The notes under the pieces: generated by a model
Told to the model about the DNA's origin: nothing
The model's database searches: none
Seen by the model: the letters and a program-made list of their open reading frames with translations, nothing else
Translations under genes and position numbers: made by a program
Assembly: GCA_963681505.1 (NCBI GenBank)
Contig: OY811981.1
Span: forward strand, 3,567,875 to 3,631,874
Source of the DNA: Eunapius fragilis
Lineage: Eukaryota > Porifera > Demospongiae > Spongillida > Spongillidae
Length of the DNA: 64,000 nt
Reading direction: 5' to 3'
Shown here: positions 1 through 64,000 of the stretch, piece by piece
Layout of the letters: each line of letters opens with the position of its first letter
Numbering within the stretch: position 1 is the stretch's first letter

Positions 1-1
1 G

Positions 2-343
2 CTCTTTCCTCCTGAGGACGTACCACGCCTGTACCCCGTGTATTCCCACACTACTGATGCTACTTTCAAAGTCAACCTTGCTGCCCCTGACTTGGTGCTG
101 CACCCTCTTCTGACCCTCACACACCCTTGGGAGTGTGTTCTTCAGCCTGGAGAACTACTCTTTGTTCCATCGGGATGCCCTCATCGTGTTGACAACGTGG
201 AAAAGTCCCTGGCCATATCGGCAAACTTTGTTGATCGTTCAAATGTGGACAAGGTGTTGGAGGAGCTTAATATAAATGCATTTCTGGATTACAGGTCGGA
301 AGATTTACTTGAAGCACTGAAGAACTGTGTCATGAATAGATAA
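2..343 (+). CDS. JmjC/cupin-like domain protein, C-terminal part (5' end outside window)
   Basis: The frame is open from the left edge of the window to a TAA at 341-343, about 113 residues. It starts LFPPEDVPRLYP, a segment typical of the JmjC/cupin-8 fold in the HSPBAP1, JMJD5 and JMJD4 group. It then has LQPGELLFVPSGCPHRVDN, the family's 'PG-(D/E)-(V/L)-LFVP..W.H.V' strand, whose His is normally the distal iron ligand. The usual Trp-Trp or Trp-His before that His is Cys-Pro here. The tail AISANFVDRSNVDKVLEEL follows. Family members are Fe(II)/2-oxoglutarate oxygenases acting on proteins or RNA; the substrate cannot be told from this fragment. The protein could also be a JMJD4-type hydroxylase. 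Candidate polyadenylation signals AATAAA lie at 534-539 and 885-890. Confidence 0.75.
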   Translation, partial: LFPPEDVPRLYPVYSHTTDATFKVNLAAPDLVLHPLLTLTHPWECVLQPGELLFVPSGCPHRVDNVEKSLAISANFVDRSNVDKVLEELNINAFLDYRSEDLLEALKNCVMNR

Positions 344-1299
344 ACTATACGTGAACAGTATTCTGATAATGTATACTACAAGCTTTTTATCCAGTAGATT
401 GCTAGGGCTGACTGTGACTACCATGCATTGCTGTACTTTGCATGCCTACTGTACAAACAATGGACCATGTCAACATGATAAAAACTGAAGCATGCAGTAA
501 TATAGCTTTTATTCCATGTTATTGGGAAGTAGTAATAAAATGAGGAACACAAAAGGTTTTATGGTTTTGTGAAGTTGTTCTGAAGGCACTTATTAAAGTT
601 GCCCTACCTTTTCCTCTTCCTACCCTCTTATCGGCTGGCAGGCAATATTTTATCATCATGCACTGGAGCCTTGCTTGCATGGTGGACCCTATCCCTGAAC
701 AACATTGAAGTTTGCTTGGACAGATCTCGAGCCATGAAAATACTAGAATTAACCGATCTGAATTTATCTTTATATCATTGCAGACCTGGCTGGCTCAGTC
801 ATGGAGAAAAAAAAATGCCAGGTTATTTTTCTGTAGTGTTCATTCCCATATGCATGCGACAATTTCACATAGCCTTTTGCACTGAATAAAATACTCTTGT
901 AACTGATAGATTTTATTGGACGTTCCATCGTCTCATTTGGTTGTGCCACCACTGATTACATTTTCTTCCTTAGAAATTGATTTGCATGGGGCACAGCGCT
1001 ATATGCAAGTTGATGCATGAGTCAGATGTCCATTGATACTAAAACTAATGAACCGAGTACATGTATCTGGAACACATGCACAAATTGAAACTGATATTTT
1101 CAGCAAGCAAACTGTTGTCTGAATTCACATTCATATAGAATCTATGCATATCTGAAATGATTGTACATTCTATAACTCAATCACCTGTTTTGATAATCAT
1201 AATTATATATAGTAACACTAGTTATTGATAATCATCTATCTACGTTCTCTAAATACCGGGTAGTCAGTAACTCAGTAGCCTAATCAAGTTGTTTTGTTT
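344..1299. other. 3' UTR of the JmjC gene and intergenic spacer
   Basis: AT-rich, with no convincing coding sequence. It holds two AATAAA hexamers (534-539, 885-890) in the plus orientation, which fit the end of the JmjC transcript. The upstream gene (+) and the next gene (-) converge here. Confidence 0.6.
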
Positions 1300-2361
1300 C
1301 TACATTGTGGCTTCGTAGAGACCTTTGCCCAGTGCAATAAGTCGATCTCTGTACTCTAGGTTCTTGTAGTTCACCTCCGGCACGCCCTCGAACCCATACA
1401 TGGCTCCCCAGCAGGACCCTGCTATGATCCCCGTACTGTCGTTGTCCCCTCCGTGGAGCACGCCTCGCAAACACAGTTCTTCCCACGAAGCTCCCGCGCC
1501 AAGGAGGGCATCGTAGGCTATCATCGGAGCGTCGTGACCGCTGGCTCCTCCCCAACCGCTATAGCTGACCGACTCATAAAATTCGTCCCTTTCTTTAGGT
1601 CCGTATATTTCCGGGAACCTTGGTTCTGATGCACCATCAGTAAGATTTCTTTCGCGGAGGTAATCGGCCCATCCCTTCTCAAAGTAGCTCCAGTCCGCCT
1701 TGTTCCGTTGGACATCCTTTCCCGTTTTCTCTACGTACTTCCAGACCACTGGCAATGTATCCATGAGGCCCTTCCCCCACGAGTTAATTGGTTTCTTCTG
1801 AATAGCGTAAGACACAAACAGTGCTGTAGCAACAGACCCAAGGTAGCCCGTTGGGCAGTTGTGTGTCATTCGACCAGACTCCACCGCCACGGCCACGAGA
1901 TCTTCCAACTGCTCGGGTCGGTAGAAACGAAGTCCGATAGGGGCGGATCTCATGGCCGCACCACACCCACCTCCCCTTGGATCGTATGGTATCCGGTATC
2001 CCCCGCGCTCTGTGGGTCGTAACTTGCTTATTCCGTTTAAGGTTGTGGGCCCCGGTGCCCGCCCCCCCATGTCCCTCGATCCCACGATGTACTGCTGGGC
2101 TATGGCGCAAAAGAGCGTCTCCATGTCCTTCCACTCAGAGACCAGGGCCTCGGCAGTAGCTATGTGCAGGACGGTATCATCGCTCACCATGAACTCTGCG
2201 CGCGTTAGGTCCAACGCTGACACTCCCCCGCGTTGGTTTACCTCCGAGTGTATGGTGACCCCTGATGTACAGAATTCCCATTGACCATTTTTGTAGCCCA
2301 TGGCATCACCTACGGCTCCCAAAACCATAGCTGCTGCGAATCTCTCTTCCAAGGTAGCCAT
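1300..2361 (-). CDS. ADPRH: ADP-ribosylarginine hydrolase (ARH1 type), copy A
   Basis: Single-exon 353-residue protein, almost the same length as vertebrate ARH1 (about 357). It removes ADP-ribose from arginine side chains and so reverses mono-ADP-ribosylation. The ARH fold is seen end to end: AMVLGAVGDAMGYKNG at 11-26; the metal-site motif VSDDTVLH with Ser60, Asp61, Asp62 and Thr63; GGGCGAAMRSAPIGLRF; ESGRMTHNCPTGYLG; SGHDAPMIAYDALL; and the second metal motif HGGDNDST with Asp306 and Asp308. All expected Mg-binding aspartates are present. The start is the first Met of the conserved N-terminus. No signal peptide is seen, so it is probably cytosolic. It shares long stretches of near-identical DNA with copy B at 22686-23747. 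Confidence 0.95.
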   Translation of the reverse strand: MATLEERFAAAMVLGAVGDAMGYKNGQWEFCTSGVTIHSEVNQRGGVSALDLTRAEFMVSDDTVLHIATAEALVSEWKDMETLFCAIAQQYIVGSRDMGGRAPGPTTLNGISKLRPTERGGYRIPYDPRGGGCGAAMRSAPIGLRFYRPEQLEDLVAVAVESGRMTHNCPTGYLGSVATALFVSYAIQKKPINSWGKGLMDTLPVVWKYVEKTGKDVQRNKADWSYFEKGWADYLRERNLTDGASEPRFPEIYGPKERDEFYESVSYSGWGGASGHDAPMIAYDALLGAGASWEELCLRGVLHGGDNDSTGIIAGSCWGAMYGFEGVPEVNYKNLEYRDRLIALGKGLYEATM

Positions 2362-2541
2362 CGTATAAGAAACTGTCGTTATGTCATTGTGACGTTATGC
2401 GGTTCTATATCTGAATCTGCGGCGGCCGGCCGTCATTGAGAAGTAGGACAAAAAGACCTACGCCCAGAAATATTGGAATATGACGTCACGTACATAGCAA
2501 CAGAATATTGCTATCGAGCTGCGTAAAAATCTGGATGTTTG

Positions 2542-2562
2542 CAGAGGCGGATCCAGGGGGGT

Positions 2563-2596
<34 letters not shown>

Positions 2597-3183
2597 GCAA
2601 CCCCCCCTTTCAAACCCGTAATGAATAAATATCATTACGAAGCAATGCAAGCTTTTTCACGGCTTGCATCATACCTTGCCACAAGGACCAACTCCCCCAA
2701 GTCCAAGGTTGTCTGCAGCTTGTATGGCCGCCTTAATTTGACTCTTGTGCGAGCCAATGCCCGAGCCCTCCTCTTACGATGTGGCTGTTCCCTTCAGGAG
2801 GGGGATAGTTCTTCATTGTCACTTTCATAGCCAGTGTGTCTTGTCTGGATATGTATGTATGTATTAATAATAGCATTCGTTATTTAGTGCATTTATTCTG
2901 ATTAGTGTATTCTGCTGCATCTTGTATTCCTGTTCATGTTATGCAACTAAATTTATTATATACTAGTAACAATTAAGAATTATTGCGAAGTAAAGATGGC
3001 TGAAATTCGTAATACAACTGCAGCTCTGCGAGGAAACAAACGGCAAGGCAGTATTATGTAGTGTTGTGCGCATGATATAATAAAAAAGCGTTGGCGGCTG
3101 GGGCTCCGCCCCAGACCCCCTCCCCCGCTTCATGAATATTAATTAGCAACCCCCCCTTTTCTGAAATCCTGGATCCGCCCCTG
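2542..3183. mobile_element. Non-autonomous TIR DNA transposon (hAT-like) with 5-bp target duplication
   Basis: The left end CAGAGGCGGATCCAGG is inverted at the right end as CCTGGATCCGCCCCTG (15 of 16 match). The element is flanked by direct repeats GTTTG (2537-2541 and 3184-3188). CAGNGGCGGATCCAGG termini are common in invertebrate hAT-like elements, and 5-bp duplications are reported for the hAT5 group. Inside are a long G run (2562-2594, broken by one T) and a retrotransposon-like coding scrap. No transposase is seen. Decayed relatives of its right half occur at about 9130-9250 and 14300-14395, and a left-end relative lies near 17968. Confidence 0.7.
2639..2830 (+). pseudogene. C-terminal scrap of a non-LTR retrotransposon-like protein
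   Basis: The frame reads FSRLASYLATRTNSPKSKV followed by LYGRLNLTLVRANARALL. This 'RLAS.LA...PKSKV...LYGRLNLTLVRA.ARA' pattern is familiar to me from the tails of invertebrate reverse-transcriptase ORFs. A related scrap lies on the minus strand at 21404-21595. It sits inside the TIR element at 2542-3183. The family name is uncertain and no reverse-transcriptase core is present here. Confidence 0.5.
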
Positions 3184-3310
3184 GTTTGCTAAAAGATGCA
3201 ACAAGCACGGACTTTGCAGGCTGAATACTGTAAGAATCCAGTCAGTTTTGTATCGATTATAACAAGTGCCACGAGTACAGCTTACACCATTGAAAGCAGC
3301 ACTTGAATGT

Positions 3311-5862
<2,552 letters not shown>

Positions 5863-6174
5863 ATGACATTTTTAAAAAGTAGAACAAATGAAGAATACCA
5901 GTCTGTTACCTCACTGGCAGCAGCAAAAGAGAGATCCAGAAAGAAATCGTGTTGGCTACAGTGGGTAAGTTCGTTACCATACTTTGATATGGCTAGAATG
6001 CAAATAACAGATCCCATGAACACTTATCTTCTTGGAATGGTTCAGAATGAGCTTAAAATATGCCTTAAAAGGTTACCTGATAAAAGATTTGGCGAATTAT
6101 ATAGATGTATAAAAAGTAGTAATCTGCCCAACTCTAATTACCAACAACCATCAAGTATGCAGATGGACTTTTAG
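5863..6174 (+). pseudogene. CACTA (EnSpm)-type transposase fragment
   Basis: The 103-residue frame contains LPYFDMARMQITDPMNTYLL followed by GMVQNELK. This matches the 'LpYFD..r....DPMHn..LG' block of tnp2-like CACTA transposases; Asn stands where the family has His. The upstream part (KERSRKKSCWLQWV) agrees with the region before that block. No TIRs or other domains were recognised, so it is a lone fragment or exon. Confidence 0.6.
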
Positions 6175-6724
6175 ACTTTACGTTGGGTATATTCTACTTT
6201 TTATACAACTATATAATTTCAAAACGTAAAATATCCTATTGCTGGCGTCCCAATCCCTTCAAAATCGGCATACAGGTAGAAGAGTCCTGTCGCTATAGAT
6301 TTGTCCTATCCGTTAATTTTTACTCTATCAGTTGCGAGGATATAGCAGTGCAAAGTACGTGCACATTTTCCCTCTCGATTCCCGCCAATTATTTCGGCAA
6401 ACCGTGTTATGGGAGGCGGATGCATAAATGATTGGCGCGAAGCGAGCGGGAAAATGTAGACCCATAGCCCTGACCTGCACAACAAGGTGCACGACAGTGT
6501 ATCAGTCATGGTCCTTCTCATGAGATTTTGCCGGGTTTGGCCCAATGTGACGATAAAACATTTATTCAGAGGAAGGAATTTATGACAATAGTTTATGAGC
6601 ACTCCTGCGTGATGTGTTAGCAGCATGCAGTAAAAGCAATATTAAAGTTTAAAAGTATAATACATTGATACAAATATTTGCATGACAGAATAGCAGAAGA
6701 GCACTTCTATATACATGCTATATA

Positions 6725-6949
6725 CTAACAGTTGTCACAAAACTCAATATCACCTATGATGTAATCAACTAGCAGTTGATCTACTGTCAATTTTTCTTCT
6801 TCTCCATCATCTTCAGTTTCATTTGGACCCCCGTACATAACAGTCAATTTTGATCTCTTAACATTTTTAATATGGCCATTGATTTTTAAGTTTATTGAGT
6901 AGTAAAGCTTTCTGAGATTACAATGTTCTGTTCTTGGACATGAGCATTG
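6725..6949 (-). CDS. Candidate C-terminal exon of an unrecognised protein
   Basis: An open minus-strand frame of about 74 codons ends in TAG at 6727-6725 and has no internal Met start. It reads CNLRKLYYSINLKINGHIKN, then KRSKLTVMYGG, an acidic stretch (ETEDDGEEE), and LTVDQLLVDYIIGDIEFCDNC. The composition looks coding and the C-terminus is Cys-rich. I do not recognise the family. It could equally be transposon-encoded, given the CACTA scrap nearby. Confidence 0.3.
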   Translation of the reverse strand, partial: QCSCPRTEHCNLRKLYYSINLKINGHIKNVKRSKLTVMYGGPNETEDDGEEEKLTVDQLLVDYIIGDIEFCDNC

Positions 6950-9117
6950 TCAAAACGGCTCTTCTGTTTCACACTTGCCGCTGTAATTAGAACGCAGTAA
7001 TTTAGGTGGTTGATGTTGTATGATGTACTTGTTTGCACACTTCAATATTGCTTGTCTTGGCAACATGATCAAAAAATTCACTTACTTTATATGTGGTGGT
7101 CTCCATACTTTGTGCGGAGAGATACAGGTGCTGCACAAGTCCTTGTCTTATACATGGTACCTGAAGAATGTTACCATCATTAATATCTTCCGACCTTATA
7201 ACGTTCAACTCATATAACGAAGTCCTTTAATGTCTTCATGGAGTGAAGAATAAGCCAGACAAAATTTTTCTCTAGAAACTCTGAAATAGAATAAAAAATA
7301 GAATAAAAAACTTTAACTTAGAATACCGTGAAAACCACGTTTCTTTGAGACAGCCAGTGCACAGATATTGTATACAGCATCACACTACCGATAGAATCCC
7401 AAACACAAATGTTAAGAGCGGAAGCTGAAGCGGAACTAAAGCAGTGCAATTATGGGGATACATAAATGGTAAAAATTTGTAGCTTTATTCTATGTGATAG
7501 AATAAAATAGAGGAGGACACTAGTATAATTTATGCTTTTAAAGTGTAAGTGGCTTAACTGAAATGAGATTATAGATATATTGAGTAATAATCACGCAGTA
7601 CGTAAAATAACATGGTCAGCTATTATCCGTAGAAACCTGCAAATAGAATAAAAAATAGAATAAAACTTTTCTAGGATAGAGGATGTACTTTTTATTTTTT
7701 TGGTAGTTCTAAACAACGTCAACGCTCCGTTATCAATCTATGATCCAGAAAAAAAAAATGGCGGTTATTGTATATGTGATTTGGCGCCATCTAGAAAACC
7801 CCCTGCGCCGACACCAAAACGAATGAAACTACTGATAATACATAGTCCAGGGGTTATAGAATGAGTCAATATTGATCCCAAATGTGTCGTGTGACAAATA
7901 AGGTACGTATTTATTTGATGGAATTGGTCCAATTTTTTAGCGGTACGTTTTGGTAACGATCCCCTCCTAAATGTGATAAACCCGTGCCAAAAATTGTATT
8001 GTTACGCGGTCTTCAATTTTTGTGTGCATATCTGTTGGGGGGGGGGGGGAGTTGAAGTACCTACTTGTGCCCTGATAGTGAGTATACGTTTGTGTGTATG
8101 TGCATGTGCAGGGCTACCGTAGACCGGCTACGGGTCCGACCTGAGACCGGCCGGCCTGGCAGGCCAAATTATTGGAAATTATAATTTTTTAATGTCTATC
8201 AATTATTTCGATTTACATAATTTTACGATGTCGATCAACGAAGCGTGTCCCTGATGAACAGCAATATGTGTAAATAGCAGCAGTGTTGCCGCGATATGGT
8301 CTTTTGCCGATATCGTCGATATCGCGATATGAGTAAAATATCGCGATAATGTATTGCGACATTTTTTATTATATTAAAACTAGCAATTATTTGGGATCGT
8401 GGCAGCGAAAAGGGAATATAGGTGATTATTTGAAATAATTTGAAAACTAAAAAAAATACGCGCTAGGTTCCTTTTCGCCACGATTTATTTATTAATAATC
8501 ACACGGCAATTTTCATAATTGAGGCTGCGTTGTTATGGCGGCGACAAATAAACCAACATATATACCGTCCTATCATGCTAGGAATATCGTATGGAGTGGT
8601 GAATTCAATTTCCTTCACGTTGTCTAACTGGTATAAGGAAGTATCTAGCCATCTTAGTCTCGACTGCACCTTCGAAAAGGGCTTTCGCAAGGCATGAGTT
8701 AGATAAACTGGAAAAGAAACGATGAAGCCAATAGCAGAACGGCTGGGTGAATGCATTTTTTAGTGGCAGAATGCATAGTGGTTCGTATGGCACTTTTGCC
8801 ACTATATCCCAATGAAAAAAGAAAGAAAAAAAGACTCATGTACTTCTACAAAAAAAGGTGCTTATAAACGTTCGCGGTTATACGTTTAAATACCAGTCAT
8901 TTTTATTTCGATAATATACGCAGTTGCCAAACCTGCTGAACATACATACATCTTCATTGTTGAAGGTTTTAAGCATGTTTAGATCATTTCCAACTCAACA
9001 GTACTCTCGTTTATCTCTTAAAACTGCCAGTCTTAGTGAAGTCACACGCTGATCACGTGACGATAATTATTCATTTATGCGTCAGTGAGTCTACTGTCCT
9101 ATAAGAATGGTTTTTAT
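6950..9117. other. Intergenic, no gene; palindromic AT/CG-rich patch
   Basis: No coding sequence is supported. At about 8298-8348 there is a cluster of CGATAT/ATATCG motifs (ccgatatcgtcgatatcgcg) forming overlapping palindromes. A G-run lies at 8038-8049. The right end of the region enters the duplicated unit that starts at about 9118. Confidence 0.45.
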
Positions 9118-10562
9118 AAAGCGACTGGGGCTTCGTGCCAGACCCCATCCTGTCACGGGAGGGTGCAAGCCCACTCCTGGGCCCTAGCTCCGGTTTCCAC
9201 AATGATATCGTTATTCGACACCCCACCTTCCTGAAATCCCGCATCCGTCTCCGCCATCAGTAGCTTTTCAATAGAGGTGCATGTGATGTATTGTAGCCCA
9301 AAGTGTTGAAAATACGAGGTCGATAGTAACCTGGAAGCATTTTATATCAGACCTCGTATTGAAAACAAACAAAAAAAAAAAAAAAGCCTTTGGTCGCATA
9401 ATCTTCTCACTGCATTACATTATTGTTGCACAAGCATTATAGCATTTAAGATTTTATGGTATAGGGTGTACGTACATAACGTCTTCAGAATCTGTAAGCG
9501 ACCGATCACTTCTGAATCAGCGTTCCTTTACTCCGATCATCTCTGTACCACCCGTTGTCGACGCTCTTCTATTGTTGCCATGTACACGTATTGGGCGCCA
9601 GGTGGTGAATTTGACAATAAGAGCAATGCGTACAGCCGCTAGCGCGATGACCACAATTAACAGCACGAGGGTGTAGATGGCATTTCTTCCTCGGTTGTCT
9701 TGGGACCAATGTGCTCCCAGCACGGCAATTAACCACCAAATTACAACTGGATACACGCAGATGACGTAACGTGCGAAACGATCGAAGATGGTGTTCTCTA
9801 GAACGAAGTAAGTCACTATGGTAACGGTGAGGAGCACTAATGATACTGTGCCGCTATTGGTGGCGCTTAACCCCGCAAAATATTGCAGTACAGCCGAAAC
9901 GTCGACAAAGGACAAGGCTGTCGTCCACGTAGCATAGAATCCGATCCCGTTTACGGCAAATATCCACGTAAGCCAATAGTCCTCCTTCGACGGTTTCGTG
10001 ACATCAGACGAAAAGCAGCGGTGGAAATGAAAGCACAGTAGACCCAGCGACGCGTACAGGAAACAATTGAGAGCGACACGAAGCACCAGTGCACCTCCGA
10101 TGTAGTAATTTCCCCACAGGTATAGCCACGCAATGTTCGAGGCATTAGCCAGAGCATACAGCCAGTACACGCCGACGGCAATGGGCCTTGTAGATTTGGA
10201 TCGACAGGCGAACGACCACGCGTGGCACAGCCATAGCACCTGCATAAGGGTGATGATATTCCAGATGAAAAAGCCGTAACTGGCGGGCGTGATCAGTGTG
10301 TAGTACTGGTCCGATACAACTTTCGTGCTGTTCTTCAAGCCAGCTGGAGTGTTTGACGATAGGCTTAAAAGAGTAAGAGTGACTACTCCTACCGCGACCA
10401 GTGAGGTCACAGACAAAGAGACGATCTCTAACCAGAAGGGCATGACTCGCAGGGTTGCCGCGAGGGAAAGGTGAATTTTTATAGACGTAACCACAATATA
10501 TAAGCTCATAAAAAGCCATCAGTATAATTGATGGTGATTTTAATTTACTATTAGACTGGTCA
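9118..10562. repeat. Segmental duplication unit, left copy
   Basis: The TspO-related gene plus its flanks matches 14300-15712 in the same orientation. Shared flanks are the decayed TIR-element sequence downstream of the gene (9130-9250 against 14300-14395), the block around 9300-9340 against 14410-14450, and the ATTGATGGTGATTTTAATTTACT upstream block at its right edge, shown here only in part: GATTTTAATTTACTA. The duplication therefore covers about 1.4 kb. Confidence 0.75.
9517..10509 (-). CDS. TspO-related multi-pass membrane protein, copy A
   Basis: Single-exon frame of 330 residues. The first Met shared with copy B is residue 23 (ATG at 10443, MPFWLEIVSLSVTSLV) and is the likelier start, giving about 308 residues. 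Seven to eight hydrophobic segments are visible. The best landmark is LITPASYGFFIWNIITLMQV, followed by LWLCHAWSFACR. It resembles the TPA-(Y/W)-xF-xIW signature of an animal family distantly related to TspO/MBR tryptophan-rich sensory proteins (the PTHR33802 type). It also has NIAWLYLW, LLCFHFHRCF, a DRFARYVICVYPVVIWWLI helix, and a short basic tail. The function of this family is not established. It is a tandem paralogue of 14608-15573. Confidence 0.7.
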   Translation of the reverse strand: MSLYIVVTSIKIHLSLAATLRVMPFWLEIVSLSVTSLVAVGVVTLTLLSLSSNTPAGLKNSTKVVSDQYYTLITPASYGFFIWNIITLMQVLWLCHAWSFACRSKSTRPIAVGVYWLYALANASNIAWLYLWGNYYIGGALVLRVALNCFLYASLGLLCFHFHRCFSSDVTKPSKEDYWLTWIFAVNGIGFYATWTTALSFVDVSAVLQYFAGLSATNSGTVSLVLLTVTIVTYFVLENTIFDRFARYVICVYPVVIWWLIAVLGAHWSQDNRGRNAIYTLVLLIVVIALAAVRIALIVKFTTWRPIRVHGNNRRASTTGGTEMIGVKER

Positions 10563-10693
10563 GGGTGTGTGTATGCATTGTATGTGTGGATTTAATTTGT
10601 GCTAATGTGTGTGCATTGATTGCAATTGGGCATGCATTCGTTGTTGTATGTACACACATGTGTGGTGGGTAATTATGCATGCATTGGAACTTA

Positions 10694-10710
10694 ACACACA
10701 CACACACACA

Positions 10711-10763
<53 letters not shown>

Positions 10764-10915
10764 TCCTTATGCCAGAAGGTGCATTTAAGGAGTTGCACTT
10801 GAGTGAACCTTGCGTGCGCATGTGTGTGTATGTGTGTAGGTATGTGTGTGTGTGTGCATGTGCTTGTGTGTGTGTGGGTATGTGTGTGTGTGCATGTGCA
10901 CGTGTGTGTGTAGCA
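10694..10915. repeat. (CA)n tract followed by TG-rich tract (inverted low-complexity pair)
   Basis: (CA)n runs from 10694 to 10762 with one TA interruption. After about 45 bp of unique sequence there is a TG-rich stretch (10812-10915). The two are complementary and could fold into a hairpin. The His-Thr and Cys-Val frames here are not genes. Confidence 0.9.
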
Positions 10916-11341
10916 CCACGTTGCTGCATCACATCTTGAGAAACAGAATAAGATTAAGCTACATATTCCAATGTCCATTGACTTACAACTAAATGTTTGT
11001 TGTAACTTATAATTATCCAACAACAGGAAGTCAAAGAACACACTCCGCTTACATTGTGATGCCAAATTATTACATCATGCCTCACAAAGATCCTTCAGTA
11101 ATGTTTTTATAACATTGTATTTCCAACTGCATGCCCTATGTAACTGTCCTATCATTTCGTGAAACCAGGAGATTACACACTTATATAAGATGAGCTTCTT
11201 CATAAGGTAGGCATTGTTATGGAAGGAATGAACTATGTTGCCAGGTACTTGATATTCACAGTGTATATAATTGTCTGTTGTTCCATGCAATTGATGAGTT
11301 TGTATAACCATGTCTGCTTGCAGTGTTTGTGACCTTGTTTT

Positions 11342-12440
11342 GTGATCACTTCTTGACCTTATTGATTAATTACTGATGGCACCAGTTTTATCTATTCTTC
11401 CCCATTGTGACCTTATAAATTTAATTACTGATGGCCCTGATTTTTCTTATCAGTGGGTGGTCCCAGTCCGGATGTGACACACTTTCTTATTTAGGCTGTG
11501 TAACATCAACCATAATGATTGCTGTGCACCATGTGTACAAGTACATGGTAGTCTGCTGCAGTCCAACATAGTATTGGGTTGTATAATGTACTTTCAAGTA
11601 CTTTTAAAAAGTATGAGTTCATGTTGAACCCAGCTTAGCCCTGTGGCTTATGATTAATGTTTGCATAGCTAGACAAACAATGTGGGTTGAGATGGTGGTA
11701 CATGTACTTAACCACAGGTGCTGGGTAGCCATCACAAGACGCTCCTCTGAAGTTGGAGTCAGGGCTTTTTATTTATTATAATTATTGGCATTGCAGGGGC
11801 TGCCGCATGTCAGTTGTTGCTTTGACATCAACATATGATCGCTATGCTGGACCAATACCCCTCCCCCTATGTCCCCCTTACATGAGACCCTGGGGGAAAA
11901 AAAGGAAGTTGTTCTGTTCAGTTGGAGCTTACTAAAACAACGTTATTTGATCCCACATGTAGTGATCACAATGCTGATGACAAAGCAACATTTGACCGTG
12001 CTGCGGATATTCTCGCTCCCACAACCTGCACTTATGCAGCTAGGACACCCTGCAAGACCAATGGCTGCCTAGCACCTGTGGTTAAGTACCGCCATTTCAA
12101 CCCACATTGTTTGTCTAGCTATGCAAACATCAACCATAAGCCACAGGGCTAAGCTGGGTTCAACATGATACATTACTTGAAAGTCACATTCTACAGCCTA
12201 ATACTATGTTGGATTGAGTCAGACTATCTTGTACTTGTGCTGGTACACATGCTGCACTGCAAACATTTAAGGTTGTTATGATGGCCTAAATAAGCGTGTC
12301 ATATCTGGGACAACCCATTGATAAGAATAGATAATATTAGTGACATCATAAGGTCACAAATGTAAAATTAGCGCAATCAGTAATTAAATCTATAAGGCCA
12401 CAAAGGGGACAAAAGGACCACATTGTAAAACTTGCCCAGT
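11342..12440. mobile_element. Fold-back element with long imperfect inverted arms
   Basis: The left arm (about 11342-11740) and the right arm (about 12055-12440) are inverted copies. The best-matched part is 11630-11740 against 12060-12165, which shares GAACCCAGCTTAGCCCTGTG, then CATAGCTAGACAAACAATGT, and CTTAACCACAGGTGCT. A 310-bp centre lies between them. Part of the right arm is repeated in direct orientation at 12550-12640. No transposase is seen, so this is a non-autonomous fold-back or MITE-like element. Confidence 0.75.
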
Positions 12441-12640
12441 AACTTCACAACTGTATCTCCAATTGTAAGTAAATATAAGTCTATTTCATTTTTCCATTTC
12501 AGTACATTTTTGCACTGTAACTGCCTTCCAATCCTGTATATCAACAATTGAAATTTACTTGTAAGGACAAATAAAATTAGTGCCATCAGTAATCAAATCT
12601 ATAAAGTTACCAAGGGATTAAATAGAAACTTGCCCTTAAA

Positions 12641-14299
12641 CTCACAGCTGTATCCAAGTTATGCTTTACCAACCCAGCAGGATCATGGTACATGTATAGA
12701 GCATTAGCCACATTAATTTATGACACAATACAATATGAATATGCTGGATGATAAGTTTCCTTTCATACCCATCTATGCATGCATGAGTGGGACTACAGTA
12801 GTTTTGTACCCATCTTTTAGCCAGCACCAGTCTGTACCATACACATAGAACTATTTATGAATTCAGAATTACATCATGGGCCCAAATGCACGTAACGGAT
12901 ATAAGCTGACCATAGCCGAAGAACGTTGTTACATACTTGGATCTGGGCATGAACGTGTTGCCTTTGTGCACCATTGCAAAGTTGTAATCCTGTTTCTCAT
13001 CCAGCCATTATTGATTATCAGTGTGGGCAGTTGGGTTTTTGGCATCTCGGAAACCGTGTATGCATGGAGTTTAACTTAGCAAATAGTGATTGAAATTACT
13101 GCCCAATACTGGTTTAACCACCATTTCAGAGACTAAAAAAAATTAAAAAAATAGGCAAATTCGAACACTATAATAAAAATTTGTTGTCTCAGAATGAATT
13201 GTGTGTTCATTTTTTTTTTTACGAAAATAATATGTGCACTTGTTGACAAACAGAGGTTGTTTCTCACTACTGAACATATTTAGATGCAGGTGCTCTTCAA
13301 ATTGCATCTGAAACTATGGGGTTATTTGATCAATGTTACGGAGCCAAAGTTTTAAAAATAAGTTGTACATGTTGTACCACTATACACATACGGTATAAAT
13401 CCTTCTGTGCTGGGTAAATGATAATATTTGATGCCATCCTTCAAGGTGAAGGTAAAAATTTAACTAGGTTCTTTAATCATATAATTAAATTGACTTAAAT
13501 ATCGTGACTTGAAGTTTTTAAAATAATTATAACTAATAACCAATATTTCTGAACACATTCTTGTACCATAAATATCAGAATGCAATCAGTTATGTTTTGT
13601 GTACTGAAATGTCCTCATGGACATTACTTTTAAACCACTGTGCACCCTTGGCATCAATGTAGAATGAAATCCAGCTTTGATAAATACATATTGTGTGGTT
13701 TAAATACTAACACTATATTGACCATGAAGCAGGATGTAATGTACTGTCTGGTATATGCTACAGAATACGTTGGTATGACTTCATTAGTTTATTGCCTACT
13801 ACTCAAAAAGCTTACTCGCTTGCACAAGGCTTGGAATGTTGCTGGAATGCAATTAGCGTGGTGTCACGCGGGCTCTCGATTTCGATTGGACCCGCCAACA
13901 TTCCGACAACTTTGCTCGACATTTTTCCCAAATCCCAGTACCTAACTCTCAGCGGTACTACTTTCTGGTCTGGACACGAGACTAATGACACGTGCATGCT
14001 ATATGTTCAGTTGATCGCTGAGGAATGGGAGACAGAGGAAAGAGCTTTTTTATTTTTAGTTTCCGCTTTCACATAATACCAATACTTTCAGCCCCATGCA
14101 TCAACTAAAAAGAATACTTGCCTTAATGTCCAGCCCATCATGTGCATCATCGTGATAAAAATACCAAGCATAACTTAGCCCGGTTTTAGTCCTCGTGGTT
14201 TTCGTATAAGGGATCCGAACCTTGCATCAGTGTTATATAGGCGATGCAAATGTAAGGCAGAGCCGGGCCCTTTGGAGTCTATAGAGCCTAAGTATGAAT
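12641..14299. other. Intergenic, no gene supported
   Basis: Several short frames occur (for example 12876-13079 and 13812-13997 on the minus strand), but none has a recognisable domain or coding-like composition beyond chance. Confidence 0.45.
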
Positions 14300-15712
14300 A
14301 AAGCGACTGGGACTTCCCTCCAGACCCCTTCCAGTCACGGAAGGGTGCAAGCTCTCTCCTAACAAGGTTATGACCTCCTGGAATCCTGCATCCGCCCTAC
14401 ATTCAAGTGATGTATAGTACAAAGTGTTAAAAATATGAGGTCAATAGTTGGGAAGATGTATTGAAGCATTGTATATCGTATTGAATAAAATGCCACCCAC
14501 AAGCCCTGCTTTGTCACATGCCCTTCGATCTGCATTAACTAATCATGCACATTATAGCATTTATATAGGGTGTAAATGCTACAAGTACGTAATCTGTAAG
14601 CGCCCCGTCACTTCAGTACCGTTCCGTGATGTACCTCCGTCATTTCCGTACCATCTGTTTTCGACGTACTTCTATTGTTGCCATGTATAGGGCGCAAGGA
14701 GGTGAATTTGACAATAAGAGCAATGCGTACAGCCGCTAGCGCGATGACCACAATTAACAGCACGAGGGTGTAGATGGCATTTCTTCCTCGGTTCTTTTGG
14801 GACCAATGTGCTCCCAGCACGGCAATCAACCACCACATTACAACTGGATACACGCAGAGGACGTAACGTGCGAAACGATCGAAGATGGTGTTCTCTAGAA
14901 CGAAGTAAGTCGCTATGGTAACGGTGAGAACCACTAATGATACTGTGCCGCTATTGGTGGCGTTTAACCCCGCAAAATATTGCAGTACAGCCGAAACGTT
15001 GGCAAATGACAAGGCTGTCGTCCACGTAGCAAATAATCCGATCCCGTTCACGGCAAATATCCACGTAAGCCAATAGTCCTCCCTCGATGGTTTCGTGAAG
15101 TCAGACGAAAAGCAGCGGTGGAAGTGAAAGCACAGTAGACCCAGCGACGCGTACAGGAAAACATTGGTGGCGACAAGAAGCACCAGTGCGCCTCCGATGT
15201 AGTAATTTCCCCATAGGTATAACCACGCGACGCTCGAGGCATTGGCCGGAGCATACAGCCAGTACACGCTGACGGCAATGGTCCTTTTAGCTTTGGGTCG
15301 ACAGGCGAACGACCACGCGTAGCACAGCCACAGTACCTGCACAAGGATGATGACATTCCAGATGTAATGGCCGAAATCGGCTGGCGTGATCTGGGTGTAG
15401 TACTGGTCCGATACAACCTTTGTGTTGTTCTTGACGCCAGCTGATGTGCTAGGCGATAGGCTTAGAAGGATAAGAGTGACCACTCCTCCCACGACCAGCG
15501 AGGCCACAGACAAAGAGACGATCTCTAACCGGAAAGGCATGACTCGCAAGGTTGCCGCGCGAAAGGATAACATTTAACTGTCGTAACCGCAATATATCAC
15601 GATTATACAGCGTTTTATCGCGGTTAAATCACATCTTCTCTTAAAGCTAATAAAAAAGAATTCACATGCTACTAGTACAATTGATGATGATTTTAATTTA
15701 CTACTGGTCAAA
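14300..15712. repeat. Segmental duplication unit, right copy
   Basis: Partner of 9118-10562 in direct orientation, about 5.1 kb away. It carries the TspO-related copy B, the same decayed TIR-element flank downstream and the same AT-rich block upstream (about 15671-15712). Confidence 0.75.
14608..15573 (-). CDS. TspO-related multi-pass membrane protein, copy B
   Basis: Single-exon frame of 321 residues. The shared start Met (MPFRLEIVSLSVASLVV) is residue 12, ATG at 15540. It has the same hydrophobic layout as copy A, with QITPADFGHYIWNVIILVQV as the signature segment (Asp replaces Ser/Tyr near the TPA motif). Large blocks are almost base-identical to copy A (for example 14696-14800 against 9602-9705), while the signature loop and the C-terminus differ. 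The C-terminus reads TEMTEVHHGTVLK instead of TEMIGVKER. This points to a recent duplication or later conversion. The function is unknown, as for copy A. Confidence 0.7.
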   Translation of the reverse strand: MLSFRAATLRVMPFRLEIVSLSVASLVVGGVVTLILLSLSPSTSAGVKNNTKVVSDQYYTQITPADFGHYIWNVIILVQVLWLCYAWSFACRPKAKRTIAVSVYWLYAPANASSVAWLYLWGNYYIGGALVLLVATNVFLYASLGLLCFHFHRCFSSDFTKPSREDYWLTWIFAVNGIGLFATWTTALSFANVSAVLQYFAGLNATNSGTVSLVVLTVTIATYFVLENTIFDRFARYVLCVYPVVMWWLIAVLGAHWSQKNRGRNAIYTLVLLIVVIALAAVRIALIVKFTSLRPIHGNNRSTSKTDGTEMTEVHHGTVLK

Positions 15713-16115
15713 AAACAGAGTCAACCGCAGGAGAGTATACTGCACACAGAAAAATATATAAGAACTTGAGGCTGAAGTATATTATTAGAAAAAAACTTCA
15801 GAAAGATGACCCACTTGTTTAGTGGAAAGAACGAGTTTGATATTATTGCATAGTGGACCTGGCATTATTATCTCCATTGATCGGGATTATGATACGCAGC
15901 GCGTCTGGGCGAATAATTATACGGGCTATTGAGCGCAGCACGGGTGCGCGCATCGATAAGATAAGCAATTTTATTTGCTTATACCACGCGGCAGCTGTTA
16001 GGGGCTGGGCATACTGTTGGATAATTAGAGCATTACGATATATGGGACAGTGTCCAGTAAAATCGACCTTCTGGGATTATCAACAATAAAATTGTATGTT
16101 TCATAAATCTGCATA

Positions 16116-16360
16116 TGGAACAGTGTCCAGCAAAATCACCCTTATGATTCTTCCAGGACAAGCAAAAGAAAAGTAGCGCTCGCATTGAAATGTATGGCTA
16201 ATTATAAATTCAGTGCTTAATAACTTCATGATGGATAGTCCAATTTAGGATGCGTAAGAACCATTTGATATAAGCTCTTTGGAGTTCACGGAAAATGAAA
16301 AAAAAAATTTGAAAACTTGAAAAACTATCCAGAGGGGTGATTTTGCTGGAAACTGTTCCA
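16116..16360. mobile_element. Small Tc1/mariner-like MITE with TA target duplication
   Basis: The left end TGGAACAGTGTCCAGCAAAA and the right end (CTGGAAACTGTTCCA) are inverted over about 27 bp with one mismatch. TA flanks both sides (16114-16115 and 16361-16362). The 245-bp interior is non-coding. A partial extra left end lies at about 16043-16075. Confidence 0.8.
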
Positions 16361-17539
16361 TATTTTATATTCACAACTCTTTCCTTTCAAAACTCGTAAA
16401 CTTGATCCCACAAAAGTTTTCTCCTATGCTGTTATTACAAACCGATTTCGGTGTTGGAAATATTTTCACTGACGTCAATGCAAAGTTCACCAACCTATCC
16501 GATTATATTAAAATTCCGCGTATCTCCAGGTACGAGGACCATAAGCACATCAGATTTGGTATTTTTATAGAGGAGTCTTGTAGCTATTTAAATGTTCAGA
16601 TCTCATATCCCAAAATCGCCCATACATCGGCGGTCATCTTGCTTTTTATTTCAAATTGAATTATAAATGACGTTTAAAAATGCTAAAAATTGACCTCAAT
16701 GTACGCTGTTATTTTCACTGCAATTAGAGGAAGCAATGTTATGCGAAAATCAAGGCAAAAATCTAATTACTACGGCATCTAATTATAAAATTCTGCACAT
16801 TAAGTCATCGTTTTATTAAATAACTTTTCGCAGTTACTAAACTATTTTCACATGATCGTGTGATAGAATTACGTGCATTGGGTCCCCAGCTGCATCAAAT
16901 GTTAATGAACCCCTTGACCAAGGCATACCGGCTACTAGTGCTATAGAATTGAGCCGCGACTAGCGCTACCCCTATCATTCCAAAGGCTGAACCTAACTAT
17001 AGGCCCGGCTCGAACCAGGCATATATATTCGAACCAGGCGTACTAAGAGTGCGTCCTCTGTGCAGAGTCTTTCAAAACGTATATAAAAGCACCAGTACGC
17101 CTGCTTATAGGTTGTATGTAGGGTTTGCATCCGTCGGTAAATTCACAATCCGGATACCGAAATCCGACAATTTTTTCTCAGATTCCGGTATCCCGCGTAC
17201 TGTCCGGTTTTTATCCGGATTTCATAACACCTACGTGCAATGATGCACACCATGTTCGTAGTAGTTGCTCTCAAATTCTTAATGCATGGCATATAACTTA
17301 ATCAGTCAATTAATATGCCATGAATTAAGAATATAATACTCAAAGATATGCATGCACCACCGATGAGCACAAAAGTATGAATTGATTGAAGCGGGAGAAA
17401 GGATTGAAAGTGGATATAACAAAATCAATGCCAGCATTATGCAGCATGGGCATGGCCTTACATGTATTATAAACTAAAACAAGCAACTTTTATTTCTAAT
17501 GTTGATTACTAGCCAAAACATCAGCCATTGCATGTACTC

Positions 17540-17690
17540 TGTTTGCAACTGAGCATTTATCATGGCCTGACTGGGTAAGGAGAATCTTGGATCCATGGCT
17601 GCACAAAACTCCTTAAATCCAGAACCCTGTGACAAAAGAACTGGCCGCATATCTTTTCTAATGAATTTACGTAAAGCTGAGTTTTCCATG
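17540..17690 (-). pseudogene. hAT-type transposase fragment (ZBED-like)
   Basis: The minus frame reads ALRKFIRKDMRPVLLSQGSG, then FKEFCAAMDPRFSLPSQAM. This is the 'I..DM.P...V...GF..l...l.Pr...PS...' stretch of hAT transposases that precedes the catalytic core. The rest of the core was not found next to it. Confidence 0.5.
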
Positions 17691-17967
17691 TTGTTGAGTC
17701 GCTGTCATAAGGTTTTTGAAACAGTGTCACATTTCTGTTTAATAGATGCTGTCTCGGTCTGTCTAACGAGACCACGATGCAAATTGATGCACTTAAATGG
17801 CTGATCATGGTCCAGTGCCAGCAGAAGTAAGGTTTAATATTGCCCTGCACTGCTCACCCTTTTCACTATAGTGAGTAGTGACGCAACAACATGTGATACG
17901 TTTCGCAACTTTCTCCGTTTCATCCACAGCACTTTGACTTGAATGTTATACATTTACACGCTCGATT

Positions 17968-18060
17968 CCAGGGACGGATCTGGGATTTATAAAAAGGAGG
18001 AGTTGTAAAAGAATAATGATAAGAGGCGGCGCCCCCGGGGAGGGGTCATGTCTCGAAATA
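17968..18060. mobile_element. Decayed left end of a CAGGGGCGGATC-type TIR element
   Basis: Reads CAGGGACGGATCTGGGATTT followed by a GGAGGAGTTG stretch and a CG-rich patch. It matches the inverted complement of the right end of the element at 2542-3183 with several changes. The other end was not located. Confidence 0.45.
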
Positions 18061-18189
18061 TTCGGTCCGGGTCAAAATTTGGTCCGGCCGGACAAAATAT
18101 GCCAGCATATTTGGTCCGCCCCCGCCACAAACGGTCCTACTCGAAGCGCATGCGTTTAGAAGTCTGAAAGCACGTGTAACTGCATCAGA

Positions 18190-21030
18190 AACTGCTAGAG
18201 AGATGTACGCGGATGAAAATGAAGATCTGGTCGAAAAGGCATGTCTTTACTTGTTTGATGGGAGGTATCCTGAGGGTAGTACCAGCAGCGAAAAAAGAGT
18301 CATCAGAAGAAAGGCTGCAACACTTACTTTGAGAGATGGAGAGGTCTTCTACAAAAAAAAAACCAAAAAGAATTCGACTGCACAAAAGGTAAATATATAC
18401 ATTGCGCGCTTAGTATGGCATCCATGCATTGATGACTTAGATCAAACAGGAGATATTTGAAGTCAGATATGTTCGCAGCAGCGAGGAAAGGTGCCGCATC
18501 TTGAAGGCATGCCATGTGGATCTAACATCTGGGCACATGGGTGTCAAGCGTACTTCCCATCGCGTTTTGGAGCGGTTTTTTTGGAAAGGTGTAATAAAGG
18601 ATATAGAAATTATGGTAAGTGTCGAATGATATATCTCATTTCTCATTACATGTATATGTTTCTGATCTCTACCTGCGACCTCTGTCAAAGGAATAGCCAG
18701 TAACTGTCCATTGCAACACCAGAACTGTTTCCAGTTCCAGCCCATTCACCCTGGCATCACGTGGGCATTGATTTTGTTGGCCCTATTTCACCTAAGACCA
18801 CCTCGGGAAATAGTTACATTACCCTATGTGATTATTTCACGAAATGGGTAGAAGCAGTTGCTCTTCCAACCAAAGAAGCATCAGGAATCGCTAGCTCACT
18901 CTTTAAGGTATATATGTGATGTTAATTATTCATTTTCCCAATATTTGTGTACTTACTAGATATTTATGAAGATGGGGCTACCTGCTGTGATCACTACCGA
19001 CCAAGGAAGTGAATTCAAGAACCAGCTCAATGATGAAATGATGAAGATTCTGAACATAAGGCACCATCTGATAACTGCATATCATCCTCAGGTAGACAAA
19101 ATCAAGAGGGTGGAGGGAAGTAGTGCAGTAGAAAAAAGCAATTCAGGCCTGTTGAGATCAATTCACACCACACTCTATTTCATTAAAAGATCTTTGTGTC
19201 TAATGTTTTGGGAGTTTAGAAAAACATTGATATCAGCAGCTTTTTAGACATTTTAATTTGATGTGTACATAACTAATCACTAACACATATTCTACTGATA
19301 AAATCTACAGGGTGTTTCAAAATCAACTATAATTAAACTGGTTATTATTGCTAAAATTCCTATCAGCAAAGGAAGACATGCTGATAGATAATTATTTTTC
19401 TTAACTGAAATGTTCAAAATGAAAAAATTGATTCAAACCTCAAAAACTCCTCCTAAATAAATGAAATCATTATTTCAAATGTTGATAACTAATTGGTTTG
19501 AATTTACAAGTCGACTATATAGATTGCAAACTTAAATGAACACTATGAAGCTTATAATTTAGTAATCTAATATGATGTCAGGAATTATTAATTGCTGTTA
19601 GTTATTTTTAATTTGTTTGATATTAATAATTACTGTATATACATGTAAACTTGGTTTTTTGGGGCATGCACAATAGTAGAATGTTTATCAGCAATTATAA
19701 GTTAAACTGCTCATTACAGTAAATTTTTTCTTCATTTATGAAACACCTCAGTAATTAAATGAATAACTTGCTAAACTGCTTCATGTCTACAGAGCAATGG
19801 GTTAGTTGAGAGATTCAATCAGTCTTTACAAAATATGCTTCGCAAGTACATACAAGAAAAGAAAGAGAAATGGGATGATTATTTGGACACTTGCTCATTT
19901 GCTTACAACACTTCAAAACATGAATCAACAAATTTTTCTCCATTTGAGATTATGTTTTGTTGCAAAGCCATTCTTCCTCTTGATCTTGATGCTAGTGTAC
20001 ATCAAGGGCCATGCAATGAAGCTGAAGTTACCATATGTTCTCAGGAAACCGAAATTCAGCAGAAAGAGTCACAACACAAAGCTATACTGGAGGAAGTGCA
20101 GAAAAACATTATTTCTGCTTAGAAGAAACAGAAGGAGCAGTATGATAAGAAACACAGTAAGGCAGTCTTTTACAGTGTAGGTACACAAGTCCTGAAGAAA
20201 GACTTCAGAAAGAAAAAAAGAAAAGGAGGCAAACTAGATTTCCCATGGGTTGGACCTTATTTGATCACAAAGAGTCTAGGAAAAGTTTTTTATGAGCTAC
20301 AATCATGTGGAAAAGGTCCTGTCACCACAATTCCAAGAGTTAGCCATGTTCATATTAAAGCGTACAAGTCATTGTCCTGTTCACCTTCAAGAAGACTTCA
20401 GTCACCATCAGCCTTCAATGAATCACATTCAACTCCATCTCCTGGCAGAAATTCACCTGCATTAGGTGCTTCTCCCCCACAATCAGCTGTGTCTCTGTCA
20501 CCTACAAAGGATGAGACTACATTCGCTCTTTCTCCTACTTAAAAGGATTCAGCATCTGCTGTACTGCAAGAAAGTAATCATACAAGTGAACTTCAGTATT
20601 CATCCCTACTCTCAGAGAAGCCAAAGCTTCTGATGCCTACTCCAGAATTTTTTCCTAAGGGAGATGGGACTAGATCCAAACGAGAGTGCAATACCAAAAC
20701 TAAGCTTGTTGCTAAACTGATGCGACAAAACAGTAAAAAGATGACTCTACCATGTCGACCAGCAATTGAAGTTGAAAGCTACATTCCTCTGGCTCAAGAT
20801 GAAGTCCAACACTGGGTACCAGGGTTGACAACAGACGATAAGAAAATGATTACAAGTGGTGGGTGGCTAAGTGATGAGATTGTAGATGCTGGTCAGAAAC
20901 TACTGAAATCAATGTATCCTCATATTATAGCATTGCATAAAGTGAGTTCATTCAGATTATGAACACTGGAAAACACCATTGGGTAACGGTTTCAAACATT
21001 AACTACAATGATGAAGAGATACACGTCTAA
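18190..21030 (+). mobile_element. Fossil Ginger-like (Gypsy-integrase-type) element with downstream Ulp1-like segment
   Basis: Pieces of an integrase-type protein lie in order on the plus strand. First come an H2C2-like zinc-binding region (about 18480-18610, 18660-18700) and a DDE core block with HHVGIDFVGP, FTKWVEAVALP and ITTDQGSEF (about 18745-19090). A block with NGLVERFNQSLQNMLRKYIQ (about 19795-20120) and a GPY/F-like C-terminus (FPWVGPYLI, about 20150-20380) follow. A Ser/Pro-rich linker leads to a segment with ITSGGWLSDEIVDAGQKLL and a later NTGKHHWVTVSN (about 20780-21030), which looks like the Trp-Leu and His-Trp regions of Ulp1/C48 cysteine proteases. The pieces are separated by stretches with splice-like borders. 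No reverse transcriptase, RNase H or gag was seen. Intron-bearing integrases joined to protease domains suit Ginger DNA transposons better than LTR elements. It is broken, with several breaks, and looks old. Confidence 0.6.
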
Positions 21031-21366
21031 GCTTTTCAAGTGCTTCTGGTATCTGCACCATGGAGAAGCAAATACGCGTCAGCTCTTATGACTCATACTC
21101 CTTAAGTCGGCTCCCCACCCACAATAAAATCCTGGCTCCGCAAGTGCTCAAAGGCATGCTTTTGCATGATCTACTTAAATTTAGTAGCATTAAAAAGCTA
21201 AGGGGCTTTAGTATGTGTGTGTAAAGCACGAACATCTGTATATATACAAACAAAAAAATTTATCTGAACGAACAAAAACTGTATAACCTTATTACATTTC
21301 TTTTCAAGCCCGCCTTTCACATGTACAGCAATGCATGGTGCTTGTGTCCTGATTATTGAATGTAGG

Positions 21367-21385
21367 GGAAGGGTTAGGGTTAGGG
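21367..21385 (+). repeat. Interstitial TTAGGG-like run
   Basis: GGGTTAGGGTTAGGG, about 2.5 units of the animal telomere motif. Too short to be more than incidental. Confidence 0.5.
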
Positions 21386-21403
21386 CTCTTGCTATGGACC
21401 GAG

Positions 21404-21595
21404 TCAGCACCAGACTAAGTCTGCCATAAGGTCAGCAGTGACCCTACTTTTTGGTAGAGAAAGACTGATAGCAAGCCGAGTGGCCAAACGAGTAAAGGTG
21501 GTGTGTGCTTCTCTGCCCCAGTTACCATACTTCTCAACAGCCAGGGGAACACACACACCCAACCTAGCAGTAGCAGCTGCAGCTCCTGAGGTCAT
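21404..21595 (-). pseudogene. C-terminal scrap of a non-LTR retrotransposon-like protein
   Basis: The minus frame has GVCVPLAVEKYGNWGREAHT, TFTRLATRLAI and LPKSRVTADLMADL. This is the same 'EKYGNWG.EA...F.RLA..LA....PKS' pattern that ends invertebrate reverse-transcriptase ORFs and is related to the scrap at 2639-2830. No catalytic region is present. Confidence 0.5.
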
Positions 21596-22082
21596 TCTGC
21601 CTCATCCAACACAGTAGGGTGAGTGGCTCCCTGTATCCACCTTGACTCCCAGGTGAGCACCATGTATATAAATTAAATTTTATTATAATTAATGAGTAAA
21701 ATTACTACAATGAAGAATAATCAAACTGGATGGGAAGGAGTGCCAATGATTGGTCTCACGCAGTTGTGTTCAGTATATAGGTGTATTTCATTTTTCCATT
21801 TCAATATCAAGCCTTGTTCCTGTACGTGTGATTTTACATATATGCTACCCACTTTTGATCTTTAGCTGCTTGCATTTTGAAAATGTGGCATTATACCCTC
21901 TTAACACTAAACACTAATGATTGATAAAACACGATTGTACTATGCTAGTGATAATACTACTTGTACAGCTGAGTCACTGCAGATTGATTATAAGAAATCA
22001 CCACCAATTGAACTGTAGCACACTCAGGTCATTTAGATGGCCTGAGCGATTATAAGAAAATCAACCTTACTACTCATGATAA

Positions 22083-22686
22083 GGCCACTCCAAACTGGAC
22101 TTTAGTTTCCCGTCCACCCTTCCTCCAAAATATGATGCGGGCGGGCGGTGTATTTGTATTATTGTGAATATGATTAATTTCGGTGCCCAGACCTTACATC
22201 TCAGTACATATCATAAATAAGCACGTGCGCCTCTAGACGGAAAGTAGTGTCATTCCGGGAAGATCGGCGGCTATATTAAAAACTTATGCTGTTTTTAAGA
22301 TTGAATAAACATACAAAAAATATGCTTGCCGACTTTCCTAGGATGGCACTGCACCCGCGCGATACCTTTCTTCGCTTACAGTTTCATAGAAGGTGCTAAC
22401 AGTGAGTGTATCATCATGTGTTTCTAGCACTGTCCACGTTAGCAGAGTCTTCTTGCAACAAACATCAAAAACATTGACGCTTATTAAAACCATCGTCGCT
22501 ATTATATTAGCCTAGCCAAAATGGTGCAGGATTATTAATAAGCAGACCATTTATTGAAGTTGACATTTATTAATTATTCAAATAATACAAAAGTATGTCT
22601 TTAATAAGCAATAATACAAGTTTTAGGCGGTCGGCTATTTAGCAAGCGGGCGGGGACGGGAAACTAGAGTCCAGTTTGGAGTGGCC
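22083..22686. mobile_element. PIF/Harbinger-like MITE (TAA target duplication) at the 3' end of ADPRH copy B
   Basis: The ends GGCCACTCCAAACTGGACT and AGTCCAGTTTGGAGTGGCC are perfect inverted repeats, extending with few mismatches to about 33 bp (through TAGTTTCCCGTCC). TAA flanks both sides (22080-22082 and 22687-22689), the 3-bp T-A-A/T-T-A duplication of Harbinger elements. The 604-bp interior is non-coding. On the minus strand the element's first base G completes the TAG stop of the neighbouring gene. Confidence 0.85.
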
Positions 22687-23747
22687 TAAACAGCCTTGTA
22701 AAGTCCCTTGCCCAGTGCAATAAGTCGATCTCTGTACTCCAGGTTCTTGTAGTTCACCTCCGGCACGCCCTCGAACCCATACATGGCTCCCCAGCAGGAC
22801 CCTGCTATGATCCCCGTACTGTCGTTATCCCCTCCGTGGAGCACGCCTCGCAAACACAGTTCTTCCCACGAAGCCCCCGCGCCAAGGAGGGCATCGTAGG
22901 CTATCATCGGAGCGTCATGACCGCTGGCTCCCCCACAGCCTCTATAACTTAGTGACTTGTAAAATGTATCCCTCTCTTGTGGTCCGTAGTTTTCAGGAAA
23001 CGTTGGTGTGGACTTACCATCAGTCAGATTCCTTTCTTGGAGGTAATCGGCCCATCGCTTCTCAAAGTAGCTCCAGTCTTCTTTGTTCTGTTGGACATCC
23101 TTTCCCGTTTTCTCTACGTACTTCCAGGCCACTGGCAAAGTATCCATGAGGCCCCTCCCCCACGAGTTAATTGGTTTCTTCTGAATAGCGTAAGACACAA
23201 ACAGTGCTGTAGCAACAGACCCAAGGTAGCCCGTTGGGCAGTTGTGTGTCATTCGACCAGACTCCACCGCCACGGCCACGAGATCTTCCAACTGCTCGGG
23301 TCGGTAGAAACGAAGTCCGATAGGAGCGGATCTCATGGCCGCACCACACCCGCCTCCACTTAGATTATAGGGAGTCCGGTATCCCCCGCGCTCTTTGGGT
23401 CGTAGCAAGCGTACCGCGTTTAAAGTGGTAGGCCCCGGTGCTCGCCCCGCCATGTCCCTCGATCCCACGATGTACTGCTGGGCTATGGCGCAAAAGAGCG
23501 TCTCCATGTCCTTCCACTCAGAGACCAGGGCCTCGGCAGTGGCTATGTGCAGGACGGTATCATCGCTCACCATGAACTCTGCGCGCGTTAGGTTCAACGC
23601 TGACACTCCCCCACATTGGTTCACCTCCGAGTGTATGGTGACCCCCGATCTGCAGAACTCCCACTTACCGTTTTTATACCCCATGGCGTCGCCAACAGCT
23701 CCTAATACCATTGCAGCAACGAAGTTATTCTCCAACGAAGCATCCAT
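22686..23747 (-). CDS. ADPRH: ADP-ribosylarginine hydrolase (ARH1 type), copy B
   Basis: Single-exon 353-residue paralogue of copy A. All catalytic motifs are kept: VSDDTVLH with Asp61/Asp62, GGGCGAAMRSAPIGLRF, SGHDAPMIAYD and HGGDNDST. Differences cluster at the N-terminus, around residues 110-130 (NAVRLLRPKERGGYRTPYNL) and around 235-275 (LTDGKSTPTFPENYGPQERD). The remaining stretches are nearly identical in DNA. It ends GLYKAV where copy A ends GLYEATM. The TAG stop is made of TA from a target duplication plus G from the adjoining MITE, so the present C-terminus is set by a transposon insertion. The predicted role is cytosolic removal of ADP-ribose from arginine. Confidence 0.95.
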   Translation of the reverse strand: MDASLENNFVAAMVLGAVGDAMGYKNGKWEFCRSGVTIHSEVNQCGGVSALNLTRAEFMVSDDTVLHIATAEALVSEWKDMETLFCAIAQQYIVGSRDMAGRAPGPTTLNAVRLLRPKERGGYRTPYNLSGGGCGAAMRSAPIGLRFYRPEQLEDLVAVAVESGRMTHNCPTGYLGSVATALFVSYAIQKKPINSWGRGLMDTLPVAWKYVEKTGKDVQQNKEDWSYFEKRWADYLQERNLTDGKSTPTFPENYGPQERDTFYKSLSYRGCGGASGHDAPMIAYDALLGAGASWEELCLRGVLHGGDNDSTGIIAGSCWGAMYGFEGVPEVNYKNLEYRDRLIALGKGLYKAV

Positions 23748-24784
23748 AATAGAGCCAAAAGCGCGTTGGAAAATTAGGTAGTTTCGTAACCAGACGTCAC
23801 AGACGGTCTGGGTACGAGACTAGAAATTAGCCCCAAAAATTTTGAAATGTCCCAAACCGGACCCTTAGGAATGCGCTATACACTTTGCACACTGTCACGA
23901 GTACAATAAATATATATAAGCCATTCTATGGTTATGAAACACCTCTGACCTTCATAAGGCGTATAAAATCACGCACAAAAGGGTGTCGGCTTTGTATGTG
24001 GCTTGAAGTGAGGTAATTTGTGGCCCTATCAGTATGTACGTTCTGAAGACTATAGTGGCTCTCGTGCACAATGAGATGGGCTATATCGGTACGGCCATCT
24101 TGATGGTTGCTTGTTTCTACTGTCGCCGAATTTTCTGAAGTTGTGTTCAAACGCTTTGAAAATCGCCATTTTTGGTGAGTCAGCCGACTATCTGTCTGCA
24201 TGCACATATACTTATTCGCTGCGATAAAAGTAAGGGTCGTATAATATTATATATGGAAAGGTAAAAACGTTATGTTTATATATCATGTATCATGTTTTCT
24301 CTTCTCTGAAGGGTTTAGAGCTGCATGTCGACTGCCTCCTGCATGGCATGAAGGCACTTCTATAAATTATGTGCACATGCAGGGCACAAGGCCTAGGGTT
24401 TAAAGACCTATTTGAGTGAGGACTAGTTCTATGGTGGGGGGATGGCAACTACAACTTGTGGGGCTATACTGATCAAGTGTTCCTAGACACAGCGATGATT
24501 TACTTGTCAGTAACTTCTGTTTATGCCAAGCCATGCAAGTAGTGTAAACTTGGCATACTGGACTCAGCCCCCCATGCATTCTCCTAGGAGGCCAAAACCA
24601 ACGCATGTCTTGTGGGCTGCAACATTCATTATCCAGAAGTCCTTTGTCTCGTCCAGTTTTTAGCTATACCTCACTAGCAGGAATGACAGTGTCATGCCAG
24701 GTATAAACCGTCCTGTCCTGCATTGGGTTAAAATTATTGTATAAGGTTTATGTCTTGACCTCCTAACCATTCATTCTCTTCCAG
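23748..24784. other. Upstream region of ADPRH copy B and intergenic sequence
   Basis: No gene supported. Short frames have no recognisable domain. Confidence 0.4.
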
Positions 24785-24925
24785 GAGGTCAACAATCGTC
24801 GAACCAGATTGGACAAGAGGAGCTCTCCTAAGTTCTTCACCACCAGACATGTGAAAACAGAGCCATCTCTCCTTTCAGGCTCTGCATCCTCTCCTCCCCA
24901 GCTAGAGAAACTCCTGATGCTTTGA
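24785..24925 (+). CDS. Candidate terminal coding exon, unknown gene
   Basis: After a good acceptor (ATTCATTCTCTTCCAG, ending 24784) the frame gives 46 residues to TGA at 24923-24925. It reads EVNNRRTRLDKRSSPKFFTT, then RHVKTEPSLLSGSASSPPQLE, and LLML; the middle block is RHVKTEPSLLSG. VKTE fits the sumoylation consensus and the Ser/Pro-rich tail is regulator-like. Upstream exons were not identified, so function is not proposed. Confidence 0.3.
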   Translation, partial: EVNNRRTRLDKRSSPKFFTTRHVKTEPSLLSGSASSPPQLEKLLML

Positions 24926-25674
24926 ACCACCTGGACAAGTAATATTTTTTGATATAGTTTTGTGTAATGCTTTATCTCATTCTGTTCCAAGGAATAGCCA
25001 GGCCGGCTATGAAAAGACTAGTTTTACCTCCAGCCTTTGTGCAGGAGGGCTGCAACATCGGATCTTGTACCCGCCTTACGATTTAAGAGCCGCGTGGCAA
25101 TGTAAACATGCACTGCTTGCATATAAAGTGTATTGTACTTATAAGTATATATTTTTACAGCTGTTCTGAGGTGTTGTGAGCGTTGAAACATAAGGTTTCT
25201 GTAATGAGGAGTTTCTTCAGACAGGTACCATAATGTTCTAATTATAACAAGTTGCAGTGCGCATATTTTGACATTTTGGGAACCATTCAGTATTTTAAGA
25301 GTCATAAATGAGATCATAAATGAGATGCTCGTTCAAATGCCACAATTGAGCCTATAGTGCAGCAATTGTTTGATGATTTGTAGGGCATACAGGACACCCA
25401 GTATGATTAGTTTGGATATCTGTGACTTTAAAAAAACCCCAGGTGTTGGCTGTCAAGAAATAAAAGTAATCAACAAACAAATCTTTTTATTCCAGTGAAT
25501 GAGGAAAGAATTGTGTACTGTTGATAGTGTTGTCTTGTTAGTATTCATTCTTCTATTCATTGGTATGCAGTTATTTTTTTGTACCTCCAGATTCAATTCT
25601 TTCTTCATCTTGGGGCCATGGAGAGTTTAAAGATACTAGTTTCATATTGGATCAAAAAGGCTATTCACCGCGAA

Positions 25675-25850
25675 TCAATGGGGAGGGGACAGGTGTAATA
25701 GTAACATTGGTGTGGGAGGAGTAGGTGTAATGTGGCTGCAATAGTAATACTTGTGTGCGAGGGGTATGTATTGGTGTAATAATAATGCTGGTGTGGGAGG
25801 AGTTAAGAGTAATACTGGTGTGGGAGAGGTAGCTATAGGTATACATGTAT
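25675..25850. repeat. Short degenerate minisatellite (GGTGTGGGAGG-containing)
   Basis: Several imperfect copies of a GTAATANTGGTGTGGGAGG-like motif, about 30-50 bp apart. Non-coding. Confidence 0.6.
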
Positions 25851-26104
25851 ATGTGATTTTAGCACAATGGCAATGGTTCAAGCCACCACTGAGGTAAATC
25901 ATGCACACAATATTCTCATCCAATTTTTTGCTTCAGACTGCTTCTTTGATCTGACTGTATCTCCACTGTGGAGAGGTTAGAGGGGCAATTGTACTTGAGT
26001 CTAGAAAGTATTTGTGGCAACTATTCATATATGTAATAACAGTGTGTCACAGAACATGTGCAGGGATCAGCTGTGAGCAATACACATTGCATGCACACAT
26101 ACAA

Positions 26105-26445
26105 GGCATGGTGACCCTCAGTTGTGGTCACCACTTGTACGTCAAGGCATGGTGGCACTCAGATGTGGCCACCTCTTGTACACAAGGCATGGTGGCCCTG
26201 AGCAGTGGTCACCACTTGTACTCAAGGCATGGAGGCATTCAGCAGTGGTCACCATTTGTACTCAAGGCATGGTGGCCCTCAGATGTGGCCACCACTTGTA
26301 CTCAAGGCATGGTGGCCCTCAGATGTGGCCACCACTTGTACTCAAGGCATATCTCGTGGCACTCAACCAGTGGTCACCACTTGTACCAAAGGCATGGTGG
26401 CCCTCAGATTTCGTCACCACTTGTACTCAAGGCATGGTGGCATAT
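26105..26445. repeat. 40-bp minisatellite, about 8-9 copies
   Basis: The unit starts GGCATGGTGGCCCTCAGATG and ends CACCACTTGTACTCAA. The period is 40 bp, so three units return to the same frame. GGTGGC and GCCACC within each unit make local hairpins possible. The last copy runs directly into the integrase-like reading frame. Confidence 0.85.
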
Positions 26446-26960
26446 TGATGGGCACCATAAACTTATCAGGTGGCGTATGGTTATTCATGGTGGCATTGAT
26501 GGGTTCTCTAGGCTGCCTGTGTGTTTGAAAGCATCTACAAATAACACTTCAGGCATGGTATTGAATCACTTCCTTGGTGCAGTTGCTTCCTTTGGCCTTC
26601 CATTACGTGTGAGGTGTGATAAAGGAGGTGAAAATGTTCAGGTGTCTGAATACATGTTAAGTCATCGGAGTCGTGGACCTGGGCGTGGTATCGCTTGAGG
26701 GGAGTGTACATAATCAACGAACAGAGCGATTGTGGAGGGATGTGTTTGCTGGCTGCATATCTTTCTTTTATAATCTATTTTATGCTTTAGAAGATGCCAG
26801 TTTGCTGGATCCGAAAAGGACATCTATAGCCTACACTATGTATACACCTGTCGTATTCAGCATCAATTAGATATTTTTCGTGAAAGCTATAGCCATCACA
26901 AGCTTCGTACTGAAAGCAATATGACTCCATATCAACTCTGTAATGGCAAAGCTTAATGCT
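26436..26960 (+). pseudogene. Fossil DDE integrase-type element fragment
   Basis: Blocks [45 protein letters not shown], then SVHNQRTERLWRDVFAGCI, FFYNLFYALEDASLLDP and a YSHHKLRTESNMTPYQL-like end match the rve-type integrase widely annotated in invertebrate and fish genomes (PTHR46791-like). The first conserved Asp (HID), the GID and the DKGGEN Asp are visible. It is broken in a few places. The parent element class is not clear, since no ends, protease or polymerase were seen. Confidence 0.6.
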
Positions 26961-27317
26961 GATATTGTTGACTTGATTCTGCTACACAAGTATATAACCA
27001 CACACAATTACACACAAAGTTCATTTACCTGCTGCACAAGGTGGGAGTAGGAACGACTCAGAATGGTACGAGCATTAGCTCTAATTAGTGAGTGGCTGAG
27101 GCGACTAAAAAGGTCAGTAGGTGCCTTGGTTATTATTATTATTATTTGTGAAGAAATGCATTATTTTATATATTTCTTGGATGATGGTATATGCTTCAGC
27201 TCGCCCATGAGAGTATGTTCTGCTGCGGGATGTTACTTATTACATGCATCGTATAAAGTGGCGGGGCATGCAACCATCTATTGCTAGAATGTATCTCGTT
27301 CCCTCGGTTTCTGCTTT

Positions 27318-27452
27318 GGTGCCATCCATAAATTACGTCACTTCGAAGGGTCCCCAGCATGCAGGATGGTAGCAGCCAGTGTGACGATGTATACATGAAG
27401 CATACAACGGTATGGGAGGGGTCCATATAGGTGACGTAATTTATGAACGACC
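27318..27452. mobile_element. Small TIR element (CATAAATTACGTCAC ends)
   Basis: CATAAATTACGTCAC at 27327-27341 is perfectly inverted at 27431-27445, with a GGGTCC pair just inside both arms. It is about 130 bp long and non-coding. This terminus type is common among invertebrate MITEs. Confidence 0.65.
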
Positions 27453-28215
27453 GCTTGTCATATCATTTTACAATGGCTCAGGATGCCACTCCAACCTCCC
27501 ATTATGGAAATGTCTCTCAGAATGCCTCCCGCTCTCAGCAGGCGAGGTGTGCGATCGCCATGTCATTAGTAAAACATTAGTAAAACATGACGACGCATGC
27601 GGTATGCTTGAAACAATGGTATGAAGAAATAGTGCTATGCAAGTTTGAGCACAATGAAAACTGCCTGAAAAAGTCAGCCCCCAATTAAACTGATTAAAAG
27701 TCTTATAATAAGTGAGGACTTTAGTTGGTCAGTCCATGTGCATGGATATAGACTAAATGTAGTGCTTTGGGCCATGTACCTGAGAAGATTAAGACAAAAG
27801 CCACATTAAAAAAGCTTCGTTTTAACAAAGCTTCTTTTAACAATGGATTTGTCAATCAAAGTCTGAAAGGGACAAACACACAGCTGTGTCCAGTCACACA
27901 AACTGTAGGTATTTAAAAGGTCCCCAACACAAGGAACACATGAGTAGATTGAAATTCTAACACTGATAATGATTCAGAATACATGTATTAACATTAACAG
28001 AATACATGTATTAACCAGCTTCTAATCTCCTACACATATGTGGTCACTACATATCTAGTAGCATCTGCAGCAAGTCATTATGTCCAAAAGGTTCCTTCTG
28101 TGTGTCCAATACCTGTTTGGAATAAGCGTCACTCCTATACTTTAACCTCAATTTGGTTGTCATGACATCATTGCCAAGCTTAATATAATGTCATTCATAC
28201 ATATGTACCTTATTT

Positions 28216-31200
28216 CTGGATTGTTCATAATAGTATCCGTGGTGACAAGGAATAAGTAGGCATGTTAAGGTGCAATGGGAAATGCAGCATCGTTGATACT
28301 TACACACTGCATTGTTCACAATAGTATCCATGGTGACAAGGAATAAGTAGGCATGTTAAGGTGCAATGGGAAATGCAACATCATTGATACTTACACACTG
28401 ACAATAGTATCCATGGTGACAGGAATAAGTAGGCATGTTAAGATGCAATGGGAAATGTAACACATTGATACTTACATCCTGCATTGTTCATAATAGTATC
28501 CATGGTGACAAGGAATCATGTTAAGTTGCAATGGGAAATGCAACATCATTGATACTTACATCCTGCATTGTTCATAATTGTATCCAAGGTGACAAGCAAT
28601 AGGTAGGCGTGATAAGGTGCAATGGGAAATGCTACATCATTGATACTTACAAACTGCTATGTTCATAGTATCCATGGTGCCAAGGAATAAGTAAACATGT
28701 TAAGGTGAGAAAAGTAGCACCATTGATACTTACCTTCTACATTGTTCATAATAGTATCCATCGTGACAAGGAATAAGTAGGCATGTTAAGGTGCAATAGG
28801 AAATGGAACATTATTGTTGCTTACATCCTGCATTGTTCACAATAGCATCCATGGTGACAAACATGTTAAGGTGCAATAGGAAATGCAACATCATTGAAAC
28901 TTACAGGCTGCATTGTTCATTATAGTATCCATGGTGACAAGCAATAAGTAGACATGATAAGGTGCAATGGGAAATGCAACATCATTGATACTTACAGGCT
29001 GTATTGGATCAATGTTGACAAGGAAAATTAGTCGGCATGTTAAGGTGCAATGAGAAATGCAACATCATTGATACTTACACACTGCATTTGTTCATAATAG
29101 TATCCATGGTGACAAGCAATAGGTAGGCATGTTAAGGTGCAATGGGAAATGCAACATCATTGATACTTACAAACTGCATTGTTCATAGTATGCATGGTGA
29201 TAAGGAATAAGTAGGCATTTTAAGGTGCAATGGGAAATGGAACATCATTGATACTTACCTTCTGCATTGTTCATAATAGTATCCATAGTGACAAGGAATA
29301 AGCAGGCATGTTAAGGTGCAATGGGAAATGCAACATCATTGATACTTACATACTGCATTGTTCATAATAGTATCCATGGTGACAAGCAATAGGTAGGCAT
29401 GTTAAGGTGAAATGGGAAATGCAACATCATTGATACTTACAAACTGCATTGTTCATAGTATCCATGGGGACAAGGAATAAGTAGACATGTTAAGGTGCAA
29501 TGGGTAATGCAACATCATTGATGCTTACCTTCTGCATTGTTCATGATAGTATCCATGGTGACAACAAAACAGTAGGCATTTTAAGGTGCAATGGGAAATG
29601 GAACACTATTGATGCTTACATCCTGCATTGTTCACAATAGTATCCATGGTGACAAACATGTTAAAATGCAATAGGAAATGCAACTTCATTGAAACTTACA
29701 AACTGCATTGTTCATTATAATGACAAGCAATAAGTAGACATGTTAAGGTACAATAGGAAATGCAACATCATTGATACTTACATTCTTCATTGTTCATAAT
29801 AGTATCCATGGTGACAAGGAATAAGTAGGCATGTTAAGGTGCAATGGGAAATGCAACATCATTGATACTTACAATCTACATTGTTCACAATAGTATCCAT
29901 GGTGACAAGGAAAATTAGTAGGCATGTTAAGGTGCAATGGGAAATGCAACATCATTGATACTTACAACCTGCATTGTTCATAATAGTATCCATGGTGACA
30001 AGGAATAAGTAGGTATGTTCAGGTGCAATGGGAATTGCAACATCATTGATACTTACCTTCTGCATTGTTCATAATAGTATCCATGGTGACAAGGAATAAT
30101 TAGGCATCTTAAGGTGCAATGGGAAATGCAACATCATTGATACTTACAGACTACATTGTTCATAATAGTATCCATGGTGACAGGGAATAAATAAACATGT
30201 TAAGATGCAATGGGAAATGCAACATCATTGATACTTACAGGCTGCATTGTTCATAATAGTATCCATGGTGACAACAAAACAGTAGGCATTTTAAGGTGCA
30301 ATAGGAAATGGAACATTATTGATGCTTACATCCTGCATTGTTCACAATAGTATCCATGGTGACAAACATGTTAAGGTGCAATGGAAATGCAACTTCATTG
30401 AAACTTACAGGCTGCATTGTTCATGGTATGCATGGTGACAAGGAATAACATGTTAAGGTACAATGGAAAATGCAACATCATTGATACTTACCTTCTGCAT
30501 TGTTCATAATAATATCCATGGTGACAAGGAATGTTAAGGTGCAATAGGAAATGGAACATTATTGATGCTTACATCCTGCATTGTTCACAATAGTATCCAT
30601 GGTGACAAATATGTTAAGGTGCAATAGGAAATGCAACATCATTGAAACTTACAGGCTGCATTGTTCATTATAGTATCCATGGTGACAAGCAATAAGTAGA
30701 CATGATAAGGTGCAATGGGAAATGCAACACCATTGATACTTACAGGCTGTATTGTTCATATTAGTATCCATGTTGACAAGGAAAATAAGTAGGCATGCTA
30801 AGGTGCATTGAGAAATGCAGCATCATTGATACTTACACACTGCATTGTTCATAATAGTGTCCATGGTGACAAGCAATAGGTAGGCATGTTAAGGTGCAAT
30901 GGGAAATGCAAAATCATTAATACTTACAAACTGCATTGTTCATAGTATCCATGGTGACAAGGAATAAGTAGGCATTCTAATTTAAGGTGCAATGGGTAAT
31001 GCAACATCATTGATACTTACAACCTGCATTGTTCATAATAGTATCCATGGTGACAAGGAATAAGTAGGCATTTTAAGGTGCAATGGGAAATGCAACATTA
31101 TTGATACTTACAAACTGCATTGTTCATAATAGTATCCACGGTGACAAGCAATAGGTAGGCATGTTAAGGTGCAATGGGAAATGCAACATCATTAATACTT

Positions 31201-32877
31201 ACATTCTGCATTGTTCATAGTATCCATGGTGACAAGGAATAAGTAGACATGTTAAGGTGCAATGGGTAATGCAACATCATTGCTACTTACCTTCTGCATT
31301 GTTCATAATAGTATCCATGGTGACAAGGAATAAGTAGACATGTTAAGGTGCAATGGGTAATGCAACATCATTGATACTTACAGGCTGCATTGTTCATAAT
31401 AGTATCCATGGTGACAACAAAACAGTAGGCATTTTAAGGTGCAATGGGAAATGGAACATTATTGATGCTTACATCCTGCATTGTTCACAATAGTATCCAT
31501 GGTGACAAACATGTTAAAAGCAATAGGAAATGCAACTTCATTGAAACTTACAAACTGCATTGTTCATTATAGTGATAAGCAATAAGCAGACATGATAAGG
31601 TACAATGGGAAATGCAACATCATTGATACTTACAGACTGCATTGTTCATAATAGTATCCATGGTGACAAGGAATAAGTAGACATGTTAAGATGCAATGGG
31701 AAATGCAACATCATTGATACTTACAGGCTGCATTGTTCATGATAGTATCCATGGTGACAACAAAACAGTAGGCATTTTAAGGTGCAATAGGAAATGGAAC
31801 ACTATTGATGCTTACATCCTGCATTGTTCACAATAGTATCCATGGTGACAAACATGTTAAAAGCAATAGGCAATGCAACTTCATTGAAACTTACCAACTG
31901 CATTGTTCATTATAGTGACAAGCAATAAAATAGACATGATAAGGTGCAATGGGAAATGCAACATCATTGATACTTACATTCTGCATTGTTCATAATAGTA
32001 TCCATGGTGACAAGGAATAAGTAGGCATGTTAAGGTGCAATGGGAAATGCAACATTATTGATACTTACAATCTGCATTGTTCACAATAGTATCCATGGTG
32101 ACAAGGAAAATTAGTAGGCATGTTAAGGTGCAATGGGAAATGCAACATCATTGATACTTACAACCTGCATTGTTCATAATAGTATCCATGGTGACAAGGA
32201 ATAAGTAGGTATGTTAAGGTGCAATGGGAATTGCAACATCATTGATACTTACCTTCTGCATTGTTCATAATAGTATCCATGGTGACAAGGAATAATTAGG
32301 CATCATAAGGTGCAATGGGAAATGCAACATCATTGATACTTACAGACTGCATTGTTCATAATAGTATCCATGGTGACAAGGAATAAGTAGACTTGTTAAG
32401 ATGCAATGGGAAATGCAACATCATTAATACTTACAGGCTGCATTGTTCATAATATTATCCATGGTGACAACAAACAGTAGGCATTTTAAGGTGCAATAGG
32501 AAATGGAACATTATTAATGCTTACATCCTGCATTGTTCACAATAGTATCCATGGTGACAAACATGTTAAAATGCAATAGGAAATGCAACTTCATTGAAAC
32601 TTACAAACTGCATTGTTCATTTGAGTATCCATTGTGACAAGGAATAAGTAGGCATGTTAAGGTGCAATGGGAAATGCAACATCATTTATACTTACAGGCT
32701 GCATTGTTCATAATAGTATCCATGGTGACAAGGAATAAGTAGGCATGTTAAGGTGCAATGGGAAATGCAACATCATTGATACTTACAATCTGCATTGTTC
32801 ACATCATGGTGACAAGGAAAATTAGTTGGCATGTTAAGGTGCAATGGGAAATGCAACATCATTGATACATTGTTCAT
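28216..32877 (-). repeat. 91-bp tandem array, about 52 units, each intron-like on the minus strand
   Basis: The unit is 88 nt plus a 3-nt variable segment. Read on the minus strand it starts GTAAGTATC. It then has TTAAC at positions 36-40, a pyrimidine-rich stretch at about 44-60 (CCTACTTATTCCTTGTC), no AG after the branch-like site until the final ATGCAG, and then three variable bases before the next GTAAGTATC. I tallied 52 junctions and 11 different triplets (minus strand): CCT 10, GAT 9, TTT 8, AAG 7, TGT 4, AAT 3, ATT 3, GTT 3, TCT 3, TAT 1, TTG 1. Unit bodies fall into subtypes (long, short, ACAACAAAACAGT-bearing, AAAATTAGT-bearing) that recur in blocks of about 700 bp. No frame of any length is open through the array. 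Confidence 0.95.
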
Positions 32878-32941
32878 AAATATATATAACTATCATATTT
32901 AATTGCAATTGGAAAGGTCACGTGATTGGATAAACACTAAC

Positions 32942-34093
32942 CGTTGCACTCAAACTTCCAGCACTCTTCCCCCTCAAATAATTGGTTGTCATATCTGTAG
33001 AATATAGAGGATTTGAAATTGACATAGCGCACGTGTATCACATCGTGTGTCATTATCGATGATGCCATCGATGTGGGGAATGTTTCGGAGCTACATAGTT
33101 GAACTTTAACTGTGTGATGATTAAGAATCAGAAGAGTAGGTGGCGATTCTACCTTCAAAAATTAGCTGGGGGGAAATAGTGTGTTTTATATTTATTCCAT
33201 TTTTATGTTCAAATTAGGTTTTTAGATAGAAAGGTCCACAGAAGCGTCGAATCATTTAGAAATCATTGCGTGATTTAACCGAAAATCACACAAGAATCAC
33301 ACCCTTCTATTGATTTTCGTGTGATTTTCTGTTGCAATGATTTCTAAATGATTCGACGCTTTTTTTCCCTGTGATCTCTTAGCTACGGGATGATTCTATT
33401 CGTTAATTTTTATGTCATCTGTTGCGGGGATAGAGTTGATGCTTGTTTTCCCGCTTGATTCGTGCTGATGATATAATCACCGCCCGGGACGCGATTTGAT
33501 TGAGTGGCGCGAATCGAGTGCTAAAACGACCAAGTAGTTTGTACAACCAGAGATACTATACTTTCTCTGGTACAGCTGTATAAATGTAACGGATGACATA
33601 AAATTTAACCAATAGAACAATCCCCCTCTCTACCTAAAACCCGTATTTGAAAACTCCAAGTATGGGGGGTTTGAACCCTGTAGGGTATCGGACGTTGCAG
33701 TGTAGGCACGGAGCTAGCGCAAGACTCCAAAATATATTTCGTGACGATAGACAAATGGTGTAGTATGAAGTGCTGAAAATAGGACGTTGATAGATTCTAG
33801 CATAATCTTTCGGAAGGTATAACGATCAGACGGAAAGCATTTTAATAAAAATTGCATAGGTAATACGCCTTAATTCTCTCCCCCAGTCCTTACCCTTAAG
33901 GATGTAGTCGCGGTTAGTCAATGAGTCGATTTTTTCCTCGACCTCATCGCTCATCTCAACAGTATCCTTCACCTGTGAGGGGTGCTGTTATATGACGTCA
34001 CTACATAGCTAGCTCCCAAACCTTGGAGTGCTGGGGACGGGCATCAGAGAACGAGGCCAGCAGGGTCACAAGAAGAGCCAGTTCCTTCAGCAT
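32942..34093 (-). CDS. Candidate secreted-protein gene, first three exons (reads into the 91-bp array)
   Basis: Exon 1 is 34093-34022 (ATG to AAG, 72 nt): MLKELALLVTLLASFSDA then RPQHSK, a clear signal peptide. Exon 2 is 33972-33894, after an intron of 49 nt ending CCCCTCACAG. It gives VKDTVEMSDEVEEKIDSL, then TNRDYILK, and ends in phase 1 before GTAAGG. Exon 3 is 33109-32942, after CACACAG: VQLCSSETFPTS, later FYRYDNQLFEGEECWKFECN, ending in phase 1 before GTTAGTG. The exon phases agree (0, 1, 1) and exon 3 has three Cys. The next sequence downstream on this strand is the intron-like array; after it a short phase-1 tail (28211 downwards, IRYICMND..., TGA) is possible. I do not recognise the family. 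The exon calls rest on splice motifs and frame only. Confidence 0.4.
33237..33378. repeat. Inverted repeat (fold-back MITE-like) inside the candidate intron
   Basis: AAGCGTCGAATCATTTAGAA at 33243 onward is repeated inverted around 33339-33361, with an inner pair around AAAATCACAC. It would fold into a hairpin with arms of about 60 bp. Non-coding. Confidence 0.7.
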
Positions 34094-34130
34094 TCTCAGT
34101 AAGAAATGAGATGAAGGATGGAACGACTGG

Positions 34131-34138
34131 CTTAAATA
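34131..34138 (-). promoter_or_regulatory. TATA-like box of the candidate secreted-protein gene
   Basis: TATTTAAG on the minus strand, about 38-45 bases before the ATG at 34093. This would leave a very short 5' leader. Confidence 0.35.
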
Positions 34139-34327
34139 CACATGTACAAGAAAAGAACCCGGTATAGGCTACGAAAAATTGCACTGGTGACTAGGTGATG
34201 TTTTGGTTACACTGGTTCCTTCCTTACTGGTGTGCCTTTTCATTGCACATATTGGAGGGATACACAATGGTTGTTATTGAGGTAATGGATACAACCATTC
34301 AGCACAAGTCCACAACAGTTTAGTCTA

Positions 34328-34608
34328 CAAGTAAAGAAAAACATTCTCTAACGAGAATTTTGGTGGATATTGGAACTGGAGGCAAAGGTGGTGTATAAAG
34401 GAGGGGAACAAGGTTTTGAGAAAGGAAAATGACAAAAATCCTATTTTTAGCACATGTAAAAGTAACAGAACCAAAAGTAGTGCTAAATATAGGATTTTTG
34501 TCTCATTTTCCTTTCTCAAAACCTTGTTCCCCTCCTTTATACACCACCTTTGCCTCCAATTCCTATATCCCACCAACTTTCTCGTTAGAGAATGTTGTTC
34601 TTTACTTG
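34328..34608. mobile_element. Palindromic MITE, copy 1
   Basis: Near-perfect palindrome of about 281 bp. The ends are CAAGTAAAGAAAAACATTCT and the inverse. It contains CTCTAACGAG, GGAACAAGGTTTTGAGAAA and a central AAAAATCCTAT/ATAGGATTTTT pair. The same element is at 56702-56983. Confidence 0.85.
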
Positions 34609-34723
34609 TTTCTTCTATTTTATTGTCGGTGATATCTGCGAATACTGGCAAGAGCTCACTAGTTATAGTTATGATGTAGCCTCGTTAATTGAATATCGGG
34701 TACTTTGCAGTTCCCGTTCCCGT

Positions 34724-34728
<5 letters not shown>

Positions 34729-34760
<32 letters not shown>
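34729..34760. repeat. Poly-C run
   Basis: About 30 C bases in a row after CCGTTCCCGTTCC. Within the neighbouring minus-strand frame it would encode poly-Gly, which supports an exon end before it. Confidence 0.95.
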
Positions 34761-34774
34761 ACCCTCCCACTTCA

Positions 34775-34899
34775 GTTACCGTCACGAGCCCGCTTTTGTT
34801 CAGGTCAGCATTGTACCGAACTTTAACTGGTCGAGCGTCTAGATTTTGGAGGTATTCCTCTCGTGGTTTAGCGCTCCTCTTCTGTTGACGTGAAGACAT
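34775..34899 (-). CDS. Candidate first coding exon, unknown protein
   Basis: ATG at 34899 opens MSSRQQKRSAKPREEYLQNL, then DARPVKVRYNADLNKSGLVT and VTE. A GAAG|TGGGAGGG or GAA|GTGGGAGG donor is possible before the poly-C run. The basic, hydrophilic N-terminus looks like a real start. Downstream exons were not recognised. The end given is approximate. Confidence 0.3.
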
Positions 34900-35164
34900 T
34901 TTGACAAAAACAACTTCGCTAGCTCAAATGCGATCGAATGAAATTCGCACCTGCACAATTCTAATTATATGTGAACATTGCCATGGGAACTGTATAGTTT
35001 AGGTTAAGGCGTTAAGGCATGGCCGTACGGCCGCATATGAATAATTAATGATTAACCACAATTAACGTATTCATTAACCATATACCTGCATATGTAGGAT
35101 AATATAGCTTGGAACTCTCGTATTCAATGGCTCGCCGTTCCTGAGTCTTGTTTAATTAACGCTA

Positions 35165-38100
35165 CCGTGGTTAGCTATCACTTATATATCACAAAGAGAT
35201 CAACCAAGTCTGGGTGCTCTCCTTACTGCCTAAACTTAAACGGTACAGCAGCAGAAAACTCCAGAGCCCTGTTTATGTTAAGGCACTATACTTGCAACAA
35301 CAAAAAAACAAAGGCCTTGTTTTATTGTTGGAGAAATTGCGCTGTGGCTTTTATTATAAGCAGTGATCCAACCTATATTGCTGCCTATATATATAAACTA
35401 AAACGGTTGCGGTCGACCACTAGCTGATTATATTAAGGCAGCACTGCAAGTGATACTTTAATGCAGGCGATGTGGCTTTTGTTGTTAGGAGTGCTTATTC
35501 AACCTATTCGACTCTGTACTGCCTAAACCTAAACGGTACCCCCACCCTGTTTATGTTAAGGCAGAATCTGAAAAAAAAAAAAAAAACTTACTTTAATGCA
35601 GGAGTAATTGCCCTGTGGCTTTATCTATAGTTCTTATGAGTGCTTGTCCAATTAACCTATTCGATCCTATATATACTGCTCTACTTACTGCCTAAACTTA
35701 AACGGTACAGCGGTCGAAAACCCCTGCGCCCTGTTTATGTTAAGGCATTACACTTGCAACAACAAAAAACAAAGGCCTTGTTTTATTGTGTGAGAAATTG
35801 CGCTGTGGCTTTTGTTGTAAGCAGTGCTTATCCATGATCCAACCTATATATAAACTAAAACGGTTGCGGTCGACCAGCCCCAACCTAGCTGTTTAGATTA
35901 AGGCAGCACTGCAAATAATGCTTACTTCAATGCAGGCGATGTGGCTTTCGTTGTTAGGAGTGCTTATTCAACCTATTCGATCCTGGTCTGCCTAAACCTA
36001 AACGGTACCCCCCGCCCTGTTTGTGTTAAGGCAGGCAGTATCTGAAACAAAAACAAAAAACACTTCTTTAATGCAGGAGTAATTGCCCTGTGGCTATATC
36101 TATAGTTCTTATGAGTGCCTATCCAATTAACCTATTCAATCCTATACTGCTCTACTTACTGCCTAAACTTAAACGGTACAGCGGTCGAAAACACCCGCGC
36201 CCTGTTTATGTTAAGGCACTATACTTGCAACAAGAAAGGCCTTGTTTTATTGTAGGAGAAATTGCGCTGTGCATGGCTTTTGTTGTAAGCAGTGCTTATC
36301 CGTGATCCAACCTATATTACAAACTAAAACGGTTGCGGTCGACCAACCCCACCCTACTTGTTTATATTAAGGCAGTACTGCAAATAATACTTACTTTAAT
36401 GCAGGCGATGTGGCTTTCGTTGCTAGGAGTACTTAACTTATTCAACCTATAAAACCACAAGAAAAGCCACAGCGCAATTTGTCCAAAATAAAACAAGGCC
36501 TTTGTTATTTGTCGTTGCAAGTATATAGTGCCTTATCATAAACACGGCGGGGGTGGTCGGCCCGACTCGGCCGCTGTACCGTTTAAGTACGTAGAGCAGT
36601 AAGGTTGGATAAGCACTCCTAACAACGAAATCCACATTGCTTGCATTAAAGTGTTATTTGCAAGTACTGCCTTAATTATAAACAGCTAGGCTGCGGCTGG
36701 TTGACAGCAACCGTTTTAGTTTAGGCAGTAATATAGCACTGCTTAAAACAAAAGCCAAAGCGCAATTTCTCCCTAATAAAACAAGACCTTTGTTTTTGGT
36801 TGTTGCAAGTATAGTGCCTTAACATAAACAGGGCGGAGGCACCGTTTAGGTTTAGGCAGTACAGGGTCTAATAGGTTGAATAAGCACTCCTAACAACGAA
36901 AGCCACATCGCCTGCATTAAAGTAAGTGTTGTTTGCAGTACTGCCTTAATAAACAGCTAGGGTGGGGGTGGTCGACCGCAACTGTTTTAGTTTATATATA
37001 GGCAGTAATATAGGTTGGAACATGGATAAGCACTGCTTATAATAAAAGGCACAGCGCAATTTCTCCCACAATAAAACAAGGCCTTTTTGTTTTGTTGTTG
37101 CAAGTATAGTGCCTTAACATAAACAGGGCGGGGGCGCCGTTTAGGTTTAGGCAGTACAGGGTCTAATAGGTTGAATAAGCACTCCTAACAACGAAAACCA
37201 CATCATCTGCATTAAAGATTTATTTCCTAATATAAACAGCAAGGGTGGTACGGAGCTGGTCGACCGCAACCATTTTATTTTATGCAGTAAAATAGGTTGG
37301 ATCAATCAGCACTGCTTAAAACATAAGCCACAGCGCAATTTCTTCCTAATAAAACAGGCCTTTGTTTTTTGTTGTTGCAAGTATAGTGCCTTAACATAAA
37401 CAGGGCGCATGCAGGGGTTGTCGACCGCTGTACCGTTTAAGTTTAGGCAGTAAGTAGACCAGTATCGGATCGAATATGTTAATTGGACAAGAACTAAGCC
37501 ACAGGGCCATTACTCCTGCATTAAAGTAAGTGTTTTTTTTTTTCCAGATACTACCTCAAGTTAACGGAAACAGGGCTGGGCACCGTTTAGGTTTAGGCAG
37601 TACAGGGTCGAATAGGTTGGATAAGCACTCCTAACAACGAAAGCCACATCACCTGCATTAAAGTATTATTTGCAGTACTGCCTTTATACAAACAGCTAAA
37701 GGGTGGGGCTGGTCGACCGCAACCTTTTTAGTTTTGTATAGGTAGTAATATAGGTTGGATCATGGATAAGCACTGCTTACAACAAAAGCCACAGCGCAAT
37801 TTCTCCCAAATAAAACAATTCCTTTGTTTTTTGTTGTTGTTGCAAGTATAATGCCTTAGCATAAACAGGGCGCGGGGTTTGTTGACCGCTGCACCGTTTA
37901 AGTTTAGGCAGTAAGTAGAGCAGTATAGGATTGAATAGGTTAATTGCACAAGCACTATTGATTTTGCCACAGGGTAATTACTCCTGCATTAATTTTTTTT
38001 TTTTCAGATACTGCCTTAACATAAACAGGGCGGAGGCACCGTTTAGGTTTAGGCAGTACAGGGTCGAATAGGTTGGATAAGACTCCTAACAAAATTAACG

Positions 38101-38530
38101 AAAGCCACATCGCCTGCATTAAAGTAAGTGCGGGCTTTAAATAACCACAACCGTTTAGTTTAGGCAGTATATAGGTTGGATAATTGATATGCAACAAAAA
38201 TTTCTCCCCAAATAAAACTAGGCTTTTGTTTTTTGTTGTTGCAAGTGTAGTGCCTTAACATAAACACGGCGGGGGTGGTCGACAGCTGTACCGTTTAAGT
38301 ATGTAGAGCAGTATAGGATTGAGTATAGGTTGGACAAGCACTGATAAGAGCTAAAGTCACAGCGCAATTTCTCCAGCATCAAATGCAAGTGATTTTTGCC
38401 TCAACATGAACAGGGCGGGGGTGCCAACGAAGCCGTTTAGGTTTAGGCAGTATGTAAAGCAGTAGGGCTGAATACTGAGCTTGTTTTTAATTGCTAGCAT
38501 TCTAATAAACCACGACTCACTTTTGCCTGA
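35165..38530. repeat. Hairpin-unit array in two opposite blocks (head-to-head)
   Basis: Units of about 130-180 bp occur in one orientation from 35165 to about 36440 and in the opposite orientation from about 36450 to 38530. Each unit carries ACTGCCTAAAC-(C/T)-TAAACGG and, 10-25 bp later, CCTGTTTATGTTAAGGCAGT, which pair into an imperfect hairpin. About 20 hairpins are countable. Three unit types (ending ...CTTTAATGCAG before GCGATGTGGC, before GAGTAATTGC, and the AAAGGCCTTG/GAGAAATTGCGCTG type) alternate to give a higher-order period of about 470 bp. No gene is supported inside. Confidence 0.85.
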
Positions 38531-38799
38531 CTGGAACAAAACATTAAAATGACCGTCTTTGCTTTCTGGTTCGATAGCAACAAAGAACTAAATTATCCGT
38601 TGCTTAGTACGCGAGTTATACGCGGGTCGCGTTTTTTAATGATATTCACGACCCGGGTCGATTGCTATATAGGAACTACTACCGTAGTTCCTGACTACAC
38701 ATTGTGGGGACACCCTGTCCCAGTCCTGTACTAAAACCTCACCAGTCCCATTCCCATACATAAGCATTGCCACTTCACCACCATCACATAAGCACTGCT

Positions 38800-39015
38800 T
38801 TAGTACGCCCACCCCCAACCCATCGTTTATGAGGCCCCACCCCTTTATGAGGCCCCACCTCCAACTCATCCTTTATGAGGCCCCACCTCCAACGCATTCT
38901 TTATGAGGCCCCACCCCCAACCTATCCTTCCTTTATGGGGTCCCACCCCCAACCCATCCTTTATAGGGCCACACCCCCAACCCATTCTTCCTTTATGGGG
39001 CCCCACCCCCAAGCC
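38800..39015. repeat. Degenerate minisatellite (TTTATGAGGCCCCACCCCCAA)
   Basis: About 6-7 imperfect copies of a TTTATGRGGCCCCACCCCCA motif, each about 30-40 bp, rich in C on the plus strand. Confidence 0.75.
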
Positions 39016-39162
39016 CCCACTATCACTTCATGCTTACCTCATGGACCACCCATTATGGCATTCTTCATCTTGATCTTGATCTACTCCTCACTCACTCCAT
39101 CACAGTCCACCCCCACACTCATCGTCCACCCCCACACACATCACACAATTCCCACATCATCT

Positions 39163-40072
39163 AAGGTGAGGGGCGTAGACTGCATGTAAGGTGAGGGTTT
39201 AGACTGCATGAGGTCACTAAGGTGAGGGTGTAGTCTGCATGATGTCGCTAAGGTGAGGGTGTAGACTGCATGAGGTCACTAAGGTGAGGGCGTAGTCTGC
39301 ATGAGGTTGCTAAGGTGAGGGATGTAGTCTGCATGAGGCCACTAAGGTGAGGGTATAGACTGCATGAGGTTACTAAGGTGAGGGGTGTAGTCTGCATGAG
39401 GTCACTAAGGTGAGGGGTGTAGACTGCATGAGGTTGCATATAAGGTGAGGGCGTAGTCTGCATGAGGTTGCTAAGGTGAGGGATGTAGTCTGCATGAGGC
39501 CACTAAGGTGAGGGGCGTAGACTGCATGAGATCACTAAGATATGGAGTAGTCTGCATGAGGTCACTAAGGTGAGGGTGTAGTCTGCATGAGGTCACTAAG
39601 GTGAGGGGTGTAGACTGCATGAGGTCACTAAGGTGAGGGGCGTAGACTGCATGAGATCACTAAGATATGGAGTAGTCTGCATGAGGTCGCTAAGGTGAGG
39701 GTGTAGTCTGCATGAGGTTACTAAGGTGAGGGGTGTAGTCTGCATGAGGTCACTAAGGTGAGGGGTGTAGTCTGCATGAGGTCGCTAAGGTGAGGGTGTA
39801 GACTGCATGAGGTCACTAAGGTGAGGGTGTAGTCTGCATGAGGTTACTAAGGTGAGGGTATAGTCTGCATGAGGTCACTAAGGTGAGCGGCATAGACTGC
39901 ATGAGGTTGCATGTAAGGTGAGGGGTGAAGACTGCATGAGGTGCATGTAAGGTGAGGGGTGACTGCATGAGGTCATTAAGATATGGTGTAGTCTGCATGA
40001 GGTCACTAAGGTGAGGGTGTAGACTGCATGAGGTCGCTAAGGTGAGGGTGTAGTCTGCATGAGGTTGCTGTC
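39163..40072. repeat. 31-bp minisatellite, about 29 copies
   Basis: The unit contains CTAAGGTGAGGGTGTAGTCT and GCATGAGGTCA. Copies vary at GTGTAG/GCGTAG and TCACT/TCGCT/TTGCT. Each unit includes AAGGTGAGG, a good donor consensus on the plus strand, but with no acceptor partner in the unit. Confidence 0.9.
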
Positions 40073-40951
40073 ATGAAGTGGAGTCACCTCCTGGTATTCA
40101 AAAGGCTTCACCCAGTGATTCATAAGAAGGAAGGTTGCAACCTTTAAACTGCTCATGTGTTGTTGCATAGTGGTGATGCCTAGTTACATCACCTAAGAAA
40201 CTGCATCTTTGAAATGCCTTGGTAAAAATACCAAATTGAGATGCCAATGAACTCTACACATTCATCCACTAGAAGTATAAGGAGTACTGATGCCCCCAAT
40301 AGAAACTTACACATTCATCAACTAGGAAGTATAAGGAGGCAATGCTTGGTGAGACAGGTAAGTATTACATTGGTCTGAGGGAGTATTGGCACCAGAAATC
40401 ATTAACGCAGGTATTTCTATTAAGCACATATATGTAGCTGCAATGGTGATAGTGATCGATTTGATGAGGCATCAGCTGTAAAAGCTAAACGTGGCCAGAA
40501 CAGAAAAGAGTGCAGCAAAGGGTGGGGACACGTTTGGGTCTTTACCAACAAGAGATGGCTGGGAGGAAATGCGACTAGTGTTGCTTCGTCCTGCAGAAAA
40601 CCACACTGACCAAGAGGAAGCAAACATACCTGCATATCTTCATACATACCATATTCATGCCTGCATAGGTGCTTATTCATCTTGTTGAGGAGTTTTGTGT
40701 AAGATTGGTGCATAAATATTAATTAGCCCTGCCCTTCCACTGGCCCTGCTATTAGACATGCAGTGTGTCCCGCATGCAATCAAGGAAATGAAATTCCATT
40801 GATGAAGTTAACAGATTAATATTTATAACAACATCAATCGTTACTAACCAAATTATAACCTCTATTAATTTCATGACACTGAACTGAGTCAAAAATGAAT
40901 TACCTTACACACATGGCAAGCATGTGCTCCAATTAAATTTTTAACTTGGAA
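40073..40951. other. Intergenic, no gene supported
   Basis: Only short chance frames. Two partly repeated segments, ACACATTCATC-(C/A)-ACTAG-AAGTATAAGGAG, lie at about 40256 and 40308. Confidence 0.45.
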
Positions 40952-41855
40952 TCACGCCTGGTACTGAATCAAATAAGCAGGGTATGCCTTCTCGTTGTCA
41001 TAAGCCATGAACACCTGGGAACCGTTAGTCGTTCCTGTCACCATGTCGTACTTCATTTGACCAAACTGCAGCTGACTGCTCAATACTGCAGAGGGCTTGG
41101 GAGGGGGCATTCGAAGGGTGGGGGTTGAAGCACAGTTGTAGCTGTCTCCTGTCAGGACCTTCACCAGGAACATCTCCCTGTACCCTGTTGCAGCATTGAC
41201 ATGGGCATAGTTGTGAGAATAGCTGGCGTTCACGGCAAAGTAGTTGGCCACTCCCCACATCCCCTGGGCACTGTACCTCATGTCAAAGCCATCCTCACCC
41301 TCATAGATCGGTTTGGGGTCATTATTACGTGTGCCGTGGAACAGCTCCTTCTCATTCACCACTCCACTGTTCTTAAGGTGAAGTCTCTTTCTGTGTTGAA
41401 CATATCTTTCCCAGAGCCACGTGTTCTGAATACGCTGAACTGAAGTGATTCTAGCTTGGGGCATGGTTTGTTGATACTTCTGGACAACCTGATTCCATTC
41501 CGGGGTTCCTTGAGGGAGACCGAAGAGTTCTGTAGTCTTGGACTGTGGCTTTTGCCATTCAGGAGGTAAATCTGCATCTTTGGCTGATGCCTGGTAATTA
41601 ATTATTTCTTCCTATACTAGACTGTAGACCTTCTCAACTGAATTGATTGCACCCTCTAGTTTTAACACCTTTCCACGTTTCCCCCCAGGCTTTGGTAACT
41701 GTGCTTCGACAGAACAGATTACACTATGTCTCTGAGCTATCTCTTCCAGCTGCCTTTCCAGAGTAGCACATTCACCAAATGGTATGGGAACAGTTTTAGT
41801 GACAAACTCTCTAATTTTTTGAGGATTCTGTCCTTGGCAACTGCCAAACTCTTTT
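40952..41855 (-). CDS. PARP catalytic domain (PARP14-like mono-ART), probably damaged gene
   Basis: The frame from about 41611 to TGA at 40954-40952 gives a full PARP fold: LPPEWQ, IQNTWLWERYVQHRKRL, LFHGTR (NAD-binding His), GVANYFAVNASYSHNY (catalytic Tyr), GYREMFLVKVLTG, and QVFMAYDNEKAYPAYLIQY. The place of the polymerase Glu is Val, so the activity would be mono-ADP-ribosylation or none. Upstream, the same frame runs on from about 41855 (REFVTKTVPIPFGECATLER, LEEIAQRHSVICSVEAQL, KLEGAINSVEKVYSLV). It is interrupted by a TAG at 41614-41612, which is either an in-frame stop or a weak ...CTAGTATAG acceptor. A hAT fragment on the other strand abuts at about 41855. No complete N-terminus was found. 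Confidence 0.75.
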
Positions 41856-41859
41856 GTGG

Positions 41860-42480
41860 TCCCTTTGATGTATAAATTAAATAAGGTGAAAGATCTTTGT
41901 CGTACTAGATGGGTTCAGCGAATTGATTCATTACAAGTATTTACGTATCTCCACCCATCAACTGTAGCTTGCATGGAAAGAATCGTGATGATGGTGCAAG
42001 ATTATGGTCAACCGACTCACTTACTGATGCTAGGGGTCATCAGTTAGCCATCACAACTACAGATTATATCAGTGCTTTAGTGATAACAAACTCATGCCTA
42101 AAGTACTTGCAAGCCTTGACATCAAATTTGCAAGCTGAGACCAAAGATATCGTTGCTGCGGTAAAGGAGATAGACAGCATAATATCTACACTCCAAGATG
42201 TCAGAGTTAATATCAGTACCTACCATGCAAGCTGGTACATGCATCAATTCCTTCTACATCTCATCTAAATCTGGCACCGGTAGAGCATGAGTTTGACGCA
42301 GTATCAAGTTAGTTAGAGGAAAGCATATATTTTGTGAGGCATGCACTGTTGATAATAGAGCAGGGTTTGATATTCCCAGACCAAGGCGGACTGGAAAAGC
42401 CAATATCCCATGTTCTGCGTCACTAGGAGCATCTCAACTTGTAAGAGAGGGAATTAATCAGATGTTCTTCCAGAGAAATA
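41860..42480 (+). pseudogene. hAT-type transposase fragment (P52rIPK/ZMYM-like)
   Basis: LNKVKDLCRTRWVQRIDSLQ then VFTYLHPSTVACME, followed in a shifted frame by ARLWSTDSLTDARGHQLAI and ISALVITNSCLKYLQALTSN. LQAETKDIVAAVKEID comes next, and further on a IPRPRRTGKANIPCS-like stretch. These are the 'LC.TRWv.R..a...f' and 'L.Q.L....Dl..a...i' blocks of hAT transposases. One frame change (near 41985) and later stops mark it as dead. The N-terminal zinc finger and the dimerisation tail are absent. Confidence 0.7.
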
Positions 42481-42489
42481 AATAATTCA

Positions 42490-44012
42490 GCAGTTTTAGG
42501 AAGAGATCTGGCAAAAGAAGTCCATTTGCCAACAAATCCATGAGAATATACATGACATCAACACCATAGTAAATATAAAGCTTTCATTTACTATAGCAGG
42601 AAATGTCATATATACAACATTTACATACACATTTGCACTGCATTTGAATAATAGTAAATATAATGTCACATTTTCAGTCCAAACAGTCATTGTTTACACA
42701 AACACACACATGCATGGATTCAGTCAGTATGCACTGTTATATAATTCACCGTACACACTCACACACACACATAGACACATGAACACCATATCTTCCTGCC
42801 ATATGCACCCTGTGTGTTCCTGTGCAGTGTATGGACTGAACACAAGGCTGAACCGTTGTACATGTTGACTTTTAACAGTAGAGCATTGAACACACCTATT
42901 AGTATACATATATCACACTACTACTACTACTACACAGGAGTACAAAAAACACAGAGAGAAAACCAGAGAGTAAGCCAGTAACCCACAGAGAGTAACAAGT
43001 ACACCTAGTATATGTTATACAATGAAACATGAGAACGCTTCACACCGCATGCAGCAGGCACAAAGTATCCATTTACATAGAGAGCGCCACATGTACAGTA
43101 AAAAGTAGGAAACGACCAGGGAGGGAATTGTTGCGCACTGGATTTGTACGCTAAACGCACGTTTGTAACTTTTTCTTGTGCGCGGCCTACCCACACAGCA
43201 TTATATAACCGCTACATTGAAAGAGCTGTCACAGTGGCCACAATTTTGATATTCAGATCTATACCCTTTTCCCACCTAGCGCATCCATCCGCTGCTGTGG
43301 GGAATCAGGGGCCTAGGTACGAGACTATACCGCACAGAGAACAATACACATGTACAACACAGAGAAACATGTGTCACAGTAATTTATTGCGTGTGAGTGG
43401 ACTGAACAATTAATGTGTGTGGACTGAACAGTGTGTGTTAATGAGGACTTGACAGTGGGGACTTAACAGTGTGTCAGTGTGTGTATACTTGTGGAATGAA
43501 TTTATGTGAACAAAAACATGAAGCTATGGTTATTATGAGACTTATTACAGGTTGTAGTTATGAGATAATATTTACTGAACAAGAAACTCATTTCCTCATT
43601 CATGCACGTAACTCAATTCAATTTATGATCGACATGTATAAGTATGTGCATAGGTGCACGGTGGAGGCTTAAGGCATGCATGTGTGTGTTTTTATAGACT
43701 GAACAGTGTTTGTGCACATATGGACTTAGTGATCAGTGTGGACTGTACAGTGTGTATTGAGTGTGAATTGCATGCACTGTAGCATGGTGAGTGTGGACAT
43801 ACTTCGTGTGTAGACTGGGTGTGAGTTAATGTGTGCGGCCAACTTTCTAGTCCAGGATGTTTGAATAGGCATATCTGGTTTGAATTGCTTTACATTCATA
43901 TCATTGTATGAGGCATCATTTGGGATGATTATGATGAACACCTTTATTTTGCAGCACAATAAAAGGATAAGAAAATAGAATACTGAATAAGCAACTTGTA
44001 ATATTCATACGA
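42490..44012. other. Intergenic, TG/GT low complexity
   Basis: No gene supported. Loose copies of a GTGTGGACTGAACAGTGTGTG motif occur at 43390-43830, and a short (ACT)n run at about 42916. Confidence 0.5.
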
Positions 44013-47000
44013 TCAATTCCGAGTTCTAATAATGTCCATCATCACTTCTAATGAGGTAACCTTTTCCCTAGGCTTTCCCTTTGGCTTTCCTTGCAACTGC
44101 TCCACTTGGTCAATACGTTTCCAGTCAAAGAATGATGTGGGCCTTAATCCTGGAGTACATATATAAAATGGGGAGGGGGGAGGAGGCATATAAAGCTCTT
44201 AAAACATACAGTTAAACACCTACATTTTGTGAAGCTCCAATTAATAAAGCGCACAGCACATTAAAATTGAGGCTACGGTGATACAGGTATCGTGTTTCTC
44301 TAACAGAGGTGCACTAGAATGCTCAACATGCTTCGCAATTGTGGTTATTTTATTTTATTGCAAGCAAACTCCACTTTCTTTACAACTGAAATGTTGAAAA
44401 ATAATTTAACATGTTCCACCCTAGTATTACAAATTCAGTTGCGCTTGATGCTTGCCGAAGATAAACCTTCAAACAGAATACATTCCAGTATTTTAATTGC
44501 ATGATCTATGCTCATGCACAAGTAGATGATCTATATCTTATCATTATTTTTAACTTCCATAGCCACTCTCCATGTAATACTGTATACACCACCAAAAATG
44601 ACATGCATAGTAAGTAGGCAGATTTAGCTGCACAAGGTGCCCAGGGTTTGTTGATACTCAGATATTTATTTCAGAATGACATTCAGATCACTAATGGCTA
44701 CAATAAAAACTTGATTATCACATGAAGCAATACCTCTGTTACAAAAACTATACTTTAAGCAAGTAGCACTTTCACCACCCAGACAAATGAATCACATAGT
44801 TTAGTTCTACTAAGAATGAGCTTCAATTTGAAGCAATTACACCAGTATCTGTATAGTTATGGCAAAGATATAAGCTAACCACAAGTTGTAAAAATACTAA
44901 TTCAGTATTTCTTAAACTATCAAAATTAATGGCATATTCTACATACATATCTAGGCAAATAAATACGAGAAAGTTGTAACAGTATCTGAGAAGCAAAGCA
45001 GAAAAGTGATAGACATATAGTGGAATGAATTATTATACATACATACATCTAAAGTAACTGAAAACAAATATGTTACAACGCTACAATGCGTAATGATTCC
45101 AGTGCCTCACCTGGAAGTGTAGAAAGTAGCTCCAATATATCTCCACCTTCTGAAGGAGTTGGTAAGTTACCTGAAGTTGGTGAACAGCAAATGCATTGGC
45201 ATTCTAAATTAAATTTACACATAATTTGTTTTTGAATTGTCCATTCCTATCATATTGCATCAGTTATATCATACGACTGTTAATCTATTTCCATCCTTAA
45301 TTTAGGGTGGAAATCCTGAATTAAGGATCACTTTACATCTGCATCATATTGGGTATTTTTTGTAGATTGAACAAACGTCTACAAGTATGTGAAAAAGTGC
45401 TGTTTCAGCCTACACGTAAGCGTTTTATTGGGACATATGGTCCTCACACTCAATGATGTATAAAACTTTGAACTCAAACAATGTAACGCTTATGCATAGA
45501 GCTTCGTTTTTAATCTGCTTTGGAGCACGCTTAACCATCGGCTCTTTAGATATACGATCGAGACAGAGGGCGTACAAGAAATGCCCACAATCTTGATGGC
45601 AAAGAGTATAAAAGTTGGAAATTGTGTGTGGATGGCAAAAAGAGTTTAAATTATATCTGCCAAACAATCGAGAATGCTTCTAGCAAGTTTTTTGTAAATC
45701 GAAACAACTCGAGATAAATGAGGGGTGTGTCCCAGCCAGAGAGTGTGTAGTACTAGCAGCATGCTGGCGTTGTTTTCTGCTGCCACTTGGCAAGTAGCCC
45801 TCTTTGCTATGTTGATCGTTGTTATTTCAAGCATTGGCTGTTTTTTCATTTGTTGGAATTAATGCCTACATGTTAGTTAACGTGCCTACGCGTACATGAC
45901 GATCTAACACTAAGCTTCTATAGGCTTTCATCTAAACAGTGCTACTTAATTAGTCATCATGCCTTTTTTACAGCAAAATCACTGCTTAGGGTTTGTTTCA
46001 GCATTCGTTCATAATAATGTGGCGTACAATCAAGGTCGGAATAATGTAGAAGGAAATAACAACTAATAGATAGCGCTGTTTAGATGAAAGCCTATAGAAA
46101 CTTAATATCGCCAGAAATATCCTATACAATGCTAATTGAAGTTGATACGAGAGGCGTAAAGTGATCCTTAATTCAGGATTTCCATCCTAAATTGAGGATG
46201 GAAATAGATTTTATTAAAGATTAATATCTGGAGGAATAGGATTTCAACTAATTTTTAACTGACAGTTGGTAAACAGTTACTTGATTAGTGGAGTTATACA
46301 TGTAGAAGAAAGAATTTATCATGAAAATCTGTTCGTCCACTTTCAGTCCTGATCTCAATATGACTTAGACAAATACATGACGGGCCTGTACAACCAGACG
46401 GACCATACGCTAACTGCAGATAATACACTCACAATAATAAGTGTTTGAACAATGCAATACATTCAACTGATTAGGTAAATGGCAAATCCTTTCTCTCATG
46501 CAAGGTTATTGTAACTTACAATGCTACTACATACACTTTCCCGAGACAGATAATTGTTGTAAACATCTCTTCTTACACTTGTACACAAGCACCCAAACAG
46601 ATGGACAAGGCATTTGATGTGCCATAGTGTTAGTATTGTCTCAACAGGAACTTACTCGGAAGTTAATACTAATAATCCAGGCAACACACACACACAATTA
46701 CCCCTTCTAGTTTTCAGATTTTTTTAAGAACATCTGACAACTGGTTCATTTTAAAAGGCATGAATATGTATGCACACACATCAATGCAGTGCGTTGACTT
46801 TATTTTACTTGGCCTGGGAAATGAGAAAAAGTATTACAAGGGTAATTTAGCCAGTCATTGTCCTCATTTAGTGAAGGAAGAGCATCTTCTACTTTTCAGC
46901 GGACAACAACAACATGCAAACAAACCATCATGGTGCTGGGGTTCACATACCCTGTTGATGATCATTTTCAATTGTGTCTGCGGTCTCAAAGGCATCATTC

Positions 47001-50000
47001 ATAGTAGATACAATGACTCCTACTGGTCCAGTTTTGACCCATCCACTACAATAAAGTCCTGTAGAATATCGATCACAGCATGTAAGTACATGTAGATGGC
47101 TTATGTCAGTGGATAAGCCATATGCTAAGCTTGTGTAACAGTACTTCAGCGTTAAATTAAACAACCACAGACATAAAGTGCACTAGCAACATCAAGCTAA
47201 ACATAAAAATGAAGCACAGCCATAGCAGTGCTGTTGCAAACAAAATGGAAGAGGCTCTTCCTAATTTGAAAGGTGGTCCTTTGTATAACTAATGTACCGA
47301 AGTGCATGATATCAGAAGACTTGAATTGTACAGTCCAAATGGTAAGCTCATATTAGGTCCACACACACATATAATTAACTTATGGGTCATTCCATATCCC
47401 ATGAGACTCAAATTGGACGCAATGCTTTAGATTTTTGTGTAAATGCTCATATTTGTTTGATCTAATATGGATGTTACTTTAATGCAATAAAAAGTTTAAT
47501 AACGCGAATGGTTTATGATATAACACCATCATGAATAATTAATTGTTTTCTACTTTATAACTCCCTACTCACAGAACGTGTATGGCTATATTTGGCATCA
47601 AATTGATGCCCTCTTAGTGTATAACCCCACTGTAATACGTTTCTACAAAAGAGGCGAAAGGGTTAAAGAATAAATGTTATACAGTACGGTTTTCAATATT
47701 TAGGTCACTTGCAGAATGAAATTCCAAATTTTTTTTCGTAAATGGAAGCTGTTCATTGTCCTTACATTTCTACAAAAAAAGTCTGAGTATCAGCTAGTTC
47801 TGGGAACCACAGAAGATTAAATGGCAAGACGCCAATTTTAATTTCAAGCCTCGATCCCATAGTTCCCAATAAATGTGCAATTTCGATTTAATAAAAATCA
47901 TTTTTTATTACCAACACATTTGTAATAGGTGATAGCTGAGGACAGTATTATGCAATACCCTTGAGACGTATCTAACATCGAATTAGTGCTGAAGAAATTA
48001 AAAATGGTGTCTTGCCATTTAACCTTCTGTGGTTCCTAGAACTAGCCGATACTCAGACTTTTTTTTAATGTAAGGACAATGAACAGCTTCCGTTTACGAA
48101 AAAAAAATTGGAGTTTCATTCTGCAAGTGACCTAAATATTCAAAACCGTGCTGCATAAACATTTATTCTTTAACCCTTTTGCCTCTTCCGTTGTAACCTA
48201 AGAGAGCATCAATCTGATGCCAAATATAGCCATCCACGTTCTGTGAGTAGGGAGTTATGACTCTTCAAAGTAGAAAACAATCATGATGGTGTTATATCAT
48301 AAACCATGCCATTCGCGTTATATTGCGTTAAAGTGACATCCATATTAGGTCAAACAAATATGAGCATTTACACAAAAATCTAAAGCATTGCGTCCAATTT
48401 GAGTCTCATGGGATATGGAATGACCCTTATCCACTACTCCAGTCTCAAGAACATGAGTTTCACACTCGGGCAACAATTGGCATTTGAAATATTATCATTA
48501 CACGAATCTCATCACTGAATTGAAAAAAAAAACAAAAACATAACACAGTCCAAATTATACATGTACTCTAACATGTTACAAATACATATAACATGACATA
48601 ACACATGATGCAACAGCAAATACAGCTTGCTATAACATGTTGAAAATGTCAATACCATTAAAATGGAGTAATAGCCCTTCTAGCTGTGTGTTACACAAGG
48701 TAGCAATATTCCCTTCACAGCTATTACAAAGCACGTATTACAAAGCACGCACATGCAGCACAAATAATTAAAATTAAAATGATTATTTGCCGATCACAAA
48801 ATTCATGGTGACCATGGTAACACATTATTTCCTGCCCTAGACATGACCTTACCTGTGCTAACATGGCCCTTCGTATTAGGAATGATGCCTTGCTTAGGAT
48901 CAAAAGGTACATCCTTGTCCACAGGCTTGGTCCTATAGCCAATGCTTCTTAGAGCCTACATGTAAATCAACACAATACCTTGAATAAATGGCCACACTCC
49001 ACATATGAACACTTTGAAGCTGTACATTTCAAACAAACTAGCATATTTAACTTCACATGAGTATTATATCAAGTAACATCAGATAACGATATATGTGTGA
49101 AAGTGATGAATACTGACAAATTTGCTGTGGTTAGATGATCAAACTGAATCTTAATATCCATACTCACCATACTGCACTCCAGTGTTTCAAACTTACCTGT
49201 CCCAATAGCTTTGGCTGACTGATGGTCACTCTAGCACAATAGAAGAGAATACCAATATAATGCATAGTGTACATAGGTACCATCACATACAAAGGTATCC
49301 CCTCATACATTAGGTACCCCCACATACATAGGCACCACCTCTTAAATAGGTACCACCACATACATAGATGCCACCTCATACATAGGCATCACCTCATACA
49401 TACACTGTAGGTACCACCACATACATAGGTACCACCTCATACATTAGGTACCAACTCATACATCAGATACCACCTCATACAGTACATGTACGTAGGTACC
49501 ACCTCATACATACGTACCACCTCATTCACAGGCATACATGCACTACTACAATCATATACACCTGTAAACACCATCACATTATACAGTTACGCCAATCATA
49601 CTGTGTTCTTAAGCATGGATGTTGACATAACATTAAAATTGGAGATGTATGGTTAATGTTATTAGAGTAGTGTTGAAAGTTCTTGACAATGGTAAACAAA
49701 ACATAGGCCCTTACAAAAATGGAAGTAAGATTTTGTGGTCAATGGTTTATGATGATAAGCAGTGTTTACTGGCATAACAATACAAGATCTAAATACACAG
49801 GAAAATATTATATCATATGTCTGCTTCCCTTTCCACATAGTAAGGACGGTCCCTTACCCTCCACCATAACCATTGATGTTAACTATCCACCACACAAATG
49901 TACATACAGCATCCATCACCTCCAGTCTATTGATCTCCAGCTTCACTCCAGTTAACTTCTTTCTATGCTCATCTGAAATGAACTCTACAGGACTTCTCAG

Positions 50001-53000
50001 AAATCGAAGTCCCCACTCCTTGGATCCAGAGGCAACTACCTCTGTGCATGCAGTGCTGGAATTAACAAAGACACAGTTCATAGAACCTGAAGCAGCATGA
50101 TTTGATCAAACGAGTGAAATGTATAAAAATTATATCTGAAGGTGTGTAAATACATGTAATTGCACATGTACTTATGGTTAAACATAATGTATGTACATTC
50201 ATGCTGACAGTCTTATAGGCCTTACATATGTATTTTATATCTTAGTCTCGGGTCTTACTTCTGACAATGAAAGGCTTTTTGTCCACAAATCACCCACTTT
50301 ACATGAACAGCATGCAACAGTAACAAAACCAAATGAAATGAATACCACACACCACCCAATGCATCACAAATAAACTAAGCAACGCCTTCACAATGTACCA
50401 TCCCTCCCTAGAGCACCAATGGTACAGGCTAATCCATCTCTGATAAATGATCAGATCACAAACCATTAGACAGATGTGGACAGATGGGGTCACTAACAGC
50501 AGTATTAAACTCACTCAGCAGTCTTCACAAGGAGTTCAGTAAGTCTTTTCCTGGGACGAGGTATGTCTGGACCAAAAGAAAAAAACAAAACAGGATTCAT
50601 CCATGTACAGGTATAACAACTAGATATCCTGACATCTATGCAAAAAAACTGGTAATGATATATGGAGAATGCAACAAAAATCCTATATGCATGTGTTAGG
50701 ATATCACTACCTGTTTGATACATGGTGACTGGATGAAAGGAAGTTTCATTGCATCCCATACAAGCAATGATAGCTTTATGGATATTGTAACTTCCTCATG
50801 ATCAGTTTCTAACAGCTCATGTGCGTAAAACAACTTCTTCCACGCATACTGCAGGTGCATGTGTACACGCATACTTGAATTTGTACATGTACGTATATGG
50901 GCATTACATGCACACCATGTACATATATGGACATTACATGCACAGATATGCTTAATCCCATACTACGACTTTGGAGTAGGTATGGGGCAGCTAGAGGGTG
51001 TTGTGTGTGTGTGCATGTGCATTGTGTGTGTTTATGTGTGTCTGTGTGTGTTCGCACATGCGTGTGCACTGGCCTAGAGAGACATGAGCAGAGGTATGTG
51101 TAGGGGTATGTGTAGAGGGGTATGTGTAGGGGTATGTGTAGGGGTATATGTAGGGGTATGTGTAGAGGTATGTGTAGGGGTATGTGTAGGGGTATGTGTA
51201 GGGGTATGTGTAGGGGTATGTGTAGGGGTGTGTGTAGGGGTGTGTGTAGGGGTATGTGTAGGGGTATGTGTAGGGGTATGTGTAGAGGTATGTGTAGGGG
51301 TATGTGTAGGGGTGTGTGTAGGGGTGTGTGTAGGGGTGTGTGTAGGGGTATGTGTAGGGGTATGTGTAGGGGTATGTGTAGAGGTATGTGTAGGGGTATG
51401 TGTAGGGGTATGTGTAGGGGTGTGTGTAGGGTATGTGTAGGGGTATGTGTAGAGGGGTATGTGTAGGGGTATGTGTAGGGGTATGTGTAAGGGTATGTGC
51501 AGGGGTATGTGTAAGGGTATGTGTAGGGGTATGTGTAGGGGTATGTGTAGGGGTATGTGTAGGGGTATGTGTAGGGGGTATGTGTAGGGGGTATGTGTAG
51601 GGGGTATGTGTAGGGGTATGTGTAGGGGTATGTGTAGGGGTATGTGTAGGGGTATGTGTAGGGGTATGTGTAGGGGTATGTGTAGGGTGTGTGTAGGGAT
51701 ATGTGTAGGGGTATGTGTAGGGGTATATGTAGAGGCATGCGTAGGGTATGTGTAGGGGTATGTGTAGGGGTATGTGTAGGGGTATGTGTAGGGGTATGTG
51801 TAGGGGTATGTGTAGGGTATGTGTAGGGGTATGTGTAGGGGTATGTGTAGGGGTATGTGTAGGGGTATGTGTAGGGGTATGTGTAGGGGTGTGTGTAGGG
51901 GTATGTGTAGGGGTATGTGTAGAGGTATGTGTACCCCCCCTCGTTGGTTGGTTCCCCAGTGCCCCCACCTGCTGGTAAGTTCCTGACACCCACAAAGTCC
52001 TTGGGATCCAGCACCACTCTACACTCAGGCAGCTTGGTCATCTCTCTGAGCTCTTTGATGGTGAATGCGGCTTGGAGAGGGCCCCTCCTCCCCACAAGCC
52101 ACACCCTCCTTATACTGCTCCTTCGAAGGGTTTCAAGGGCATGCTCACATATGTCAGTCATCTGTAATGGAATATTTATAGCATGAAGGATCATGTGACC
52201 TCCTCAACATACACACGACCATCCTCAACATATACGTGACCCCCAACTAGTTGATCACATATTGTAGAACAAGTCCAGAAGTTCACATCTCTAGCCCATC
52301 ATCTACCCCTCAATAATCTCCCATCCTCATCACTTTGGGAAGCTCTTATTAATGCCCTGTAATAACCACATCAGGACATCATTTCCTCGGTGGCTAAGAA
52401 TAAGTCGTACTCCAGATACACATGGGCACACACACACACACAGACCTCCAAGATGTTAGCAGGAGTTAGCAGCATACGGGCCACATCAATCGCCACATTC
52501 CCCTGACCAATGATCACTGCAGTGTCTCCTGAGAGGTCCGGGTAGAGCTGGGGAGGAGGAGGGGTAGCAGAGTACGTGGCTCAATGCTGTCCTAGTACGT
52601 ACATTATGTATGAAGGCACTACCACATGAATCAAGGCACACTCCCACACACACACTCCCACATGAACCAAGGCACAGATACCCACAAGAACTAAAATCTC
52701 CACATATGTTCACATGTAGACACAATACAAGCACCACATACAACATATGTGCACATGTAGACACAATACAAGCACCACATACAACATATGTGCACATGTA
52801 GACACAATACAAGCACCACATACAACATATGTTCACACGTAGACACAATACAAGCACCACATACAACATATGTGCACATGTAGACACAATACAAGCACCA
52901 CATACAACATATGTGCACATGTAGACACAATACAAGCACCACATACAACATATGTGCACATGTAGACACAATACAAGCACCACATACAACATATGTTCAC

Positions 53001-55518
53001 ACGTAGACACAATACAAGCACCACATACAACATATGTGCACATGTAGACACAATACAAGCACCACATACAACATATGTGCACATGTAGACACAATACAAG
53101 CACCACATACAACATATGTGCACATGTAGACACAATACAAGCACCACATACAGCATATGTGCACATGTAGACACAATACAAGCACCACATACAACATATG
53201 TACACATGTAGACACATACAAGCACCACATAATGCATAGTTTCTCCCTATCTGTTGGCACACCTTGCTTTAACCCCTTAAAGTATTCCTGCTTGCTTTAA
53301 CCTAGATAGGCTCACATGTGCATGTTCAGGGAGTCCATTGTACCATCCAACAAAGGCCCTGGCAGAGAGCACTCCATCAAGGTCCTGGCATGGCAAAGCA
53401 TGTAGCCATCAAATGTGTGACATCATTACTACATGACATCATTACTATATGATATCATTACTATATGACATCATTAATATGTGCCATTATTACTAAATGA
53501 CAACTTTACAATATCATTAATAACTTTACATAACATCATTGCTATATGACAGTGGCTATGGTGGGTGAGAGTAACCAAGGTAACCAATTACCTCACCAGG
53601 CACCCCAAGGAGTGTGTCATCATCAGCACCATACGCCTATGAAAGTGAAAGTGGGGATGGGAGGGAGGTATGAAGGAGGGAGGGAGGAAGGAGGGAGGGA
53701 GGGAGGGAGGGAAGGAGGGAGTGAGGGAGTGAGGAAGACACAAGAGGTGGACAGGCACATGATAAGGCACAAGAGTAAGAAACTGGTGCAGCTGTTCAAA
53801 TTACAAATTTTTTATAACCAAATAGTACATGTATGCATTATCTAATACCAATGTAAACCTGACAAAAGGTTACTTCATCTTTGACAAACTCATAGGAAAT
53901 TGTACACTGAGTAGCTGCAATAGCAATGGTATCTGAACTGCATAACAATATTAGCACAAATATAATATCAAATTTTATATGGCTAAGTTATATTCAATAA
54001 GAATACTTTCCTCCCTACATTAACATGTACATGTAGCTAAAAGATTTCAGACAGCTTGGGATTATTTCACTGAACAACATCCAAACACGTACATAAATGT
54101 GTACTGATGGTCTGAAACAGTTACAACAGTTTCAGCATCCTAAAACTGGTGCTTAACAAGCATTTGTTGCTATTGCATACCTTCAGATCCAGCAATAATC
54201 AGTTGATTCAGTTCCTTACAATTACATAACCCTTATAAGACAACAAAGTCAATATCTCAAGTTCAACTAAGTATACATTTAAAATTTAATAATCAAAATT
54301 AGATCTTCAGCGTCTATATATCAACATGCCATCCCTGATTAAAATTAATTTAACACGTTACCAGGCATCTATTAGAATATACTGATACATGAGAGATAAC
54401 CATGGCAACCATATACTGATACATGAGAGGTAACCATGCCAACCATAAACATCCAATATGAAAGTACAACTGCTGCCCACATTGGTAAGCACCAAGAACC
54501 ATTGTCATGGCAACAACTACAAAGCTCCATATTAAAATAATAGATTCTGTAAATGGTCCTAATAGATTCAGGACCATTTACAGCACATCACTCCACATCA
54601 CTCCACATCACACCACATCACACCACGCATAGCACACCACACACCCCACCACACACAGAACAGTCATCAATAGCTGAGCAACAAATGAACATAGCTATAG
54701 CTTTGCTATGGCAACACAAAAGGAGGGGTACCCCCTGTGCAAGAGGAGAACATACAACAGAAGCTTAGCTTACAAGCACCAAGGCATGGTAGAAGGGCCT
54801 GAGCTGAGCCAATGTGACGTCCTTACCCAGACATACATTACCAATAAACCTGCACCTGTCTGATTCAGCGAGGGCGGTAAACTGGTTGATCACGTTCTGC
54901 AAGCAGCAAAAGATAACACAATGTTCAATCGTCGCCAAAATTTCATGACCACATGTTGTGTCACATGATCCTAGTCGTATGCACACTGTGTCACATGACT
55001 AAGTCATAAGCACAGAGTGTCACATGACCGTAGTTGTATGCACACTGCGTCACATGACCCTTATCTAGTGGCAAAGTGACCCTGTACGTGCAGGAGAAAA
55101 GGAACTCCAATGTTGCCCAAGAGACATGGCAGCCATGTCATGTACAAGTATTGCCACCTGGTTAAATGCAGCCCCTCACGTGCTGAGGCTATACTAGATT
55201 ACTAACCGTGACATTGGCAGATTACTAACCTTGACATCCGGGTGGTCAGGTGCCACTCCATACCTCACCAGCCCAAAGGGAATTGGGAGACGGTCAAATA
55301 TGTCCACATGGATGTTTGGGTTGCGCTGAAGAACGAGTGAAAATGAGGGCGTGGTCAGTGGAACAAACGCCTACAGCCAAATTATTGGCAGCTCAGTATT
55401 GCCATATCAATATGCAATAAGTGCAGAGCGTTTAATTGCTTGGAACTATTAGTCGCTTGATAAGGGGTTACCGAATTTCTTAACGCGAGCCTCGTGGTGT
55501 CAGCAGCAACCCCCCCCC

Positions 55519-55565
<47 letters not shown>

Positions 55566-55754
55566 CAAATTAACAAACATACTAGCAAGGGGATAGACGA
55601 CTTTTCGTCACTTTAAAAAGCTCCGTACCTTAATAAGGTGTTGAGCTGTGTAAAATCCTGCAGGACCGCTGCCTATGACGCCTACACGAGTGCTAGCGTG
55701 TCTTGTGCATGCGCTGATGACGCCGCGAACATATACCCTATATGACCTGTTCAT
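44013..55754 (-). CDS. FDXR: NADPH:ferredoxin (adrenodoxin) oxidoreductase, mitochondrial, 14 exons
   Basis: Complete gene, CDS 1413 nt, 470 residues (human about 491). It passes electrons from NADPH via FAD to mitochondrial ferredoxin for Fe-S cluster and steroid or haem chemistry. Exons (minus strand): 55754-55629, 55325-55230, 54896-54774, 53636-53592, 53384-53316, 52547-52446, 52161-51969, 50566-50515, 50055-49920, 49230-49168, 48955-48853, 47058-46951, 45170-45111, 44149-44013. All borders are GT-AG and all phases agree. Key parts: an Arg-rich presequence ([20 protein letters not shown]), FAD motif [47 protein letters not shown] motif [77 protein letters not shown] and GKPREKV near the C-terminus. 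Introns are filled with minisatellites and fold-backs. ATG 55754 is chosen because it starts the presequence. Confidence 0.95.
45282..46210. mobile_element. TIR element in FDXR intron 12
   Basis: AATCTATTTCCATCCTTAAT at 45282 and its inverse ending at 46210 pair over about 50 bp (through GGAAATCCTGAATTAAGGATCAC, shared part CCTGAATTAAGGATCACTTT). A second inner inverted pair (CTATAGGCTTTCATCTAAAC, at 45918 and 46070-46093) lies inside. It spans about 930 bp; no transposase was recognised. The target duplication is unclear. Confidence 0.7.
47384..48426. mobile_element. 1.04-kb fold-back element in FDXR intron 11
   Basis: GGGTCATTCCATATCCCATG at 47384 is inverted at the right end (CATGGGATATGGAATGACCC, ending 48426). 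The arms match with scattered differences over about 450 bp, including TGGACGCAATGCTTTAGATT, TTTGCATCAAAT-type and GGCAAGACGCCA-type segments, around a centre of about 120 bp. Non-coding. Confidence 0.85.
49250..49540. repeat. Degenerate ~20-bp minisatellite in FDXR intron 9
   Basis: Repeated TAGGTACCACCTCATACAT units with variants, about 12 copies, in the intron between the exons at 50055-49920 and 49230-49168. Confidence 0.8.
51085..51945. repeat. 12-bp G-rich minisatellite in FDXR intron 7, about 70 copies
   Basis: GGGGTATGTGTA repeated with GTGTGTA, GGGTA and GAGGTA variants, beginning only about 24 bp from the donor at 51968 of the 193-nt exon. Four-G runs every 12 bp make quadruplexes possible on the plus (non-template-like for this gene's RNA) strand; the pre-mRNA carries the C-rich complement. 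The 461-residue Thr-Pro/Tyr-Pro frames through it are artefacts. Confidence 0.95.
52700..53235. repeat. 41-bp minisatellite in FDXR intron 5, about 13 copies
   Basis: The unit has ACATATGTGCACATGTAGAC followed by ACAATACAAGCACCACATAC. Copies are nearly identical, with a TTCACACGT variant in two of them. ACATATGTGCACATGT is itself near-palindromic. The Cys-rich minus-strand frames of up to 258 residues are artefacts of the repeat. Confidence 0.95.
53650..53740. repeat. (GGGA)n purine tract in FDXR intron 3
   Basis: GAGGGAGGGAGG-type repeats, about 80 bp, just upstream on the minus strand of the acceptor of the exon at 53636-53592 (the RNA would be CCCT-rich there, serving as a long pyrimidine tract). 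Confidence 0.8.
55521..55563. repeat. (AC)n microsatellite in FDXR intron 1
   Basis: About 21 AC units preceded by a run of nine or ten C bases. Confidence 0.95.
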
Positions 55755-55766
55755 TATATATCATTG

Positions 55767-55786
55767 ACAGTTAATAACTGTCAGCT
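55767..55786. promoter_or_regulatory. Perfect palindrome just upstream of the FDXR start
   Basis: TGACAGTTAATAACTGTCA, about 12-30 bp before the ATG at 55754. It could be a binding site for a dimeric factor or a leader hairpin. The role is unknown. Confidence 0.3.
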
Positions 55787-55839
55787 AAAGGGTTAATCTA
55801 TTCGCGCGCATAGTGTTTGACGCGTTGACTTACAATATA

Positions 55840-55950
55840 CTAACTAGCATGAATCTTCAGACACACGTACTGTCTGTCAGGTTGGTTGACAAGAGCTTTG
55901 TGATGATGTAACACCGGGAACCCAAGTCGCTGAAGGAGTGGATCTACGCG
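55840..55950 (-). CDS. Candidate terminal exon of a gene upstream of FDXR
   Basis: The minus frame reads VDPLLQRLGFPVLHHHKALV, then NQPDRQYVCLKIHAS, to TAG at 55842-55840. It looks coding, and possible acceptors (...GCGTAG or ...CATAAAG) precede it. I do not recognise the protein. The 5' boundary is approximate. If real, its gene would end only about 85 bp before the FDXR ATG, on the same strand. Confidence 0.3.
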   Translation of the reverse strand, partial: RVDPLLQRLGFPVLHHHKALVNQPDRQYVCLKIHAS

Positions 55951-56337
55951 CACTTTATGGAGAAAAATGAATGTTATAAAAGAAATCGTAATATACTTAT
56001 TTCCAATGCACAATTATAACTAGCTAGCTAGATAGATTCCACCTTGCCCCACTTTAGATCTAGCTCTATAAATAGTACCTTATAGCCGATCCAGCATTTT
56101 GTAAAGAGGGTGGAAGGCTGGAAGCGTTCAATTAAAGTAAGCCTATATTAAACCACACCTCTTCAACCTTTTAAACGTATATAGTGATCTATGATACATG
56201 TACATTGCTTTGATTTAAGCTTAATGTGAACGTGTGCATATGCATATCTTTCTAGTAGTATTTATTTTTTAAAAAAACCTCAGTATTAAGTATGCGGCTG
56301 AGCCCCTCCCCTCGGGGGCGTTAGGAGCAATTTGACC

Positions 56338-57295
56338 TTTATCTATTTATAAAAATGCGCGGATCGTCTACAACCACAACACAGGTCCGTCTGTCTGTCT
56401 GTATGTATGTGTTCGTTTTTTGAGATCTATTTATAAATGCGCGGATAGTCTGTCCGTCTGTATGTTTGTATGTATGTGTTCGGTTTTTGAGAGTTTGGCT
56501 GGGCCGTTTTCGACATTAGTGGGCTCTTTCAATTCCTTTCTACGATGCTTGTGACGGGCTTACTTTTTTGAATTTCAAACCTTTTTCTCTCTGTGTTTCT
56601 GTCCCTGCTGTTAAATTTCTCTAACGAGAAACTCATTTATTTTACACCCGCAGGCCATTGTTACAACGCAACACGGAAAATTAAATGTTACATATTCAAC
56701 AAGTAAAGAAAAACATTCTCTAACGAGAAAGTTGGTGGGATATAGGAATTGGAGGCAATGGTGGTGTTAAAAGGAAGGGAACAAGGTTTTGAGAAAAGGG
56801 TAATGAGACAAAAATCCTATATTTAGCACGTGTAAATGTAACAGAACCAAAAGAAGTGCTAAACATAGGATTTTTGTCTCATTACCCTTTTCTCAAACCT
56901 TGTTCCCTTCCTTTTTACACCACCATTGCCTCCAATTCCTATATCCCACCAACTTTCTCGTTAGAGAATGTTTTTCTTTACTTGTTGAATATGTAACATT
57001 TAATTTTCCGTGTTGCGTTGTAACAATGGCCTGCGGGTGTAAAATAAATGAGTCAAAATCACGTCCCAGTTCTAACGCTAAAAGATTTGTACCAGCACCT
57101 AATTATAAATGCACGGATAATCTGTCTATCAGTCGGAGTTCGTTTCTTGAGCGCCTGGCTAGGCCGTTTTTTGAGAAGAAAAAAAAGGGCATGGGCTCTT
57201 TCGAACTTCGATTCGAAGTGCAAACAGTGCAGTGACAGGCTTACTTTTTTCAAGTTCACACATTTTTCTCTCTGCACGTTGCACGCATTCAAGTA
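56338..57295. repeat. Direct repeats flanking a large palindrome
   Basis: A module with TATTTATAAATGCGCGGATA, GTCTGTCCGTCTGTATG, TTTTTGAG, GGCTGGGCCGTTTT and GACGGGCTTACTTTTTTG at about 56425-56600 is repeated in the same direction at about 57098-57270 with changes. A shorter partial copy is at 56338-56400. The palindrome 56631-57053 sits between them. Confidence 0.7.
56631..57053. mobile_element. Palindromic MITE copy 2, nested in a longer palindrome
   Basis: A 423-bp near-perfect palindrome. The inner 280 bp (about 56702-56983) is the element also found at 34328-34608. The outer 70 bp on each side (ACTCATTTATTTTACACCCG and its inverse) pair as well, so the outer arms either belong to a longer family member or arose by inverted duplication. 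Confidence 0.85.
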
Positions 57296-58440
57296 TTATT
57301 ACAACTATGTACATGTAAACCATAATGTCATTGTAATAGTAATGGATGAAAAATGCATGCAGAGCTGCATCGGGCTTCTAGTTAAATCAAATAGCCCGTA
57401 TATAACCGGTTAAATCACAAACTTCCTCTTTCTTCGATTTATACCTGCAAAGGTACAAGGACAGAAAATAGAAAATCAACGTACTTTGCTTTCATCCGCG
57501 CGCAAGTGGTAGAGGTCAAATAATGCCCCAACGATGACGTTGCGTTAATGGTATTCACGCGTCAAATCCTCACCTAACCCCCGAATTCGCCGGGGGGTCT
57601 CATGTGACGGCGCATAACATTGAGCTGTTAAGCAAAATATGTACAAATCCGATATGGCTATTAAATTAATGTTTTCACTTGGATACACAGCCAGAGAAAA
57701 CTAACATATAACGTTCAGTGTTAATCCCCTTACTGTTCTTCCTATATAAATTGGCTAAGGCATGTCTGAGATAAATATAAGCACAATCCTGAGACGTTTC
57801 TAGCTGTGTTCATTGTCCTCACATTGTCACCTGGATACAACACAGCACAACAACACAGACTACATTGATCATTTCCACATATATGCACTGCAAATATCAA
57901 TGACTGACTAGATTTATTTTCTGAGCAGGGAGCATTCTAGCTGCACTATTTTTAAAAGGGGTGAGCCTTAATTCATTCTCTCATGGAAAACCCCTGTGGA
58001 GATCTCAGAGAGGAAATATCCTCCGGCATCTAGAGGCAAAAACCAAGCCTAACATTCACTTCCTTGTAGTGCATAACAACATTCCTACCAGCACTCACCA
58101 ACTTATGCAAGCAAGCAGGTCCACACTGCACAATCTAATATAAAATAAGGAAACACATGGTGCAGCACATTTGCATGCTATGCAGACCTACTTACCTACG
58201 TGATGGCAACATTAGTGGCCTCTTCAGTGAGGCTTTCCAAGTTCAACTAGAACCCTCATCCTCCTTCCCAGGTGTGTCTGTAGTTTAGAAAATCAAGTCT
58301 GTAGTGCTGGACCTACTAGGCCTTCCAGATGGCAGCCTTGGCTGCACACCTTTGTCCCATGAAAGTGATGGATGCATGTATGTGTATGCAAAGCACATAC
58401 GATTATCACAGGTTGTAGGTAGAACAGAAACTTTACCTTC
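57296..58440. other. Intergenic, no gene supported
   Basis: Short frames only, none recognised. Confidence 0.4.
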
Positions 58441-58705
58441 ATTAGAGAAGCAGCCACACCAGTAGCACACTTACTGGGTAGGGGAACAGCTTCAACCCAT
58501 TTAATGTAGTAGTCCAATAGTGTAAGGATATACCTGTTGCCACTGGAAGAAGCAGGAGTGATGGGACCAATGAAGTCAAATCCAACGTGATACCAAGGTG
58601 AATGAATAGGAACAGGATGCAGCTCAGTTTGATATGAGAGTGGCTTCCCACTAGATCTTTGACATACATCACAGGCAGCAATCTGTGGATCAATGAGTAA
58701 CATTT
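58440..58705 (-). pseudogene. Fossil Gypsy/Ginger-type integrase exon
   Basis: The minus frame has IAACDVCQRSSGKPLS (second half of the H2C2 zinc region), HSPWYHVGFDFIGPI, RYILTLLDYYIKWVEAVPLP and GVAASLMK, ending at a GTAAAG donor-like border at the same place where the element at 18190-21030 has one. This is the first half of the DDE core only. It is a lone relative of that element, probably Ginger-like. The remainder is not visible nearby. Confidence 0.6.
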
Positions 58706-60238
58706 AATTGCTCAGTTCACAAATGCCCATATCAAGTCGTGATTGACTAGCATAACTTGCCCATGAAGGCAACAGCCAGCAGCCAAGCATGCAGAACGCT
58801 GGCTCACTGCAACTGAGCCAAACTGGGAGGCCAGTGGTTAATGCTGATTACTAGCTGTTGGTTGGCCAGTGCTACAAGCCCTTACGCTGGTCAAGGTTGT
58901 ATGATTTGGTCAGTGTATAGAAGCCTGAAGGGTGCCAACTACCCATAGTGATCATTACAATCAGGAAGTTGTAAGTGCAATGATGGTATGCACGAGGGGT
59001 GGTGTGTAGGTGTTCAGAAGCTATGCTGCCATGCTTTATATACCCTATATCAATCACCCGTGTATGCTGATAATCTGCTGGCTGGCTGACCTTTGCATGC
59101 TCAGGTGAGGAGGCACATACCAGTCTCACCAGAACATACGTAGCATTGAAAAAGTGGGCAAAAAAAACCTATGCCTATACAATGAATTGGTAATTATACC
59201 TAACAACGTATCCATATTACACCTGTTTTTGTTTACTGCTTTGCACTTTGTTACCGCTTCATATGGCATTTATGACAATAATAAGGTTGGTATTGTCATT
59301 CCATACTCTACCATAAGGTGTCAAAAACATGTTACAATTATAGGCGTCCGTTCATTTATTTCCGGGGGTCACTTGGAATCCCCTGCCGGTTAATTACTCC
59401 ACACCTGGTACCATGTATTTGCTTCCTCCCCCCCCCCCCTTCCCCCCCAGATTTTCCACGATCATAAATTTTAATTAGGATATCATTTAGGCTTCGGTCT
59501 CTAATACTATCCAAAAAAATATGCAACATCGCATTCTACTTTCGTAGCGAGACGTGATTCATTACCTTGAAATCAATGAATTTAATTAGTGCTCTGGTCA
59601 ATGTTATCACCTTAACCATTCGTACGATAGGGCTAAGCGCAGGCTATTGTGTGCTTCAGAAAATAGCTCTGCATTGCATTGTTCCAGCGTACATGCAAGC
59701 ACCAAGCGTGGGGGGCGTAGACAACTTTTCAAACCTGGGGGCGGCTTTATATTATAACCACTAACCACAAACTGTTCCTATAAATGAGGCAAAGGGTGTC
59801 TTCATCGAGGACGAGTACCTGGTTTTCTTACAGATGGCTGATACAATCCACCATTTTAGACCAAAGTTTCTGGCCACTGTTTGCGTAAACAATTAAAACT
59901 TTATATATAAGAGCGCATTGCACGGACATTGTACAGTAAATGCGCAAGGCACAAACGTTGCGCTTATTTATATCAAGCATAAACTGCATGTATTGCTGAC
60001 TCATGCATATTTTTTCCCAATGTGCTCAATTCTATCCAAAAATTTAAGCCATATAAGTCATAAACACTAATTTAAAAGATAAAATACAGTCTGTTAATGA
60101 GCAGAAAAACAAAAAGTTTATGATCAAGTGTGCATGGGAATGCATCAAAGAGTCATGTTATAGGCATTTTAGCGAATTAAGCTATCACTATATCAAAGAC
60201 TATAAACTCAGACGTCGGTGCAATTCTAGGTAGCATGC
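58706..60238. other. Intergenic, no gene supported
   Basis: No domain recognised. C-runs lie at about 59428-59450. The DNase I gene ends at 60239, and its 3' UTR on the minus strand would lie here. Confidence 0.4.
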
Positions 60239-60862
60239 TCATTGATTATAATGCCGCAGCTTGGTACCATGCATATCAACTTCAACTGGAAAGTGATCAC
60301 TGACATCCACCGTCGCCTGCACAGTAACGGTATAAGGGAATTATAATTGTCCCAATGTTAACATTCAAGTTGTCGATGGTTCAATTAAGTAATGTTATAC
60401 TTACCGTAGGCTTCAAACGATAGACTTTGTCGAATCGATACACACTTGCAGTTTTAGCACTCACTGAAGGAAGCAGTGTCGCATGTACCACTATTCTACA
60501 ATCATAAGCAATCAGGGAAGTCACTTTTTTAATGGACTGTGGTTGCTTACTTGTCATAAGGACAATTCCTTTTTACACTGGTGTATGTATTCTGATCTAA
60601 TAGCCATGTAAAGCTGCTATCTTTCACCAACTTAAGCTCGTCATATTTTTGAGCTGATAAGTAGTCGCAGCCTGCGTTGAAGTCCCCAAGGATCATACCT
60701 TTCTTTGTGCCATAGTGAATGCTAACATCTTTAAAGGCATCATATAGAGAATTGATTTCGTTGAAAGCATTTTCAGGTTTGGTGTGAATGCCAAGGAGAA
60801 AAAACGTGCCAATAGCTGCACGTAATATGGATTGGATGCCGCAAGTTAATACATGGCATAAT

Positions 60863-60925
<63 letters not shown>

Positions 60926-62944
60926 CACACACACAACACACATACACATCTATATACATACACACACATGCACACAACACACGCGCGTGCGCACACATAC
61001 ACACACACACACATGTAGTAACTATAGCCTTATCCCTAGACTCAGACCCAGTTAGGGATGGACAATATTACCCCACGGAACGATTATATACATGCAGGTA
61101 CATGTAACACTATAAACTAATCACACCTTTCTTGGGTATAATCCTTTCATTATAGGGTTTAAGGTTTGCCTCTTAGTTTGTCGTATACAGGAGAAGAGCC
61201 ATGCACTAATTTAATTGCCACCACCAGTAGGTAAGTTTACAAAACACCAGACAAAACTACCTATTGCATGGTGCTAATCGCACGTAACGTCTGAGAGGCG
61301 GCCTAGTACTAGCTCATGCGATGAGAAGATGTGATAGCCATAAAGCCATAAAGCCATAAAGTAACGAAAGATGACATGGCAGTCATCAAGTGAGGGGTCT
61401 AGTAGCTGGCTCACTGCTCTCACATGGCTTTGCACTCCACAAAGGGGATTTTCGAGGTGCTTTTTGTCTACGATTTGGCTGGCAACCTTCTTCACTACCC
61501 TTAGCCTGCATCTGTAGCAAACCATTCACAGTGTAGAACACGCCTTAAGCTGCTCCTGTGGTGGATATCCATCCATCCGTCACAATAAAATGACTTCGTG
61601 ACATCACTGCCACCCTTCTGACTGAGGTGAGTAACAATGTTGGCACTGAACCTGTACTACAAAAGCTTTCGGGAGGGTATCTAAAACACAAAACTTCTAT
61701 CTCATCTGATCCCGTCTTGGCATCGTTACGTTGCTGAGAATTTTTGGGGCCATAATAGACAAAGGACTTACTTTGATATTAGAATTTCAATCCTTTTTGT
61801 TCTACTTTACACAATGTCCCATTACCACAATGCTACTGGCGTGTTGAAAAGGAACGGGTATATGAGCAGAGGATTCGTGAAGTCGAGTTTGGTTCCTTTT
61901 CCCCGTTGGTTTTCTCAACTACAGGCGGATTAGGTCCTACTGCCACTGTAGTGATCAAGAGACTGACATCAATGATCGCAGATAAGCAGGACAACCATAC
62001 CACAAAACACTATTCTGTAAACACAGCTTCTCTTTCCTAAGATCTGGCTGTTATGTGCCTTCGTGGCACCCGCTCTTCATACCACAGCAAGTGTAAAATT
62101 TATTTATTTTGTAGAATTTGATATTATATTGCTAATTACATGATAGTCACGCTGATTGTTGGTATTCCATGATGCATGATGTAAGGAATAGACATTTTCC
62201 AGACCCTTTTTCCATGTGGTGATGCAAATTGGAACTGGGTCTGGACTATATGTACACACATGTGCACGTGCATATACAAGCACCCATGCGGGCACTGGGC
62301 TCACATTCTTTCTTCGAAGAAACCAGTATACTAAACGGTGGTCTTTCAAAGTGAGTATATGCAGGCCTATCATCAGGATACTGGTATGTGTTTATGATGG
62401 TCACAGTATCTTCCCTGTATAATAATAGATCTGAATCTTTGGAAAGTCTTTATCAAAATATAACACACCTGTAAACGAATGCATATTGTTCCTTTGAGGG
62501 CGTCGTCCCAAGCCGTGCACTGATTACAGCGTTGTACACGACCCTTGGGTCACTAAATGGTCACGTGAGGGGTTAAAGCCTCACGTAGTCATCGTTGGTT
62601 GCTTACGTGTTCACGCGCTTAAGCAGGTTGGGGATTGTTTCTTCCTTGGCGTCTCTAATTTCTTGTATCAGCAGGATATCATACTTTTTTACAATCTGCA
62701 TGGACGCGGGATTACTTATTTTAGCAGTTATATGTGAACATAGAATATAAGCAAAACGGTAACACGGCCCGGCAAGATAGTAGATTTTTAATTTTTATTT
62801 TACCTTGCCAATAATTTCCATCGTTTCCTTGTTCGCTGACTTTTTTGAGCCAAACATTTGAATGTTGAAGGCTCCTATCTTCAAACCGCTTACTGTCCAC
62901 AGTATCGTGCTTATTAGCACCACACAAATATGTAATGGCTGCAT
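60239..62944 (-). CDS. Deoxyribonuclease I family, secreted, 7 exons
   Basis: Complete gene, CDS 858 nt, 285 residues (human DNase I 282). It is a secreted divalent-metal endonuclease that cuts double-stranded DNA. Exons (minus strand): 62944-62804, 62695-62607, 62552-62469, 62414-62305, 60815-60551, 60495-60405, 60316-60239; all are GT-AG and in phase. The signal peptide is MQPLHICVVLISTILWTVSG. The mature start LKIGAFNIQMFG is the family's N-terminus. Catalytic and metal residues: Glu in LLIQEIRDAK, His in LLGIHTKPEN, Asp and Asn in MILGDFNAGC, and Asp-His in VSDHFPVEV. The family disulphide pair is present (NAGC and NCPYD). Other landmarks are SKEQYAFVYR and THFERPPFS. The long intron 4 carries (CA)n. 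The closest subfamily (DNase I or DNase1L) cannot be told by eye. Confidence 0.93.
60865..61015. repeat. (CA)n microsatellite in DNase I intron 4
   Basis: An uninterrupted CA run from 60865 to 60922, then degenerate CA-rich sequence to about 61015. The long Cys-Val and His-Thr frames here are artefacts. Confidence 0.95.
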
Positions 62945-64000
62945 CTGGTGTTTAATGTGGTGTTGAAAATTGTGATTTTATTATGCATGCATTTACAGTA
63001 ACGGTTTTATGACAGTCCACGTGAAAAGTAAATACGTATAATAAAATGTTATAGAATTAGAAATGCTCCAAGTTAATTACGCTACCTTACCTTAGTACAT
63101 GTAAGTTCTAAATACTGCTTAACACTTGGAAAAGGCGAACTGAATTGTATGGGACGGGCATTGCTCTTACATGTGTCGCCATGCTATAAAACGTACAGTA
63201 TTAAAGTTATATACAAATACACCGCCATGACCTTTACTTAATTCCTTAATCTAATTATATACATGTATGAGCGCTAGGCGTGCGTACGCCGCGCGAGTTA
63301 CTGTTAAGATCAGATCAAAGGGAATGAGATAACAGTAACATATTTAAGTTCTAATTGTCAACGTTACCTTTCCAACCGCTTGCTGAAATAATTTAATGCA
63401 ATGCGCACGCGTTTATATTTGAAATGTCCGGAAATAGTTCGCTATACAGCGCCATGTATGTATACTACTTAAGGCTTTTTTTTCCCGCTTATAGCTCAGG
63501 GTGAAGCTAACTCCTTCTTGGAAATGTTTAAGTACAAGATATATAAATAAACATTTAATTCATGTAGCTTTCCGAAATGTAAAACTTCTATTTTGCCCAT
63601 TTTTGTCCAAGTCAGCTCAGCAAACAGCAAGTCACCAGGAAGCAGAGGTTCCAGTCTGTCTCTGAGAGGCTCCGAGGGGGTGGAGGTGGCTCTGTGGTTG
63701 CTCTATGTATTAAACGATAACATATTCATGCATCATTATTTTTTAAATGTTTAATTTATTGTAATATTAAAACCTTTTGTTTAGCACATGCATTTTACGT
63801 TGCTAAATATAATAATTAGTTACAGCACCTTTGTGAATAACAAGCTAGGGGGTTAAAGAAATCAAGCATCAGGGGTTTTTTAATATATAAAAACATAAAT
63901 TATACAGACCTATGACGGCATTTTTCTAGCAGTGAGTGACTATAACCGACAGGTTTGCTAAATGTAGATACGTCAGTATGTATGGTACCAGATCGTGTGT
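62945..64000. other. Upstream region of the DNase I gene and intergenic sequence
   Basis: No gene supported. A short minus-strand frame at about 63193-63105 (MATHVRAMPVPYNSV...) could be an upstream exon, but has nothing to confirm it. A plus-strand Ser/Gly-rich frame lies at about 63605-63720, also unconfirmed. Confidence 0.4.

Follow-up and report, generated by a model that had tools for sequence, protein, structure and literature searches.

A predicted sponge gene family with arrays of consecutive one-codon exons in Eunapius fragilis

The predicted gene and its intron array

The window, a stretch of 64,000 nucleotides from contig C11 of the Eunapius fragilis assembly (218.9 Mb, 24 contigs), carries on its minus strand a predicted gene that consists of three exons of ordinary size, an array of very short exons and a terminal exon. 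Exon 1 (34022-34093) encodes a signal-peptide-like sequence, MLKELALLVTLLASFSDARPQHSK, and ends in phase 0 before GTTTGG; the N-terminal hydrophobic leader, called a signal peptide by eye, is conserved among family copies. Exon 2 (33894-33972, 79 nt) encodes an acidic pro-region, VKDTVEMSDEVEEKIDSLTNRDYILK, plus one base, and therefore ends in phase 1. Its position and phase are alike in most of the other loci read, with the exception of C22, where the exon ends in phase 0. Exon 3 (32942-32994, 53 nt, 2 mod 3) adds (D)MTTNYLRGKSAGSLSAT, which looks like a second part of the pro-region, restores phase 0, and is followed by an intron of 152 nt (32790-32941) that leads to the first codon exon. 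The array itself (32789-28304) comprises 52 one-codon exons and 51 introns, reads as IPFDPSKVINLDPSFDPKNFVFCPPDKPDPSKVINFDKFYKFCPPDKFDDCC, and is closed by a final intron of 88 nt (28216-28303) with the acceptor AACAATCCAG. The coding part of the terminal exon (28210-28215) is AAA TAA (Lys-stop), and two C21 genes have AAA TGA at the same place. When joined, the predicted mRNA is open over 121 codons and gives the product MLKELALLVTLLASFSDARPQHSK-VKDTVEMSDEVEEKIDSLTNRDYILK-DMTTNYLRGKSAGSLSAT-IPFDPSKVINLDPSFDPKNFVFCPPDKPDPSKVINFDKFYKFCPPDKFDDCC-K-stop, with one stop in frame 0 and 8 and 23 stops in the other frames.

The acceptors of exon 3 and of the terminal exons were picked by visual inspection, guided by the frame. 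The exon 3 frame was open in 8/8 loci compared, with a mean pairwise amino-acid identity of 0.62 (0.55 and 0.48 in the other two frames), and a terminal-exon stop fell within 4 codons in 10/11 loci. A stop was sought in the predicted phase of the C13 terminal exon, and none was found over 25 codons. The length of the phase-restoring exon varied across loci (53, 65, 47, 50, 29 and 23 nt), always as 2 mod 3. An earlier note on this DNA had taken 33109-32942 as the exon before the array, which implies another acceptor and frame (frame A). We replaced this by 32994-32942, the exon that keeps the frame, since frame A contains stops at C1:22382 among the eight loci compared. Frame A is open in the window, and its silent changes between the window and C21 exceed those of frame B in a hand count, so it may have a second use. 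Joining exon 2 directly to the first codon exon, that is, reading the array in phase 1, was likewise rejected: in the window its fourth codon is TGA, and several other genes run into stops too (worked by hand); exon 3 resolves the phase.

A search based on GTAAG found 52 AG/NNN/GTAAG junctions in the window array, in agreement with the roughly 52 minus-strand intron-like units described before, and a recount of the triplets likewise gave 11 types and no stop. The description of every unit as 91 bp long and beginning with GTAAGTATC was too strong. All 52 donors have GTAAG (by design of the search), with an exact GTAAGTATC in 32/52, spacing ranges from 79 to 93 nt and equals 91 in 26/51 steps, and the acceptor is CAG in 48/52 junctions, TAG in three and AAG in one. 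Donor and acceptor sequences thus differ from unit to unit, and units have been copied in blocks inside the window array. Within the 152-nt intron, at 32868/32867, two units are fused by the loss of the 11 nt of one CAG-NNN-GTAAG; here one codon cassette has gone, leaving one residue fewer and the frame intact.

The introns of the arrays are mostly 76-92 nt long (about 80-90) and are near-identical copies of one another. Taken together they carry the signals of spliceosomal GT..AG introns: the donor GTAAGTAT was present in 325/444 exons from 22 loci, a branch-like motif lay at a fixed place in 299/324 introns, and the last 42 bases of these 324 introns held 16 AG dinucleotides against 483 expected from composition, which bears out the AG-exclusion zone noticed earlier. 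A search of the genome for an intronless or retro-copied version returned only exon-by-exon matches. Six deduced proteins had no match in Pfam, and the best PDB hit for one deduced peptide (E 0.74) was not meaningful.

Predicted three-base exons and their reading frame

The three-base gap between acceptor and donor, exact according to the earlier note, is no artefact of the search. When exon length was left free (1-60 nt), 186/186 exons of the kept splice chains were 3 nt long, and looser splice parsing gave 274/283, the remaining nine being three exons of 9 nt, two of 6 nt and four that are not multiples of three. Independently of any splice model, the nearest upstream AG lay exactly 3 nt from GTAAG in 343/391 motifs inside arrays and at 0 nt, the spacing of classic recursive splice sites, in 18/391; outside the array bounds of the same loci an AG lay 3 nt before GTAAG in 27/124, some of these 27 being outlying members. 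Diverged acceptors interrupted the chains under a strict PWM parser, so counts were made by a simple AG-NNN-GTRAG (or GTAGG) rule.

We asked whether the triplets behave as codons in a set of 444 triplets, which left out the near-identical duplicate loci C1:22409 and C1:22528, clusters of fewer than five hits, and three triplets that are exon-2 ends (C13, C3:10763 and C20). No stop occurred in phase (0/444 across 22 loci), against 17.8 predicted by positional composition (P 1.3e-8). Reading the same arrays in the two shifted frames gave 11/422 and 46/422 stops, so that the frame is open in one phase only. For the window array alone the +1-shifted frame is also free of stops and the other shift is not; the phase there consequently rests on that other shift, on exon 3 and on the other loci. 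The 739 exact genome matches to the junction pattern contained one stop triplet against 27.6 expected: TAG never occurred, and TAA or TGA once, as a TGA in a worn unit pair downstream of the C1:24.19-Mb gene. The earlier note had seen nothing remarkable in the lack of stops. For a single array with 11 types this is correct, but the genome-wide counts make the lack strong evidence.

Part of this avoidance could come from splicing, as an additional acceptor would arise from TAG or CAG and an additional donor from TAA. There is no splice-site reason for the avoidance of TGA, for which 15.4 triplets were expected and one was seen; the related TGT, TGC and TGG occurred 41, 12 and 6 times among the 444 triplets. 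CAG was found in 0/739 triplets genome-wide and Gln was encoded by CAA in 11/11 cases in the 444-triplet set, as expected if CAG would serve as a rival acceptor. Of the third bases of the triplets, 62% were T and 25% were A, compared with 19% and 21% in two reading frames for ADP-ribosylglycohydrolase in the window, implying that the base directly before the donor is under a pressure of its own.

A dispersed family with hypervariable triplets

As the earlier note had proposed, the same genome was searched for further arrays. CAG-NNN-GTAAGTATC had 739 matches and the reversed pattern 17, and the array unit matched many further places on at least contigs C3, C6, C11, C12, C19 and C21. With up to 2 mismatches allowed, the signal exon occurred 53 times in the genome (0 for the reversed-pattern control). 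Among the matches listed, 25 of 30 arrays were preceded, at no more than 8 kb, by a signal exon in the same orientation; it was absent from the list for the other five, including the array at C1:16.77 Mb, and lay on the opposite strand in 0/30. In a blind test, five loci were taken by signal exon alone where no array had been listed (C13, C22, C20, C18 and C7), and all five had codon arrays downstream. The predicted window gene is therefore one member of a dispersed family with dozens of copies. Contig C24 of the same assembly carries a cox1 gene in which TGA = Trp, AGA = Arg and ATA = Ile, with four tRNA genes within 4.3 kb. Among animals, a mitochondrial code of this type together with many tRNAs indicates a sponge, here very probably a demosponge; cnidarians retain one or two tRNAs.

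The peptides deduced from the arrays differ in composition among loci. Those of C1:24.19, C3, C7, C13 and C22 are Cys-rich and end in CCC or CCCC, others are Pro/Arg-rich (LRRRPRPRPDPLRRLLPPLLPPIRG-K, and EQKRPYYRPYYRRPYRPYRPRP for the array part of another), that of C21:1468 is Gly-rich, and the C1:22 and C5 genes give short peptides of the form Q...LLGK or ..GGK.

The triplet was also claimed to vary far more than its surroundings, and this held up beyond unit subtype. In an alignment set of 76 C11 and C21 introns, each 88 nt long, entropy at the three triplet positions was 1.96, 1.94 and 1.29 bits, whereas intron positions averaged 0.20 and did not exceed 0.81. We then compared units of C11 and C21 that had both introns (130/148). 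For the 139 pairs in which both flanking introns were at least 97% identical, the share of differing sites was 1.8% in introns and 42% in triplets, the latter rising to 59% in between-locus pairs (68/139), close to the 62% found for all pairs. Triplets are thus near saturation where their flanking introns differ by about 2%. In 34 gap-free pairs with at most 3 intron substitutions the triplet was the same in 22, and differed by one base in one, by two bases in one and by all three bases in 10. If only point mutation were at work, most of the differing triplets should show one changed base; whole codon cassettes have therefore probably been exchanged, and strong diversifying selection may act on the triplets. 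Codons were linked more tightly to the downstream intron (same triplet in 20% of pairs) than to the upstream one (5%). On the other hand, two pairs of recent duplicates on C1, which differ at 0.4% and 0.9% of bases, have kept their codons bar one alignment gap in one codon, which speaks against rapid change.

Interpretation, rival readings and known systems

We consider it highly probable (roughly 0.88, from sequence features) that the array forms the main coding part of a gene whose product is the precursor of a secreted peptide, with every mature residue specified by a 3-nt exon of its own. The best reading is that array genes encode dozens of predicted residues codon by codon, with exons 1-3 and the Lys-stop making a complete gene. 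The earlier suggestion of 3-nt cassette exons that add or vary residues in a protein had anticipated the strand, the intron-like units, the exon size and the addition of residues, and was too weak in that the whole peptide appears to be encoded in this way.

The same note had offered a recursive-splicing ratchet, in which the units are steps in the removal of one long intron and the triplets never enter the mRNA. A strong donor soon after AG, the AG exclusion, branch-like motifs at a fixed place and ordinary exons on both sides would all suit such a device, which we nevertheless regard as quite improbable, given that the coding features sit in the triplets themselves: stops are avoided in one phase only, the peptides spelled by the triplets have residues typical of their family (Cys-rich, Pro/Arg-rich, ..LLGK), exon 3 sets the phase, and the total intron would be only ~4.7 kb. 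Recursive splice sites, as a 2026 review describes them, have the acceptor followed at once by the donor and serve the stepwise removal of very long introns (PMC13149111), with zero bases between AG and GT where the array has three that act as codons. More improbable still is a non-coding satellite, or a set of introner insertions in tandem with 3-nt target-site duplications. The near-identity of tandem units, the several dispersed arrays and the block copying in the window would fit it; the depletion of stops and the association with a same-strand signal exon (25/30 listed arrays and all five blind loci) would not. An introner would also leave matching target-site duplications on both sides of each copy, and since successive triplets mostly differ, they are not such duplications.

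An extension of the coding reading holds that codon exons are cassettes of which any subset can be skipped, so that codon-plus-intron units would be duplicated, deleted and re-assorted in DNA, one-codon exons included or skipped in RNA, and each gene would yield many secreted peptides by combination. Omission of any subset of 3-nt exons keeps the frame, and donors and acceptors vary between units. The extension is nonetheless doubtful, as most donors share the strong GTAAGTAT and this uniform strength argues for full inclusion.

For the reading of the array as one-codon exons, a mechanism can be outlined. The spliceosome would remove the introns singly by intron definition, probably in order, because an acceptor and a donor with only 3 nt between them are unlikely to be occupied at the same time; each ligation would add one codon and expose the next donor, the exon growing by one codon per step. 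U1 can pair with GTAAGTAT while the codon stays free, and donor strength would thus come from the intron side (8 bases matching U1), the exon side being a free codon. Residues would be gained by duplication of one codon-plus-intron unit, lost by unit deletion or loss of a splice site, and shuffled by recombination between near-identical introns, in each case without a shift of frame. Such genes probably supply a rapidly changing set of peptides for defence, venom-like action or signalling; that any of them act as toxins, antimicrobials or hormones is a guess based on composition.

The closest working analogue we see is the schistosome micro-exon genes (MEGs), which encode secreted, fast-evolving proteins in many tiny exons, mostly multiples of three. 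One paper gives MEG exons as 6-81 bp in the text (3-81 in the abstract), most of 15 bp; a gene has 10-20 of them, and its introns measure 0.1-5 kb (PMC10526429). The likeness lies in fast-evolving, secreted proteins made from tiny exons, secretion being predicted here; the array genes differ in having one codon per internal exon nearly throughout, up to 52 in a row, separated by copied introns of ~80-90 nt. Aphid bicycle genes encode secreted effectors and have numerous small internal exons that share one phase; in one relative, a protein of ~2000 residues is built from >100 microexons (PMC9168663); their exons are on average far longer than a codon and mostly of phase 2, whereas those of the array are 3 nt and phase 0. 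That one codon can be an exon is illustrated by a single 3-nt microexon in Drosophila homothorax (PMC7392893). Such microexons are isolated, while here they are consecutive and form the body of the protein.

The earlier note knew of no described array of this kind, and our search for one-codon or 3-nt exons in openly licensed PubMed Central literature, to the extent of the text available there, returned isolated microexons and no such array. On the published descriptions we call the architecture categorically new, because MEGs and bicycle genes are not described as having one codon per exon and the 3-nt exons returned by the search are isolated. If splicing is confirmed, a spliceosome is able to link dozens of 3-nt exons one after another without error, a test for ideas about how small an exon can be and about exon definition as opposed to intron definition. 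Peptides could then evolve quickly by gain, loss and swap of whole codons with no frameshift. Gene prediction and short-read spliced alignment do not look for one-codon exons and would miss such genes, which suggests that sponge peptide repertoires, and perhaps those of other animals, are partly invisible to these methods.

Sponges are known to make ribosomal peptides, including barrettides, stryphnines, halichondamide and proline-rich macrocyclic peptides (PMC8713285, PMC13418204, PMC11382151), which are, as the deduced products may be, secreted or disulfide-rich and proline-rich. Passages of these papers describe no one-codon exon structure; the one on barrettide mentions introns between transcript isoforms, <100 to 400 nt in length. 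A 2022 paper states that no neuropeptide had been found in sponges before it (PMC9004410). A C-terminal Gly plus basic residue at the precursor end was seen for the C1:22 and C5 genes only (..LLGK* / ..GGK*), with a stop after the motif at C1:22382, C1:22401 and C5:10386; a stop after the same motif was looked for at C1:22436 and C1:22528 and not found. The predicted Gly-Lys-stop ends are amidation-like, and their presence in some deduced peptides has a bearing on how animals that lack neurons signal by peptides. A genome search for the amidating enzyme gave 12 partial matches to Cu2_monoox_C over the cut-off (best E 1.6e-5), a set in which PHM and related enzymes are not separated. The C1:22 paralogues align residue by residue, with a silent change between CTT and TTA (both Leu) in LLGK.

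Exon 3 and intron 2 of the array-bearing gene

Across window positions 33109-32935 on the minus strand, exon 3 was found to be open in a second frame as well, which runs on to YDNQLFEGEECWKFECNG and then meets a TAG within the next donor. This second frame was unbroken in seven of the eight loci compared (over 33 nt), the interruption falling at the locus C1:22382, and a second use of this exon through intron retention is possible. Upstream, intron 2 holds a long imperfect inverted repeat (33360-33237), with arms of approximately 50 nt flanking AATAGAAGGGT, that appears MITE-like by eye.

Worn and irregular codon-exon arrays elsewhere in the genome

Worn codon-exon units were detected at C1:24190380-24190510, within array locus L046, including the sole instance of CAG-TGA-GTAAGTATC genome-wide, and these units likely represent an array in decay. 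Some exons in the older arrays of three other loci (L061, L051, and L059) are apparently 6 or 9 nt long (for example GCTGTACAT in L061, encoding Ala-Val-His), and may be fused codons or an older state. The interior of the array on contig C20 (L062) carries an insertion of approximately 1 kb with inverted arms, located within one intron.

Other features of the window and genome

Two ADP-ribosylglycohydrolase reading frames, akin to each other, lie on the minus strand at 1300-2394 and 22686-23819 (the Pfam match covers the first of the pair). A PARP catalytic domain is encoded at 40952-41611. Two membrane-protein-like reading frames that resemble each other are present on the minus strand (9517-10518 and 14608-15573); the former had no match in Pfam. 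Long minisatellites occupy 39187-40065 (31-bp unit), 51093-51933 (12-bp unit), and 52702-53231 (41-bp unit). Elsewhere in the genome, nuclear fragments resembling cox1, at C9:9.63-9.68 Mb and on other contigs, are probably mitochondrial insertions.
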